DNA from: an uncultured Verrucomicrobiales bacterium
GTDB lineage: Bacteria; Verrucomicrobiota; Verrucomicrobiia; Verrucomicrobiales; DEV007
DNA: 64,000 nt
Direction of reading: 5' to 3'
Assembly: GCA_943789025.1 (NCBI GenBank)
Contig: CALSSN010000002.1
Location: 1 to 64,000, forward strand
Part shown: positions 1 to 64,000 of the stretch, one piece after another
Layout of the letters: each line of letters begins with the position of its first letter
Position numbering within the stretch: position 1 is the stretch's first letter
The notes under the pieces: generated by a model
Told to the model about the DNA's origin: nothing
The model's input: only the letters and a program-made list of their open reading frames with translations
Database searches by the model: none
Made by a program: the position numbers and the translations under genes

Positions 1-1466
1 TCGAGGGAGCAATCGATGGTGATGCCGGGAAGGATTCGGGGTGGGCCATCGCCGGTGGACAGGGCCGTGACCACCATGCAGTCTTCGAGCTGGAGCAGCC
101 GATCTCGGCAGCCAGGCTCCGCTTGCGCCTCCAGCAGAACTTTCCGCACCATGCCATCGGGCGCTTCCGGGTTTCGGTGACCGATGCCACTGCGCCGGCG
201 GCTGCCCTGCCGGATGAAGTCGTGCAACTGCTGGCAATGCCTGCCGACCAACGCGACGAGGCGACCCGGTTGAAGCTTCTCGGCCATTACGTGAAATACA
301 GCCCGGAGGGTATCCGTAAAAGGGACAAGGTCGCCGCCCTGCGCCACGAGATTGCCAGCATCAAGCCGGCCACCACCGTGCCGGTTCTACGCGAGGTTTC
401 CGAAGCCAACCGCCGGAGAACACACGTTCACCTGCGGGGGTCTTACCTTAGTGAAGGTCCTGAGGTCGAACCGGGGCTACCATCCGACCTCGGGCCGACC
501 CCCAAGCTGGCTGAGGGACAGGTGCCCGATCGCATGCTTCTCGCCCGTTGGCTGGTTGACGAGGACAACCCGCTCACTGCGCGAGTGGTTGCCAACCGAT
601 TCTGGGAAAAGCTCTTTGGCATTGGAATTGTCGCTTCGAGCGAGGAGTTCGGATCGCAGGGCGAGCTGCCCTCTCACCCGGAACTGCTCGACTGGATGGC
701 GGTCGAGCTGGTCGAATCGGGATGGGATATGAAAGCTTTCTTAAAGATACTTGTGACCTCAAGGGCTTACCGCCAGAGTTCGCACGTCACCGACGACATG
801 GCTGTGCGTGATCCGCTCAATCGCCTGCTGGCCCGTGGGCCGCGCGTCCGGCTCAGTGCTGAGATGGTGCGCGATCAGGCGCTGGCTGTCTCCGGGCTAC
901 TCAGTTCAAAGATGTTCGGTCCTCCTGTCAAGCCGCCGCAGCCCGACCTTGGGCTGAAGGCTGCTTTCGGTTCCGGCATCGACTGGAAAACGAGTGCAGG
1001 TGAAGACCGCTACCGTCGCGGCATCTACACCACCTGGCGTCGCTCCAGTCCCTACCCGTCAATGGCCACCTTCGACGCACCCAACCGCGAGGTCTGTGTC
1101 GTCCGTCGCGACCGCACCAACACCCCGCTGCAGGCGCTGGTGACCCTCAACGATCCGGTCTACATCGAGGCTGCCCAGGCGCTGGCGCGCCGCATGGTGA
1201 AGGCGGGTGATGCCATCGCCGAACGTCTGCGTCACGGGTTCAGTCTCTGTGTTGGGCGCCTGCCGCAAGAGGCCGAGCTCAAGCGGTTGGTCACCTTCTA
1301 CGAGGAGACCAAGGCCCGCTATGCCGAGGACCCGGATCTCGCTCAAGCCATGGCTACCAATCCGATCGGCCCGGCGCCAGAAGGCTCCGACCATGTAGAG
1401 CTCGCCGCCCTCACCGTGGCCGGCAATGTGCTGCTCAACCTCGATGAAATGCTGATGAAGAGATAA
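1..1466 (+). CDS. PSCyt-type protein, C-terminal part with DUF1553 (5' end outside window)
   Basis: The frame is open from the left edge, so only about 487 C-terminal residues are visible. It begins in a beta-sandwich-like stretch (motifs GWAIAGGQG and [13 protein letters not shown]) typical of the region between DUF1549 and DUF1553. The DUF1553 signatures follow: [49 protein letters not shown] and [15 protein letters not shown]. Family members are large secreted proteins with N-terminal c-type heme sites; that part is not visible. The reaction is unknown for the family. A DUF1501 gene follows 66 bp downstream, the usual partner. Unlike the other PSCyt genes here, no frameshift is seen in the visible part. 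Confidence 0.9.
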
Positions 1467-1532
1467 GCTCAAATCCTACAACAGACCAAGGACCGCCGCC
1501 GAATATTTCACTCTTCACTCTTCTTCCCTTCC

Positions 1533-2981
1533 ATGAATCCTCGCATTGAACACCTCAAGCACCGCACCCGTCGGCACTTTCTCAAGAACTGCGGCGTCGG
1601 CGTCGGTGCCACCGCGCTCTGGCAGATGCTGGCTCAAGAAGCGCCTGCCCTGACCGCTCCGAAGAACCCCTTGTTGCCGAAGGTGCCGCACTTTGCGCCG
1701 ACGGCGAAGCGCGTTATCTATCTGCACCTCACCGGCTCACCGCCGAATTTCGAGCTATGGGACCACAAGCCGGAGCTGGCAGCTCGCGATGGGCAGGATT
1801 GTCCGGATGAGTTCGTCAAGGGGAAGACCTTCGCCTTCACTTCGGGAACGCCCAAGCTGATGGGGGCACAGCGCAGTTTCCAGCAGTGCGGCAAGAGTGG
1901 CCTGTGGTTGTCCGATGCTATCCCGCACCTGCACGAGGTCGCGGACGAGCTTTGCGTTATCAAGTCGATGCAGACGACCCAGTTCAACCATGCCCCGGCA
2001 GAGTTGTTCGTGCACACCGGCTTCCAGCAGCCGGGTCGTCCGTCGTTCGGTGCCTGGACCACCTACGGGCTCGGCTCCGAGAACGAGAATCTGCCCGGAT
2101 ACGTGGTCCTCATCTCCAGCGGCACCCAGCCCAACGCCGGGAAGAACTCGTTTGGTGCCGGCTTTATTCCTTCGGTCTATCAGGGGGTCCAATGCCGGTC
2201 GAAGGGTGACCCGGTGCTCTATGTTTCTGATCCTCCTGGTATGAACCGTGGCCTGCGGCGGGCCAGTCTCGATGCCCTGCGCGATCTCAACGAACAGGCT
2301 TCGATGGATTTCGCCCATCCGGAGACTCTGACCCGCATTGCTCAGTATGAGCTGGCTTTTCGCATGCAGACTTCCGTGCCGGAGGTCATGGATATTTCCA
2401 GGGAAGCGCCACACACACTTGCCGCCTATGGTGCTGAGCCGGGAGGTTCGAGCTTCGCCAACAACTGTCTGCTCGCCCGTCGGCTTTGCGAGCAGGGGGT
2501 GCGCTTCGTGCAGCTCTTCGACTGGGGCTGGGACTTTCACGGCACTCGCGAGGATACCGGACTCGGTGACGGTTTGACCACCAAGTGTGCCACCATGGAC
2601 CGTCCGGTCGCTGCGCTGATCAAGGATCTGAAAGAGCGCGGGCTCCTTGACGAGACTCTGATCATTCTTGGCGGCGAATTCGGCCGCACCCCGTTCCGCG
2701 AAGGCCGGACTTCGAAGGGGCAGATTCTCGGCCGTGACCACTACCCGGATGCCTACACCATGATTATGGCCGGCGGCGGGGTGAAGGGTGGCTACGTCCA
2801 TGGTGAATCTGACGAGCTCGGATTCAACGTCGTCCGTGACAAGGTCGACGTCCACGACCTGCAGGCCACATGGATGCATCTGCTCGGATTCAACCATGAG
2901 AAACTCTCCTACCGCTTCCAGGGCCGGGACTACCGCCTCACCGATGTGCACGGCCATGTGGTGAAAGGTGTGTTGGCTTGA
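1533..2981 (+). CDS. DUF1501 family secreted protein
   Basis: 482 residues with an N-terminal twin-arginine-like motif (RRHFLKN near residue 13) before a short hydrophobic stretch, so export in folded form is likely. DUF1501 hallmarks are present: ELWDHKPEL, GRPSFGAWTTYGLGS, the alkaline-phosphatase/sulfatase-like GGEFGRTPF near the C-terminus, and the terminal LTDVHGHVV. The family lies in the alkaline-phosphatase-like superfamily, but its substrate is unproven. It is the partner of the DUF1553 gene just upstream. No Shine-Dalgarno is seen; the leader at 1505-1530 is pyrimidine-rich. Confidence 0.92.
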   Translation: MNPRIEHLKHRTRRHFLKNCGVGVGATALWQMLAQEAPALTAPKNPLLPKVPHFAPTAKRVIYLHLTGSPPNFELWDHKPELAARDGQDCPDEFVKGKTFAFTSGTPKLMGAQRSFQQCGKSGLWLSDAIPHLHEVADELCVIKSMQTTQFNHAPAELFVHTGFQQPGRPSFGAWTTYGLGSENENLPGYVVLISSGTQPNAGKNSFGAGFIPSVYQGVQCRSKGDPVLYVSDPPGMNRGLRRASLDALRDLNEQASMDFAHPETLTRIAQYELAFRMQTSVPEVMDISREAPHTLAAYGAEPGGSSFANNCLLARRLCEQGVRFVQLFDWGWDFHGTREDTGLGDGLTTKCATMDRPVAALIKDLKERGLLDETLIILGGEFGRTPFREGRTSKGQILGRDHYPDAYTMIMAGGGVKGGYVHGESDELGFNVVRDKVDVHDLQATWMHLLGFNHEKLSYRFQGRDYRLTDVHGHVVKGVLA

Positions 2982-3039
2982 AGTGCCTGGTTGAGGAGGC
3001 TGTAGGAGGGCACGGCCGAGGCCTCCCGTCCGGGGTGTG

Positions 3040-3069
3040 GGGTGTCTCGCTTCTGGGTGTCTCGCTTCT
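3040..3069. repeat. 15-bp perfect tandem repeat, two copies
   Basis: The unit gggtgtctcgcttct occurs twice head to tail in the 240-bp gap between a DUF1501 gene and the next PSCyt gene. No function is evident. A small palindromic stretch (cactggcagtg) follows at once. Confidence 0.8.
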
Positions 3070-3220
3070 CACTGGCAGTGAGCAGTGCGAACGGCAATGA
3101 AAGGATGTCTTTTGCGAACCGAGAAAAGTCAAAAAAAGCGAAAGAATGCGATGGTGAGCTTCGGTAATCTGGTGAGCGTATTTTGCCCCTTCATCACCTC
3201 ATGCGAAGAAAAGCAGCGCG

Positions 3221-6200
3221 ATGAAAAAACCTTTGGTCACATGGTGTAGCTTGAGATTCAGGTTCAGCCGATCTGTCGCTCTCCTCGGCATGATCGCGCT
3301 GCTCTCCGGCTCAGGCATTGCTGAGATTTCTTTCAACGAGCAGGTAAAGCCGATTCTCTCTGACCGGTGCTTCCACTGTCACGGGCCGGATGCCGAGAAC
3401 CAGAAGTCTGAATTCCGGATCGACAGCTTCGAGAATGCGACCGCGGATCTCGGTGGCTACAGCGGCGTGGCACCAGGAGACCTGGAAGGCAGCGAATTGG
3501 TGGCGCGCATCCGCTCGCACGACCCGGACGATGTCATGCCGCCCCGTGACTCGAATCGAAGGCTCGGCGAGGCGGAAAAGAGCATCCTTGAGCAATGGAT
3601 TGCCGAGGGTGCGCATTATGACGTGCATTGGGCCTTCACCGAGCTGCCAGCCACCGTTTCCATGCCGGAATCCAAGCACCCGTCCGCGCACACTCCGGTG
3701 GACCACTTCATTGCCCGGACCTTGGAAGACAACCAACTCAGCCCGGCTCCCGCAGCCTCCAGAGAGCTCTGGCTGCGCCGCGTCAGTTTTGATCTGACCG
3801 GGCTGCCACCCACGTTGGCCGAGATCGACGCCTTCCTTACCGATGAGTCACCCCAGTCTTATGAGAATCAGGTCAATCGCTTGTTTGCCAGCCCGGCATA
3901 TGCCGAGCGCATGGCCAACGAGTGGCTCGATGTTGCCCGCTATTCTGACTCCTACGGCTACCAGATCGATCGCCACCGGGGCGTCTGGCAATGGCGGGAC
4001 TGGGTGATCCGCGCCTTCCAAAAGAATCAGCCCTACAATGACTTCATTACCCACCAGCTGGCAGGGGACCTGATTCCAGATGCGACCCAGGAATCCAAGC
4101 TGGCCACCACCTTTAACCGTCTCCATGGCCAGAAGGCTGAGGGCGGCTCAGTGGCTGAGGAATTCCGCCAGGCCTACATCGCGGACCGGGTCAATACCGT
4201 GGGCACCGCGTTTCTGGGCCTGACCATGGAGTGCACGAAGTGCCATGATCACAAATACGACCCGCTGACCCAGAAGGATTATTTTTCCATGGCCGCCTTC
4301 TTCTCCAACATTGATGAGTTTGGCCTCTATCCCTACATGCATGGTGATACGGTGCCAAGCCCTTCGCTGGCACTGAGCAACCAGAATCAGGAAAAACAAA
4401 TCGCTTCCCACAAGGCGGAAATCTCGCGATTAGAACAGGAAAGTGCTGCGCTTGTTTTCTCGCCATCCGCCCAGGTCTTACAACCCGCCATCAGCCAAGA
4501 CTATTCCAAGGAGAGAGACGGTTCGAAAGCTCTCAACGGTGACCACGCGATTCGCCTGGATTACCCACAGGAAAAAACTCGGCGGCAAAACCCAATGACC
4601 GCCAGTCTGGGGCTGCTGCTACCGGAAAAATATGAGCGAGCATACGTCTACGGCCAGTCTCAGGCGACGCTGGATTCTGGCTACCGCGGTATCACCGTGA
4701 TGATCGAGGACGGTAAAGCGACGGTCAAAGTCGCCCACTTCTACCCGGGTAACGCCATTGAGATCGTCAGCCGTGAAGAACTGCCCACAAAGCGCTGGAT
4801 TCACCTCTCCATGAGCTATGACGGCAGCTCGCGCGCCGACGGGGTGCGGCTCTTTCTGGATGGCAAACCGCTGCCTGCCGAGGTCCGTTATGATACACTG
4901 GCCAGCAAGATTGCCCCCAACAAAGGGTTCAAACACGCGATCATCGGTGCGATCAGCCGTGACAAGGGGCTCAAGGGGGCCAAACTCAAATCGTTCCAGT
5001 TGTTTGAAACGGCACTGGATCCCAGCCAGGTGCAGGCCCTGCATGCGGGGGCTCCGGTAATGCAGGCCAATGCCCGGATCGTCAGCCAAGCAGGCCCAGC
5101 TCCAGGCCGCGCGCACAGAAGCTCTACGACGCTGCAGGACAGCATCCCCCGCATCATGACCATGCGGGAGACCGCCGGTGAGCCGGTGAAAACACTACAT
5201 CCTCAACCGGGGTGAATACAATCTGCCTGGTGAGGAGGTGCAGCCAGCCTTGCCTGAGTTGATTCAAAGATTTTATAGTTGCACAATCACTCAAACACTC
5301 GAGCTAGGTAAAAACGCACAATCGGCCAAGCAGCAGCGTCTGAACCGGCTCGATTTCGCCCGCTCGATCACCCACCCGAATCATCCGCTCACCGCCCGGG
5401 TCGCGGTGAACCGCTACTGGCAGATGTTCTTTGGCACCGGGCTGGTCCGCACCGCGTGAGGACTTCGGCAACCAGGGCTCGGTCCCCAGCCACCCCGAGC
5501 TGCTCGACTGGCTGGCGCGCGACTTTGTTGCCTCCGGCTGGGACTCTGCAGCACCTGATCAGGCAAATCGTGCTCTCCCACGCCTACCGCCAGAGCAGCC
5601 AACTCAGGCGACCCTGACTGAGCGGCTGAGCAAGGCCATCCTCATGGAGACAAGATCCGGCGCATACGCCTGGCTTAGCCCATTTCCCGGCAGGCCCTCT
5701 CAGTGCCGAGATGCTGCGTGACAACGCCCTTGCCATCGCCGGCTTGCTATCGCCGCACCGGTCGGGGGTCATCCCGTCAGGCCCTACGACCTTGCCCACT
5801 CCTTCAAGGGCGGAGGCGTCAGCAAGGGGGAGGCGCTCTACCGCCGCTCGCTCTACACCTTACTGGCAAGTCAATGGGCCCAGCCCGCTGATGCTGACTC
5901 TGGACGCGGCCAAACGCCAGGTCTGCTCGGTTAAAGCGGGAGCAAACCACCACTCCGCTGCAAAGTCTGGTTTTGCTGAACTCACCTCAGTTTGTCGAGG
6001 CCGCTCGCATGACGGCTGGTAACTTGCTGGCGACACTCGATGCAGCTCCACAGAGAATCAAGAAAGCCATCCGCCTGAGCACGGGCCGAAGCCCCAGCGA
6101 GCAAGAAAGCACAGATCCTGCACGGAGCTCTATCAGGACCAGCTCGACCTACTTTCAACAACATCCGCAGGAGGCGCTTGAACTTTCTTAAGACAGGAAA

Positions 6201-6302
6201 TAAGGCCGCAGACCCGAAAGCTGACCGCCCGCCGAGTTTGCCGCACTGGCCAACACGGTGCTGACACTTTTGAACTACGATAAAACCCTCATCAAACATT
6301 AA
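3221..6302 (+). pseudogene. PSCyt1-DUF1549-LamG-DUF1553 protein, frameshifted
   Basis: The first 650 codons are open: a signal-like start, a c-type heme site (CFHCH, around residue 48), DUF1549 with a second site (CTKCH), a coiled linker and a LamG/concanavalin-like domain (LFLDGKPLP). From about 5190 on, the DUF1553 part continues only by switching frames, at about 5192, 5452, 5545 and several more times before 6300. Expected motifs are all recoverable across frames: [41 protein letters not shown] and a terminal LLNYDKTLIKH. The restored stop lies 2 bp before the next DUF1501 start, as in an operon. Only indels and no independent nonsense codons were noticed, so sequencing error or recent loss are both possible. 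Confidence 0.8.
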
Positions 6303-6304
6303 TT

Positions 6305-7753
6305 ATGTCTCAAACACCACTTTGCACTGGCCATGAAGAGCCGACATTGACTCGCCGCTCGGCACTTGCTCGGCTTGGTGGTGGGCTCGGCTCGCTTGCG
6401 CTTGGGAACCTGCTCACGGGCGAGGGTTTGGGTGCTAGTCAGACGCCGGAGCAAATCAGTCATTTTTTCCCCAAGGCGAAGCGGGTGATCTACATGTTTC
6501 AGTCAGGGGGGCCGTCTCAGATGGATTTGTTTGATCACAAACCTCATCTGGTTAAGGAAACCGGCAAGGAGCTTCCTGACTCGGTGCGCGGTGGCCAGCG
6601 CCTCACGGGCATGTCGGGTAATCAGGCAACCCTGCCGCTGGTCGGTTCTCCCTACAAGTTCGCCCAGCACGGTGAGTCGGGCATGTGGATGAATGGTGAG
6701 CTGCTTCCTTATACTGCCGGCATTGCTGATGAGATCTCGCTGATCAATACCATGAAGACCGAGGCCATCAACCACGGCCCCGCGATCAATTTCCTGCAGA
6801 CCGGTTCCCAGCTCTCTGGTCGTCCTGCGATGGGCTCATGGCTTGACTACGGTCTCGGCTCGCTCAACGAAAACCTGCCTTCCTTTGTGGTGCTAATCAC
6901 GAAAGGCAAGAGTGGTCAGCCGCTGCAATCTCGCCTCTGGGGTAGCGGTTTCTTGCCTGGAAAGCATGACGGGGTGCGTTTCCGTTCGGAAAAGGACGCC
7001 GTGCTATATCTCAATAACCCAAAGGGTCAGAGTGCCAAAGGCCGGCGACTGATGCTGGATCGCTTGAAGGACTTGCATCAGGCTCAGCTTGCCGAAACCG
7101 GAGACCTTGAGCTCGAAAACCGCATCTCCCAGTATGAGATGGCCTTCCGCATGCAGTCCTCGATCCCTGAAGTCACCGATATGAAGGACGAGCCAGAGCA
7201 TATTTACAAAATGTATGGTGAGGACGCCAAAACTCCGGGCACCTACGCTGCCAACTGCCTACTTGCGCGCCGTCTCTGTGAGCGTGGCGTGCGCTTCATC
7301 CAGCTTTACCATCAAGGCTGGGATCAGCACGGCCAGCTACCTGAGAAACTCCCTATTCAAGCGAAAGAAACCGATCAGGCGTCAGCGGCACTGGTGATGG
7401 ATCTGAAACAACGTGGTTTGCTTGATGACACCATCATTGTTTGGGGCGGTGAGTTTGGCCGCACCAATTACTGTCAGGGTAATTATAACCCGAAGAACTT
7501 CGGCCGTGATCACCACCCCTTGTGTTTCTCCACCTGGGTCTCAGGCGGCGGCTTTAAAGGCGGCGTTACTCACGGCCAGACCGATGACTACGGCTACAAT
7601 ATCGTCAAGGATCCCGTGCACGTGCACGACTTCCACGCCACCTTGCTCAACCAGCTCGGGGTTGATCATGAGCAGCTCACCTACAAATACCAGGGCCGCT
7701 ATTTCCGCCTCACTGATGTGCATGGACACGTGGTCAAGGAGCTACTGGCGTAG
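6305..7753 (+). CDS. DUF1501 family secreted protein
   Basis: 482 residues, intact. A twin-arginine-like motif (TRRSALARLGGGLGS) starts near residue 17. Core motifs match the family: [48 protein letters not shown], a GRDHHP stretch and the terminal LTDVHGHVV. The start lies 2 bp after the restored stop of the frameshifted DUF1553 gene and lacks a Shine-Dalgarno, which suggests translational coupling. It is a paralogue of the protein at 1533-2981, with the same length and the same C-terminal signature. The molecular function of the family is unknown. Confidence 0.92.
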   Translation: MSQTPLCTGHEEPTLTRRSALARLGGGLGSLALGNLLTGEGLGASQTPEQISHFFPKAKRVIYMFQSGGPSQMDLFDHKPHLVKETGKELPDSVRGGQRLTGMSGNQATLPLVGSPYKFAQHGESGMWMNGELLPYTAGIADEISLINTMKTEAINHGPAINFLQTGSQLSGRPAMGSWLDYGLGSLNENLPSFVVLITKGKSGQPLQSRLWGSGFLPGKHDGVRFRSEKDAVLYLNNPKGQSAKGRRLMLDRLKDLHQAQLAETGDLELENRISQYEMAFRMQSSIPEVTDMKDEPEHIYKMYGEDAKTPGTYAANCLLARRLCERGVRFIQLYHQGWDQHGQLPEKLPIQAKETDQASAALVMDLKQRGLLDDTIIVWGGEFGRTNYCQGNYNPKNFGRDHHPLCFSTWVSGGGFKGGVTHGQTDDYGYNIVKDPVHVHDFHATLLNQLGVDHEQLTYKYQGRYFRLTDVHGHVVKELLA

Positions 7754-7875
7754 CGAGAGGTCAGAGGGAGAAGAGCGAATCAGGAACGTCGCGACGGAAA
7801 AAAACACCCATTCCTGAGGCTTATTTGCTCCGGAGAGGCTGTTTCGATGCGCAACCGGCTTACCTGTCACGCAGG

Positions 7876-9822
7876 TCAGTCTGAGGGGGCCTGTCTGTCA
7901 CCCGAGTAGTGGAAGAGGAAATGGGAAAACTGTTCCTCTTCGAGGCCGTAAAAAATTTCAGGAGGATCGAATTGTCCGGAGTCTTCGAGAAAACGCACTG
8001 CTTGAGGTGCGTGAAGCAGGGCCAGTGGGCGGCGGCTGAATTCGATCCATAATTCGCGTTCGTCGCTGGTTGCTTCTTCGATGAGCTCCTGAATGGCTTC
8101 TTTCGAGTTCGCGTTGCGCACCCGTGGGTGGTAGGTCGCTTCAGAGAAAAACGACCCCAACAGGATGCGGTCTGCTTTTTGCGAGAAGGGGTAAGTTTCG
8201 CCCTCGTAGACACGTTGAATGACCTCCTTGAGCGGTTCCTTGCTCCGCTGCAGGTAACTCTGCAAGGGCGGAAGCATGAGCGCCGCGACTGCGCAGACTG
8301 CCAGGGGCGCAATGATCCGACCAAAGCGTAGTTTTGCAAAGAGCACTGTCGCACCGCTGCCCAGCGCGACCAGAACGAGCGGCAGCAGGTAGATAAGGTA
8401 CCATCGGTGCAAGATGGAGTCGCTCAGATTGGCGGCGGCAATAGCAATACAGAAGGCGAGGGATCCTCCGGCGAAGGCGACTTGCCAGGCGCGGTCGTTT
8501 TTCTTCCAGAGTGTATGCAGAGCAGCCACAAACAGAACGAGCCCGGCGAGCACCGCGGGAAATACCAGCCACGGCATGGTGACGAATATTTTTTCGAGAG
8601 CCGGCGAGACGGGGTTGCTGGGATCGGCATCGAAGGCGGGTTGCCCGCTGGTCAGGTAGGCAAGGGTGTCTCCGACACCACGGATGCTGATGCCTCCCTT
8701 AAACGATTGGGCTCGGGAGATGAAGAAATGCATCTGCGGGAGGCAGGGTGCCATGAGCTGGATGTAGAGCATGGCGGAGAAGGTATTGGCGGCCAGAAAG
8801 CGGCCCAGAGAGCTGCCTCCAGAGGTGTCTTTTCGGATCCAGCGAGCGAACAGGAACAGGAAGGCAGCGGCATTGATTCCAAGGGCGAAATAGAGCGCCC
8901 CGGCGAAGGCGTAGAGGGTGAGGAACTGACAAAGAAGGAAACCAAACCACCAGCGCCAGCGATCATCGCGCAAGGCCCGGATGAGGAACACAAGGGTCAG
9001 AGCGGCAAAGAGCAGGACCAGTCCGTAGGGACGTGCTTCGGTGCAGTAGCGGACGTGCCACGGGTGGATGGCACCCAACCCGACCGCGACCAGTCCGGCC
9101 ACGGGTCCGGCGAGATCCCGCGCCAACCACGCTACGGCCAGCAGCGAAAGGAGGCCAGGGATGAGCGCGGGAATCCGCAGCGGCCATTCGCCAAGTTGGT
9201 GAACCACGGCACCACTTGCTTTTGCCCAGGTATCGTAGCAGAGGCGGGCCAGCGTGGAATAGAGCACTCCGTTGTTGCCACCGCGGTTATCCCACACGGT
9301 TTGTTGCCAGGTGACCGGGCGGAAGGTCAGCTCGCCGCTCTTACGGTCCTCTTTGAATTGGCCGTGAATGTAGCGAGTGAAGTTGTAGGACTCGTCATTG
9401 TAAAAGCTCAGTTCCATCCGTGGCATGCGAATGATCAGGGCAAGGACGAGGAGAACCAGAATTGCGGGCCAGAACCATCGAGCTGCGGGAGCAACTGGGT
9501 CGGCGGTTGGCTCAGGTGGAGACGCAGTTTTTGCGCCCACCCACCATCGGCAGGTGAGAAGCAGAAAACCAGCGCCTACCAAATTGATAAGGGCGGCATA
9601 CCAAAGGCCGGTAAAAACGAAGTGATGGGTTCGAATGGTGCGAAACAGGGCGTCACTTCGCTCCTGTTCATCGGCAAAGCTGCGGCCGGATTCGTTGAAT
9701 GTCGTGTCCGAGTGGGCGAGCCGTTTCTGACAGGCGTTTCTCCAGTCAGATTCTGTTGCTCCTAGAAAGCATGCGAGCGCAACGATGACGAGAAGAAGGG
9801 AAAATCCGAACCGTCGCTGCAT
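7876..9822 (-). CDS. GT39/ArnT-like membrane glycosyltransferase
   Basis: About 648 residues with a dozen or so hydrophobic segments. Features of the PMT/ArnT (GT39/GT83, GT-C fold) superfamily are visible: an acidic pair in the first external loop (FYNDESYNFTRY) and the later motif HPWHVRYCTEARPYG. Such enzymes use polyprenyl-phosphate sugars to glycosylate proteins or lipids on the outer face of the inner membrane. I chose the ATG at 9822 (MQRRFGFSLLL, a direct lead into TM1) over a GTG at 9834. It lies downstream of a GT4 gene on the same strand (gap about 130 bp). The acceptor cannot be told from sequence. Confidence 0.8.
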   Translation of the reverse strand: MQRRFGFSLLLVIVALACFLGATESDWRNACQKRLAHSDTTFNESGRSFADEQERSDALFRTIRTHHFVFTGLWYAALINLVGAGFLLLTCRWWVGAKTASPPEPTADPVAPAARWFWPAILVLLVLALIIRMPRMELSFYNDESYNFTRYIHGQFKEDRKSGELTFRPVTWQQTVWDNRGGNNGVLYSTLARLCYDTWAKASGAVVHQLGEWPLRIPALIPGLLSLLAVAWLARDLAGPVAGLVAVGLGAIHPWHVRYCTEARPYGLVLLFAALTLVFLIRALRDDRWRWWFGFLLCQFLTLYAFAGALYFALGINAAAFLFLFARWIRKDTSGGSSLGRFLAANTFSAMLYIQLMAPCLPQMHFFISRAQSFKGGISIRGVGDTLAYLTSGQPAFDADPSNPVSPALEKIFVTMPWLVFPAVLAGLVLFVAALHTLWKKNDRAWQVAFAGGSLAFCIAIAAANLSDSILHRWYLIYLLPLVLVALGSGATVLFAKLRFGRIIAPLAVCAVAALMLPPLQSYLQRSKEPLKEVIQRVYEGETYPFSQKADRILLGSFFSEATYHPRVRNANSKEAIQELIEEATSDERELWIEFSRRPLALLHAPQAVRFLEDSGQFDPPEIFYGLEEEQFSHFLFHYSGDRQAPSD

Positions 9823-9954
9823 CCTCGATTCCACATCGAAACCTTTCAGGAAGCAAGGAGGAAGGCTCGTGGAGTGAGAAATCTTCTAAAGAGGCGGACA
9901 GGGAATATCCGGGTTCTCTTCCTTGTCAGGGCGGATGTATCTTCGTGCGAAAGC

Positions 9955-11208
9955 TCAGGGAGCTTTCTTTCTATGTGCAGCTACTTCGAGGTAGAGAGCT
10001 TCATGCGCATCAAGGAAGCGATTTACGCTGAACCCGTTGACCGTGCGTTCGCGGGCCGAGGCAGAGAGCTTTGCCAGGCGATCAGGGTGGGCAAAGAGAG
10101 AGTCGGTCGCAGAGGCGAGCTGTGCAGGTGCCTCCGGGTCGATGAGAACCCCGCCGATCCCGTCACCGATCACTTCGGGGACGCCGCCGACGCGGGCTGC
10201 GATCACCGGCGTGCCGGAGGCCATCGCTTCGAGCCCAACCATCGATGAGGTATCGGCCCGACTCGGATGCCAGATGAGATCAGCGGCGCTGTAGTGGAGG
10301 TTCAGGTCGGCGTCGTTGTCGAGGTGGCGGGGGTCGAGGAATGCGTGGCCAGCGAAGATCTCACGCAGTTTTTCGGCCCCTTCGCCGATGCCGAGCGGGA
10401 GCAGTGTGATCCGCTCAGTCTGCAGAAGCGGGAGTGCCGCGGCGATGAGGTCGGTGCCCTTCCGGGTATCCTCTGGGTTGCTTGAAATAGCAAAGAGGAT
10501 GGTGCGGCGGTCCTCGGCGATACCGAGATCGGCTTTCGCACGGGCCTTCGGGATAGGCTGAAACACATCGGTATCGACCGGATTCTGAATGGTGGTGACC
10601 GGGTGCCTGCCCAGCACCCCCTCTCGGGCTCGGGCTGCAATCCATTCCGAGACACCGATGATATGGAGATCCCGTGCGCGGCGGGAGGCGTGCCGCTTGA
10701 TGGCGAGGTTGGCACGGGAGGCATCCCGGTGGAGCCACTTGAGCGGCCAGATTCCGAATTGCGGGCACTTGCCACACCGTTCCTTCCACCGGTCACAGCC
10801 GTAGGCGTAGAGGCAGTTTCCGGTGAAGGCTCCCATCGTATGCATGGTCCACACCACCGGGCATTGCTTCGTGAGCCACGGGAGAGATGCGCTATTGAAC
10901 CCTGGTGTGTCGTGAAGGTGGATCAGGTCGAACTGCGCAAGGAATCCGGTGCCGAGGTTTTTCGGAAAGGCGGAATCGAGGTGACAGTGGTCGATTCCGA
11001 GGCGGTGGATCGCGCGCTGGAGGTAGCCGCGTCCGCGTCCGCCACCTACCGGTTTCGGAGTCTCGCGGACGAAGGTGTCGCTCCCGCTCTTCTTTCCTAC
11101 CAGGTAGGTGACTTCGTGGCCGCGGGCATCCATCCCAGAAGCCAGCGCATGGCCTACCTTTCCCGCGCCACCCTTCAGGTCCGAGCCATTGATGATGAGA
11201 ATTTTCAT
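9955..11208 (-). CDS. GT4-family glycosyltransferase
   Basis: 417 residues, GT-B fold. The N-terminus has the usual start with a glycine-rich loop (LIINGSDLKGGAGKV). A cysteine cluster (GDR-type CxxxxxxxCGxC around residues 135-150) is common in exopolysaccharide-type GT4 enzymes. The C-terminal donor site has the EX7E-like segment (SSMVGLEAMASGTPVIAA, then GGVPEVI). It probably transfers a nucleotide sugar to a surface glycan. The leader on the minus strand is pyrimidine-rich with no Shine-Dalgarno. It sits between the GspF-like and GT39-like genes in one direction, an operon-like layout. Confidence 0.88.
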   Translation of the reverse strand: MKILIINGSDLKGGAGKVGHALASGMDARGHEVTYLVGKKSGSDTFVRETPKPVGGGRGRGYLQRAIHRLGIDHCHLDSAFPKNLGTGFLAQFDLIHLHDTPGFNSASLPWLTKQCPVVWTMHTMGAFTGNCLYAYGCDRWKERCGKCPQFGIWPLKWLHRDASRANLAIKRHASRRARDLHIIGVSEWIAARAREGVLGRHPVTTIQNPVDTDVFQPIPKARAKADLGIAEDRRTILFAISSNPEDTRKGTDLIAAALPLLQTERITLLPLGIGEGAEKLREIFAGHAFLDPRHLDNDADLNLHYSAADLIWHPSRADTSSMVGLEAMASGTPVIAARVGGVPEVIGDGIGGVLIDPEAPAQLASATDSLFAHPDRLAKLSASARERTVNGFSVNRFLDAHEALYLEVAAHRKKAP

Positions 11209-11286
11209 AAGGATGAGGAAGGAGGCGAGGTGCTCACAGGAGCCTCAGGAAAAAGAATTCGGAGAGAAGGTGCCCTCGTGGATGTT

Positions 11287-12279
11287 TTACATCTGGTCGA
11301 GTATTTCGAACATGGGAGCATAAATTCCCGTGGCCATTTGAATAATTTGCCAGGCTACCACAAGGACGATGAACAGGTAGATGATTCTCGGCAGCCAGGT
11401 TCCTAAATTGCGGGCTGCATCTTCGGTAGCGTCGGCGTAGAGCTTCGACCAGCGTTCCATTTCGATATCCATGCTGCCACTGACCTCGCCTGTCCGGATT
11501 CCGCGGGCAAGCGGTTTGGGGATTCCTGGTTTTCCGGTCATGGCATCGCCGAGGTTACTACCCATTTCGATGGCTCGAGCTGCCTTCTCGGCGGTGGCCA
11601 GAAGCACCCCGCTTCCGCTGGCACTTCCTGCGGCTCGCAGCGCGACCGAGACGGTCTGGCCGGCGACCAGGAAGAAGCCGAAGACGTCGGTGAAACGTGT
11701 CAGGGCACCACTCCTCCGCATCTTGCCATAGAGCGGGATTCGGCCGAGGAACGCATCGACACGAGGCGTGCCTGCGGAGGAACGGTTCAGTCGCCGCAGC
11801 ACGAGGTAGCCTGCGCCAAGGAGGAGCCAGAGTCCGAGTAGAGTGAGCAACGCCGTCCAAAGTGGAGCCAGGGAAGGCCGCGCGACAATCTTCGGTATTG
11901 AAGGGAGGAGCACCCCGAGATGGAGCAGAAAGGCCGGATAAATCAGTTGCGAGCGAATCGTGCGGACCAGCCGATGGCGGCGGCCATAGTGGCTTGCTAA
12001 CTGGCCGAGGGACTCCGGCAGCTTCCCTCCGTCCTGGCCGGCACGAACCAGCGCTATATCCAGGTCACCTGCCTCGTCTCCCAGGGCTTCTTCCAGAGAC
12101 GAGGCCAGATCTTGATGCGCCTTCAATGCGCGATCGAGGCGGGTGACTACCCGCAACTGTCCGGCGGGGAGGTCGTGATCGAGGAGCGTCTCGAGGGCCC
12201 GGCTGATCGGGAATCCGGCCGCCGTGAGTTTCGAGAGTTCGGAGTAAAACTGTTCCCGGTCTGCGCTTGAGAAAGACAT
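11287..12279 (-). CDS. Type II secretion/pilus GspF/PilC-like inner-membrane protein
   Basis: About 330 residues (family usually about 400). Two T2SF-type helical domains are apparent: an N-terminal one (FYSELSKLTAAGFPISRALE) and a second around residues 195-320 (TRFTDVFGFFLVAGQTVSVAL). Three hydrophobic segments lie near residues 110, 150 and 300; the last is IIYLFIVLVVAWQII. GspF/PilC proteins form the inner-membrane platform of type II secretion and type IV pilus machines. No ATPase or pseudopilin gene lies nearby, so its machine is not in the window. The ATG at 12279 is preferred over an upstream GTG at 12297. Confidence 0.85.
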   Translation of the reverse strand: MSFSSADREQFYSELSKLTAAGFPISRALETLLDHDLPAGQLRVVTRLDRALKAHQDLASSLEEALGDEAGDLDIALVRAGQDGGKLPESLGQLASHYGRRHRLVRTIRSQLIYPAFLLHLGVLLPSIPKIVARPSLAPLWTALLTLLGLWLLLGAGYLVLRRLNRSSAGTPRVDAFLGRIPLYGKMRRSGALTRFTDVFGFFLVAGQTVSVALRAAGSASGSGVLLATAEKAARAIEMGSNLGDAMTGKPGIPKPLARGIRTGEVSGSMDIEMERWSKLYADATEDAARNLGTWLPRIIYLFIVLVVAWQIIQMATGIYAPMFEILDQM

Positions 12280-12519
12280 GGTTCTGGGGAGGCTCACTGC
12301 TTTGGGTTGCCACAGAGAGGGAGAGAAGATTGCCAGGACATTCCTGGCAAGAAGCTCTCATTTTACTGCGATGAGTTCGGATAGAAACCCATGAATTGAG
12401 GGCGAGCCTGAATCGGCGTCTGGTATGGGAATGCAAGTTCCTTTTGCGCAGGCAATGAATGTTCACGGTTGGCTGTTTCGATCTTGCTGTGATTGGTGAT
12501 GTCGGGTTTGGTGGGATTG

Positions 12520-14439
12520 ATGAGAAAAATGACGATCCGGAGATGGGGGAAGGTTTTTGGTACACTGGGATTTTTTGCTGCTCTGCATGCGCATGCCGAG
12601 CGACCGGCCAAGCCGAACGTAGTGCTGCTTTTCGCTGATGATCTCGGTTGGCAGGATGTGAAGTGCTACGACGTCGACGAACCTTCCCCGTATGAAACCC
12701 CTCATCTGGATGCGTTGGCAAAAAAGGGGGTGCTTTTCTGGCAAGGTTACTCTCCAGCTCCTACCTGCGCTCCCAGTCGTTGCGCTGTCATGAGTGGGAA
12801 TCACCCGGCTCGGGCTCAGAAAACTCACGTGGTCGGCGGCGCTCCGCCGGCCCCCCGCAGCAAGAGCAACTCAAGGATGATGGAGCCATGGTACAGCGGA
12901 CGGATGCCTGCGAACGAAGTGACCCTTGCCAGAGTATTGCAGGAGGCTGGTTACGCGACCGGTCATTGCGGAAAATGGCACATGGCCGTGGATCACCATG
13001 CCTTCCCTCAGCCCGGCGACCAGGGCTTCGATTTTACCACCCACCATCAAGAGCAAAATGTCCGCGGCGTGCAGGCGGGGATGAAAAACCGGCTGGAGGG
13101 GTTTGCGAGCAACGACCTCGGTGACCCGTACCGGCTGGATGAGCATGGATTTCCAAACGATTTGATGACCGAGGGGGCGCTCGACTTCCTTGAGGCAAAT
13201 AAGCAAGCGCCGATTTTCCTCTACTACGCTACCTGGCTCGTCCACACGCCGATCCAGTCGCGGAGCAAGGCTCTCCTTCAAAAATACTGCCAGAAGCTTG
13301 GAGTCGATTTCCCGACAGATCCGGATCACTGGCGAATGGAAGGGCAGAATAACCCATACTACTGCGCCATGGTCGAGACCCTCGACCACTATGTCGGCAA
13401 GATAGTAAAGTATCTGGAGACCACCGAGGACCCGCGCTGGCCCGGTCACAAGCTGATAGAAAACACCTGGATTATCTTCAGCTCGGACAATGGTGGAATG
13501 GAAGGGCACCCCGGGGAGGTGATTACCGACAACTACCCGCTCGATCGGGGCAAGATCTCAGCCATGGAGGGTGGGACCCGAGTTCCATTTCTTGTTGCCG
13601 GTCCCGGTGTGCCAGCCGGTGTCGAGTCGGAGGTCATGGTCAATGGCCTCGATTTTTACCCGACCATTCTTTCGCTGGCTGGAATCGAGAGGCCGGAGGG
13701 GAAAAACCTTGACGGCTGTGATCTGGTTCCGCTCCTCCTCGGTGACCCTGCCGACCCCTCTCTGGTGCGCGAGGCCGGCGGAGGTGTTCGTGATACTATG
13801 GTCTGGCACTTCCCGCATAGCGGCGCTCTCGAAAGCACACTCCGGATCGGCGATTACAAACTCGTCCGCAACTACGACCATGTGAGCAACCCACACGAAG
13901 ATGAGCTTGAGCTTTACCGACTCTACAATTCGGAGGGAGGAAAGCCGACTCGGGTGGACATCGAAGAGGCAAAAAACCTGGTCGCCTCGATGCCGGAAAA
14001 GGCGCAGGAGATGAATGCGCGGCTGACCGTGCTTCTGGAGGAAATGCAAGCGAGCTATCCGTCTTACAACCCCAGTTTCAGGGGCCCGCTGCCTGGCAAA
14101 AAAAAGGTGCCGACGGTGCTTTCCCACGCCCGAAGTGGAAACTGCGTCGAATTCACCTACGCCGAGAATGGCGCCAAGGTGGCGCACGCCGCTTTGATCT
14201 ATACGACCAATGGCGGTGCAATTCATGAAGAATGGTTCCGCGCACCAGCTGTCCTGATGCCGGACTGCAAGGTCGAGGCCGAAATACCGGAGGGAACGAC
14301 ACATTACCTGATGATTTTGATCGACGAAAATGCCTTTCTCGTCAGCTATCCGGAGGTTCCGGATGCGCGCGCGGTGAGCCAGAAAGGAGTGACCCTGACC
14401 AGTGCTGCTCTCGCGGTGCAGGCGGATGCGCGGGAATAG
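12520..14439 (+). CDS. Secreted type I sulfatase (arylsulfatase family)
   Basis: About 639 residues. The ATG at 12520 or 12529 leads into a signal peptide ending AHA-ER; a more upstream ATG at 12493 is possible. The metal site (VLLFADDLGW) and the formylglycine motif C-A-P-S-R in PTCAPSRCAVMSG are intact, as are GKWHM and SDNGG. A C-terminal beta-domain of about 130 residues follows the catalytic part. The product is predicted to be a calcium-dependent, formylglycine-activated hydrolase of sulfate esters on a glycan in the periplasm or outside. A paralogue lacking its N-terminus lies at 24 kb. It is followed by a NahK-like kinase, suggesting a sulfated amino-sugar substrate (inference). Confidence 0.92.
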   Translation: MRKMTIRRWGKVFGTLGFFAALHAHAERPAKPNVVLLFADDLGWQDVKCYDVDEPSPYETPHLDALAKKGVLFWQGYSPAPTCAPSRCAVMSGNHPARAQKTHVVGGAPPAPRSKSNSRMMEPWYSGRMPANEVTLARVLQEAGYATGHCGKWHMAVDHHAFPQPGDQGFDFTTHHQEQNVRGVQAGMKNRLEGFASNDLGDPYRLDEHGFPNDLMTEGALDFLEANKQAPIFLYYATWLVHTPIQSRSKALLQKYCQKLGVDFPTDPDHWRMEGQNNPYYCAMVETLDHYVGKIVKYLETTEDPRWPGHKLIENTWIIFSSDNGGMEGHPGEVITDNYPLDRGKISAMEGGTRVPFLVAGPGVPAGVESEVMVNGLDFYPTILSLAGIERPEGKNLDGCDLVPLLLGDPADPSLVREAGGGVRDTMVWHFPHSGALESTLRIGDYKLVRNYDHVSNPHEDELELYRLYNSEGGKPTRVDIEEAKNLVASMPEKAQEMNARLTVLLEEMQASYPSYNPSFRGPLPGKKKVPTVLSHARSGNCVEFTYAENGAKVAHAALIYTTNGGAIHEEWFRAPAVLMPDCKVEAEIPEGTTHYLMILIDENAFLVSYPEVPDARAVSQKGVTLTSAALAVQADARE

Positions 14440-14592
14440 GTCGAAACTACCGGGAAGTATCAAATTTAATGATCCCGACTGGACGTGATCGTCGGAGTGC
14501 TGGTAGGCTTATCAGCGCGCCGTGCGTGCACCGGGCAATCCAAAGCAAAGCGAAGCTAAGAGTGGAAAATTAAGAGTCAGCAAAGTCAAGTG

Positions 14593-15684
14593 ATGGAGAA
14601 ATTTACAGAGATTGCCGCTGCCTTCCAGTGCCGGGGAAGCTACCTCGGGGAGGATCCCTACGGCTCAGGGCATATCAACGACACCTTTAAGGTCTGCTAC
14701 GATGATGGCGGCCAGCAAGTTCATTACATTCACCAACGCATCAACCGCGAGGTTTTTCGCGATGTTCCGGCCTTGATGGAGAACATTGGCCGTGTCACCC
14801 GGCACCAGCGGAAAAAGCTTAAAGCAGCGGCAGTGGCCGATCCTAACCGGCGGGTGCTCACCTTGGTGCCGACATTGGAGGGTGAAGACTATCACATCGA
14901 TAGCGAGGGTGCCTGTTGGCGCACCTTCGAGTTTATCGAGGGTGCGCTTGGGCACGACATCGTGGAGTCACTCGACCAGGCCTTCGAGGTGGCCCGGGCC
15001 TTTGGAGAGTTCCAGGGTCAGCTCATAGATTTGCCGGGTCGGTTGCACGAGACGATCCCTGATTTCCATCATACGCGCTCGAGGTTTGTCGATCTCCAGC
15101 GAGCCATCACGGCGGATTCTCACGACCGGGTGCGAGAAATTACTGACGAGATTGAATTCGCCCTGGCTCGCGAAAAAATGGTCGATGTGGTCCTCGATTT
15201 GATGGCTGCAGGCGAGATTCCCGAACGGGTGACTCACAATGACACCAAGCTTAACAACGTGCTCATCGATACCACCACGGGAGAGGGGCTCTGCGTGATT
15301 GATCTCGACACGGTGATGCCGGGGTCGATCCTGTACGATGTGGGTGATATGATTCGAACCACGACCTCTACCGCCAAAGAAGACGAGACCGATCTCTCGA
15401 AGGTGGAAATGGACATCAAGCACTTTGAAGCCATCATCATGGGTTACCTGAAATCAGCCTCCGGATTTATCGTGCCATTTGAACGTCAGTTACTGGCCTT
15501 TTCCGGAAGGCTGATTTCCTATGAAACGGGCATTCGATTCCTGACCGATTTTCTTCAGGGAGATGTTTATTTCAAGACCCAGCGGGAGCGCCAGAACCTC
15601 GACCGTTGTCGCAGCCAGTTTAAGATGGTGAAATCGATTGAGCGGCAGATGGATGCCATGCGGCAGATCGTGAAGGCTTGTTGA
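14593..15684 (+). CDS. NahK-like sugar kinase (phosphotransferase/APH fold)
   Basis: 363 residues from the ATG at 14593 (a GTG directly precedes it). It has an aminoglycoside-phosphotransferase fold: a nucleotide loop region (GSGHINDTFKV), the Brenner motif HNDTKLNN (residues 215-222, catalytic Asp217) and the metal-binding DLD (237-239) followed by YDVGDMIRT. The pattern resembles N-acetylhexosamine 1-kinases, which make GlcNAc/GalNAc-1-phosphate in the cytoplasm. The position between two sulfatase genes fits use of amino sugars released from a sulfated polymer. Specificity for HexNAc is inferred from overall similarity, not proven. Confidence 0.8.
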   Translation: MEKFTEIAAAFQCRGSYLGEDPYGSGHINDTFKVCYDDGGQQVHYIHQRINREVFRDVPALMENIGRVTRHQRKKLKAAAVADPNRRVLTLVPTLEGEDYHIDSEGACWRTFEFIEGALGHDIVESLDQAFEVARAFGEFQGQLIDLPGRLHETIPDFHHTRSRFVDLQRAITADSHDRVREITDEIEFALAREKMVDVVLDLMAAGEIPERVTHNDTKLNNVLIDTTTGEGLCVIDLDTVMPGSILYDVGDMIRTTTSTAKEDETDLSKVEMDIKHFEAIIMGYLKSASGFIVPFERQLLAFSGRLISYETGIRFLTDFLQGDVYFKTQRERQNLDRCRSQFKMVKSIERQMDAMRQIVKAC

Positions 15685-15768
15685 GATGGGTGTGTTTTTC
15701 TCTCGGTAGTGAAAGATTCCGTGATCTTCGTCGGTTTCTAAGCCAGCGGATTATCCGTGGTCAATGTC

Positions 15769-17052
15769 ATGCATCGAATCATCTGCATTTTTCTCATCTG
15801 TTGTTACTCCGGTTTTGTTCACGCTGGGGAGACTGTGCCGTCGCGCCCGAATGTGGTCGTCATCATTAGCGATGATCAGGGGTTTCACGATTACAGCTTC
15901 ATGGGGCATCCTACTATCAAGACCCCTGAGATCGATAAGCTGGCAGGTGAGAGCCTGCTCTTCACCCGAGGCTATGTGACGACTCCGCTGTGCAGTCCGT
16001 CGCTGGCTACCATGCTCACGGGGCAGTATCCTCACCAGCACGGGATCACGGGAAATGACCCGGCCGATAAGAAGCCGCGTGCTGCGTGGATCAAACACTT
16101 CGGAAAGAGCCCGCAGCTTCCGGCCATGCTGGGGGAGGTGGGGTATCTCTCCCTGCACACCGGAAAATACTGGCAGGGAGATCCCGCGGTCTCCGGCTTC
16201 ACCGATACCATGGGTGCCACCGGGCGCCACGGATCAGAAGTTTCTCTCGGGATCGGGCGTGATGGGATGCAGCCTATCTATGACTTCATTGCCAAGGCTC
16301 GGTCACAAGAAAAACCGTTCCTCGTCTGGTATGCGCCTTTCCTCCCGCATACCCCGCACAATCCTCCTGAGCGCCTGTTGAAAAAATACCGGGGCAAGGG
16401 ATCCAGTCCGGGCAGGGAAAAGTATTTTGCTATGTGCGAGTGGCTCGACGAGACCTGCGGCCAACTGCTCGGTCACCTCGATGCCGAGGGATTGCGTGAG
16501 AATACCATAGTGGTCTACCTCTGTGACAATGGGTGGGGCACACTCGGGAAGGGAAGCGTGAAAGCTACGCCTCACGAACTCGGCGTGAGAACCCCGATTA
16601 TGATCAGGTGGCCCGGCCGTATTGAGCCGAGCAGGGACGAGATCAGGCTTGCCAGTAACCTTGACCTGGCGCCGACTATTCTGCAGGCCTGCGGTGTGGA
16701 ACCCTCCCCGGAAATGGAAGGCATCGACCTTCTGGACGACGCGGAGGTCTCACAACGAAAGACCCTCTTCCTCGAAAACTTCGCCCACGACATGTTCGAT
16801 GTGGAGCGTCCCGCTGACAGCTTGAATGCCCGCTCGTGCATCGAGGGGCACTGGAAGTTGACGCTCTGGCAGGATCCGCACCCGTCGTTAAAAATTGAGA
16901 AATGGCGCATGCCGGCCCCGGAAGAAAAGCTACTGCTCTTCGATCTGCAGGCCGATCCCATGGAAAAAAACAACCTCGCCGACCGGCACCCGGACCGGGT
17001 CGCGGCCATGCGGACTCGGTTGGATGCCTGGTGGAACCCTGAGGAGGGTTGA
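15769..17052 (+). CDS. Secreted sulfatase-family protein with altered CxPSL active-site motif
   Basis: About 427 residues from the ATG at 15769 (MHRIICIFLICCYSGFVHA looks like a signal peptide); a GTG lies 4 codons upstream. The metal site (VVIISDDQGF), HTGKYW and CDNGWG segments are conserved. The formylglycine motif reads C-S-P-S-L instead of C-x-P-S-R, so the arginine needed in classical type I sulfatases is replaced by leucine (LCSPSLATMLTGQYPHQHG). The fold is clearly sulfatase; activity may be altered. It may belong to a subfamily where this change is normal. It lies downstream of the NahK-like kinase on the same strand. Confidence 0.88.
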   Translation: MHRIICIFLICCYSGFVHAGETVPSRPNVVVIISDDQGFHDYSFMGHPTIKTPEIDKLAGESLLFTRGYVTTPLCSPSLATMLTGQYPHQHGITGNDPADKKPRAAWIKHFGKSPQLPAMLGEVGYLSLHTGKYWQGDPAVSGFTDTMGATGRHGSEVSLGIGRDGMQPIYDFIAKARSQEKPFLVWYAPFLPHTPHNPPERLLKKYRGKGSSPGREKYFAMCEWLDETCGQLLGHLDAEGLRENTIVVYLCDNGWGTLGKGSVKATPHELGVRTPIMIRWPGRIEPSRDEIRLASNLDLAPTILQACGVEPSPEMEGIDLLDDAEVSQRKTLFLENFAHDMFDVERPADSLNARSCIEGHWKLTLWQDPHPSLKIEKWRMPAPEEKLLLFDLQADPMEKNNLADRHPDRVAAMRTRLDAWWNPEEG

Positions 17053-17076
17053 TGATAAACAAAAACGGTAGGTTCT

Positions 17077-17213
17077 GCAGTTATCCTCGTCGATGACCTC
17101 AAGTTTTCGGAGATCAGGTGTGACGGCTCTACGACCTGTCCACCGACCGATGCGAGCAGAAGGATCTCGCCAATCCCGTGATTCAACTGTGCCCATTCCC
17201 GTTTTTAGGCTAA
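17077..17213 (+). pseudogene. Sulfatase relic: N- and C-terminal ends joined
   Basis: One frame (17077-17130) reads AVILVDDLKFSEIRCDG, matching a sulfatase metal-binding N-terminus (usually VILIVADDLGFSDIGCYG). An overlapping frame (17124-17213) reads RLYDLSTDRCEQKDLAN, a typical sulfatase C-terminus, and ends in TAA. The roughly 400-codon middle is missing, so this looks like the scar of a large internal deletion joining the two ends near 17125. Confidence 0.65.
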
Positions 17214-17250
17214 ATGGAAACATCGCCGTGCCACTGAAAGCGTTCACACC

Positions 17251-18061
17251 ATGATCAATAGACGAACCTTCTTTACTTACGGCGCCGGAGTTGTTGGTAG
17301 CACAGCACTTGCTGCCACGGCTGGGGCCCAGGGCCAACCGCCCGGGGCCCGGTCAACCGGTGACGAGAGAAGAGGCCACTCCCGACTGCCTGCGTTCGCG
17401 AAAGGCAGCCGACTCGTGTTCCAAGGCGACTCGATTACCGATATGAACTGGGGGTCGCAAGGAAAGTGATCGCAACCACTACCTCGGCCACAGCTACGTC
17501 TTTCTCATCGCCGCACGGCTCGGCGTGGAACTGCCCGAAGCCCAACTCGACATCTACAACCGTGGCAAGAGCGGCAATGCCGTCTGGCAACTCCGCGAGC
17601 GCTGGCAAAAGGATGCTGTCGAAATGCAGCCTGACCTGCTCAGCATCCTTATCGGCACCAATGACGTCGGGCAAGGCTTGAGGAACCCGGCCCGGATTGT
17701 CACGCCTGCTGCCTTCGAGTCCGACTACCGCTTCATCCTCGATGCCAGTCTTAAGGCCAATCCGAACTTGCGTCTGGTGCTCCTCGACCCCTTCGTGCTG
17801 CCCACTGGCCCATTGCAGAACGTGCAGGCCTACCAGGTCCGTCGCGCGGCGACCGATAGGCTGTGCGAGGTGGTTGCCAAACTTGGGAAAGACTACCAGG
17901 CCGTCCATATTCAAACTCAGGACATCTTCGATGCCGCCGCTGCGGAAGTGCCACCCGAGCACTGGCTGTGGGATGGCATACACCCGCTGCCGCAGGGCCA
18001 CGAGCTGATAGCCCGCCACTGGCTACAGGAAGTCGCCGCGCGCTGGCCGCAGCGCAGATAG
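17251..18061 (+). pseudogene. SGNH/GDSL-type hydrolase broken by one frameshift
   Basis: The first segment (17251-17469) carries a Tat-like start (INRRTFFTYGAGVVG) and the block I motif VFQGDSITDM. A single extra base near 17453 shifts the frame; the rest (to 18061) continues with HYLGHSYVFLIAARLG, the block III GTND and the block V D-G-I-H (WDGIHPLPQG). Restored length is about 269 residues, normal for this family. These are secreted lipase/esterase-type enzymes, often deacetylating polysaccharides. Repair of one base restores everything, so a sequencing error or very recent mutation is likely. Confidence 0.82.
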
Positions 18062-18062
18062 T

Positions 18063-19442
18063 ATGAATCGACCCGTGTTCCGGAATGTTGCTTCCGTCGT
18101 GGTAGCGATAGGCTATCTGGTCGGAAGTGTTGTTTTCGCCGCCGCGGACCAATCCGCTGACAAGCCCAACATTATCCTGGTTCTGACGGATGACCAGGGC
18201 ATCGGGGACTTGTCTTGCATGGGCAACACGATTCTAAGCACGCCGCGTATCGATGCGCTCTACGAGAAGGCGACGCGTTTCACCGACTTTCAGGTCAGTC
18301 CGACCTGTGCGCCAACGCGCGCCGCCATAATGAGCGGGTGGTTCCCGTTCGAGGTCGGGGTCAGCCACACCCTGATGCAGCGGGAGCGCTTGGCCCCCAC
18401 CCGGTATTACGGTGCGTCCGTGCGCACGGCCCATTGGCGCCTTGTCTATGAGATGGATGGCGAGGAACCTTGGCTCAGCGACATTGTCCAAGACCCGGGA
18501 GAGACCAGAAACCTCATCAATGAATTTCCGCAAGTCGCGCAAAAGCTCAAAGCCGACTTTGATAACTGGTGGGATTCCACCGAGGCTTTTCTAGTCAATG
18601 AAGGACTTCCCCGCCTCCGCCCCGGGGAATACCCCTTGCACCTGCGTTACGCCAAGCAGCTGCAGCAAAAGGGCGTCCCTGATTGGCAACCCAAGCCGTT
18701 TGAGCAGGAAGGGGATGGTGACTCCAGTGTGGTAGCGCCTGCTGGGTGGCAGGGTAAGAAGTCAGACTGGAATGGATTTCAAAAAGTGGCTTTCCAGGTG
18801 GATGGCAAACCCTGTTTTGTCGTGCTGCCTGACAAAGAGGAAATGGGGAAGCCTTGGGCTTGGCGTGCACGTTTCCCCACCTATCACCCGGAAGTGGATA
18901 TGACGCAGGAAAAAGGGCTGGCCGGTAAAGTGGCCCTTGAGGCCGTGAGCCGTGGCGGGCTGTTTGCTTACCGATGGGCGGCGCGGAACCCCGATGCTGT
19001 CGCCTGTCTCTACGCCGATGTTCCGGTCTGCGATTTCAAGAGCTGGCCTCTGGGGCAAGGCAGTGGTATTGGCAATCACAAGACATGGCTGAATCTGCTC
19101 AAACAGTACGAATTCACTGAGAAGCAGGCGCTCGCATAACGCGAGAACCCGATCGATGTCCTGGGTCCTATAGCGAAGGCTGAGATACCCTTGCTGCACT
19201 TGATCAGCAGGAATGACCGAGTGGTTCCTGCAGAAGAAAATACCGATCTATTAGTAGCCGAGCGGTATCGTGACATGGGAAGAGTGATAGAAATCATCGA
19301 AGTCAAAGAAGGCACCAGAGCACAAGGACATCACTTCGATCATCTTGATCCTAAGCGGGTTGCTGACTTTATTGAGAAGCATGCGCAAGGAGAAAACCGT
19401 GATGGAAAAGAAGCGTCAAAAAGACAAGGCAAAGCGAATTAA
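18063..19442 (+). pseudogene. Chimeric relic: internally deleted sulfatase fused to internally deleted alpha/beta hydrolase
   Basis: Residues 1-120 are a sulfatase N-terminus with signal peptide, LTDDQGIGD and the C-A-P-T-R formylglycine motif. At LAPT/RYYG the sequence jumps to a sulfatase C-terminus (DPGETRNLIN, FDNWWDST). From about residue 225 it becomes an alpha/beta hydrolase like domain 2 of the 21090-23990 protein (AVSRGGLFAYRWAA, YADVPVCDFKSW), with about 35 residues missing before the nucleophile motif. One frameshift near 19137 separates the last 100 codons (NDRVVPAEEN, ending QGKAN). The start is 1 bp after the SGNH stop. It cannot make a working sulfatase. Confidence 0.72.
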
Positions 19443-19456
19443 CTCGAGCTACTGAG

Positions 19457-19484
19457 CCAGGCCCCAGGCCCCAGGCCCCAGGCC
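19457..19484. repeat. 7-bp tandem repeat (ccaggcc)x4
   Basis: Four perfect head-to-tail copies lie in the 75-bp gap before the next sulfatase gene. A slippage-prone microsatellite with no evident function. Confidence 0.85.
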
Positions 19485-19517
19485 CTGAGCTCCGATTTCC
19501 TACCCAAACAAACCCCA

Positions 19518-20933
19518 ATGAAAAGCCTGTCTCTCTTTCTCATTTCACTCTTCACTCTTCACTCCTTGGCGGCTGCTCCGCGGAAGCAGCCGCCAAACGT
19601 CATCCACATCATGCTCGATGAGTGGGGCTACTTTGAGTGGTCGGCGATGGGCCACCCCATCCTGGATACGCCGAATATCGACAAATTGGCAGCCGAGGGC
19701 ATGCGTTTCACCCAGTTGCTGGCGGGAGCCAATGTCTGTGCGCCCACGCGCAGCACACTGATGACCGGGCAGCATACCGGCCACACCACGGTGCGTGGGA
19801 ATTCCGGCAGTGCCGCTCTGCGCGCGGAGGACTCCACCATCGCCAGTATGCTGCAACAGGCGGGTTACGCCACCGGCGGCTTCGGCAAGTGGGGCCTGGG
19901 AGATGCGGGCACGACCGGAGTCCCGGAGAAGCATGGTCTTGCTACTTTCTTTGGCTACTATCATCAGGGCCACGCCCATACCTTCTACCCGCGTTACCTG
20001 CTGCGAAACAGCGTCAAGGTGACGCTCAAAGGCAACACCGGCGACTTTCTCAGCGGTGAAACGTTTTCCCACACGCTGATCTACGAGGAGAGTATCAAGT
20101 TTATCCGTGCGCATGCCGATCAACCTTTCTTTGCCTACCTGCCATGGACACCCCCGCATGGCTACTGGGCGATGCCGGAGGACGAACCCGCCTGGCAGAA
20201 ATACAAGGCTCTGCAATGGGATGCCAGCAACCAGTTGGGTAAACAGGACGCGCAGATGTATGCCGCTATGGTGGAAATGGTGGATCGCCAGATTGGCGAA
20301 ATCATGGCCCTGCTGAAGGAGTTGAAGATCGATGACAATACCATCGTGATTCTCTGTGGTGACAACGGTGGTCAACCCTACTTCAAGAACGCCAGGCATC
20401 CGCACGGTTATCTTGCCCCGAATCTGAACCCCAGGACCGGCGAACGCTTCCGGGGCGGCAAAGGCAATTTCTACGAAGGCGGCTTGCGCATTCCCTTCAT
20501 CGCTCACTGGCCGGGCAAGATCAAAGCGGGCTCTGTTTCCGACCACCTCGGCTACTTCCCGGACATCATGCCGACGCTCGCAGAACTCGCTGGTGCCACA
20601 CCGCGCGAGGATTGTGACGGCATCTCCATCGTACCGACATTGCTCGGCGAAGAAAAGCCTGGTCGCAGGCAACAGCAGCACGACTATCTTTACTGGGAAG
20701 GGAAAGGCAGCGTGGCGGTGCGTATGAAGAACTGGAAGGCGATCCGGCCGCAAAAGGATGCCGCCTTCGAGTTGTATGATCTGGACTCAGACATCGAGGA
20801 ACGCGACAATGTGGCGGCGTTGCATCCCGCGATTCTCGAGCAGATGGTGGCATACGCCAAGCAGGCCCACACCCCGCCGCGAACTGGCAAAGTCCTCGAT
20901 CCGTCTCTCGGATTCAAAGGCCACAAGAAGTAG
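19518..20933 (+). CDS. Secreted type I sulfatase (arylsulfatase A-like)
   Basis: 471 residues with a clear signal peptide (LFLISLFTLHSLAAA). The formylglycine motif is C-A-P-T-R in ANVCAPTRSTLMTGQH. The first metal ligands read LDEWGY instead of the common ADDLGY, a variant seen in one sulfatase subgroup. GKWGLG, TPPHGYW, CGDNGGQ and GGLRIPFIAHWPG follow in the expected order, and the C-terminal ELYDLDSDIEE is intact. Predicted to remove sulfate from a carbohydrate outside the cytoplasm. The formylglycine-generating enzyme it needs is not in the window. Confidence 0.93.
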   Translation: MKSLSLFLISLFTLHSLAAAPRKQPPNVIHIMLDEWGYFEWSAMGHPILDTPNIDKLAAEGMRFTQLLAGANVCAPTRSTLMTGQHTGHTTVRGNSGSAALRAEDSTIASMLQQAGYATGGFGKWGLGDAGTTGVPEKHGLATFFGYYHQGHAHTFYPRYLLRNSVKVTLKGNTGDFLSGETFSHTLIYEESIKFIRAHADQPFFAYLPWTPPHGYWAMPEDEPAWQKYKALQWDASNQLGKQDAQMYAAMVEMVDRQIGEIMALLKELKIDDNTIVILCGDNGGQPYFKNARHPHGYLAPNLNPRTGERFRGGKGNFYEGGLRIPFIAHWPGKIKAGSVSDHLGYFPDIMPTLAELAGATPREDCDGISIVPTLLGEEKPGRRQQQHDYLYWEGKGSVAVRMKNWKAIRPQKDAAFELYDLDSDIEERDNVAALHPAILEQMVAYAKQAHTPPRTGKVLDPSLGFKGHKK

Positions 20934-21089
20934 AAAAGATCCATGAAGTCACAACTTGTCGCCAAGTTGCTCGCGCTTTCCTGCCCACGACAACGCACTC
21001 CATCCTCGGCGAGAACTCGACCGGGCACCGAAGCTACTCTGCAGGGAAGCTGCGAGATCCGCGCCGGGAACCGCTCAATGAATTATCCT

Positions 21090-23990
21090 ATGAGAATACA
21101 CCTGATCACATGCACCCTTTTCCTCGGCCTGGCCGGCGGCAGCTTCGCCCGGAAGCAGGGAACTCTCGCGCCGACCCACGCCGATGTCGCCTATGACACG
21201 CATCAGCGCACCGTGCTTGATTTTTGGCAAGCGCAGGGCGACGGCCCGCGCCCGCTGCTCGTCTACATCCACGGCGGCGGCTGGGAAAAAGGTGATAAGC
21301 GGGCCATGCGCAACGCCGGGATCTACCTGGAGAAGGGTATCTCGGTGGCCGCGATCAATTATCGGCTCACCCCAGCCAACCCGCTCCCTGCGCCGGTGCA
21401 TGACGCGGCGCGTGCGGTGCAGTTTCTGCGCTCCCGGGCCGAGGAATGGAACATCGACAAAAACAAGGTCGTCGTTTCCGGAGGAAGTGCCGGCGGCTGC
21501 AGTTCACTGTGGATCGCCTGTCATGATGATCTGGCGGATCCCGGCTCGGACGATCCGGTGCAACGCGAGTCGACCCGCGTGCAGGGAGCCGGCGTGCTCA
21601 GTGCCCAGACCTCGATCGACCCGAAGGTGATTGAACCGTGGATCGGGCCGAATGTTTTCCTTTCCATGATTTACAAGGCCGTCGGCGAGGATTCCCTCGA
21701 AGCGATGCGCCAGAACTACGCCAGGCACGAAGCTGTTTACGAAGAGTTTTCGCCGATCAACCACCTCAGCAAAGACGACCCACCACTTTTTCTGGAATAC
21801 CCGGACAAGCCGGAGTTCATGGCACTACCTGCAACCAGCTTCAACTACGGTATCCACCACGGCATGTTCGGGATCAAGATGAAGGAGCAGTCCATCGCGG
21901 TCGGGCACGAAAAGGTTCAGATTTTTATCAAGGACCACGACGAATCGAGGGTCTTCACCAATGCCGAGGACTTTGTCATCAAGACCCTGCTGGCCGGGGC
22001 AGATCCTGGTGGAGCGAGGGAAGAACCGCAGAAAGGGAAACCAACAACCGGAGCGGACGCGACGCCGGACACGACATGGACGGGAAAAAAATCTTCCTTC
22101 CAAGGTTTCGAGCAGGTTGATTTCATGCTTGGGGACGTCGCTTGCAAGGTGGTTGTTCCCAGCACGATTGCCGACGGTAAGCCGTGGGTGCTGCGCGCCC
22201 GGTTCTGGGGTCACGAGCCGCAGTTCGACCTCGCCATGCTCGGGCGCGGTTACCATGTCGTCTACTGCGATGTGCGGAATCTTTTCGGCAATGCCGAGGC
22301 GGTCAGGCGCTGGAACGAGCTCTACAACTACCTTCGCTTCGAACACCTGTTCGCCGACCGTGCGGTGCTCGAGGGGATGTCACGCGGCGGTCTCATCGTC
22401 TACAACTGGGCCGCGGCCAATCCCGACAAAGTGGCGGCGATCTATGCCGATGCTCCGGTGATGGATTTCAAAAGCTGGCCCGGCGGCAAAGGTAAGGGGA
22501 GTGGTGCTGCTGGTGCTTGGGCGACGTGCCTGCAGGCTTATGGCCTGACCGAGGAAGAGGCGCTGGCCTACCAGGGGATTCCGCTCGAAAACCTGGCACC
22601 GCTGGCCAAGGCAGGTGTCCCGATTATCCATGTGGTCGGAGACACCGACAAGGTCGTGCCCGTAGCGGAAAACACGGCCATTGCCGAGGCGCGTTATAAG
22701 AAATTGGGTGGCGTCTTTGAAGTGATCCACAAGCCGGAAGTTGGTCACCACCCGCACTCGCTCGAAGACCCGCAACCGATCGTCACATTCGTCACCCGGC
22801 AGGACATGGGAGTGGGGGACCTGCCGGCGGAGAAGGTCGTCAGCCGGAAAAACTTTATCCTGCGCGGCAACTATCGGAACAGTCGAATCCAGTTCGAGAA
22901 AAACAAACGCGGCCACGTCGCCTTCATCGGCGGCTCGATTACCGAGATGGAGGGTTACCGCCCGATGGTCTGTGAGATGCTCGAAAAGCGCTTCCCGGTG
23001 ACCGACTTTACCTTCACCAACGCGGGGATCAGCTCGACTTGTTCGGACACCGGAGCCTTCCGGCTCCAGCGCGATGTTCTCAGTCATGGCCCTCTCGACA
23101 TGCTCTTTGTCGAGTTCGCGGTCAATGACGACCAGGATGCTGACCAAGGCTACGAAGATGCCCTGCGCGGCATGGAGGGCATCATCGCCCAAGCGAGGAA
23201 ACACAACCCACAGGTCGATATCGTCATGACCATGTTCGTCAATGAGAGGATCCTTGCTGCGCTTCAGGCGGGGGAAACCAGGCCGTCGGTCGCCGCGCAC
23301 AGCAAGGTAGCCGAGCGCTACGGCATCTCGGTCAACCACCTCGCGCAGGAACTGGCAGACCTGATCTCCGCCGGAAAGATGGACTGGAAGAAATTTGGCG
23401 GCGTGCACCCGAATAAATTCGGGAATGCCATGTGCGCCACGATGATTTCCAATGCCCTGCTCGCCGAGTGGGGGAAGCCGCTCTCGGCTGAAGAGGCTGT
23501 GGCGGAGGATCATCTGGCGGTGGAACCGATCGACCCGAAAAGCTACACTGGCGGTCGATTACTGCCTTTCGAGGATGTCCAGACCGACGCGCATTGGAAA
23601 TCCGGCGTCCCCGACTGGCCGAACGAGAACAAAGGGAAAGTCCGGCCGCGGTTCCGCGAGACTCCCATGATCTACAGCAGCAAGGCAGGCGCCAAGCTGA
23701 CCATCGCCTTCTCCGGCACCGCCATCGGCGCCTACCTGCTGGCAGGCCCGGATACCTGTATTGTCCGATGCACCGTGGATGGCAAAGAGACGAGAGAAAT
23801 CGATACCCTGAGTAAATACAGTGGGTTCAACTACCCGACGACCGTCATGTTCTTCAACGAACTCGACAATACAGAACATAGCCTTGAGCTGGAAATACTC
23901 GATAACCGTTCCGGTCGTAGCAAACTCGGTGGCACCGCGCTTCGGGTGCTCGGATTTACCGCGAATGAAAAGGAGAGGGCGAGTAAATAA
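21090..23990 (+). CDS. Three-domain secreted enzyme: esterase + alpha/beta hydrolase + SGNH hydrolase
   Basis: 966 residues from the ATG at 21090, which gives the signal peptide MRIHLITCTLFLGLAGG; ATGs at 21078 and 20943 also exist in frame. Domain 1 (about 25-300) is a BD-FAE/lipase-like esterase with HGGGW (61-65) and GGSAGG (Ser133). Domain 2 (about 330-570) is a second alpha/beta hydrolase with GMSRGG (Ser431) and a late His (GHHPHS). Domain 3 (about 605-800) is SGNH with FIGGSITE (Ser616), FAVNDD (Asn679) and GVHPN (His773). The tail (about 820-966) resembles a beta-sandwich. It probably removes several acyl groups from one polysaccharide. It directly follows a sulfatase. Confidence 0.85.
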   Translation: MRIHLITCTLFLGLAGGSFARKQGTLAPTHADVAYDTHQRTVLDFWQAQGDGPRPLLVYIHGGGWEKGDKRAMRNAGIYLEKGISVAAINYRLTPANPLPAPVHDAARAVQFLRSRAEEWNIDKNKVVVSGGSAGGCSSLWIACHDDLADPGSDDPVQRESTRVQGAGVLSAQTSIDPKVIEPWIGPNVFLSMIYKAVGEDSLEAMRQNYARHEAVYEEFSPINHLSKDDPPLFLEYPDKPEFMALPATSFNYGIHHGMFGIKMKEQSIAVGHEKVQIFIKDHDESRVFTNAEDFVIKTLLAGADPGGAREEPQKGKPTTGADATPDTTWTGKKSSFQGFEQVDFMLGDVACKVVVPSTIADGKPWVLRARFWGHEPQFDLAMLGRGYHVVYCDVRNLFGNAEAVRRWNELYNYLRFEHLFADRAVLEGMSRGGLIVYNWAAANPDKVAAIYADAPVMDFKSWPGGKGKGSGAAGAWATCLQAYGLTEEEALAYQGIPLENLAPLAKAGVPIIHVVGDTDKVVPVAENTAIAEARYKKLGGVFEVIHKPEVGHHPHSLEDPQPIVTFVTRQDMGVGDLPAEKVVSRKNFILRGNYRNSRIQFEKNKRGHVAFIGGSITEMEGYRPMVCEMLEKRFPVTDFTFTNAGISSTCSDTGAFRLQRDVLSHGPLDMLFVEFAVNDDQDADQGYEDALRGMEGIIAQARKHNPQVDIVMTMFVNERILAALQAGETRPSVAAHSKVAERYGISVNHLAQELADLISAGKMDWKKFGGVHPNKFGNAMCATMISNALLAEWGKPLSAEEAVAEDHLAVEPIDPKSYTGGRLLPFEDVQTDAHWKSGVPDWPNENKGKVRPRFRETPMIYSSKAGAKLTIAFSGTAIGAYLLAGPDTCIVRCTVDGKETREIDTLSKYSGFNYPTTVMFFNELDNTEHSLELEILDNRSGRSKLGGTALRVLGFTANEKERASK

Positions 23991-24001
23991 TCTCTCGGCC
24001 T

Positions 24002-25230
24002 TTGGATCTGGCTCTCGGCTTCATTCGGAAGAACAAGGATCAGCCATTTTTTCTCAACTTCTGTCCGTATTACGTCCCCGGACCGATTGGAACTCGGGAC
24101 CGCGCGCGTCTCGCGCATTACTGCCAGAAGATGGGCTACGCGTTCCCGACTGATCCGGGAACCATTAATGTGGGCAGAACCGGGCACAGCAACCCCTACT
24201 ATGCGAGCATGGTGGATTCGGTGGACTGGATGGTCGGAAAAGTGGTCAACTACCTTGACGCGACCGATGATCCACGGAATCCAGGGCAGAAGTTGATCGC
24301 CAACACCTACATCATCATCGATTCCGACAATGGAGGGTGGGTGGGCGAACCGCGAGAGCACCTCACGGATAACAGTCCCCTGCGCAGTGGCAAGATGAGC
24401 TGCTACGAGGGGGGGGATTCGGATCCCATTTCTCGTCCGGGGGCCAGACGTTCCCGCTGGGTCGGTCTGCGCCACCTCAATCAATCTGATTGACCTCTTT
24501 CCTGCTTTTCTCGAGATGGCCGGTTTGGAAGCCGACGAGAATCTTGAGCTGGACGGGTGCGACATTCTGCCGCTCATCCAGGGAGAATCCGACCGGGTGA
24601 TGCATCCTGACGGTAGGGAACGTGAAGCCATCTTCTGGTTCTACCCGATGGAGAGCCATATGGCGGTGGTGATGCGGAAGGGTGATTGGAAACTGGTCAA
24701 TAACCTCGGCGTAAGCCATCTCGGTCAGCATGCTGGAGTGAAAAACGAGGCGGGGGTGGAACTTTTCAGGCTTCAAAAGCAGGACGGATCAGCGGGTGAC
24801 CTCGGCGAAGAGGAAAACCTGGCAGCAGAATTTCCAGAGCTACGCGATGCCATGCTCGCTGAGGTGGAGGCCTTTGTGACCGCTGCCGGGGGCCTCTATG
24901 CCATACCGGAATCTGAAGGCTGTCACGACGACTGACAAGGAGCGTGCCGCCTCTCCGAGCGTCCTGGGACTCGGGTCAGAAAAAGACCGGATCTGGGTGG
25001 CTCTCGAGTCGGGACCTGAGAAGGCAGCCATTACCGAGGCCATCCTCCTCTTTACCATGAACCCCAAGCCCTTCGATTCGACCAGAGGGAACCGTGAGGA
25101 GTGGCTCTGCGCACCGGCAACGACTATCAGCGAGGGAAGAGTGGAAGCGACGATGCCGCGCCGGGTGCGACCCACGCTGCCTTCTGCATGCGGGACGCCA
25201 ACGGGTTTCTCGTCACCACCCGCTGCTCAA
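24002..25230 (+). pseudogene. N-terminally truncated, frameshifted sulfatase
   Basis: The sequence starts mid-protein (LALGFIRKNKDQPFFLNF) 12 bp after the preceding stop and aligns with the second half of the 12.5-kb sulfatase: AHYCQKMGYAFPTDP, NPYYASMVDSVDWM, IIDSDNGGW and SGKMSCYEGG. The catalytic N-terminus is absent. A run of eight G at about 24409 shifts the frame; the next piece ends at 24935, and the C-terminal beta-domain continues in other frames (REEWLCAPA, then ATHAAFCMRDANGFLV) to about 25230. Three or more indels in all. It is a decayed paralogue of the intact sulfatase. Confidence 0.78.
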
Positions 25231-25551
25231 CCGCTTCCCGACAGAGCCGCTCTTTTAGCGAGAGCAGGGCGGCCGTTGCGTTGTTTTCTCCAGCATCGGT
25301 GCGTCAACCCGCCACTTTATCGGTGCCATCACGTATCATTCCTGCTCCATCTCCCATGCCCTCACCGCCACAGCGGTCGTATTCATGTTCTTGATATTGT
25401 AACAACTAGAAAAGCCGCGCCGCTGGCTTGTAGTTCTGTCCTGGACCTTCTCGCAGATCAATCGCCTCCTGAAAGATATGCATGCGTGGTAGCGTTTGGA
25501 AGGGAGAAGCGAGACGTTTATGATGGCCGGATTGAAAGAAAAATGCACATG
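25231..25551. other. Intergenic region, no gene recognised
   Basis: It lies between the sulfatase relic and the secreted hydrolase. A frame open through to the hydrolase crosses it, but the translation has no family-like pattern and the signal peptide begins only at 25549/25552. No clear promoter or terminator was found. Confidence 0.5.
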
Positions 25552-27453
25552 ATGAAAATACCGACTGGGATATGTATCTGGACCTGCCTCTGTGGGACGC
25601 TGGCAGTTTTTGCTCAAGAAACGCCTGAGACGCTTCCGCCGCTCGTGGACGGGAAGGCCCCGCAGACTTTCGAAGAACTCTGGGCGGGTTTCGACCCGCA
25701 GACCGAGCCTCTCGAGGTCGAGGTCCTTCACGAATGGGAAGAAGACGGAGTTGTCCTTAAGATTCTTCGTTACCGGATCGGCGTCTTCAAAGGACAGAAG
25801 GCGATCATGGCTGCAGTTTACGGGTATCCGAAGGGGGGAACGAATCTCCCCGGACTGGTGCAGATTCACGGCGGCGGGCAGTATGCCGACCAGCAGGCTG
25901 TCCTGACCAATGCCAAGCGTGGTTACGCCACCATCAGCATCTCGTGGGCGGGGCGGATCACCGCCACCGATTACCGGGTGACACCGAACGAGGTGAAGCT
26001 GTTCTGGGAAAATAAGACCGAGGACCCGCGCTACAAGCTGACCACTGACTGGGGAGCGCTCGATGCCTACCACGCGCCGAGCCGGCACGGGAAGGACGCC
26101 TTCGCCTCGCTCCCGGTCGAGGAGTGGACGCTCGACCCGGTGGAATCGCCTCGGAACAACTCGTGGTTTCTCTGTACCCTGGGAGGCCGGCGTGCCCTGA
26201 CCTTCCTCGAGCAGCAGCCGGAGGTCGATGGCGAGCGCCTCGGCACCTATGGCCACTCAATGGGTGGGAAATTGACGGTTCTTCTGGCTGGTGTCGACGC
26301 CCGGGTTAAGGCGGCGGCTCCTTCCTGCGGCGGGATCAGTGACCGCTACAATGACAAGCTGCTGCATCGGAACACGGTGGGGGACGGCCCGAGCCTGGAG
26401 CGCATTGCCTGTCCGACGATCTTCCTGAGCCCGGCCAACGATTTCCACGGGCATATCAACGATCTGATCGCGGCGACGGCCGCGCTGGGTGAGGAAACCC
26501 CGTGGCGGGTCACCTGCTCCGCGCACATGGCACACAAGGACCTGCCGGAGTTCGAGGTCGCCACCCAGCTCTGGTTCGACGAGCACCTGAAGGGAAGCTT
26601 CGCATGGCCGGATACGCCGACCACCGACCTGCGGCTCGCGAGCGCCGCCGGCGTTCCGGTCTTCTCGGTGACACCCGATCGATCGCGGCCGGTTCTGGAA
26701 GTCGACGTTTTTTACACCCAGCAGGGGGTCGAGGGCGGCGACCGCGCGCTCCGCGAGAACCGTATTAACCGCTTCTGGCATCATGCGGTGGCTACCGAAA
26801 ACGACGGAGTCTGGACAGCGTCTCTTCCGGTCTCTACTTCCGACAAGCCGCTCTGGGTCTATGCCAATGTTCTTTACCCACTCGACGAGGCGATCACCGG
26901 GGCCGGATACTATTACGGGAAATATACGACCGACCGCTTCAACCTCTCGTCCCTCCTTCAGATTGCTCGTCCCGCCGAGCTCGAGGCGGCCGGAGTGGAA
27001 GCCACGCTGCAGCAGACACCGGTGATCGAGGCCTTCGCAGACGGGTGGAAGAAAGAGTGGTTCACCGACAAACCCAATGGCTGGCCACGCAGCACCCACA
27101 AAGTCTATGACCCGGTATGGGCTGCGCCGAAAGGCGCAACGCTCGCACTCGACGTCCGGTCTGCGGAGCCCAACAAACTGGTTATCGGCATCGATAAGCA
27201 TGCCGCCGAGGTCACTCTGGCAGGTGGCCCGGACTGGCAGGCAGTGACCGTTGCTGTCTCTGCTTTTAAGAACGTTGCCGGGGTCGCGAGAGACGGGTGG
27301 GAGGGTATCAAAGAGTTGCGTCTCGCGGCGATGGAAAAATTGAAAGAGAAGCAGGCAGACGGAAAGGAAGCCACTACGACGGTCGGCGCTCCATGGCAAG
27401 GGGCTCCGCCGGAGTTTCGAAACCTGCGGTGGGTGGCTCCCCCGACATCTTGA
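25552..27453 (+). CDS. Secreted alpha/beta hydrolase (acetylxylan-esterase/dienelactone-hydrolase-like)
   Basis: About 633 residues; ATGs at 25543, 25549 and 25552 all precede the signal peptide (ICIWTCLCGTLAVFAQ), which sets the start. The catalytic domain has an oxyanion-hole-type strand (GLVQIHGGGQ, 101-110) and the nucleophile elbow GHSMGG (Ser236). Later, SPANDFHGH probably carries the acid and AHMAHKDLP the histidine. The last 200 residues form one or more beta domains, perhaps carbohydrate-binding. Probably an esterase acting on plant- or algal-type glycans. It is the last gene of the degradation island before the sigma factor gene. Confidence 0.78.
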   Translation: MKIPTGICIWTCLCGTLAVFAQETPETLPPLVDGKAPQTFEELWAGFDPQTEPLEVEVLHEWEEDGVVLKILRYRIGVFKGQKAIMAAVYGYPKGGTNLPGLVQIHGGGQYADQQAVLTNAKRGYATISISWAGRITATDYRVTPNEVKLFWENKTEDPRYKLTTDWGALDAYHAPSRHGKDAFASLPVEEWTLDPVESPRNNSWFLCTLGGRRALTFLEQQPEVDGERLGTYGHSMGGKLTVLLAGVDARVKAAAPSCGGISDRYNDKLLHRNTVGDGPSLERIACPTIFLSPANDFHGHINDLIAATAALGEETPWRVTCSAHMAHKDLPEFEVATQLWFDEHLKGSFAWPDTPTTDLRLASAAGVPVFSVTPDRSRPVLEVDVFYTQQGVEGGDRALRENRINRFWHHAVATENDGVWTASLPVSTSDKPLWVYANVLYPLDEAITGAGYYYGKYTTDRFNLSSLLQIARPAELEAAGVEATLQQTPVIEAFADGWKKEWFTDKPNGWPRSTHKVYDPVWAAPKGATLALDVRSAEPNKLVIGIDKHAAEVTLAGGPDWQAVTVAVSAFKNVAGVARDGWEGIKELRLAAMEKLKEKQADGKEATTTVGAPWQGAPPEFRNLRWVAPPTS

Positions 27454-27561
27454 ACCTCGAGAAGGTGCTTGGGGAGTTTCTGGGAAAAACTTTGATTCTT
27501 CCCGTAATGAGAGTGCTTGCCGAGACAATTTAAGTTAAGAGGAGGATTACGAGAAGTTGTT

Positions 27562-28095
27562 GTGCATGTGTTGAGCGAAGAGGCATGGGAGGACGAGGGA
27601 TACGAGGAGCGGATCCGCGAATTGCGGCCGCGTCTGGTCGCTTACCTTTTCGGACTGACTGCCAACCATGCCGTCGCTGAGGATCTTGCCCAGGAGGCCA
27701 CGGTCATCCTCTGGGACAAGCGCTCTGAGTATGACCCAGTAGGAAACTTTTCCGCATGGGCCTTCCGGATCGCTTTTTTCTGCGCTTGCAATTACCGGAG
27801 GAAACAAGCCCGCCGCACACGCTTCGAATTGCCTTCTGATGGCACCCTCGAACTGATCGGTGACTCGGCCGCGTGGGTGAAGGACCCGGATCAGGAACGG
27901 GAAGCCTTGCTTCGTTGCCTGGCTAAGATGAGCGAGGAAGATCGCGAACTCCTGCTCCGGCGATACACCGATGGTGAATCGCTTGAGGCGCTGAGCAAGC
28001 GAGCCAATACCAACCGAAATGCCCTGGCTCAGAGAATGTTTCGCATCAAGCGGAGCCTGCTTGTCTGCATCCATAAACAGCTTCCGGATCGCTGA
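27562..28095 (+). CDS. ECF-type RNA polymerase sigma factor
   Basis: 177 residues from a GTG at 27562; a TTG further upstream is open but the leader has no family likeness. Region 2 spans about 23-85 (LVAYLFGLTANHAVAEDLAQEATVIL region, then YDPVGNFSAWAFRIA), region 4 about 113-172 (LLRRYTDGESLEALS, then helix with ANTNRNALAQRMFRIK). It is of the Planctomycete/Verrucomicrobia ECF type. A good AGGAGG (27540-27545) lies 16 nt before the GTG, too far for normal use. The stop is 13 bp before the anti-sigma-like fusion gene, so the two are probably co-transcribed and work as a pair. Confidence 0.9.
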   Translation: MHVLSEEAWEDEGYEERIRELRPRLVAYLFGLTANHAVAEDLAQEATVILWDKRSEYDPVGNFSAWAFRIAFFCACNYRRKQARRTRFELPSDGTLELIGDSAAWVKDPDQEREALLRCLAKMSEEDRELLLRRYTDGESLEALSKRANTNRNALAQRMFRIKRSLLVCIHKQLPDR

Positions 28096-28108
28096 ATCCA
28101 GCAAGATC

Positions 28109-31100
28109 ATGTCGACTTCAAGCACCAGAAAGGAATTCCAAGGTCTTCTCGCTAACCTGCACGAGCGGGACTTGACCTCGTGGGAACGGGAAAGACTCTG
28201 GGAAATTTTCGAGACTCACCCCGAGTTTATTCTGGAGTATCAGGAGCACTGCCAGTTGCCTGCCATGTTTGCGGCATTGGAGGACGAAGAGCTCTTGCGC
28301 GCGGGCATGACGCGTCCGCCGCGCAACATCGTCTCGATGCCGGGTGCGGAGCAGGCGCCCCCGCGCCACAGCCGTAGCCGTAGCCGTAGCCGCGAGCTCC
28401 GATTGGCCGGCCTGGCAGCTGTGCTTGTGGCTGGGGCCATGGCACTTCCTTTCTTGATCCAGAATGAGCCGAGCATCACCATGCCAGCGGTTCCAGTGGA
28501 GGAGTTGGAGGCGCGTTGGGAAATCAATGGGTTGGAGGATCTCGAGGGGATCAAAGCCTTGGCCGAGGCCAGGGAGATGGCAGCGGCTGATGACAGGGAG
28601 CGGGTTCAGGAAAACCGGAGAGCAACTGCTTCCGCTGGCATCGCGCAGGCCTTCCCATCTGGTAAGAGGCAGGCGGCAGCGGTATCCCGTCGCCGATCCG
28701 ATCTGGTGCGCGACGACCCTGCTGACGAGGGGGTCGCCCTCCAGGGGGCGGCTGCCTTGGCCAATTCCCGGTCTCCCCGCGGTGGCGAGTCCAGTGGCGT
28801 GCACGGGACAGTTCCGGCCGCCATCTCCTTCAACCACCACGTGCGTCCGATTCTCAGCGAGAACTGCTTCTACTGTCATGGCCCGGATGAGAGTGAACGG
28901 AAGTCAGGCCTCCGTCTGGATACCCCGAAGGGTGCTGCCACGGACCTCGGGGGTTACGCCGCTATCGTTCCGGGCGATATCGCCGCCTCCGAGCTCTGGG
29001 CCCGGATCACCGCCAGCGATGCGGATGAGCTGATGCCCCCGGCAGACTCTCATCGAACCCTCAGTAGCTCGGACAAGGAAATCCTCCGCCGCTGGATCGA
29101 GGCCGGCGCGGAATACGAGATTCACTGGGCTTTCCAGAAGCCTTCGCGGGTGGCACCACCGGAGCCGGCGCAGGAGCACGCTGCCTGGCCTGTCAACCCG
29201 ATCGACCAGTTCGTCCTCGCCGACCTCGAGGCCGAGGGCCTCGCCCCCTCGCCTCCCGCCAAGGCCCGCACTTTGGCCCGCAGGCTGCACCTCGACACGA
29301 CCGGCCTGCCGCCCGATCCGGGGGAGGTCGATGCTTTCGAGAAGGCGTTCGAAGGGGACCCGGACCGTGCTGTCAGCGAGCGTGTTGACGCGCTCCTCGA
29401 CTCCCCTCACTATGGGGAGAAAATGGCCCTCGCCTGGCTCGACGCCGCCCGCTACGCTGACTCCAACGGCTTCCAGCAGGATGGCGACAGCCAGCAATGG
29501 CCGTGGCGCGACTGGGTTGTGCGCGCGTGGAACCAGAACATGCCCTTTGATCGGTTCACCATCGAACAGCTGGCCGGCGACCTGCTCGAGAAACCCAGCA
29601 ACGACCAGCTCGTCGCCACCGCCTTCAACCGCAACCATATGCTTAACGGCGAGGGCGGCGCGATCGCCGAGGAGCAGCGGATCAACTACGTCATTGACCG
29701 CGTTGACACCACCGCTACCACCTGGCTCGGCCTCACCATGGCCTGCGCCCAGTGCCACTCCCATAAATACGACCCCATCACCCATCGCGATTACTACCAG
29801 TTCTTCGCCTTCTTCAACAACATCCCGGAGACCGGAGGTATTGACAGGAAGAGCGGCAAGCGGGTCGGCCAAGGAATCCTGTCCAGATCGCCCGTCCCTA
29901 TCTGCGCCTCCCCGACGAAGCATCAGAGGCAAAGAAGCGGCAGATCAAGGCCGAGATCAGCGGGATTCAAAACCAGATCCACGACACGCTCGGTGATCGC
30001 GTTGCCATGGAGACGAAGCTCCGGAAGAAACTCGGGCTCGCGGCACCGTGGACGCCCCTCGTTCCGACCGCCGCCACGGCCGATCACCAGGACCTCGCCA
30101 TTCAGGGTGACCACTCGATCGCTGCCACCGGTCCGAATCCCGACAAGGACGACTACAGCATCACCTACAAGGTCCCCGAGGGCGTCGGCCCGATTCGTCA
30201 CGTCCGTCTCGAGGCGCTGCAGAACGGAGGGCATACAAACGGCGGCAAGGGCCTGGCCCGTTCTGACAGCGGCAACTTTGTCCTCACCTCCATCGAGATC
30301 TCCGTCGGCGGCCAGCCTGTGCCGATCGCCTCGGGCCGGGCCACTTACGAGCAAGGCAGTTTCGTGATTACCAAGGCTTTCGACGACAAGCCCACTACCG
30401 GATGGGCTGTTCACCGCGCGCAAGCCGAACGACCGGCCGGAGTGGGCCACCCTCACCCTTGCTCAGCCCATCGAAGTCTCCCCGGGCATTCCCCTCCAGA
30501 TCAGACTCCGTCACCAGAGCAAGCACAAGCATCACAAACATCGGGCGGTTCCGGATCGCTGCTTCCTCCAGCGAGACGCTCCCCTCCCTCGACTCGCTCG
30601 AGGCCGCCCTGGCCCTCCCCCGCCAACGGCCGTGGCCCGGAGTTCGCCGGGCGGGTAGAGAAAGCCCTTCGCGAGGGGTTGCCCGGCTACGCGGCTTACC
30701 TCGAGAAGATTGATGCCCTCGAGGAAAAGCTCACCGCCGTCGATGCCCGGTTTTCGGAGGTCATGATCATGGAGGAAAGGAAAGAGGTGCGTCCTACCTA
30801 CATCCTCGACCGAGGCAGCTACGAGGCACCGACTGATCAGGTTACTTCCGATACCCCCGCCTTCCTTCCGCCGATGCCCGCCGATACCCGCAAGGATCGT
30901 TTGGGTCTGGCCAGGTGGCTGGTGTCACCGGAGAACCCGCTCGTTTCCCGGGTCGCCCATCAACCGGCTCTGGGCCCAGCTGTTCGGTGCCGGCCTGGTC
31001 AAGACATCCGAGGATTTCGGTGTCCAGGGCGAGCTTCCCAGTCACCCGGAACTGCTCGACTGGCTAGCTGTCGAGTTCATTGATTCGCGGTTGGAACGTC

Positions 31101-31810
31101 AAACACATGATGCGCCTCATGCTCACTTCCCGCACCTACAGCCAGGCAGCGGATGTCTCGCCGGAGGCGGTGGCGCATGATCCCGAGAACCGCCTCCTGG
31201 CTCGCGCCTCGCGCTACCCGCCTTCCCGCTATGCTTTTACGCGACCAGGCGCCTGGCCCTGGGTGGCCTGCTCAGGCGGGACATCGGGGGCCGCCCGGTC
31301 TACCCCCACCAGCCGGAGGGCCTGTGGAAGGAATTTTCCTTCGGCTTCGTCAGTTACCCGCTCAAGACCGAGCCGGAGCAACTTCACCGGCGCAGTCTCT
31401 ACACCTTCTGGCGTCGCACAACCGGCCCGCCCAACATGTTCGACAGTGCCACCCGCCAGATCTGCACGGTGAAGACTGCCATCACCAATACGCCGCTTCA
31501 TGCACTGACCCTGCTCAACGACGTCACTTACATCGAGGCTGCGCGCGGGCTTGCCGGCCGCATGGCCGAGGGGCTGCCTCGGAGCCGGAAGGCGCCCTGG
31601 CGCACGGGTTCGAGATCGCCACCGGGCGTTCTCCGGATGCGCAGGAGCAAGCCATTCTCATCGACGGTCATCGGCGTGCCCTCGACGAGTTCCGGGCCGA
31701 TCCCGAGGCGGGCGCAAGCCTATGTCGGGATCCCGGATCCGCAGTTCGCCGCCTATACCCGCACGGCCCAGGTGATCCTCAACCTCGACGAGACGCTCAA
31801 TCGGAATTAG
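28109..31810 (+). pseudogene. Anti-sigma-like domain fused to PSCyt1-DUF1549-DUF1553, frameshifted 3' half
   Basis: Open without interruption from 28109 to about 29870 (587 codons). Residues 1-70 resemble the cytosolic anti-sigma part of FecR-like proteins (LANLHERDLTSWERERLWEI). An SR repeat (89-95) and one TM helix (about 97-118) follow, then a linker, a PSCyt1 heme site CFYCH (253-257) and DUF1549 with CAQCHSHKYDP. The DUF1553 half needs shifts at about 29870, 30418, 30640, 30957, 31088, 31208 and more, yet retains [22 protein letters not shown] and a terminal ILNLDETLNRN. The membrane-spanning layout would link periplasmic heme to the adjacent sigma factor. Confidence 0.78.
28370..28392. 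repeat. 6-bp tandem repeat (agccgt) encoding Ser-Arg repeats
   Basis: Nearly four copies encode SRSRSRSR directly before the predicted transmembrane helix of the anti-sigma fusion; the basic run would sit on the cytoplasmic side and set topology. Confidence 0.85.
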
Positions 31811-31882
31811 CCGCCTCCATCGCTCGCAAGCTCACTCCTACGCTCTCCCATTCCTTCGCGCTTCTCTTCCCCACATCCCGCC

Positions 31883-33350
31883 ATGTTCACCCACGAAGAA
31901 TTCCACCGCCTTTCCCACCCGCCGTCAGCTCTTCTCGCGCGGTGCCCAGGGCCTCGGTGCCGCGGCGCTCGCCAGCCTGCTCGGAGACAAGGCCTCGGCC
32001 GCGGGAAATCCGGCGGCTTCCGAGGGCGGGCTCGCGTCGCTTCCCCACCATCTGCCAAAGGCCAAGCGTGTCATCTACCTCATGCAGACCGGAGGGCCAA
32101 GCCACGGTCGATCTTTTCGATCACAAGCCCCGCCTCTCCACCCATGCCGGCGAGGAGATTCCCGCTTCGGTGCGTGAGGGGGTGCGTCTGAGCACGATGA
32201 CTTCCAACCAGAAGTCGTTTCCCTCGCTCGCCCCCCAGATGGGCTTCCAGCGCGACTCCCTCCTCGGGGATGATGCTCGGGGATATCATTCCCCATACCC
32301 GTGCGATTTCGGACAGGATCACCCTCGTCAGGTCGATGCACACCGAGGCGGTCAACCACGCGCCCGGTGTGACCTTTTTCCTCACCGGCCACCAGTTGCC
32401 CGGTCGGCCCAGCATGGGTGCGTGGACGACCTACGGACTCGGCTCCGCCAACGACAACCTGCCCAGCTTCATGGTCATGCTTTCCCGTGACCGCCAGAAT
32501 TCCTGTGGCCAACTGTTCTACGACTATTACTGGGGAAGCGGCTTTATCCCGACCAAATACCAGGGGGTCAAGTTCCGCTCGCAGGGCGATCCGGTCCTTT
32601 ACTTGAGCGACCCGCAGGGCTTGGGCCGATCCATGAAAAAGGGAGTCATCGACGACATCAATGCCCTCAACCGCCGCTTCCACGACGAGGTCGGAGACCC
32701 TGACATCCAGACCCGCATGGCTCAGTATGAGATGGCCTATCGTATGCAGGCCAGCGTCCCGGAACTCACCGATCTCTCGGGCGAGCCACAGCACATCCTC
32801 GATATGTATGGCTCTGATGTCCAGCGCCCCGGTTCCTTCGCCCGCAACTGTCTGCTGGCCCGCCGCATGGCGGAGCGCGGGGTGAAAATTCATCCAACTC
32901 ATGCATGCCGGCTGGGACCAGCACCGCAATATCACCCACCAACTCGAGACCCAGTGCAAGGACACGGATCAGCCATCCGCGGCGCTGGTGAAGGACCTGG
33001 AGCAGCGCGGCATGCTCGAGGACACACTTGTGATCTGGGGTGGCGAGTTCGGCCGCACTCCCTTCGGCCAGGGCGATCTCAACAAGCCGAAGGGCCACGG
33101 ACGCGACCACCACGGCGCCGCCTTTTCACTGTGGATGGCCGGCGGCGGAGTCAAGCGCGGCTGCCAATACGGCACTACTGACGAATACGGCTACAACGTC
33201 ACCGAGAACCCGGTGCACGTGCATGACTTCCAGGCCACTGTCCTGCACCTCCTCGGCATCGACCACGAACAACTTACCTACCGCTTTCAGGGACGCCGTT
33301 TCCGCCTCACCGACGTGCACGGGCATGTCGTGAAGGACATTCTTGCCTGA
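31883..33350 (+). pseudogene. DUF1501 family protein, frameshifted
   Basis: The start at 31883 restores MFTHEEFHRLSTRRQLFSRG, a twin-arginine-like leader, after one shift near 31918. Further shifts at about 32098, 32262 and 32888 are needed; between them the family motifs are perfect: [50 protein letters not shown] and the terminal [14 protein letters not shown]. Restored length is about 485 residues, like its paralogues. It follows the frameshifted cytochrome gene by 72 bp. Only indels are seen, no in-frame nonsense codons. Confidence 0.8.
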
Positions 33351-33393
33351 CAGAGGGAGATCCTGATGAGAGTGCTTCGCGGGGACTCTGTTT

Positions 33394-34398
33394 TTACTCC
33401 GCCGGTGCCAATGCCGGCGTCACGGTGTCCGAAACCGCCGCGCTCGGGCTGGCGTCGGCCTCAAGGTCACCGAGCGCGAACTGGATGCCGTCGAGCAGGT
33501 GCTGGAGGACGGCGGGGTTGGCGAAGGTCAGGTCATTGTGGCCGAGAGTGGTGTAGAAGACCCGGCCACCGCCGTATTCGTGGACCCATGAGACTGGGAC
33601 CGAGCGCTTGCCGGTTGGGTAGGCCTCGTTGAAGCGGGCAAACTGCTTGGCCTCAAGCTGGCCGACGACCTTGTCTTTGCTCATGTCGAGGGAGACGAGG
33701 ATGCGCAGCTTTGCCGGACCGGCGAAGGTGTCGGGCTTGTACTGGTAGATCTCGTCCTTGTGCCAGAATCCCTGTCCCTTGAAGGCCTTGTTGACCGGGT
33801 GTTCCGGGTCGTCGAGCTGGAAGGCCCAGCGCTCGCCGGCAGTCCACGGGTGGCCGTTGAAGTGGCCGCCCATCATCTCGCCGCCTTCCTTCCACTCGTA
33901 GAAGTTGTCGCTGGCACCGTGGATTCCGGCTACCCCTTTGCCTGCTGCCATGAACTCGAGCAGGGCCTGACGCATCGACGCCTCTGGGAGTTTGAGGCGG
34001 GTGGTGTTGTTGAAGAGCACCGCGTCGTAGCGGGCGAGATTTTCGGTGCTGAAAACCGCGTAGTCGTCGGCGAGGTCGGCAGAGAAGGCGCCGGTCTTTT
34101 CACCAAGCCGCACCAGCGCGTGGTTGCCGGGCGCGATTGAGGTGTGGACGAAGCCTCCGCAGCGGTAGAAGACGAGAATTCGGCGTTCATTTTTCGGTGC
34201 TGCGGTGGCTGTGGCGGGCAGAGCGGCCTCGATCTTTTCTTTTACCTGGTCGTTGACTGGTTGCAGGCGGGCCGCCTTGATCATTTCCCAGGTCTGCGGC
34301 TTCCTTTTGTCTTTTGCCGAGGTGGTTTCGATTGCGAGGGCGGCGAGACCCGCGAGCAGGGCGGCAGGGAGGAGGAGTCGGTATGCTTTTGCTTTCAT
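33394..34398 (-). CDS. ThuA-like domain protein, exported
   Basis: 334 residues with a signal peptide (LLLPAALLAGLAALAIE). The ThuA (class I glutamine amidotransferase-like) fold is clear: RILVFYRCGGFVHTS, YDAVLFNNTTRLKL, GVAGIHGASDNFYEW, GGHFNGHPW, WHKDEIYQ and the late VSWVHEYGGGRVFYTTLGH. ThuA is linked to trehalose or glycoside use in other bacteria, often near Gfo/Idh/MocA oxidoreductases; one lies 6 kb away on the same strand. Exact activity is unknown. It converges with the DUF1501 gene, 43 bp apart. Confidence 0.88.
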   Translation of the reverse strand: MKAKAYRLLLPAALLAGLAALAIETTSAKDKRKPQTWEMIKAARLQPVNDQVKEKIEAALPATATAAPKNERRILVFYRCGGFVHTSIAPGNHALVRLGEKTGAFSADLADDYAVFSTENLARYDAVLFNNTTRLKLPEASMRQALLEFMAAGKGVAGIHGASDNFYEWKEGGEMMGGHFNGHPWTAGERWAFQLDDPEHPVNKAFKGQGFWHKDEIYQYKPDTFAGPAKLRILVSLDMSKDKVVGQLEAKQFARFNEAYPTGKRSVPVSWVHEYGGGRVFYTTLGHNDLTFANPAVLQHLLDGIQFALGDLEADASPSAAVSDTVTPALAPAE

Positions 34399-34495
34399 GG
34401 TATACAGTATGGAGGTCTTTACCCAGTATGGCGGTCTTTTCCGGGATGTTTTGGTTTTCGGGCCGGTGAGGATGAGCTGTAAGCGGTCGAAAATC

Positions 34496-35695
34496 TCAGA
34501 GTAAAACCTTTATTGCCGCGGCGGCGGCCCGCGCCTTTTCGCGTGCCTCATCGATGCTGGCACCACGGGCAATGGCGACTCCCATCCGCCGCTGGCCTTT
34601 GACTTCCGGCTTGCCGAAGAGGCGGACTTGCGTGTCGGGCTCGGCGAGTGCTTGATCAAGGCCGGTGTATTGCAAGTTGGTGCTTTCGCCCGCGACTAGG
34701 AGAGCGGCCGAGGCGCTGGGGCCGTGCTGGTGGATGTTGGGAATGGGTAACCCGAGGATGGCGCGGGCGTGGAGCGCGAACTGGCTGAGATCCTGCGAGA
34801 TCATGGTCACCATGCCGGTATCGTGCGGGCGAGGGGAAACTTCCGAAAAAATGATGGCATCGCCTTTGACAAAGAGTTCGACACCAAAAATGCCGCGCCC
34901 GCCGAGTGCGGTGGTGATTTTCTCCGCATAGACCTGAGCCTCCGCAAGCGCCGCCTCCGACATCGGCTGGGGTTGCCACGACTCGCGATAATCCCCATCG
35001 ACTTGAATATGCCCGACGGGTGCGAGGAAACTGGTTCCTGCGACGTGACGCACGGTGAGAAGGGTGATTTCGTAATCAAAATCGACAAACCCTTCCACGA
35101 TGACCTTGCCTGCGCCCGCCCGCCCGCCTTCCTGAGCGTAGTGCCATGCGGGTGCGATTTCATCTTCGCTGCGGACTGTGCTCTGCCCTTTTCCTGACGA
35201 AGACATGATTGGCTTGATGACGAAAGGCAGGCCGATGGCGGAAACCGCGTCGCGGTATTCGTCCTCGGTGGCGGCGAAGTGGTAAGGGGATGTTTGTAGG
35301 CCGAGCTCTTCTGCTGCCAGTCGGCGAATGCCCTCCCGGTTCATAGTGAGCTGGGTGGCACGCGCGGTCGGGATCACAGTGGCCGTGCCGGATGCCTCGA
35401 TTTCTGCCAGAACCTCGGTAGCGATAGCCTCCACTTCAGGAACGATGAAGTGAGGTTGTTCGTCCTCGATGAGCTTCCGAAGTTGCTCAGGATCGAGCAT
35501 GGGAACAACGCGCGCATGGTCCGCGACCTGCATGGCGGGTGCATTCGGATAGGAGTCGACGGCGATCACCTCGACACCGAAGCGCTGGAGTTCAATGGTA
35601 ACTTCTTTTCCGAGCTCGCCTGAGCCGAGAAGCATGACTCTGGTGGCGGATGCTGCAAAGGGGGTGCCGATGGAGGCGGTGGTTAGAGTGCTCAT
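34496..35695 (-). CDS. purT: Formate-dependent phosphoribosylglycinamide formyltransferase
   Basis: 399 residues, full length. PurT is an ATP-grasp enzyme making formyl-GAR from GAR, formate and ATP in purine synthesis. Visible: the N-terminal glycine-rich site ([13 protein letters not shown]), [26 protein letters not shown], the ATP-binding [12 protein letters not shown] loop, [18 protein letters not shown], the metal-ligand region [15 protein letters not shown] and the C-terminal [14 protein letters not shown]. It is a cytoplasmic housekeeping gene in an otherwise accessory stretch; no other pur genes are near. Confidence 0.97.
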
Positions 35696-36025
35696 GGTTC
35701 TGGAAAACGGTCAGGTTCTGTGATGATGGAAGAGAAGAGAAAAAAGAAATTCGCAGCGGGAGGCAAGTGGCAGAGAAAAAAATTTGTCGCGCTCGGTATA
35801 AAAACGCCATGTCCGGAATGCATCAACCGGGAAACGTCACAGGGACCGTGACCTTTTTCACTCTCTCTGAGCCGTGCCTCTGAAACCTTGAAGGCAGTAG
35901 CTTTTCGTAGAAGTGGCTCTGGTTTCAATTTGCCTCGGACGCATGATTTTGGGTGAAACAGAGGGGATCTGCTCGCTACAGGCTACCCGGAGGAGGCTCC
36001 GGATTTTTCGTTTCAGGTGCCCTGT
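35696..36025. other. Intergenic region upstream of purT
   Basis: 330 bp between the DUF1501 stop and the purT start, both minus strand, so it must hold the purT promoter unless read-through occurs. One hairpin (gtcac/gtgac arms, 35836-35852) lies about 140 bp before purT. No purine riboswitch-like core was recognised, and no convincing gene. Confidence 0.5.
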
Positions 36026-37438
36026 CTATGAAGCCAGAATCCCCTTGACGACGCGAGCTTTTTCGACCCCGGTCAGTTTCATGTCGAGGCCCTGGAAGGG
36101 GAAGGTGAAACGGTCGTGCTGGAGGCCGAGCTGGTGGAGCATGGTGGCGTGGAGGTCGCGGACGTGCACTGTGTTCTCTACTGCATGGTAGCCGAGCTCG
36201 TCGGTGGCGCCGTGGGTGATCCCGCCTTTGATTCCCCCGCCTGCCATCCACATGGAGAAGCCCTTGATGTGGTGGTCACGGCCGGCTGTCGTTCCCTTCC
36301 CCTGCACCATCGGGGTGCGGCCGAATTCGCCGCCCCAAATGACCAGGGTATCGTCGAGCATGCCGCGTTGCTTGAGATCGGTGACCAGCGCCCAGGTCGG
36401 CCGGTCGGTCAGCCCGCAACAGATGTCCATGTATTTTTCGAGGTCGCCATGGTGGTCCCAGCCGCGGTGGTAGAGGTGAATGAAGCGCACTCCCTTCTCG
36501 GCGAGGCGGCGGGCCAGCAGGCAGTTCGAGGCAAAGGAGCCGTCACCTGGAGTGGCGCCATAGAGGTCGAGAATGTGTTGCGGCTCGTCCGAGACGTCCA
36601 TCAGCTCAGGAACCGAGGCCTGCATGCGGAAAGCCATCTCGTAGGCGGCGATCCGAGTTTCGATCTCCGGATTGGCGACCCGGGAATTGCGGTGCTGGTC
36701 GAGCTTGCCGATCGTCTTGACGAGGGCTGCCTGCTGGGATTGAGAGACACCTTTCGGGTTGCGGACATAGTGGACGGGATCTCCGGCGGAGTTGAACTCG
36801 ACCCCTTGGTATTTACTCGGCAGGAAGCCCGCGGACCACTGGCGCGAGGCGATCGGCTGGGGATTGCGGCCGCCGACACTGGTGAGGACGACGAAGCCTG
36901 GGAGGTCTTCGCATGCCGATCCGAGTCCGTAGTTGATCCACGAGCCCATCGAGGGTCGCCCGCTGATGGCGCTGCCGGTGTTCATGAAGGTATGAGCCGG
37001 GTCGTGGTTGATCTGCTCGGTGACCATCGAGCGGACGATGGCGATGTCGTCTGCGAGCTTTGCGGTGTAAGGCAGCCAGCTGCTGATCTCCTGGCCGCTC
37101 TGGCCGTAGCGGTCGAAGCTGCACATCGGGCGATGCGCCATGAGCTGCTGCCCTTGGAGCTGGGCGATCGGTTGGTCCTTGGTGAAGGCTTCCGGCATCG
37201 GCTGGTCATGCAGGCGCTCGAGCTCGGGTTTGTAGTCGAAGGTTTCGAGGTGAGACGGCCCACCTGCCATGCACAAAAAGATCACGCGTTTTGCCTTCGC
37301 CGCGAGATGGGGCAGTCCGGTGGTGGTGGGAACAGCCGCACCAATATCCCGCGCCATCAGTCCGGAGATAGCCGCCGAACCGAGCGAAAGCCCGACATTG
37401 GAAAGGAAAGCGCGGCGGTTCAGAAAGGTCGGGTTCAT
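36026..37438 (-). CDS. DUF1501 family secreted protein
   Basis: 470 residues with a twin-arginine-like leader (NRRAFLSNVGLSLGS). Family motifs: [47 protein letters not shown] and GRDHHIKGFSMWMAGGG. The C-terminus (LTGVEKARVVKGILAS) has lost the LTDVHGHVV signature shared by the three plus-strand paralogues, so it belongs to a different branch. The start lies 4 bp after the stop of the frameshifted PSCyt gene upstream on the minus strand, without a Shine-Dalgarno, suggesting coupled translation. Confidence 0.92.
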   Translation of the reverse strand: MNPTFLNRRAFLSNVGLSLGSAAISGLMARDIGAAVPTTTGLPHLAAKAKRVIFLCMAGGPSHLETFDYKPELERLHDQPMPEAFTKDQPIAQLQGQQLMAHRPMCSFDRYGQSGQEISSWLPYTAKLADDIAIVRSMVTEQINHDPAHTFMNTGSAISGRPSMGSWINYGLGSACEDLPGFVVLTSVGGRNPQPIASRQWSAGFLPSKYQGVEFNSAGDPVHYVRNPKGVSQSQQAALVKTIGKLDQHRNSRVANPEIETRIAAYEMAFRMQASVPELMDVSDEPQHILDLYGATPGDGSFASNCLLARRLAEKGVRFIHLYHRGWDHHGDLEKYMDICCGLTDRPTWALVTDLKQRGMLDDTLVIWGGEFGRTPMVQGKGTTAGRDHHIKGFSMWMAGGGIKGGITHGATDELGYHAVENTVHVRDLHATMLHQLGLQHDRFTFPFQGLDMKLTGVEKARVVKGILAS

Positions 37439-37442
37439 CGTG

Positions 37443-40032
37443 TCAGTTTCGAGTGATGGATTCGCTCAAGTTGAAGAGGGCGCGGGCCACGGTGGTCCAG
37501 GCAGCGAGCTCGACGGGATCAGCATTTTTCGGTAGTGGGCTCTGACCGGAGCTGAGTAAGTCTCGTGCAGCATGGGGATCGGCCTGGAATGCTTCTTTCG
37601 AGCGGTCGTGAAGCTCGACAAGAAGCTCCTGCTCGGTGGGATCCGGGGACCGTCCGAGGGCCTGGCGGAAGCTGAATTCGAGCCGTGCGTGATTGGTCCC
37701 GCCGCCCTCGGCCAGGATGCGTGAAGCGAAGGCGCGCGCGGCTTCGATAAAGGTCGGGTCGTTGAGGAGCGTGAGTGCTGCGCTCGGGGTGTTCGAGCGC
37801 GGGCGCTCGGCGGTGCACTCTTCACGACTTGGGGCATCCATGGCCTTCATCATCGGATGCAGAAACATCCGCTGCCAGTGGACGTAGACACCGCGTCGCC
37901 ACTGGGCCTTGCTGGTGTCGTGAGAGTATGAGCGCTTGGGAAAATTAAGGTGCCGGAAGTAGCCGGCCGGCTGGTAGGGGCGGGCACTGCGGCCGCCGAC
38001 TTCGCGGACCAGCAGTCCGGAAATGGCGAGGGCGGAGTCACGGATGATCTCGGCAGGGAGACGGAAGCGGGATTGGCGGTCGACGATTTGGTTGTGCGGG
38101 TCGCGCTCCCTGCATTTCTGGACTGGTGATTGACGACTGCCGGTAGGCCCGTGAGGTGACGAGGAGACGGACAAGCGTTTTCACATCCCACCCGGACTCG
38201 AGAAATTCTACAGCGAGGGGCGTCGAGCAGGGTCGGGTTGGCAGGAGCTTCGCCCTGCCCTCCGAAGTCGGTGAGTGAACGCGAGATCCCGGTGCCAAAA
38301 TAAAGATACCAGAAACGATTGGCCATCACGCGTGCGGTGAGGACCGCCGACGCCCTTGCTCCGCATTGCAAAGCCAGTTGGCGAGGTCGAGGCGGGTGGC
38401 ACGCCGAGGTTGGCCGGTTGGTTCTGCCCCCTGCTTGCCCTCATCATCAGTGGCGATCTGGGGAAGAAAGGCGGGAACGGCGGGTTCGACGACTTCCCCG
38501 CTGTCGTCCTGCCAGTCGCCGCGCGTGAGGACGCGCATGACTCGCGGAGCTTTGGCCACGGTGATCATGGTGCGGGGGACGGATCTTTCGATTCTGGCGC
38601 GTTCAGATTTGAGGGCCTTCTTTCGCTTCGCCTGCGGAAGTTCGGCGGTCTCGGCGGTCTCGGCGGCCTCAGGGGTCTTGGTTGTGTCAAGCTGGACAAG
38701 CTGCGTTTCGAGGGCTGTTTTTTCAGGACCTTCTGGTGTCGATACGATCTTCTTCTCCAATTCCGCGACCCGCCTTGGCGGCTTTTTCTGCCTCGGCCAG
38801 CCGGGCCAGTTGTTTATCGATCTCGGCGAGTCGTTGTTCCTGTTGGTTTGAGTAAAGGGCGATCTCGGGCGGCCGTTTGGTCGGTGTTGAGTTGCCGGTG
38901 AAGCCGGCGTCGTGGATGTCGGCGAAGAAAGACGCGAGCGCGTAGTGGTCCTTGATTGAATACGGGTCGTATTTGTGATCGTGGCACTGGGCGCACCCGA
39001 CGGTAGCACCCATCCAGACTGCACTGAGGTTACGGACTCGGTCGGCAGCGTAGATGGCATTGTATTCTTTTTTCTGAATGCCGCCCTCGTGGCTGGTCTG
39101 CAACAGGCGGTTGTAGCCGCTGGCGATTTTCTGGTCCAGAGTCGGTTTGGGGAGGAGGTCACCGGCCAGTTGTTCGCGGGTGAAGCGATCGAATGGCAGG
39201 TTCTGGTTGAAGGCGGCGATGACGTAGTCGCGGTAGGGTGTGATATGGTGCACCTGGTCGCCGTGGTAGCCAACGGTGTCGGCAAAGCGGACCAGATCGA
39301 GCCAGTAGATGGCCATCCGCTCGCCAAAATGGGGGGAGGCGAGGAGCTCGTCGACCAGGTCGCCGACAGCAGTGTTGCTGTCTTGAGTGAAGGCGACGAC
39401 GAAGGCTTCGACCACCGCAGGTTCCGGAGGAAGGCCGATAAGATCGAAGTGGAGCCGGCGCACGAGAGTAACAGGATCCGCGTCCGGTGAGGGTTTGAGG
39501 CCCTCGGCTTCCAGTCGAGCGAGGATGTGGTGGTCGACCCTGTTGGCCGGCCAGGTGGTGTTCTGCACCGCGGGCGGCTGCTCGGTTTTTACAGGTGGGA
39601 CGTAGGCCCACGGCGCGTCATAATGGGCACCCTCAGCCACCCACTGTTGTAAAATTTTTGATTCTTTCGGCGGAGAGCGTCTTGTGCGACTCCGGGGGCG
39701 GCATCAGGTCGTCCTCGTCGTCGCTCAGGATGCGGTAGAGGGAATTCGCTCTGTTTGGCCGTCCTCGGCGGCCAGCGTCTCGGCCGCGCCCTCGGCGGTG
39801 TCGAGCCGGAGGTCGGCTTTGCGTTCGTGCGCGTCGAATCCGTGGCAGAAGAAGCACTTGTCCGAGAGAATCGGGCGGACGTCCGCGGTTTGAAGTCGAG
39901 GGCGCGGGCAGTCGCGAGCCCAGGCCAGAGGGCAGCTGCGCTGAGCAAGAGCTCTTTCCAAGGGCAGAGGGGCCTGGGTCTCGCGAATCGGTTAGCCGAT
40001 GGATGGAGCGGCCGACTCTGCGCTGTGATCAT
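37443..40032 (-). pseudogene. PSCyt1-DUF1549-DUF1553 protein, frameshifted
   Basis: Read from 40032 down to 37443. A c-type heme site (CFFCHG, near 39860) and the segment DDLMPPPESHKTLS lie in different frames. The longest clean block (39640-38780) has DUF1549: ILARLEAEGLKPSPDAD, RRLHFDLIGLPPEP and CAQCHDHKYDP. A coiled linker with TAE repeats follows, then DUF1553 (TARVMANRFWYLYFGTG, LLVREVGG, RSNTPSAALTLLNDPTF), ending FNLSESITRN. At least six indels are needed; no independent nonsense codon was noticed. It ends 4 bp before the DUF1501 start, the standard gene pair. Confidence 0.8.
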
Positions 40033-40103
40033 GTTTTTGATACGCTTGAAGAGGGGCGTTCTTTCAAGAAGAGATTTTGAGGTGATTCCTGTGGATCGCC
40101 CGC

Positions 40104-41591
40104 TCAGGTGATTTCCGGGAGTTGGTGTCCCTCGCGGTAGTGCCCGGAGAGAAAGGTGTTGGCGGTCTCAGCGAGGTCGCCGGTGAAGCGCTCGCTTGTC
40201 GCATCGAAGCTTAGCGAAGGACCGAGGGTGGTGGCATGCTCAGGATCCGGCTTGATGCCGTTGGCCGCGAGGTGCTCAAAAAAGCGGTCGACGGTCTCCT
40301 TCCCCAGGACGTCTTGAGCGAAGCGTTCCTCAATCTCTCCCTGCGGGGTCGCTTTCCCAAGGCGGTAGGAGATGTTTCCCATGTGGGCGAGGGCGGCGGC
40401 GACGTGACCGTGTTTTATCAGGAGGTTATCGTTGACCGGTTTCCCGGCCCTGAGCGATTCGATCCACTGCTGCTGGTGGCGGCCTCCGCCATCGGCGTTG
40501 AAGCGTTTGATCTCGTTGCCGTCGTTGTCGTAGGCCTTCGACTCGACGATGTATCCGCCCTCGCAGTGGATGACGTTGCCGACGCGGGTGCCCGCCTTGC
40601 CGATGATGTAGGCGGGGACCTGCCCCCACTTCATGTCCTTGGCGGGGAGACCGCGCACTTCAAAGATGATCGGCGGTGTGCCATCATCGTATTCGTAAAT
40701 GCAGACCTGGGTGTTGGCGGTATTGCCGTCGTCCTTGTATCCAAAACGGCCGCCGAGGCTGACAACGCGTGCGGGGATGCCGGCGTTGTCGAGCATCCAT
40801 GCTGCTACGTCCGTCTGATGGGGCCCCTGATTACCGAGGTCACCATTGCCGTAGTCGAATTGCCAGTGCCAGTCGTAGTGGAAGCGCTGGCGCATGAGCG
40901 GCTTGATTTCCCGCGGTCCGCTCCACAGGTCGTAGTCGAGTGTCTTCGGCGGGATTTGCGGGCCGTCGACCTTGCCGATGCTCGGGCGTTTCTTGTAGCA
41001 GAGTCCGCGCGAGCAGAGGATCTTGCCGAGGTGCCCTTCTTTGAGCCATGCATGTGCTTCACGCCAACCACCGTCAGAGCGGCGCTGCATGCCGTGCTGC
41101 ACGATGATACCGGGGCGCGCCGCAGCAGCCTCCACCAGCTTGCGTCCCTCCCAGATGTTGTGAGAGACCGGCTTCTCGACATAGACGTGTTTGCCATTGG
41201 CGATGGCCGTCATGGCGATGACGGTGTGCAGGTGATTTGGGGTGGCGATGATGACGGCATCGACTTCCGGGTCCTCGCAGAGCTTGCGGTAGTCGGTATA
41301 AGTTTTCGGGCTGAGATTGCTGTTGTTCTTCAGCTTATTGACCCATTTGTCGATGACTGCCTGGTCAGCGTCGCAGAGACCGACCAGGCGCACTCCTGGT
41401 TGCTGGATCAGTCCACTGATATGACCGCCACCCTTACTGTTGAAGCCGATGACCGCGATGCGCAGATCGTCGTTGGCGCCTTGCGCACGGAGGTAGGTGG
41501 GAGTGAACCCGGTAGAGACTCCGAGGGCGGCAGCGGTGCCGGTAACATTGTGCAGGAAGCGGCGTCGCGAGGTGGTGTTTACGGTGCTCAC
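40104..41591 (-). CDS. Tat-exported Gfo/Idh/MocA-family oxidoreductase
   Basis: 495 residues from a GTG. A twin-arginine leader (SRRRFLHNVTGTAAALG) is followed by the Rossmann start (LRIAVIGFNSKGGGH) and the family signature EKPVSHN. The C-terminal alpha/beta domain has WQFDYGNGDLGNQGPHQTD. Such exported members may oxidise sugars with a tightly bound cofactor in the periplasm, giving 3-keto glycosides that DUF1080-type hydrolases then cleave; a DUF1080 gene lies 1.1 kb away (inference). An AraC regulator is divergent across a 129-bp gap. Confidence 0.92.
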   Translation of the reverse strand: MSTVNTTSRRRFLHNVTGTAAALGVSTGFTPTYLRAQGANDDLRIAVIGFNSKGGGHISGLIQQPGVRLVGLCDADQAVIDKWVNKLKNNSNLSPKTYTDYRKLCEDPEVDAVIIATPNHLHTVIAMTAIANGKHVYVEKPVSHNIWEGRKLVEAAAARPGIIVQHGMQRRSDGGWREAHAWLKEGHLGKILCSRGLCYKKRPSIGKVDGPQIPPKTLDYDLWSGPREIKPLMRQRFHYDWHWQFDYGNGDLGNQGPHQTDVAAWMLDNAGIPARVVSLGGRFGYKDDGNTANTQVCIYEYDDGTPPIIFEVRGLPAKDMKWGQVPAYIIGKAGTRVGNVIHCEGGYIVESKAYDNDGNEIKRFNADGGGRHQQQWIESLRAGKPVNDNLLIKHGHVAAALAHMGNISYRLGKATPQGEIEERFAQDVLGKETVDRFFEHLAANGIKPDPEHATTLGPSLSFDATSERFTGDLAETANTFLSGHYREGHQLPEIT

Positions 41592-41649
41592 TGTTTGGTC
41601 GGATAAAAGGCGCTTTTTTTGCGGTAGGTCTTGACTTTTTGTGCTTCCC

Positions 41650-41665
41650 TTAATAAGAATATTAA
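41650..41665. promoter_or_regulatory. Inverted repeat in the oxidoreductase/araC divergent region
   Basis: ttaata-agaa-tattaa is a perfect 6-bp inverted repeat in an AT-rich patch between the divergent genes, 70 bp before the araC-type start. It is a candidate operator. A ttgact hexamer at 41631 could be part of a promoter towards araC, though the -10 match is poor. Confidence 0.35.
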
Positions 41666-41720
41666 AGGTTTAAGAGTCGTATATAAAGGGTAGTTATGTC
41701 GTAATCATAAGAGATTTGTG

Positions 41721-42542
41721 ATGGCTTTTTCCTGTCCTTATGCCCGTTTTCGTCCGTGCGAGCACGCCTCGCCTGAGATTCCGCTGGGTGCCCGCAGTGT
41801 CGGCCACCACCGGGTGACTGCTGGTTGGAAAGATCAGGTCTTTGAGGTGGGGCATGTCATCGTTCTTTGGGGAGTCTTCGGGCGCGGGCGGGTGGCCCTC
41901 GGGGGAGAGTTTCGTGAGCTTCCGGCCGAGCACCTCGTGGTACTTTTTCCCGGGGCGACCCAACGGCTCGAGGCGAGCATAGACGAGGAGTGGGAGTATT
42001 GCTGGTGGACGATGGACGGCCCGCAGGCCGAGGCACTGACTGCGGGATTTGGTTTCGGGAAGAAAATCCTGCGTGCAGGCCCTGCGCCCCTCGATCAGAT
42101 TTTTCTTTTGGATAAGGCAATCCGGCGCCCTGGCCGGGTGGGGGAAATCGCTGCCAGTGCCAGTGCTTATCGCCTGTTAGCGACGGCAGCACAGGCGTGC
42201 AGAACCCACGGTGCCTCGCGCCTCGATCCTGTACTTGCCACGGTGGAGGAACTTGTCGAAGCCCATTGGGCGGAAGCTGATTTCGGGGTCGAGGCGATTG
42301 CCGCAGCCGTCGGGATGCACCGTTCGACGCTGTCGCGGCGCTTTCGGTCTGCGACCGGGATGACCCTCATCAGCCACCTTAATACGGTACGACTGCAGAA
42401 TGCGATGGGGATGTTGAAGGGCGGTAGAGACACCGTCTCGCAGGTGGCTGCAGGTTGCGGCTTCAGTGATGCGACCTATTTCTGTCGGGTGTTCAAGGCT
42501 CAGCTGGGTGTGACTCCCGGTCATTTCCGGAAGCGTGGCTGA
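41721..42542 (+). CDS. AraC-family transcriptional regulator
   Basis: 273 residues from the ATG at 41721 (a GTG lies directly before). The N-terminal half is a cupin-like sensor (PLGARSVGHHRVTAGW, FGRGRVALGGEFREL, LVVLFPGATQRLE). The C-terminal HTH_18-type region has two helix-turn-helix motifs: FGVEAIAAAVGMHRSTLSRR and VSQVAAGCGFSDATYFCRVF, ending LGVTPGHFRKRG. Divergent from the Gfo/Idh/MocA oxidoreductase, so it probably controls sugar oxidation genes in response to a carbohydrate ligand. Confidence 0.93.
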   Translation: MAFSCPYARFRPCEHASPEIPLGARSVGHHRVTAGWKDQVFEVGHVIVLWGVFGRGRVALGGEFRELPAEHLVVLFPGATQRLEASIDEEWEYCWWTMDGPQAEALTAGFGFGKKILRAGPAPLDQIFLLDKAIRRPGRVGEIAASASAYRLLATAAQACRTHGASRLDPVLATVEELVEAHWAEADFGVEAIAAAVGMHRSTLSRRFRSATGMTLISHLNTVRLQNAMGMLKGGRDTVSQVAAGCGFSDATYFCRVFKAQLGVTPGHFRKRG

Positions 42543-42672
42543 GCTAAGAGGGTGACGACTGCCGCGGGCACGCAAGCCATCGTAGCAATGAAGGCGCGCC
42601 GATCAATCGGGATGCAGGCCCCGCTCATCGTGGCTGGGCGGTCGCCGCCCGGATCGGGCATGTCTTCCAGCC

Positions 42673-43353
42673 TCAGGGCACCGGGGTGGCTGGCCCAGTG
42701 GGCTGGTCACCCGCTTCAAGTTTGCGGATTTCGATCGACCGGACGGCGATCTGCATGCCCTGAAAGTTGCCGCCGTGGACCTGGATGCCGATCCTGCCGT
42801 CCGGGAAAATTCGATCGCTGCCCTCGACGAGGGTTTTCTCGCCGAGCTTTTTGCCGTTGAGCCAGAAGGCGATGGTGTTGCCGTTGGCATAAATCTGCCC
42901 CTGGTTCCAGTCGTCCTGGTTTTCGAGGCTCTCATCGGCATTGACCCAGGCGAAGGTGCCCGGGCATTTGGGGTAGTAAAACGCGCCACTGAAAGTTTTG
43001 GGCTTCTGGTATTTAAGGATGTCGAACTGGTAGTTGTCGCGGAACCAGATGCCGCTGTTGGCCGGCCAGTTGACCTTGTAGCTGAAGCGCAGCTCGAAGT
43101 TATCGAATTTTTCGAGGCTGAAGAGGTTTCCACCCTTGCCGTCATTCTGCGAGCCAACGATCTGTCCATCCGCGACCCTGAATCGGGTCGCGTCGTCAGC
43201 TTCCCAGCCGGTGAGGTCAGTGCCGTTGAAGAGCGGTTTCCAGTCCCCGCCGGTGGGTTCGGCCCGAAGCTTGCGGGGAGCGATCGTGAGGAGTCCGACT
43301 GCGGTAAGCAGGGCGGTGGCCTGCAGGAGAAGATACGGGAGCTTACTGTTCAT
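42673..43353 (-). CDS. DUF1080 (3-keto-disaccharide hydrolase-like) secreted protein
   Basis: 226 residues from the ATG at 43353 (MNSKLPYLLLQATALLT, a signal peptide); 14 more upstream codons are open but less likely. The concanavalin-like DUF1080 fold is clear: WKPLFNGTDLTGWEADD, VADGQIVGSQ, LFSLEKFDNFELRFSYK, NSGIWFRDN and GRIGIQVHGGNFQGMQIAVR. Members of this family cleave 3-keto glycosides made by Gfo/Idh/MocA enzymes, one of which is 1.1 kb away. It converges with the araC-type gene. Confidence 0.9.
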   Translation of the reverse strand: MNSKLPYLLLQATALLTAVGLLTIAPRKLRAEPTGGDWKPLFNGTDLTGWEADDATRFRVADGQIVGSQNDGKGGNLFSLEKFDNFELRFSYKVNWPANSGIWFRDNYQFDILKYQKPKTFSGAFYYPKCPGTFAWVNADESLENQDDWNQGQIYANGNTIAFWLNGKKLGEKTLVEGSDRIFPDGRIGIQVHGGNFQGMQIAVRSIEIRKLEAGDQPTGPATPVP

Positions 43354-43506
43354 GGCTGTCGCTGGCTGGAGTGGTTGCAGCAGGCACTGATACACCGTGC
43401 GGGAGAATATGTAGCACCGGAAAATGGCGGGCAGTGGACGCTGAGCAATCGCATCGATTTCGATGCCGGCGAGCGGTGATCGCTGCCATGGAAGGCGGCC
43501 GGCAGC

Positions 43507-44136
43507 CTAGGCCTCGGCTTTGGCTTTGGCTTTGGCTTCGAGGTCGAACTTGATGACCACGTTGTCGCGGATGAGGTCGTCGGGCTTGCCCGGGTAGACG
43601 ATGCCGAAGTCTTTCCGGTTGATGTCGAATTCGGCGTGTACTCTGACCGTGTCACCGGTCTGGGTGACCTGTGTTGGGAAGGTGATGTTCTTGGTCTCAC
43701 CGTGCAGGGTGAGGTTGCCTGAGAGTTCGTATTGCTGGTCGGATTTCCTCGTGAAGGCAGTGACTTCGAAGGTGCTCACGGGAAACTGCTCGACGTCGAA
43801 GAAGTCGGGTGCCTTCAGGTGGCCGGTGAGTTTCTCGTTGTCCGACCAGGTGGAGTCCATCTGGATGGTGAATTCACCTGCCTCGGGCGTGCCATTATGG
43901 ACGACGAAGTGGCCGGAGAACTTCTTGAAGCCACCCTCGTGACTGCCGGTGACCTTCGAGCCGACGAAGCCGATCGCGGAATTCTGGGTGAAGGAATAGG
44001 TCGTGTCCTGGCTGGAGGTGGCTACCGGGGCGGATTCCGCTACCGTGGCGTCGGTGGTTTTCTCCGCCGGGTCACTGCACGAGGCCAGGGCGAGGGTGGC
44101 GGCACTGATGGTGGTGTTGAGGATGGGTGCTTTCAT
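43507..44136 (-). CDS. YceI-family lipocalin-like lipoprotein
   Basis: 209 residues with a lipoprotein signal (ATLALASC, Cys about 20). The YceI domain follows: YSFTQNSAIGFVGSKVTGSH, FKKFSGHF, EFTIQMDSTWSDNEKLTGHL, DFFDVEQFPVSTFE and the terminal FDINRKDFGIVYPG. YceI proteins bind isoprenoid-like lipids in the envelope. The C-terminus is an odd lysine-alanine repeat (EAKAKAKAEA) encoded by a 6-bp tandem repeat. It lies between DUF1080 and pirin on the same strand, 72 bp from pirin. Confidence 0.92.
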   Translation of the reverse strand: MKAPILNTTISAATLALASCSDPAEKTTDATVAESAPVATSSQDTTYSFTQNSAIGFVGSKVTGSHEGGFKKFSGHFVVHNGTPEAGEFTIQMDSTWSDNEKLTGHLKAPDFFDVEQFPVSTFEVTAFTRKSDQQYELSGNLTLHGETKNITFPTQVTQTGDTVRVHAEFDINRKDFGIVYPGKPDDLIRDNVVIKFDLEAKAKAKAEA

Positions 44137-44207
44137 GGATTCTATCGAGTGTGGTGGGTTGGTTAGTCAGGTGAATGGAATAGCGTTGTGGGAGACACGA
44201 CGAGTTT

Positions 44208-44933
44208 TCAGCAGAGGCGGAAGAGCAGCAGGCGCACGGCGGACCTGGCATCGATCACGAAGGCCTCGGGCAGGTTCTCGATTGCGATTCCGTCGCCGGC
44301 ATCCAAGTGCTCGCCCAGCACATCGATCTCGCCCGCGATGACCTGGATCCAGGCATGGGGCGCAGGTGCGGAGGCAGGGATTTGGAGCGTCTGGCCGGCG
44401 TCGACCTTGCCGAACCAGATTTCGGCATCCTGGCGAATGGCGGTCGCGCCGTCGCGACCGTCGCCGGAAAACAGTAGGGTCAGGGCATTGTCTGCAGTCG
44501 CGTTCCCGAGCGGCTTTTCCGCGTAGCGGGGTGTGCCGCCGCGTTCATTCGGATGCAGCCAGACCTGGTAGAGGTTGGTGGGGTTCTCGCTCGAGGGATT
44601 GAATTCGCTGTGGTGGATGCCCGAGCCGGCGCTCATGTATTGCAGATCTCCGGCACGGATCACTGAGCCGTTGCCCATACTGTCTTTGTGCTCGAGTTCA
44701 CCGTTGATGACGTAGGTGAATATCTCCATGTCGCTGTGCGAATGGGTAGGGAAGCCCCCGCCGGGTGCGATGGTGTCGTTATTCATCACGCGGAGTGCAT
44801 GGAAGCCCATGTGCTCGGGATCGAAGTAGTCGGCGAATGAGAAGGTGAAGCGGGCTGTCAGCCAGCCGTGGTCGGCCGTGCCGCGATCCCTGGCGCGACG
44901 AACCCGAGTGTTGGGAGTGATGTTATGCTTCAT
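44208..44933 (-). CDS. Pirin family protein (bicupin)
   Basis: 241 residues. The pirin signature is complete: TFSFADYFDPEHMGFHALRVMN (cut here), GFPTHSHSDMEIFTYVINGE, the metal-binding histidines of PTHSHSDME, and HHSEFNPSS. The second cupin is reduced, as in the YhaK group, ending in VRLLLFRLC. Such proteins can act as quercetinases or redox-linked sensors in the cytoplasm. It is divergent from a LysR gene over 78 bp, the usual sign that this regulator controls it. No Shine-Dalgarno was found. Confidence 0.93.
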   Translation of the reverse strand: MKHNITPNTRVRRARDRGTADHGWLTARFTFSFADYFDPEHMGFHALRVMNNDTIAPGGGFPTHSHSDMEIFTYVINGELEHKDSMGNGSVIRAGDLQYMSAGSGIHHSEFNPSSENPTNLYQVWLHPNERGGTPRYAEKPLGNATADNALTLLFSGDGRDGATAIRQDAEIWFGKVDAGQTLQIPASAPAPHAWIQVIAGEIDVLGEHLDAGDGIAIENLPEAFVIDARSAVRLLLFRLC

Positions 44934-44990
44934 GGGGAGAAATTACGGTGCACTCGTCTGCGCTGACCAATACCTTGTGTTTTTGCCAGC

Positions 44991-45009
44991 TATGCCTTTT
45001 GGTTATGCC
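44991..45009. promoter_or_regulatory. Direct repeat TATGCC in the pirin/lysR gap
   Basis: tatgcc occurs at 44991 and 45004, 13 bp apart, ending just before the lysR-type ATG. Location suggests a possible self-regulatory site, but half-sites are short and could be chance. Confidence 0.25.
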
Positions 45010-45011
45010 TC

Positions 45012-45911
45012 ATGGAATTGCGCCACCTGAAGTATTTCGTCATGGCAGCCGAGGAGCTGAGCATCAGCAGTGCGGCGGCAAGGCTGAATGTTTCGCAGCC
45101 GGCGGTGTCGCGGCAGATCAAGAGCCTGGAAGAGGAGCTCGGGGTGGTGCTTTTCCTGCGCGAGAGTCGGGGTCTTTCCCTGACCCAGGCCGGGCAGTTG
45201 GCGTTGCCACTGGCGCGTGATCTGTTGCGTCGCTCGGGGGATTTGCGGCTGGCGATGGAGGCCTTTAAGCGGCCGACTCGCAGTTCGTTACGAGTCGGAT
45301 TCATCGCACCGGCACTGCCAGGCTTCCTGGCGGGAGCGATGCGGAAGTTCAACCGGATGCACGGTGAGGTGTGCCTGCAGATCCGGGAAATGTCGCCCCA
45401 GCAGCAGGAACGGGCATTGCGCGCGGGGGAGATCGACCTGGCCCTGCTCGGCTCCGCCTGTCCTGAGTTGGCCAGCGAGTTCGAGGTGGAGGCGATTGAG
45501 AAGGTGCCGATGGCAGTGGTGTTGCCCGATGATCATCTCTTCGCCTTGCGCAAGTCGATCGACCTGGAGGAGCTTGAGAATGAGCCCTTCGTCAGCCTGC
45601 GCGACAAGCATTTTCCGGGACGTGCTGCCATGCTGGCAGATCTGTGTCGCCGGGCTGGGTTCGTGCCCGATGTGCGCCAGAAGGCCGAGGGACTGCAGGA
45701 GATGCTCGGCCTGGTGTCCGGAGGAGGTGGCGTGGGGGTGTTGCCTGCAAATGTCGACCAGCTGCCTCACCCGGGCGTCGTCTTCGTGCCAATGAGCCGG
45801 CCTCGATTGGAGCTGGTCTTTTCCGTAGCCTGGAACCGCGCAGGCGAGACCAAGGCCTTGTTGCAGCTGGTGGATCTGCTGAAGTCTGAGGCCGGCGGTG
45901 GCAAGCCGTGA
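45012..45911 (+). CDS. LysR-family transcriptional regulator
   Basis: 299 residues. The N-terminal winged HTH is canonical (MELRHLKYFVMAAEELSISS, then AARLNVSQPAVSRQIKSLEE). The effector domain starts near residue 90 (LRVGFIAPALPGFL) and has typical LysR features (GEIDLALLGSACPE, VSGGGGVGVLPANV). It is divergent from pirin and the YceI/DUF1080 genes, so their regulation is likely. The effector is unknown. It converges with the CDGSH gene. Confidence 0.95.
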   Translation: MELRHLKYFVMAAEELSISSAAARLNVSQPAVSRQIKSLEEELGVVLFLRESRGLSLTQAGQLALPLARDLLRRSGDLRLAMEAFKRPTRSSLRVGFIAPALPGFLAGAMRKFNRMHGEVCLQIREMSPQQQERALRAGEIDLALLGSACPELASEFEVEAIEKVPMAVVLPDDHLFALRKSIDLEELENEPFVSLRDKHFPGRAAMLADLCRRAGFVPDVRQKAEGLQEMLGLVSGGGGVGVLPANVDQLPHPGVVFVPMSRPRLELVFSVAWNRAGETKALLQLVDLLKSEAGGGKP

Positions 45912-46058
45912 GTCCAGGTGGCGCAGCCTGATCGACGGACAGGCCTGCAATTCAAGTGCGGGGCCCGAGAGAGAGGGGGAGCTATGCCTCTCGCCATAAG
46001 GGCTGATGAAAGTAATCTCAGGAGCGGAGAGGATCTCAGATCTCAGCAGCAAAAAGAA

Positions 46059-46355
46059 TCAGGAGTCGGCTTGTTCTTCGGATTCAAGGGAGAATTCCTT
46101 TCCCACTTGATCGGCCGGAATCTTGGCGTGCGCGCCATCGCAGAACGGAGCATTCGCCGTCTGTTTGCATTGGCAGAGGTAGGCTTGACCATCGGCCTCT
46201 GCGGTGAAGGCCTTGGGTGTAAAACCGGTGCCCTTGTGCGCACCGTCGCAGAATGGCTGGCTGGCAGACTTTCCGCAGGTGCAGAAGTAGTAGGTTTTTC
46301 CGGCTTCGAGTTCGACCGGGATGGGTTGGTTGTTGGCGACAGTTGGTTTGTTCAT
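46059..46355 (-). CDS. Double CDGSH iron-sulfur protein
   Basis: 98 residues from the ATG at 46355 (MNKPTVANNQ); 32 upstream codons are open but without family likeness. Two CDGSH-type sites: C25, C27, C36, H40 (CTCGKSASQPFCDGAH) and C61, C63, C72, H76 (CQCKQTANAPFCDGAH). Each should hold a 2Fe-2S cluster with three Cys and one His ligand. A small cytoplasmic redox or cluster-transfer protein. The operon context says little: it converges with the LysR gene and precedes a scar region. Confidence 0.93.
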   Translation of the reverse strand: MNKPTVANNQPIPVELEAGKTYYFCTCGKSASQPFCDGAHKGTGFTPKAFTAEADGQAYLCQCKQTANAPFCDGAHAKIPADQVGKEFSLESEEQADS

Positions 46356-46578
46356 GGCGAATTCAAAGGGAAGATTGGGAGGGGTGAAGTGAGCGAGGTG
46401 ACGAAAGGAAGGACGACCCCTGGAAGGTAACCAGACAGGCGGCGGTTGCAAATTTGCTTCGAGGTTTTTTCGGGCTGGGGTCGCGGTCTACCGCAACGAT
46501 GATGTGCGGTGAGGCCGGCCGGATCCCGGCGGGCCCGGGTTTGGTTTTCAATGACAACCGAACTGCGCTTGAAATCGG

Positions 46579-46722
46579 CTAGGAGTTTGTCGGACTAAGA
46601 AAATGAAGGTCTCCAGAATCGTGTATCACAGTTCAACAATTTTAGATTTATGATCCGCGCAGTTCTGGAAGGCTTAATTTTCCTGTTTTTGGATTTTTTT
46701 CCTAAGTCCGACAGGCTCCTAG
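46579..46722. mobile_element. MITE-like inverted-repeat element
   Basis: A 144-bp element bounded by imperfect 21-bp terminal inverted repeats: left at 46579-46599 (taggagtttgtcggactaag), right at 46702-46722 (reads taggagcctgtcggactta in reverse). A second, inner inverted pair (tccagaa/ttctgga) lies inside. It has no coding capacity. The ends resemble those of DDE-type insertion sequences, so this looks like a non-autonomous derivative; no parent element is in the window. Confidence 0.65.
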
Positions 46723-46845
46723 GAAATCGCTTTTTCAACCCTTTTCTCCCTCGGCGGCTGGCGGGCGGGGTTGGAGGGGGTGTGATGCGTGGCTTCGAGT
46801 CGGTTTAGAGAAAAAAATCCCTGACGAAAAGACTTTCTTGAAAAA

Positions 46846-47314
46846 CTGATCCAGATTGAGCTGGCGGACGGCGAACTGTCTTCCTATTGCCGGGTGTAGC
46901 TCAGCAAGATCCTGGCCCTGGATCCCGCCAATGATCTCGGCAATTTTTGTTTGGGTTTGTAACTGACCCGAATCGGCAAGATCGAAGAAGCGGAATCCGT
47001 CTATCGAAACGCGCTCGAAACTCGGGTCACCAGAGGGGCGCTCAACAACTTGTACTACCTGCTCGTGCTACGGAAGGAATTCGGCGAAGGCGCTGCCGCT
47101 TATTCGGAAGAGCCTGCGGATGGATCCGTTTAATCCCGACATCCTGGACACCCTGGCGGAGGTGATGATCGGTCTGAATCGTCCCCCGGAATCCTTGGAC
47201 GCGCTGGCCGGCGAACTCGGCCTGTCACCCTCACATCCCGGCGCGGTGCTGGCAAAGATCCTGATACACGTCAAACGAAGAGAAATGAACCAAGCCCGGG
47301 GCCTGATGACCTAA
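46846..47314 (+). pseudogene. TPR-domain protein fragment
   Basis: The frame from 46846 reads as tetratricopeptide repeats (ILALDPANDLGN, RIGKIEEAESVYRNALE, LYYLLVLRKEFGEGAAAY) but is cut by TAG at 46897 and TAA at 46960. An extra base near 47112 moves the reading to the next frame (LRMDPFNPDILDTLAEVM, then LSPSHPGAVLAKILIHVK), ending at 47314. Two nonsense codons plus one indel, with no start, show real decay. What the parent protein was cannot be told; TPR units occur in many families. Confidence 0.7.
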
Positions 47315-47385
47315 GCGGAAAGAGATGGTATTTCCTTCTCCCTCCCTCCTCCCCGTCAACGGGAAGTGCTGGATCGAATCCTTCG

Positions 47386-48231
47386 TTAACCGCAAGCCTT
47401 AGGGCGGGACCTGCGCACCACCAGCAGGGCCAAACCGAGAACCGCCAAAACCGCGGTCGACGGTTCCGGAACAACCGTCGTAAAGGTGACGCTGCCCAGG
47501 GCGGTATATTGAAGGGTGGGATCTTGAAGGGTGGGATCATCAAACGATCCATCATTGCCGTAGGTGTAGGAAAATCCTTCGACGACGGCTTCACCGAACA
47601 GGATCGTCGCGTCGCCCGACTCGAATCCGGCTGTGGGCGATTGCTCGGAGTCCTCATTTCCCACCAACCGCATGTTCGAGGCCCCGTCGTTCACAATAGC
47701 GAAGGAAGGCGTGCCCGAGATGGCCGTGGCCGTAGCGGGGGCCGTGCCTCCGCCCACCAGATCACCCTCGATGTTACGGATGTCGTCCCGGAAAACCGAG
47801 ACAGGAAATCCAAAAGCTAGTATCTCTTGGTAATCGATATCCAGCAGGGTTGCCTCCACCCCGGTGACCGACGCGGCATCCGACGTTCCGGTCAGAAGAA
47901 AATCCACCGAAATGTCAATGGATTCGGCCAAAGTTGCGTGTGAATCAATGCGGAACCACAAAGCTTCCCGGTCATCCGGGCCGATGCCGACAGCATTCAT
48001 GTCGAGCGCGGGAAATCCGGCAGCAAAATTCCCGGTATCCCCGGTGATGGAAATGACGATGTCTACGCCGGATCCATCAACATCTGTGTAGGTCTGACTT
48101 AAGGACCCTGCCGTCCAAGCAGTCAACGGATCCGCAAAATCCGCAAAGGAAAGCGTCACGGCGGCCTGCCCCTTGCCGATAAGCACGACCCACATGAAAG
48201 CTACAACTAAAAAACTACGCAGATAGGTCAT
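47386..48231 (-). CDS. PEP-CTERM sorting-domain protein
   Basis: 281 residues from the ATG at 48231 (MTYLRSFLVVAFMWVVLIG signal peptide). The middle is a beta-rich extracellular domain without a recognised family. The C-terminus is a textbook PEP-CTERM: VPEPSTAVLAVLGLALLVV followed by RRSRP, the signal processed by exosortase. The protein should be cleaved and released or attached at the surface. A 15-bp tandem duplication (47509-47538) encodes DPTLQ twice. No exosortase gene is in the window. Confidence 0.9.
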   Translation of the reverse strand: MTYLRSFLVVAFMWVVLIGKGQAAVTLSFADFADPLTAWTAGSLSQTYTDVDGSGVDIVISITGDTGNFAAGFPALDMNAVGIGPDDREALWFRIDSHATLAESIDISVDFLLTGTSDAASVTGVEATLLDIDYQEILAFGFPVSVFRDDIRNIEGDLVGGGTAPATATAISGTPSFAIVNDGASNMRLVGNEDSEQSPTAGFESGDATILFGEAVVEGFSYTYGNDGSFDDPTLQDPTLQYTALGSVTFTTVVPEPSTAVLAVLGLALLVVRRSRPKACG

Positions 48232-48386
48232 ACTAGAAACTCGCCTTTTTGGATTTGCTTGCACTTCTTCGACTTAGGATTGTTAGCAGTAGCACAGGGT
48301 GGTCATAACACAAGTAAAAAAACACCTATTGGGGCGTGTCGTGTTGCCTCACAATGATTGACCCGGGGTGGCCAGAACATCCAGCA

Positions 48387-48750
48387 TGAGTAAAAAGACT
48401 ACTCAAGAATATCAGGCAGGAGAAGATGCGAGATCGCTACCAGCGCAGAGGCAGGGAGGCCGAAGGGTAGTCCACCAGCGAAGGCCGATTTACGGGGCGT
48501 CTTTCTTAAGCGCGCAGTAGCCAAGCAGGTATGGCTGGCGGTCAAGCAACCGTGCGGGAAACTGCTCAAGGGCGTGTTGCCGTTGTGGCTGCCTCATCTC
48601 GAGGAGAAGATCGACTAGGAAGTGCTTAAGCGCGTACTGGCAGCCAGTGCCCCGACGCTCAACCGATTACTCAAGCCAGTGAAGGCGACTCAAGCGCAGG
48701 AGGCGCAACAGCGGCACGAAACCGGGGACGCTGCTCAAGCGGGAGTTCGG
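48387..48750 (+). pseudogene. Transposase/integrase relic (ISNCY/IS481-like)
   Basis: Start MSKKTTQEY, then in the next frames MRDRYQRRGRE, KQVWLAVKQPCGKLLKGVLP LWLPH (split), a TAG, ASAPTLNRLLKP and SGTKPGTLLKRE; this order matches integrase-type transposases of unclassified IS families. Several indels, at least one nonsense codon and loss of the catalytic C-terminus show it is dead. The conserved part ends abruptly near 48750. The left end may be near 48350, where the text changes character. Confidence 0.7.
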
Positions 48751-49035
48751 GTGTTTGCCATCCGTGTTCGTGCCCGCCACACCACCATTCCGCAGGTGGC
48801 GGTTCGGCCTCGTCGCTCCACCCCCATTGGAGCGCTACGTCGGACGGCTCGAAGGTGTGGATGTCGAACGGAGGACGGGCCGGCGGTGGCAACGCGATGA
48901 GTCCTTGCCACAATCCGTGAAGGCGCACTCCATGAGGTTGGCGGGTTCGGGTTGAGAAAGACCCCGGCCAGACAGCAGCAGCACTAGTAGCTGGTCATGG
49001 CCTTAGGGTCACGGAATGGACCCGGCAGGAATCCG
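48751..49035. other. Unassigned region beyond the transposase relic
   Basis: Short open frames exist on both strands but none shows a family pattern. It may be the other side of the insertion or a second relic. Nothing else is seen here. Confidence 0.4.
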
Positions 49036-51744
49036 TTACGGGTTCGATCCGAGCGTGTGGATGGTGTTCTGGATCTCGCCGATAACTGGCTGTCCGTCTT
49101 TGCCTTTCAGGGTGTAATTGATCGCCATCTGCCAGACCGGGGCCATGGCATCGATGGCGAGTTCCAGAGTGGTGCCGTCCGCCGAGAGGGTGGCAGCAGT
49201 CACGGCGTGGAGTTTTTCGTCGTGGTGCTTCGACCCGTAGGCTGCGCTGCGCTTGAGTGCCCAGCTGCGGGCCTGAAACTGTTTGGCTGTGTCGGTGATC
49301 GAGGCCGGATCGAGCGGGTCGGAGAAGGTGATGCTCATTCCCTTGGTATGGGCGTGCATGGCGATGGGCAGGTGCGCCGGCTTCCCGGTGGCCCGGATCC
49401 GGTAGAACCCGCCGGGCTGCTGCATGCGGGCTGTGCCCCAGGCGGCCATCCCGCAGGCGTAGAGATGACCGTCGCCGCCCTCGCCCGAGTGGAAGCGACC
49501 GCGCATGGCGCCGGTCGGGAGGTCGGGGATCGGCAACCGAACGAGGCCACCCTGGTGCCGACCGTCGGGGAGTTTCTCATGCGGGACGATTTCCAATCGC
49601 CCGTGGCCGTAGGAAATATGCAGGAGCTGGCCGTCGAGCGATCCCCACGACGGGCTATCGACCCACAGGAGCTCGGCGGGCGAGCGGTCGAAGCCTTTGT
49701 CCACCCAGCACAGCGGCGGCTCCATGGCGGAGTCGGAACTGTCCTCGGGTGCGCCGTAACCCCACATGTTGCCGTAGAAGCGCTCGCCGGGAACCACGTG
49801 GTTGATGCGGTTCATCGGGTTCCAGTGTCCTTCCTGGTCGGTGACAAAGAAGCTGCCGTCCGGGTTGCGGCAGACGCCATTGGCAGCGCGGAACCCCTTG
49901 GCGAGGATCTTGGTGGTGGAACCGTCGGCGGAGACCTTGAGCAGCGTGCCGTGGTGGGGGACCAGCGGCGGCCGGGCGTGGCGGGCGCTCTTAGCGTAGT
50001 AGAGGTTGCCCTCGTTATCAGCCTGCAGCCCCATGGCGAACTCGTGGAAATGCTCGGTGACCTGATGGTCGCTGTTGAAGTTCTCGTAGAAGTCGGTCTC
50101 GCCGTCGCCGTTGAGGTCGACAAGCCGGACGATCTGGTCGCGGCACGACACGAAGATGTCGTCGCCAATGAGCTTCACGCCGAGGGGTTGGAACAGGCCG
50201 GAGGCGATGCGGCGCCAGCTGGCGTTGGCGGCGTTCGCGTCGGTGATGCCTTCGACCCGCCAGACATCCCCGTCCCAGCAGCAGACAATGGCGGCCTTGC
50301 CGTCCGGCGTGAAGTCGAGCCCGCTGGCACGCATCCGGCTCTTCCACGGGTTGGCGAAGGGCATGGTGAAGCTGTCCCATTGGAAGGGACCGTCCTGGTT
50401 GCCGCGGACGATGGGTGAGGCGATCGGCTCTGGCCACTGTGCCGGGCCGCCGAGGGTGAAGGGAGTGAGGTCTTCGGGCTGGGCGGGCGCGCCACCACGA
50501 TCGATGGTGAAGGCAATGTTCGTGGGCGTCGTCTCAGAGGGGATGGTTACTACCCAGTAGCCGTCATTACTGCTCATCGTGCTGAGGTTTTTTACCGTGT
50601 GTGAAAGCTTCAGCGAGCTGGGTGCCACCCGGAGCGTGAGCAGTTTGCTCGACTTGCCGATGTTCAGGTAACGGACGAAGGCATTGTCTTTGGTGAGTCC
50701 GTGGCTCTCGAGAATTTTGGCGTCGCCTACCGTGTAGCTGAGAATGATCCGGTCACCGTGCTTGTAGAGTCCGCGGTAATGTCCCCATGCGCGTGGCAGT
50801 GGGCCATAACGGCGGCCGTCGAGCCCTTCGATGCGCGCGTCCTCGAAGCTGCCCGTCTCTGGGTTCGCCCAGCCCGGGCCGTCGGCGATCTCCATGCGCG
50901 GCTTGCCGATCGTGCGCGGGCGGAGAACATGGCGACCGTTGAAGTTGATGCCCTGCCAGTCGATGAAGCCCTCGCCGGCCCAGACTCCGGCGACGCGCAG
51001 AGTGTCGTGCTCGAACGCCGACCAGAGCTTGCCCTGGCTGACCCCACCTACGCCCGGGTCGAGACGGAAAGTGATCGCCTTGTAGGCGACGTTGGAATCC
51101 GCCGTGACCGCCTCGGGACTGCCGGCGGCCTGTTCTTCCGGAGTAGCAATCTCGAAAGTGCCGACGAGGAATGGACCGTAGTCCATTTCCTTCCACGGTT
51201 GGCTCTCCACTGGGGCCGGGCCGAGGTCGGAGCCTTGCGGCAGGCCGGCGAGGTAGTTTTCGTCGATCTTGAAATACTGCGAGGCGTTGCGGCCCTTGAT
51301 CAGTTTCTCGCGGATATGGTGGATGACAGCGTATTTCTCGCGCGGGGTCAGCTGCACCTGCGGTGGCATCAGCCGCCATCCGCGGGTGATCGTTTCATAC
51401 ATGGTGTGCGGATCGCTGCCGTGCTGGAATTCCCCTTGGGCGAAGCGCAGCGAGTTGGGCAGCGAACCGCGCAGGCTGGCGTCACCGTGGCAGTTGAAGC
51501 AGACCTGACTGTAGACCCGTTGGCCAAGCTTGAGGGGAGCCTTGCCTTTGTCTTTGATCAGACTTGCATGGTCGATTTTCGCCTCGTATTCCGGCAGGGC
51601 GGTTGCGGGCAGAAGAAAGAGAGCCTCGGGCGCTACCTTCGGCGGGGGGACGTCCTCGTTTTCGGCGGCGGCAGTGGCAGCGATCCCGAGCAGTGCGAGG
51701 GAAAGGACCAGTGCGAGGGTCCAAAATCGCTGAACGCAGGGCAT
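49036..51744 (-). CDS. Cytochrome c fused to DUF6797-type domain and beta-propeller
   Basis: About 902 residues from the ATG at 51744, giving signal peptide FWTLALVLSLALLGIAATA; 4 codons upstream are also open. The c-type heme site is CFNCH (near residue 83) in a cytochrome c domain with the distal-ligand region GWRLMPPQVQLTP. A DUF6797-like domain follows (about 150-440), then a glucose-dehydrogenase-like propeller (about 470-780) with GLFQPLGVKLIGDDIFVSCRD (cut) and LVDLNGDGETDFYENF. The C-terminal beta domain lies last. Probably a periplasmic electron-transfer dehydrogenase of unknown substrate. Confidence 0.88.
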   Translation of the reverse strand: MPCVQRFWTLALVLSLALLGIAATAAAENEDVPPPKVAPEALFLLPATALPEYEAKIDHASLIKDKGKAPLKLGQRVYSQVCFNCHGDASLRGSLPNSLRFAQGEFQHGSDPHTMYETITRGWRLMPPQVQLTPREKYAVIHHIREKLIKGRNASQYFKIDENYLAGLPQGSDLGPAPVESQPWKEMDYGPFLVGTFEIATPEEQAAGSPEAVTADSNVAYKAITFRLDPGVGGVSQGKLWSAFEHDTLRVAGVWAGEGFIDWQGINFNGRHVLRPRTIGKPRMEIADGPGWANPETGSFEDARIEGLDGRRYGPLPRAWGHYRGLYKHGDRIILSYTVGDAKILESHGLTKDNAFVRYLNIGKSSKLLTLRVAPSSLKLSHTVKNLSTMSSNDGYWVVTIPSETTPTNIAFTIDRGGAPAQPEDLTPFTLGGPAQWPEPIASPIVRGNQDGPFQWDSFTMPFANPWKSRMRASGLDFTPDGKAAIVCCWDGDVWRVEGITDANAANASWRRIASGLFQPLGVKLIGDDIFVSCRDQIVRLVDLNGDGETDFYENFNSDHQVTEHFHEFAMGLQADNEGNLYYAKSARHARPPLVPHHGTLLKVSADGSTTKILAKGFRAANGVCRNPDGSFFVTDQEGHWNPMNRINHVVPGERFYGNMWGYGAPEDSSDSAMEPPLCWVDKGFDRSPAELLWVDSPSWGSLDGQLLHISYGHGRLEIVPHEKLPDGRHQGGLVRLPIPDLPTGAMRGRFHSGEGGDGHLYACGMAAWGTARMQQPGGFYRIRATGKPAHLPIAMHAHTKGMSITFSDPLDPASITDTAKQFQARSWALKRSAAYGSKHHDEKLHAVTAATLSADGTTLELAIDAMAPVWQMAINYTLKGKDGQPVIGEIQNTIHTLGSNP

Positions 51745-51834
51745 GGCAATCACCACGAGACTACGTGAGCTGATCGGAGTCCTTTCAAGGTGTTGCTTCG
51801 TTTGCAGAGGAGAACCACTCCGTTTCGACCCACG

Positions 51835-52326
51835 CTACACTTCCTTTTGCGGTGCGGAAGCACTTCGCCTGCGGTCGAGAAACACCTTGGCTGCGCTTTT
51901 CATCCGAGTGAGGACATAATAAACCGTCTGGCTGCGCACCCGGACGAGCTCGGCTCCGATGATGCGGGGGACAAAATCGGCGGGGATTTCGAGGATCGTC
52001 TGGAGGGTTGATCCGTTGAGTCCTTTACAGAGGATTGCAGTCATGGCCCGCGTCAGCGTCTGCACCTGTGGACCTAGATCGATTTTGAATTCTGCTGTGT
52101 CTCCCTCTCCGACGTTGAGGAATACACCTACGGTATCGGTACATTCCTCGTCCTTTCGAATGTCGGTCAGGTCATAATCGCCAGCCTCTTCGGAGGCATG
52201 TTTGCTGGCGTTGTCGGCGTAGCTGATGAGGGCTCCCCGACGTTCGTCCTCAGGCAGGAACTCAAAAAGTTCAATGATTTCTTCAAGTGCTTGGGGGTAG
52301 CTCATTTGGGCTTGTTTGTCGTTCAT
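51835..52326 (-). CDS. sufE: SufE-family sulfur acceptor protein
   Basis: 163 residues. The SufE fold is recognisable: EEIIELFEFLPEDERRGALI at the N-terminus, a single conserved Cys (DEECTDTVGVF, about residue 62), then LTRAMTAILCKGLNGSTLQT and the terminal RSQTVYYVLTRM helix. SufE accepts persulfide sulfur from SufS for Fe-S cluster assembly in the cytoplasm. It is only 15 bp downstream of the HtrA-like gene on the same strand, likely co-transcribed. A start 7 codons later (52305) is possible. Confidence 0.85.
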   Translation of the reverse strand: MNDKQAQMSYPQALEEIIELFEFLPEDERRGALISYADNASKHASEEAGDYDLTDIRKDEECTDTVGVFLNVGEGDTAEFKIDLGPQVQTLTRAMTAILCKGLNGSTLQTILEIPADFVPRIIGAELVRVRSQTVYYVLTRMKSAAKVFLDRRRSASAPQKEV

Positions 52327-52341
52327 GGGCTGTTGCGTTGC

Positions 52342-53886
52342 TCAGTCGAGGCGCATCCGCTCCTGAATGCGGAAGCGCTGCGGGATGTGCAGGAAGTTGT
52401 CCTCCTGGGCCAGTGCGTCGTCCAGCCAGATGATTTTTGGAAAGTCTTCGAATTGGATTTCATGGACCCCGTCGGTGGGGAAGTTAAAGGCGACATCAAG
52501 ATCTCGGATATCGCGAATGGGCCTTCCGTTCACCGATTTGAGAATTGTTCCGCCAATCCCCTCGTAGCCTTGCACGCTGCGGGTGGGCAGGATTCCGGCG
52601 AGGAAGACGACTTTTCTGCGCCCTTCTTCCTCGTATTTTTCCGGGTGTCTCATGGCGTAGACGAGCTTGAAGGGCGCGCGTGAGCGCCATTCGGATCCGA
52701 ACGACTCGAGGTAGGGACGCGAGAGTTCCTGGAAGAGAAGGCCGCCCATGATGAGGAAGTTTCCGCCCCGGTCGAAGATATACGGGTCGACGAGATAATT
52801 CTCCGGGGCCTTCCTCTGAAGCGTGGCTTTGAGGGTTTTTTTGGCTCCGTTTCGAAGAACAACAATCTTTGACTCATCGCCAACCTGGGCATTGCCGCGG
52901 ACGAGATGGCTCAGGTTGAGAAGCCCGTAGGCGGGATCGTCGTAGTTGCCTCGTGAGTCAATGGCGTGTCCGTCGATCGAGAGCAAGACGTCGCCAGCCT
53001 CGATCCCGGCGGTGTCTGCCGAGGTCTGCGGCCGCACCGAGGAGACGTAGACGCCCGTTTCGTCGTCGATCCCGAGGTAGGATCGAAACTGGTCGTCCAA
53101 GGTCTTGGCGTATTCGATCCCAAGATTGGGAAAGCCGTCGTAGAATCCGTCCTCGGCATCGGTGAGAAAGTGCTGGATGATCGGGCTTGGCAGGATTGTG
53201 GAGACCTCATTTTTGGAACTGTAGCGAAACAGGACACCGCAGATCTTGCCGTCCTTGATGACCGGAAGGGTGAAAGTCCCTGAGCGGTACTGGACGTTTC
53301 CGGAAGCTTTATATTGAAGGAGAAAGTGGCCGGGGACGAAGCAGGAACCCACTTCGACCTGGGAGATTTCGACGGTCGTGGTGACCGGCGTCCCATTCGG
53401 TTCGATCTGCCAGACCTCAAGCTGATCCCCGACAGCACACCCGTCGCTAAGACGTAAGGGAATCAGGCCATCAAAGAACCCATCAGGGTCATCCGTCGGG
53501 TGCAATACTGCCAGATTCGATTCGTAATCGATGATTCCAACCTGAGCAGTCAATTTTCTTCCCGATCCGGGAAGCTCAAGATCGATGTAGGTGGCGTTGG
53601 CGACGAGTTCCGCGGTGACGAGGACGCGATTCTTTTTAAGCAGTGCGCCGAGGCCGCGTTTCCCGGAGGGCTGGTTTCGTTTCCACGGGAGACGGAAATT
53701 GGAACTCTGGTTGGAGACGTTGACCCGAAGGATCGAGGTCGAAGGTGATGGGGCGCCGGCCCCTTGGTCGAGGGACGGGGCTGCGGTTCCCGATGGTTCA
53801 TGCGCGGCAGTTCCTTGGTTTGCCAGGACCTGGGTGAGCAGGCATGGGAGTAACAGAAAAGAAAAAAAGACGCGTGGAATGATCAT
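52342..53886 (-). CDS. HtrA-like trypsin-fold protein with PDZ domain, triad degenerate
   Basis: 514 residues with a signal peptide (FFSFLLLPCLLTQVLA). Residues about 75-240 align with the trypsin-like fold: VLVTAELVANATYIDLELPG replaces the usual NAHVV, so His is lost; DYESNLAVLHP keeps Asp; RSGTFTLPVIKDGK stands where GNSGG is expected, so Ser is lost. A PDZ domain follows (about 270-370: GVYVSSVRPQTSADTAGIEAGD, cut) and a second PDZ-like segment (GILPTRSVQGYEGIGG). Likely a non-catalytic chaperone or scaffold in the periplasm. Operon with sufE. Confidence 0.75.
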   Translation of the reverse strand: MIIPRVFFSFLLLPCLLTQVLANQGTAAHEPSGTAAPSLDQGAGAPSPSTSILRVNVSNQSSNFRLPWKRNQPSGKRGLGALLKKNRVLVTAELVANATYIDLELPGSGRKLTAQVGIIDYESNLAVLHPTDDPDGFFDGLIPLRLSDGCAVGDQLEVWQIEPNGTPVTTTVEISQVEVGSCFVPGHFLLQYKASGNVQYRSGTFTLPVIKDGKICGVLFRYSSKNEVSTILPSPIIQHFLTDAEDGFYDGFPNLGIEYAKTLDDQFRSYLGIDDETGVYVSSVRPQTSADTAGIEAGDVLLSIDGHAIDSRGNYDDPAYGLLNLSHLVRGNAQVGDESKIVVLRNGAKKTLKATLQRKAPENYLVDPYIFDRGGNFLIMGGLLFQELSRPYLESFGSEWRSRAPFKLVYAMRHPEKYEEEGRRKVVFLAGILPTRSVQGYEGIGGTILKSVNGRPIRDIRDLDVAFNFPTDGVHEIQFEDFPKIIWLDDALAQEDNFLHIPQRFRIQERMRLD

Positions 53887-54067
53887 CGAGCTGGTTCAGT
53901 AGCGAGGCCGGATAAGCTTTCTTGTGGCAGCAAGAACTTGGTTTGAATTAAGAAGAATGCGACATGTTTTCCTGACCACGAGGAGCGACGGGAGACGGAG
54001 GATTTCGGGGTTTGAGCTAATGATAGGACTGGATGGAGAGCGTGGTCGGTGATTGGTTCGCCCTAGC

Positions 54068-54772
54068 ATGGCATCCAGGTATCGAAAAAGCGCGAGCAAC
54101 CGAGAGGGCAGGGTCTTCCGCAGGGTGTGCCGGATGCTTGTCATTCTGGTGCTGGTTTTGATGACGTGGTGGACGAGGAGTGGCGAACCTTTCCTGAAGG
54201 AAGCAGGTGTGGGTTCTCCGGTGCAGGCGCCGAGCGCGGTCACGCCATCCGTGAAGGGAGATTACCAGGTGCTTCGAGGTGCCCGGCTGATCAGCCACCG
54301 GAGCAATGATGGCGATAGCTTTCATATCAGTCATGATGGAAGGGATTACGAGATGCGCCTGTACTACGTCGACTGTCCTGAGAAATACATCGCCAAGCAC
54401 AATGCGAAGCGTCTCGGTCACCAGGCACGCTACTTCGGCGGGATCGGCTTGGATGAGGCTGTCGGTGTGGGATTGGAAGCGAGGGAGTTTACGCGGGGTC
54501 TTCTGGAGGAGGGATCCTTTGAAGTCTTCACGCGGTGGGAGGGAGTGTATGGGAACGAGCGTCACTACTGTTTCGTCATCCTCCGAGATGGAACGCATCT
54601 TTCGGAATTGCTCGTCGAAGAGGGACTGGCCCGGATTTATACGAAGGGTGAGCCGACTCCGGACGGGCGGAAGGTCAAAGAGTTCAAAAAGCACCTGAAA
54701 GAACTGGAGTATCGAGCGAAGAAAGCTGCCAGGGGTGCCTGGGGAATCAATGCTCCGGCAGGCAGAAGCTGA
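54068..54772 (+). CDS. Thermonuclease-family (SNase-like) protein
   Basis: 234 residues from the ATG at 54068 (MASRYRKS). A membrane anchor lies near residues 20-37 (MLVILVLVLMTWW). The nuclease-like domain has the OB-fold active-site arrangement: NDGDSFHI, MRLYYVDCPE (Arg and Asp ligands), FTRGLLEEGSFEVFTRWEG and LSELLVEEGLARIY. The cofactor residues look complete. A secreted or membrane-bound nuclease. It ends 20 bp before tgt, so it is probably transcribed with the core operon downstream. It is divergent from the HtrA-like gene. Confidence 0.85.
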   Translation: MASRYRKSASNREGRVFRRVCRMLVILVLVLMTWWTRSGEPFLKEAGVGSPVQAPSAVTPSVKGDYQVLRGARLISHRSNDGDSFHISHDGRDYEMRLYYVDCPEKYIAKHNAKRLGHQARYFGGIGLDEAVGVGLEAREFTRGLLEEGSFEVFTRWEGVYGNERHYCFVILRDGTHLSELLVEEGLARIYTKGEPTPDGRKVKEFKKHLKELEYRAKKAARGAWGINAPAGRS

Positions 54773-54791
54773 GGTTTTGAGAAGCGCTACC

Positions 54792-55925
54792 ATGTTTTCA
54801 ATCGAAGCAAAAGACGAAGACTCATCGGCAAGAGCGGCTGTCCTCAAGACGCCGCACGGTCCCGTTCTGACTCCAGCCTTCATGCCGGTAGGAACCCAGG
54901 GGACTGTGAAATCCTTGCACCCGGATGAGCTGGTGGCTCTCGGGGCACAAATTGTTCTGGGGAATACCTACCACCTCTTTCTCAGGCCTGGGATGGAGGT
55001 GATTGCCGCCATGGGTGGTCTCCACGGCTTCAGCCGCTGGGAGCGGCCGATTCTCACCGACAGTGGCGGATACCAGGTGTTCTCGCTGGCAAAGTTGCGC
55101 AAGATCACCGAGCAGGGAGTGCGTTTTCAGAGTCATCATGACGGCTCCGCATGTTTTATCGGTCCGGAAGAATCGATGGAGATTCAGGCGACTTTAGGTT
55201 CGGACATTGCCATGGCCTTTGACGAATGTCCGCCGTACCCCTGCGAGCGCTCCTACGCAGAGGAGAGTCTTGAGCTGACCTTGCGTTGGGCGCGCCGTTG
55301 CCGCTCCTGGGTCGATGCCAACCAGCCGGTGACCGGGGGAGGAAGACAACAGCACTTCGGGATTGTCCAAGGATCGGTCTATGCGGAGCTCCGGGAGCGC
55401 TCCGCCAAGGAATTGCAAGAGATCGGGTTCGACGGGTATGCGGTCGGGGGAGTGAGTGTGGGTGAGCCTGAAGATGAGATGTTTCGAGCCATCGAGAATT
55501 CGGTTCCGTTTCTTCCCGAGGGAATGCCGCGTTATGCAATGGGTCTGGGAACGCCAGCTCAGATCCTGCAAATGGTCTCCCGGGGGGTTGATATGTTCGA
55601 CTGCGTGATGCCTACCCGGCTCGCGCGGCATGGCACCGCAATGACCTTGGACGGAATGATTAATTTGAAGAACCAGAAGTTCGAAATGGACGCCTCCCCT
55701 CTCGATTCGGTCACTCACCCACTCTGTGAGGGTTTCTCACGGGGCTATATCAGGCATTTGATCAAGGCGAAGGAAATTCTGGGGATGAGGTTGATTTCCC
55801 TCCACAATCTGCATTTCTATCTGTCGCTGCTTGAGCAGGCTCGTGCGGCGATTCTTCACGGAGACTTTTCCTCCTTCCGTGATACTTTCATCGAGCGCTT
55901 TCAATACACATACAAATTACTATGA
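54792..55925 (+). CDS. tgt: Queuine/preQ1 tRNA-ribosyltransferase
   Basis: 377 residues from the ATG at 54792 (MFSIEAKDED). Catalytic features: LTDSGGYQVFSL (Asp90), FDECPPYP (Asp144) and the nucleophile in GVDMFDCVMPTR (Asp270), TRLARHGTA. It swaps guanine for preQ1 at position 34 of GUN tRNAs. The zinc site is unusual: where C-x-C-x2-C is expected, V307, H309 and C312 are found; the later His338 is kept. The stop overlaps the yajC start (ATGA), showing translational coupling. Confidence 0.95.
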   Translation: MFSIEAKDEDSSARAAVLKTPHGPVLTPAFMPVGTQGTVKSLHPDELVALGAQIVLGNTYHLFLRPGMEVIAAMGGLHGFSRWERPILTDSGGYQVFSLAKLRKITEQGVRFQSHHDGSACFIGPEESMEIQATLGSDIAMAFDECPPYPCERSYAEESLELTLRWARRCRSWVDANQPVTGGGRQQHFGIVQGSVYAELRERSAKELQEIGFDGYAVGGVSVGEPEDEMFRAIENSVPFLPEGMPRYAMGLGTPAQILQMVSRGVDMFDCVMPTRLARHGTAMTLDGMINLKNQKFEMDASPLDSVTHPLCEGFSRGYIRHLIKAKEILGMRLISLHNLHFYLSLLEQARAAILHGDFSSFRDTFIERFQYTYKLL

Positions 55926-56305
55926 ACCTGTTTCCCATGACCCCTCTTGCTGCTATCGAATCTTTTTCTCTTCTTCTCGCGCAGGCTGCTCCACGGCCGC
56001 AGGGAGGTCCCATGGATTTTCTTTTCCCCATGCTGATGATGGGGATCATCATCTATTTTCTGATGATCCGTCCTCAGCAGAAAAGAAGCAAGGAAATGAA
56101 GGCGATGCTCGATGGCGTCAAAAGCGGCGACAGTGTGGTGACTGCTGGCGGGATTCACGGCCTGGTAGCGGGAATCAAGGAAGGCACAGTCACATTAAAA
56201 ATTGCAGACAATGTGAAGATCAAAATCGACAAATCATCGATCGGTCGTATTGAGAAAAGCAAAGAAAAGTTGGTGTCCGACGAGGATGCAGAGGACGCGA
56301 GTTAG
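55922..56305 (+). CDS. yajC: YajC, Sec translocon accessory subunit
   Basis: 127 residues. One TM helix (FLFPMLMMGIIIYFLMI), then the family motif RPQQKRSKEMKAML and the cytoplasmic domain with GDSVVTAGGIHGLVAGI. It associates with SecDF at the inner membrane. The start is in the tgt stop (ATGA overlap) and the stop lies 10 bp before the SecD-like lipoprotein. The N-terminus is longer than usual by about 25 residues (MNLFPMTPLAAIESFSLLLA). Confidence 0.95.
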   Translation: MNLFPMTPLAAIESFSLLLAQAAPRPQGGPMDFLFPMLMMGIIIYFLMIRPQQKRSKEMKAMLDGVKSGDSVVTAGGIHGLVAGIKEGTVTLKIADNVKIKIDKSSIGRIEKSKEKLVSDEDAEDAS

Positions 56306-56315
56306 TATCCCCGAG

Positions 56316-57137
56316 ATGCTTTTCTACGCCCAGCTTGTCAGTTCTCGGAGAATGTCGGCATCATTCGCGGCACTTTTGATTTTGCTTTTCGGGCTGAGTT
56401 TCCTATGCACTGGCTGCGAGAAAAGAAAGACTGGTTCGGATGCAGGAGGAGCTGAGTCGGCACGCGAAGTTATCGTGTCGTTCGGCACAAGAAATGGCGT
56501 CAGATTGAAGCCTGAGGAGGTGGAATTCTTGATCAGCTCGGTGCGCAGGCGGTTGATCAAACTTGGTTTCGAACGGGTAGAAGTGAAGGCAGCACGTCCG
56601 CGAGATGAATTGCTGATCGGTTTTGCATCGTCTCCGGCGACCGGAGCACCGGGAGAACTCATGAAGCAGGCGTTCTCACGCCCCGGGCTTCTTGATCTGC
56701 GACGCCTGCACCCAGAGTCCGCAGCTCTGGTAAAAAGTCTCAAGCTTTTTGCCCGGGTAGGCCCGGAATGGACGGTTGCCCGCGATCAGAGAGGCGGCCA
56801 GTTTGTGGTGGGTTGGGAATCCCATTTGAATCCTCGTTACCTTGGCGGAGTGAAAGTCACCCGGTCAGTTTCGGGCGAGGGTTTTGATGTGTCCGTGATT
56901 CTCAGCGCTCAGGGAGTGTTGATGCTTGATGAAGCGAAGGCTGGTATGGCTGGGGGTTCGCTCGCTCTCCTGCTCGACGGCAAAGTACTGGCAGCCCCCC
57001 TCCCACCGATCGCTGCCGCGGACAGGGCCATTCTTGTCAACAGAGGGGTGAGCGAGGCAGAAGCGAGGGAGCGTGCCTTCGCTCTGGAAGCCCCGTTTGT
57101 TGTTCCCTTGCAAATAAAGAGCGAAGGGGCTATGTGA
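56316..57137 (+). CDS. Free-standing SecD-P1-like envelope lipoprotein
   Basis: 273 residues from the ATG at 56316; another ATG at 56352 starts closer to the hydrophobic core. Signal: ALLILLFGLSFLCTGC, a plausible lipobox with Cys and an acidic next residue. The C-terminal 100 residues match the SecD P1 head: FDVSVILSAQGVLMLDEAK, SLALLLDGKVLAAPLPPI, RAILVNRGVSEAEARERAFAL and PFVVPLQI, the same order as in secDF downstream. No further TM helices. It lies between yajC and secDF, so a role with the translocon is likely. I know of no named family. Confidence 0.72.
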   Translation: MLFYAQLVSSRRMSASFAALLILLFGLSFLCTGCEKRKTGSDAGGAESAREVIVSFGTRNGVRLKPEEVEFLISSVRRRLIKLGFERVEVKAARPRDELLIGFASSPATGAPGELMKQAFSRPGLLDLRRLHPESAALVKSLKLFARVGPEWTVARDQRGGQFVVGWESHLNPRYLGGVKVTRSVSGEGFDVSVILSAQGVLMLDEAKAGMAGGSLALLLDGKVLAAPLPPIAAADRAILVNRGVSEAEARERAFALEAPFVVPLQIKSEGAM

Positions 57138-57170
57138 CCCACCTTTTTTAACCCTCCTCTGGGCATACAG

Positions 57171-59585
57171 ATGGAACTGCAACCAATACACGTCTTTCTC
57201 ATCGGGATCACCCTCCTGGCCTTTTTTGTCTGGTATTTTGCTGCCGAGACTTTCAGGCGCAGGCGATTAGTGGGGTCGATTCTTGCCATATTTCTCTCTC
57301 TCTTCTGTGTCTATTGCCTGAAGACGCAGCCATTAAACAAGGGAGTCGACCTTCAGGGAGGGATGTCCTTCACCGTGCAGCTGGATCCCGAGATAGATGC
57401 CAGCACGGGTAAGGAAAAGCCGATTTCCCCTGCGGCGCTGGAGGAAGTCATCGGCATCATGCAGAAGCGACTTGATCCCGATGGGACTAAGGACCTGCGC
57501 ATGCAGAAGCAAGGGGTCGATCGGGTCATTATCGAAATGCCTGGCGTCACCAATGAGGAGATGGACGGAGTCCGCGAAAAGATTAAGCGGGTCGCCAAGC
57601 TTGAGTTCAGAATTGTTCACGAGGAGTCCGAGGCCATCCTGGCCCGGATTCGAAGTGGCGGGGCAGTCGAGCCGGGGTGGGTTGAGATGCCGCCACGGAA
57701 CCGAGAGACCGATGTGTCTCTGCTCGTGCGCAACCGAGCTGATCTGCAAGGGCGTTATGTGAACGGCGCCTATGCCTTCCTGAGCCCACAGACGGGTTGG
57801 ACGATCCAGCTCGACTTTGACGGCGAGGGTGCCCGCAAGTTCGGGGATTTGACGGCTGCTCATGTGAATGAACGGCTTGCTGTGATCATCGACGGCGAGA
57901 TTATCTCTGCGCCTAATCTGACCGAGGCGATCTATGGCGGGAGCGCGATTATCTCTGGGAGCTTCAAAGAGATGGAGGCGCGTGAACTGGCCAATGCACT
58001 GGAGAATCCTCTTTCCAATCCGCTCAATGTCGTCCACGAGGCGTCCACGGATCCCCTCTATGGAAGAGACACGATACGGCAGGGGATTTTTGCCGGTGTC
58101 GCGGGGCTTGCTGCAACCCTCCTTTTTATGATCATTTACTACCGGGTTGCCGGTGTCATAGCCCTGGTCGGCCTGGCAGTGAATATCCTGCTGCTTTTCG
58201 GAGCGATGACCATTTTCGGGTTCACGCTGACCATGCCGGGAATTGCCGGTATCCTCCTCACCATCGGAATTGCGATCGATGCCAATGTTCTTATTTACGA
58301 ACGCCTGCGCGAAGAACTTGTCTCTGGCCGCTCGCTTTGGTCGGCTGTGCAGGCTGCTTATGAGAAGGCGTTCTCAGCAATTTTTGATGCCAACGTCACC
58401 ACGTTGATCACGGCCTTGATTCTCTTCATGGTCGCCAGCGGTACCATCAAGGGCTTTGCGGTGACGCTGACAGTGGGAATTTTTGCTTCTCTCTTTGCTG
58501 CGCTCCTCGTTACCCGGGTCTGTTACGGCTGGCTCATTCGAGAAAGGGAGGAGAAAAATCTGATCAAACGGATCAGCTTTCTCAGCCTGCTCAGGGAACG
58601 GGGCTACAAGCCGCTGGAAAAACGCCGGACCGCCAGAGTGGTTTCCCTGGCCCTCATCGCACTGGCTCTCAGTATGGTGTTTTACAAAGGAGCCGACAAC
58701 TTCGGGATCGACTTTCGAGGTGGGGATATGATCACCTACACCTTGAAGCAAGGGCAGAGTTTCGGGCAGCCCGAAGTTGATGAGGCACTCACTGGGCTTC
58801 AGATCACTACAGAGGACGGAGTGGCAGCCCCTCTGGGAGAGTATCAAGTGCAAAGCCAGTCCGGTGCAGGTGGTAATTTTGTGCTTGTCCGCACCGAACC
58901 GGGAAGCAGTGGTGTTGTAATCAAGAAGCTCGCGGAGGAGGTGGCCTCCGGTGTGAAATACGAGAAAAGTGCGGTAGGACCGACAGTCGGCAAAGAGTTG
59001 GCAACCTCCTCCGGCCTGGCTTTGATCCTCGGCCTCGTGGGAATCCTTGGTTACGTCACTTTCCGTTTTGAGTTTGCTTTCGCTATCGGAGCAATCATTG
59101 CGCTGATACATGACATTGTCATCACATTCGGCATCCTCAGTCTCACGGGGAGGGAAGTTTCACTCATGCTGGTGGGTGCATTCCTCACGATCGCAGGGTA
59201 TTCAATCAATGACACGATTGTGGTCTTTGACCGAATTCGGGAACTGCTGAAAAACAAAAAGGGCGATGTGGAAGAGATCATGAACGAGGCGATCAGCACC
59301 ACGCTCAACCGGACGATCCTGACCTCCCTGACCACCCTGGTCATGGTTCTGACGCTATACATTTTCGGGGGTCCTACCCTCAGAGACTTTGCATTCACTA
59401 TCATTGTCGGCGTGATCATTGGAACCTACTCGTCGATCTTCGTGGCTTCGCCGATCGTCCTGTGGTGGACCCGACGTCAGGGGAGGAATCTTCGGAAGCA
59501 GGTTCTGGCAACCGAGGCAGAGAAAGAACAACTCAAGAAGATCCGGGACAGCGGAATCGAAGTCGGCCCGGCGCCCGAGGCATAG
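57171..59585 (+). CDS. secDF: Fused SecD-SecF preprotein translocase subunit
   Basis: 804 residues. SecD half: TM1, P1 domain with GVDLQGGMSFTVQLD and LAVIIDGEIISAPNLTEAIY (cut), then GIAIDANVLIYERLREEL. SecF half: GIDFRGGDMITYTL, AVGPTVGKELATSSGLALIL (cut) and YSINDTIVVFDRIRELLK. Twelve TM helices overall as expected for the fusion. It uses the proton gradient to help release and pull preproteins after SecYEG. It follows yajC and the SecD-P1-like lipoprotein by 33 bp, forming one operon. Confidence 0.97.
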   Translation: MELQPIHVFLIGITLLAFFVWYFAAETFRRRRLVGSILAIFLSLFCVYCLKTQPLNKGVDLQGGMSFTVQLDPEIDASTGKEKPISPAALEEVIGIMQKRLDPDGTKDLRMQKQGVDRVIIEMPGVTNEEMDGVREKIKRVAKLEFRIVHEESEAILARIRSGGAVEPGWVEMPPRNRETDVSLLVRNRADLQGRYVNGAYAFLSPQTGWTIQLDFDGEGARKFGDLTAAHVNERLAVIIDGEIISAPNLTEAIYGGSAIISGSFKEMEARELANALENPLSNPLNVVHEASTDPLYGRDTIRQGIFAGVAGLAATLLFMIIYYRVAGVIALVGLAVNILLLFGAMTIFGFTLTMPGIAGILLTIGIAIDANVLIYERLREELVSGRSLWSAVQAAYEKAFSAIFDANVTTLITALILFMVASGTIKGFAVTLTVGIFASLFAALLVTRVCYGWLIREREEKNLIKRISFLSLLRERGYKPLEKRRTARVVSLALIALALSMVFYKGADNFGIDFRGGDMITYTLKQGQSFGQPEVDEALTGLQITTEDGVAAPLGEYQVQSQSGAGGNFVLVRTEPGSSGVVIKKLAEEVASGVKYEKSAVGPTVGKELATSSGLALILGLVGILGYVTFRFEFAFAIGAIIALIHDIVITFGILSLTGREVSLMLVGAFLTIAGYSINDTIVVFDRIRELLKNKKGDVEEIMNEAISTTLNRTILTSLTTLVMVLTLYIFGGPTLRDFAFTIIVGVIIGTYSSIFVASPIVLWWTRRQGRNLRKQVLATEAEKEQLKKIRDSGIEVGPAPEA

Positions 59586-59708
59586 TGATCATCGCCGATA
59601 TGGGGTTGACGAGTGGATTTCGAACCACTAGTGTGCGCGCCCTTCCTCCTGATGAGGAGGACAATTTCAGGGAAACAACTTACCAAGAAGAGAAAGCAGA
59701 AATCCACC

Positions 59709-59948
59709 ATGCCTAAGGTAGAAGTGAAAAGAGGAGAGTCGGTCGACCGTGCTCTCAAGCGGCTTAAAAACCAGCTCGAGAGCGAAGGTATTCTCGAGGA
59801 AGTGCGCCGTCTGCGTGCCTTTGAGACCCCTGACCAGCGGACGAAGCGCAAAGCACGTGCCGCAGCAAAGCGTGGTCGCATTCGTTTTCGTTTTAACGCC
59901 AACTACGATGCCCCTCCGGAAGAGGCGGGTTCCGAGGACTCAGAGTAA
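59709..59948 (+). CDS. rpsU: 30S ribosomal protein S21
   Basis: 79 residues, the usual size. VEVKRGESVDRALKRLKNQL, EGILEEVRRLRAFETPDQR and the basic KRKARAAAKRGR are canonical. The acidic tail (EEAGSEDSE) is longer than in most. Lies 123 bp after secDF, so it may have its own promoter. A strong terminator follows. Confidence 0.95.
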   Translation: MPKVEVKRGESVDRALKRLKNQLESEGILEEVRRLRAFETPDQRTKRKARAAAKRGRIRFRFNANYDAPPEEAGSEDSE

Positions 59949-60033
59949 GAGAAAAAGCGGTCTTCCCTGCGACCGTAAAACCGTTCGAGGTCGGCAGGAA
60001 CCGGCAGGAACCGGCGAGAAAGTTTTAAAAAGG

Positions 60034-60059
60034 GCGGGCCTTCAAGGGCTCGCTTTTTT
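60034..60059. terminator. Probable bidirectional intrinsic terminator
   Basis: GC-rich hairpin (gcgggcc ttcaa gggctcgc) followed by tttttt on the plus strand and by cccttttt on the minus strand. It sits between convergent rpsU and the DEAD-box gene and can serve both. Confidence 0.8.
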
Positions 60060-60081
60060 GTGCTCTCTCTGCAACCACGGC

Positions 60082-61335
60082 TCACCGCCCAGGGCCGCGT
60101 CGCCGTTTTTGTCTCCCTTCACCACGTGGGGTGGAACGTCGGCTCGGGCGAGCCACCTTTTTTTTCGGCGCGCTACGCGAGATATGTTCGCCTTCGAATC
60201 CCTTGACCTCTTTCATGCGAATTTTTTCGCCCAGAACCTTTTCGATGTCGGCAAGAAGTTTCCCCTCGTCGGCGCAAACGAGGGAAACCGCCTCGCCCCC
60301 GGCTCCGGCGCGTCCCGTGCGCCCGATGCGGTGGACGTAGTCCTCGGGGACGTTGGGGAGGTCGAAGTTGACCACGTGAGGGAGCAGTTTGATGTCGAGC
60401 CCCCGAGCGGCGATGTCAGTGGCGACAAGAACCCGGATCCGGTTTGCTTTGAAGTCAGCTAGGTTCCGAGTCCGAGCGCCTTGGGTTTTGTCACCATGAA
60501 TGGCTGCCGCCCGAATGCCTTGTCGGTCCAGTTGTTTGGAGAGGCGTTCAGCGCCGTGTCGCGTCCGGGCAAAGACAAGTACCTGCGACCAGTTTCCTTG
60601 TTCGATGAGGTGGATGAGCAGGTCTCTTTTTTTCGAGCGCTCAATCGGGTGGACAATCTGCTGAACTATTTCGACCGCGGTGTTCCGCGGGGTGACCTCG
60701 ACCATCTCGGGATTATGGAGAAGTCCGTCGGCAAGCTGTCGGATCTCGCGACTGTAGGTGGCGGAGAAAAGAAGGTTCTGACGGCGTTTGGGAAGAAGTT
60801 TAAGGATGCGCTTGATGTCGTGGATGAAGCCCATGTCCAGCATACGGTCCGCTTCGTCGAGGACAAGAATTTCGATTTCCCTGAGATCGACGCACCCCTG
60901 GCCGTGGAGGTCGAGCAGGCGCCCCGGGCAGGCAACGAGAATGTCGACTCCGTCGCGAAGTCTGTTTTTTTGCGGTGTGATGCCGACTCCTCCAAAAACG
61001 ACCGTGGCCTCGAGGTCGAGGTGCTTTCCGTAAGTGACGATGCTCTCGCCGACTTGTGCAGCGAGTTCACGGGTCGGCGTGAGGACGAGGGCACGTGGCT
61101 TTTTTTTCGATGATTGTTCCGGTCTCTGTCCTCGGGAGGCGAGTGAGAGCAACTGAAGAATGGGCAGAGTAAAAGCCGCGGTCTTGCCCGTCCCGGTCTG
61201 GGATCCTCCGAGAAGATCTCGCCCGGCGAGGATGGCGGGAATCGCTCGCTTCTGAATCGGGGTGGCTTCGGTGTAGCCTTTAGCCGTGACGGCTTCGAGG
61301 ATGGCGGCGTTGAGGCCGAGTGATTGGAATGACAT
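60082..61335 (-). CDS. DEAD-box RNA helicase (RhlE-like)
   Basis: 417 residues from the ATG at 61335 (MSFQSLGL); a frame continues 19 codons upstream without likeness. Motifs in order: Q motif ([17 protein letters not shown]), Walker [45 protein letters not shown] and [11 protein letters not shown] basic tail of 50 residues follows ([15 protein letters not shown]), typical for RNA binding. It unwinds RNA with ATP, often in ribosome assembly or cold response. No Shine-Dalgarno. Confidence 0.93.
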
Positions 61336-61573
61336 AAGGAAGGCTTGTGATCGGAGGGCGGCCAATGGACAGGGGTTTGGTGTCCGTGCCAAGCGGTATC
61401 TTCTTCGCGACCGCTGCCTGCGATCTCAGGCTGGGAAGGGTTTTACTTCCCAGCCGTCCGCGCGCAGATCCTGGTGAGCTCGCAGCGTTGTCCGTTGCGC
61501 GTCTCCTTCTCTTGGACAGTTTCTCGTGATTCGAGATGACAGAATCCGCAAAGAGTGCCTGTCGGTTTCAGAA

Positions 61574-63022
61574 TTAGAAATCCAGGTAGATCTCGGCTCT
61601 GCGGTTACGTGCGCGTCCCTCCGGGTTGTCAGTGCCGTCGGCTTTCTCGTTGGGAGCGAGTGGCAGCAGTTCGCCTGCCGCTTCAGTGATAATCTGTGCG
61701 TTGGGGATTCCGGCCGTGACGAGGAACTCGCGGACCTCCGATGCGCGCTCCCCTGAGAGTTCGTCATTGTAGCCGGTAGAGCCGTGAGCATCGGTGTGTC
61801 CGGTGATGCGAATTTTCTTTGCTTCGTCACTTTCCAGAAGTTGTGCGATGATCTCGAGTTGGCGTTTGGCGCGCGGGTGAATTGCATCGGAGTCATAGGG
61901 AAAGTAGAGGACCAGCGACTCGCCGCCATTCGGTTTCTTGACGATCGGCGTGTAGGGGATTTCACTGGCTTCGGTTCGTGCGGCGTAACGCGCAAGGACG
62001 TCCGAGAGGTTGATGGCAGCGATGCCCCAGGCTTCCGGTCCTTCTTTTTCTTTAGGTGCTGTCTCGGTCGTGGTGGTGACTGTCGGGCGACGTTCAATCT
62101 CCATCCCGAATTCGAGTTCTTCTTTCCATGCCGGGACGTAGATCTTGGTAATGGCCCATGCGGTTTCCTCGGTGGCAGCGGTGACGCGAATGTGAGTTTC
62201 TGCATCGATCCGGACCTGGGCGTCCTCAAAAACAAAACAGAGAGCGGCCACTTTTTCAGCAGGCAGTTTCTGGGGAATGCTCTGAGCACGAGCCTTCCGA
62301 TAGTCGAGCTTGATAACGGCATCAACGAAACGGGAGGCAACGATTTCGGCGGGACTGGGTGCGTCTTTTTGTTCCGGGTCGACCTGCGGTGATGGGGTGG
62401 CCGAGGGTGGTGTTTGTTCTGGCTTGGCAACTATTGGTTTTTTCTGCAGTTCCGAGCCGAGGGCGGGTGGGAGTTCAACCGCCGTGAATGGGCGCCCCTC
62501 CGGGACCTGATTGAACTCGAACCAAAGGTCATGGCGTTCAGTCTTTTCTTCTTTGCTCCGGGTGAAGGGGAGAAGATAGCTGTCCGGCTTTGATCCTGCG
62601 GGTGCTGGAGTTGCTGCCGCCAGGTCGGGCGTATATCCCAGTTCGTGGACGATGCGTTCGAGAACGAGTGCGGTGACGCGAGGTTGGTCGGGATTATCTC
62701 CCGGGGTAAACATGGCCTGCACGGCTTCCATGTCGCGGGCAGAAAGTCCGGCTGCCAGAGCTGCGAGGTGCTTTTTCCGCAGCGCGTCAAGCGCCTGAGC
62801 GTTCGTATCAGCTATCTTTTGCTGGTGTTTTGCCTCGGCAGTCACCGGTTCGGAATTTTCCTCGCCAGTCTGGGATTTCTCCTGCGGGGTATCTACGTTG
62901 CGGTTCTGAATTTTCTCTTGAGCCTTCTTCAGCGTGAACATAAAGAAAATGCCTGCACTCGCGGCAAGGATGGCAAGGATGGCGAGGATAGAAATGCTGT
63001 GATTTTTCTTCTTTTCAGACAT
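61574..63022 (-). CDS. OmpA-family peptidoglycan-binding protein
   Basis: 482 residues. A single N-terminal TM anchor (ISILAILAILAASAGIFFMF) and then a long linker with acidic, proline-rich parts. The C-terminal OmpA domain (about 370-482) has LVLYFPYDSDAIHPRAKRQL, ITGHTDAHGSTGYNDELSGE and RARNRRAEI, the peptidoglycan-binding set. The middle (about 220-350) is of unknown fold. Probably a periplasmic tether between inner membrane and cell wall. Confidence 0.88.
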   Translation of the reverse strand: MSEKKKNHSISILAILAILAASAGIFFMFTLKKAQEKIQNRNVDTPQEKSQTGEENSEPVTAEAKHQQKIADTNAQALDALRKKHLAALAAGLSARDMEAVQAMFTPGDNPDQPRVTALVLERIVHELGYTPDLAAATPAPAGSKPDSYLLPFTRSKEEKTERHDLWFEFNQVPEGRPFTAVELPPALGSELQKKPIVAKPEQTPPSATPSPQVDPEQKDAPSPAEIVASRFVDAVIKLDYRKARAQSIPQKLPAEKVAALCFVFEDAQVRIDAETHIRVTAATEETAWAITKIYVPAWKEELEFGMEIERRPTVTTTTETAPKEKEGPEAWGIAAINLSDVLARYAARTEASEIPYTPIVKKPNGGESLVLYFPYDSDAIHPRAKRQLEIIAQLLESDEAKKIRITGHTDAHGSTGYNDELSGERASEVREFLVTAGIPNAQIITEAAGELLPLAPNEKADGTDNPEGRARNRRAEIYLDF

Positions 63023-63089
63023 GTGTCAGGTGGGTCGTTTGGAACGGTTAGGACGGTTAGGATAAGCGCAAACGGTCAGGATCTCACCA

Positions 63090-63749
63090 TCAGGTTGTGA
63101 TTCGGCTGTCGAGGTTGAAAACCTGACCGGAAATGCCGGTGAGTGAGTCGAGGTTGGAGATGAAACGTGCGGTATCTTTTGCCGTGGTAAAGCGTCCGAG
63201 GCAATGATTGATGCGGGCTTTTTCAAGAATCGATTCTGGAAGGTCGGCAGTCATCTTTGTCTCAAGAAAACCGGGAAGAACGCAGTTGGATCGGATCCCC
63301 CTTGCTCCGACTTCCCGGGCGAGGCTTCGGGTGAGTCCAATCAGCCCGGCTTTGGCAGCAGCGTAGGCGGCCTGGCCCCGATCACCGGCAAGGGAAGCGA
63401 AGGAACCGATCTGGATAAGATGTCCAGGGGTGCGTGACTGAAGCATCTGTCGGACCACCTGGCGGGCGCAACGGAAGGCACCGGTAAGATTGGTGTCGAG
63501 GACGGCGTCCCAGTCACCCTCGGTGAGCCGAGCGACGCTGCGGTCGCGGGTGATGCCAGCGCAGTTCACGAGGAGGGTGATTCCCGGACGATCGACCATG
63601 TAGGCAGAGACCTGCTCGGAGGAAGTCACATCGAGTTCCTTGCGGCCAGGAGCATCAACGAGGTAGCCCAGGGAGCCAAGTTCTTCGGCGATGGCCTGAG
63701 CGAGATCTCCCTGGCCGCCGGTGATGACAGCATGTTTGAGTTGAGGCAC
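63090..63749 (-). CDS. SDR-family reductase (FabG-like)
   Basis: 219 residues from a GTG at 63749. Rossmann start VITGGQGDLAQAIAEELG, then LVNCAGITRD, the catalytic Ser and YAAAK (QAAYAAAKAGLIGLTRSLAR region), and the C-terminal GRFTTAKDTARFISNLDS. Short for FabG (usually about 245). Its likely role is 3-oxoacyl-ACP-type reduction with NADPH, but the exact substrate is not shown. Follows on the same strand before ompA, 67 bp apart. Confidence 0.85.
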   Translation of the reverse strand: MPQLKHAVITGGQGDLAQAIAEELGSLGYLVDAPGRKELDVTSSEQVSAYMVDRPGITLLVNCAGITRDRSVARLTEGDWDAVLDTNLTGAFRCARQVVRQMLQSRTPGHLIQIGSFASLAGDRGQAAYAAAKAGLIGLTRSLAREVGARGIRSNCVLPGFLETKMTADLPESILEKARINHCLGRFTTAKDTARFISNLDSLTGISGQVFNLDSRITT

Positions 63750-64000
63750 GAAAGAATGTGCCAGAAATGGCCGAAGAGGGAACCCTAAGTTTGCGGGCGG
63801 CGTGTCGCCCCGCGTCTGCCGGATGCGGGGACTCGGTGTGCGGGAGCTTCAGTTTTGAAGGCAGGCGGAAGTGAAGTCATATCGATAGTTTCACCGGAGG
63901 AAAAGGCCGAGGGAAATTTTTTTCTAAACTGTTCAGATTTGGTGATCATCGCGCATGAGCGAGGGTGGGAACGAATCAATGCGTCTGCTGAAGAAAAAAT
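63750..64000. other. Right-end region, no gene recognised
   Basis: 250 bp upstream of the SDR gene on the minus strand; it should hold its promoter. A 64-codon minus frame (63785-63979) has no family likeness. Confidence 0.4.

Follow-up and report, generated by a model that had tools for sequence, protein, structure and literature searches.

The large periplasmic domain of SecD is known as P1, and proteins of the PpiD/YfgM type are membrane-anchored periplasmic chaperones at the translocon exit. In SecDF, P1 consists of a base (PF21760) and a head (PF22599), as seen in the structures 3AQO, 5YHF and 5XAN. The head is critical in translocation (PMC9508474) and is a predicted docking site for SurA (PMC9987972). 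We describe here a gene from an uncultured Verrucomicrobiales bacterium, found in a window of 64,000 nucleotides (the whole stretch of DNA analysed), whose product shares full-length homology and a predicted fold with the P1 of SecDF, but stands alone as a protein, has a single hydrophobic segment at its N terminus and lacks the RND bundle, SecF and the proton pathway. To the PpiD/YfgM type it would be alike in its proposed mode, a tethered periplasmic domain taking chains at the Sec exit, which is a functional analogy only.

The gene lies in the order tgt-yajC-[P1 gene]-secDF (Table 1), 10 bp from yajC and 33 bp from secDF. This placement between yajC and secDF was already given in the initial annotation, as were the motifs LDGKVLAAP, SEAEARERA and VPLQI, all of which are present in the translation. 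The gene is real. Its 273-codon frame is stop-free, and, as in the neighbouring genes, its GC content is higher at first than at second codon positions (0.645/0.480/0.575 at the three positions). The start is ambiguous between Met1 and Met13, the latter being a plausible alternative, and for tgt the longest frame opens with GTG and the real start may be internal. A scan of both gaps flanking the P1 gene found no terminator-like site, and a promoter scan stayed at chance level. Within its own genome the protein has secDF as its sole other match.

Table 1. Features of the tgt-yajC-secDF locus and of the stand-alone P1 gene (positions in the window)
Feature	Position	Strand	Evidence
tgt (queuine tRNA-ribosyltransferase)	54735..55925	+	ORF; same tgt-yajC-secDF order in most relatives
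yajC	55922..56305	+	PF02699 97 bits, TIGR00739 92 bits
Stand-alone SecD P1 paralog, 273 aa (261 aa from Met13, 56352)	56316..57137	+	BLASTP, hhalign, AlphaFold2, Foldseek
N-terminal hydrophobic segment, residues 13-34, MSASFAALLILLFGLSFLCTGC	56352..56417	+	Hydropathy; aligns with SecDF TM1 (BLASTP)
P1 base N-terminal part, residues 50-104, beta-alpha-beta-beta	56463..56627	+	AlphaFold2 model, SecDF alignment
P1 head, residues 159-258	56790..57089	+	PF22599 match (sub-threshold), AlphaFold2 model
C-terminal beta strand closing P1 base, residues 265-272	57108..57131	+	AlphaFold2 model
secDF fusion, 804 aa	57171..59585	+	TIGR01129 420 bits; TIGR00966

We found that the protein aligns with the adjacent SecDF from residue 3 to 272 at only about 23% identity (BLASTP, E=7e-12), and that an alignment of 28 SecD P1 domains, from which the protein itself was excluded, matches residues 22-271 (hhalign, 98.1% probability, E=8.2e-14); with these E-values a chance resemblance to SecD P1 can be dismissed. 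The initial annotation had assigned the C-terminal domain to the P1 head and proposed a profile comparison of this type, and although the match is real its extent is greater: since homology and predicted fold span both base and head, the protein duplicates the complete SecD P1, though with strong divergence; hhalign and Foldseek both recover this periplasmic domain. The PF22599 head profile scores 16 bits (E=0.011) against a gathering cut-off of 27 bits, a shortfall due to the divergence of the window copy, and stand-alone relatives score above the cut-off (G042, 80.7 bits; G145, 71.8 bits; Roseibacillus SP52, 51.4). TIGR01129, which models SecD, gives 14.5 bits against a cut-off of 244.4. The window copy retains the invariant R79, D221 and P228 but has the usual residue at only 14 of the 28 P1 positions conserved at 85% or more, and its binding may therefore be altered. 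The AlphaFold2 model (mean pLDDT 84; input alignment of 40 P1 sequences) contains the beta-alpha-beta-beta element, the head and the closing strand listed in Table 1. Searched with Foldseek against the PDB, it returned nine matches at E≤0.001, all of them SecDF (3AQO, 5YHF, 5XAN/5XAP/5XAM and 3AQP), with a best E of 1e-10, TM scores of up to 0.58 (query) and 0.71 (target), and an rmsd to the SecDF structures of about 7 Å, for which a different base-head angle in the model could account. Because the model alignment includes SecDF P1 sequences, the structural match supports the sequence match without being independent evidence.

The 273 residues contain a single hydrophobic segment, starting at residue 13 and with a hydropathy maximum of 2.25, and the RND transmembrane bundle is therefore lacking; the protein has neither the six helices nor the proton pathway that go with SecD membership, in agreement with the initial annotation. 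BLASTP places this segment on the first transmembrane helix (TM1) of SecDF (SSRRMSASFAALLILLFGLSFLCTGCEKRK vs RRRLVGSILAIFLSLFCVYCLKTQ), from which we infer that the anchor probably derives from TM1. The lipoprotein-like signal first proposed holds up as an N-terminal membrane-targeting segment, but not as a canonical lipobox: LCTGC, with Cys at -3, is a near miss that fails the PS00013 pattern for bacterial lipoproteins. Judged by its sequence the segment could be a signal peptide, a lipoprotein signal or a transmembrane anchor, with lipidation only one candidate.

A survey of 51 loci from the same order reveals tgt-yajC-secDF as the usual arrangement, and in 34 of the 35 loci where yajC was recognised it is separated from secDF by at most 166 bp with no intervening gene, the remaining locus (G054) being split with the two genes 8 kb apart. 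No ortholog of the window gene was found among 75 genomes of the family, in which the window's genus is represented by one genome (81% complete), and a pattern search with the protein itself found no close relatives in GTDB contigs; a mixed profile lacked any segment with enough conservation to scan a collection. In a plasmid collection the matches were ordinary SecD or unannotated only. The gene is thus not conserved between yajC and secDF, and the suggestion of a lineage-specific Sec accessory subunit fails for the lineage as a whole; the nearest relatives do without the gene, and its absence from the order and family relatives surveyed points instead to a local innovation. Upstream genes in G054, G046, G031, G014 and Akkermansia were inspected by eye and have no relation to P1; they encode proteins that look like alpha/beta-hydrolases, membrane proteins, metallo-hydrolases and polysaccharide deacetylases. 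In family f1 SecDF carries long N-terminal extensions, which we also rejected as fused P1, those inspected being low-complexity, a spurious upstream frame or of no recognisable identity. Separately, SecDF frames of several genomes of this family (L054:805-3891 (-), L050:6943-9723 and L083:518-3199 (-)) carry Ala/Lys/Glu/Thr or Pro/Ala repeats of about 100-250 residues ahead of the first transmembrane segment.

Stand-alone P1 proteins do recur elsewhere in the order. From a profile search of 289 genomes, in which those with more than one match were examined further, and with the loci of named genomes retrieved using SecDF as query, we found full-P1 proteins in eight other genomes (G042, G145, G171, G195, G222, G223 and Roseibacillus sp. 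SP242 and SP52), five of them directly upstream of secDF. The order tgt-yajC-P1-secDF is present in G195, G223 and both Roseibacillus genomes, whose P1 proteins are 50% identical to each other. In G171 the gene directly precedes secDF, and in G042 it lies just ahead of tgt-yajC-secDF; in G145 some 7 kb separate it from the secDF operon, and in G222 it lies elsewhere in the genome, where it encodes a lipoprotein-like copy. At about 258-332 aa these proteins join an N-terminal anchor or signal to a whole P1, and their anchors vary (two transmembrane segments, one, lipoprotein-like or cleavable-signal-like). For the two Roseibacillus P1 genes dN is 0.42 and dS 1.28, against 0.17 and 1.87 for the SecDF pair, and so they are under purifying selection that is weaker than on SecDF. 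G084 has a partial stand-alone P1 at a contig end. We rejected G156, where SecDF is truncated by the contig end, and short frames in G181, G115 and G269, which from their positions alone we read as contig-end SecDF. One Roseibacillus SecDF (L130:6004-8748, 914 aa) has an extra stretch before the GG motif that to the eye resembles a second P1 base (ITISMPGFSQAEAEEVRDQV).

Outside the order, the extra matches that we examined among 150 genomes of the class were head-only, except for one SecDF in two frames. In the single-contig genome G327 (C1:382720-383408) the SecD P1 region runs over two overlapping frames (159 + 563 aa), either a natural split or a frameshift. Dispersed P1 heads appear to be common in the class. 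Several Verrucomicrobiales genomes (G040, G038, G051, G009 and G172) encode, away from secDF, small exported or lipoprotein-like proteins that are mainly a SecD P1 head (L104:4477-4941, L108:3992-4477, L106:4113-4613, L110:5042-5788 (-) and L111:4459-5157 (-)). In other families of the class, P1-head-like matches lie within frames of 1,275-2,640 aa (G313:C28, G298:C4, G290:C45, G306:C10 and G308:C9), with two in one frame of G298, and genus g19, probably Akkermansia, has a frame of about 390-580 aa with such a match, separate from SecDF (G049, G052, G055, G061, G075 and G078).

How the full-P1 copies arose was addressed with a tree of 65 rows and a second tree with more SecDFs. A single clade of stand-alone P1 proteins is rejected on the 65-row tree (AU p=2.8e-7), where the copies of G171 (100/100), G145 (100/100) and G222 (99/95) pair with their own SecDF, that of G042 groups among SecDFs of its own family (100/97), and those of G195 and G223 are nested within their genus; the starred branches require at least six label changes. 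In the second tree the G222 copy lies in a SecDF clade that includes its own SecDF (99/96), and the Roseibacillus copies are placed without firm support. As most stand-alone copies group with the SecDF of their host, detachment appears to have been repeated independently. Separate origins could be imitated by gene conversion between adjacent genes, though less readily for copies distant from secDF. With a branch length of 4.57 the window copy is unsure in its placement, and a position as sister to its own SecDF is compatible with the data (AU p=0.50).

We consider it possible, at somewhat below an even chance, that the window protein is a non-motor, membrane-tethered P1 paralog that assists SecDF/YajC with exported chains, a reading that draws on the homology and predicted fold, on an N terminus of anchor type, on gene order in the operon and on the repeated origin in relatives. 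The gene would have originated when the 5' part of secDF was partially duplicated; TM1 of SecDF would have become the signal or anchor at the N terminus, the remaining motor helices would have been lost, and the gene is probably co-transcribed with yajC and secDF. Its product, presumably exported by Sec and retained on the periplasmic face of the membrane, might then form a passive extra arm where chains leave the SecYEG-SecDF-YajC translocon. This arm may bind the emerging polypeptide, or periplasmic chaperones docking on the P1 head, and would keep the chain or pass it on, uncoupled from the proton motive force. The protein may plausibly work in partnership with SecDF, but adjacency is weak evidence for this, because tandem duplication alone puts a copy there. 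The better argument is that the arrangement has been kept in two Roseibacillus species under purifying selection, and it speaks for those relatives rather than for the window gene. Against an accessory role we count the nearest relatives that do without the gene, the change at half of the conserved P1 positions, the very long branch, and the copies of G222 and G145 outside the secDF operon.

Those same two copies would suit a role for the P1 fold in the envelope outside Sec, for instance in a lipoprotein of the periplasm or outer membrane that binds peptides or envelope partners, and so would the small exported or lipoprotein-like heads away from secDF and the heads within very large frames; nevertheless the window copy, like at least five others, is directly upstream of secDF, and it retains base and head where the dispersed heads do not, which makes such a role rather unlikely here. 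That the gene is instead a decaying by-product of tandem duplication in secDF, drifting without function, fits its restricted distribution, its long branch and the alteration of half of the conserved P1 positions. However, the frame has stayed intact through this divergence, the predicted fold is coherent, stand-alone P1 is retained in several lineages, and the Roseibacillus orthologs are operonic and under purifying selection, and we therefore regard decay as unlikely. VemP, which tunes expression of secD2-secF2 in Vibrio, is a precedent (PMC11470409), and the position immediately upstream of secDF could accordingly suggest a decoy or regulator, which competes with the P1 of SecDF or whose translation or export tunes the downstream secDF. 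This is highly improbable: an arrest peptide needs no folded P1 domain of 220 residues, we recognised no arrest motif by eye, and the copies elsewhere in the genome (G222 and G145) are unable to act in cis.

The P1 domain itself is already known, and what is new is its apparently repeated detachment into operonic, presumably tethered proteins; the literature searched, with most subscription journals outside its scope, gave no description of stand-alone SecD P1 proteins. At present we can only tentatively propose, as something rather less than probable, that in Verrucomicrobiales SecD P1 has been detached repeatedly and independently and retained in the translocon as a tethered accessory subunit without motor function, a convergent and previously undescribed Sec component that would hold or hand off substrates without a proton-driven stroke. 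Stand-alone P1 proteins bear on the role of P1 apart from the SecDF motor, and a natural example beside secDF is material with which substrate or chaperone binding could be separated from proton-coupled pulling. Their occurrence suggests that the periplasmic modules of Sec are evolvable add-ons.
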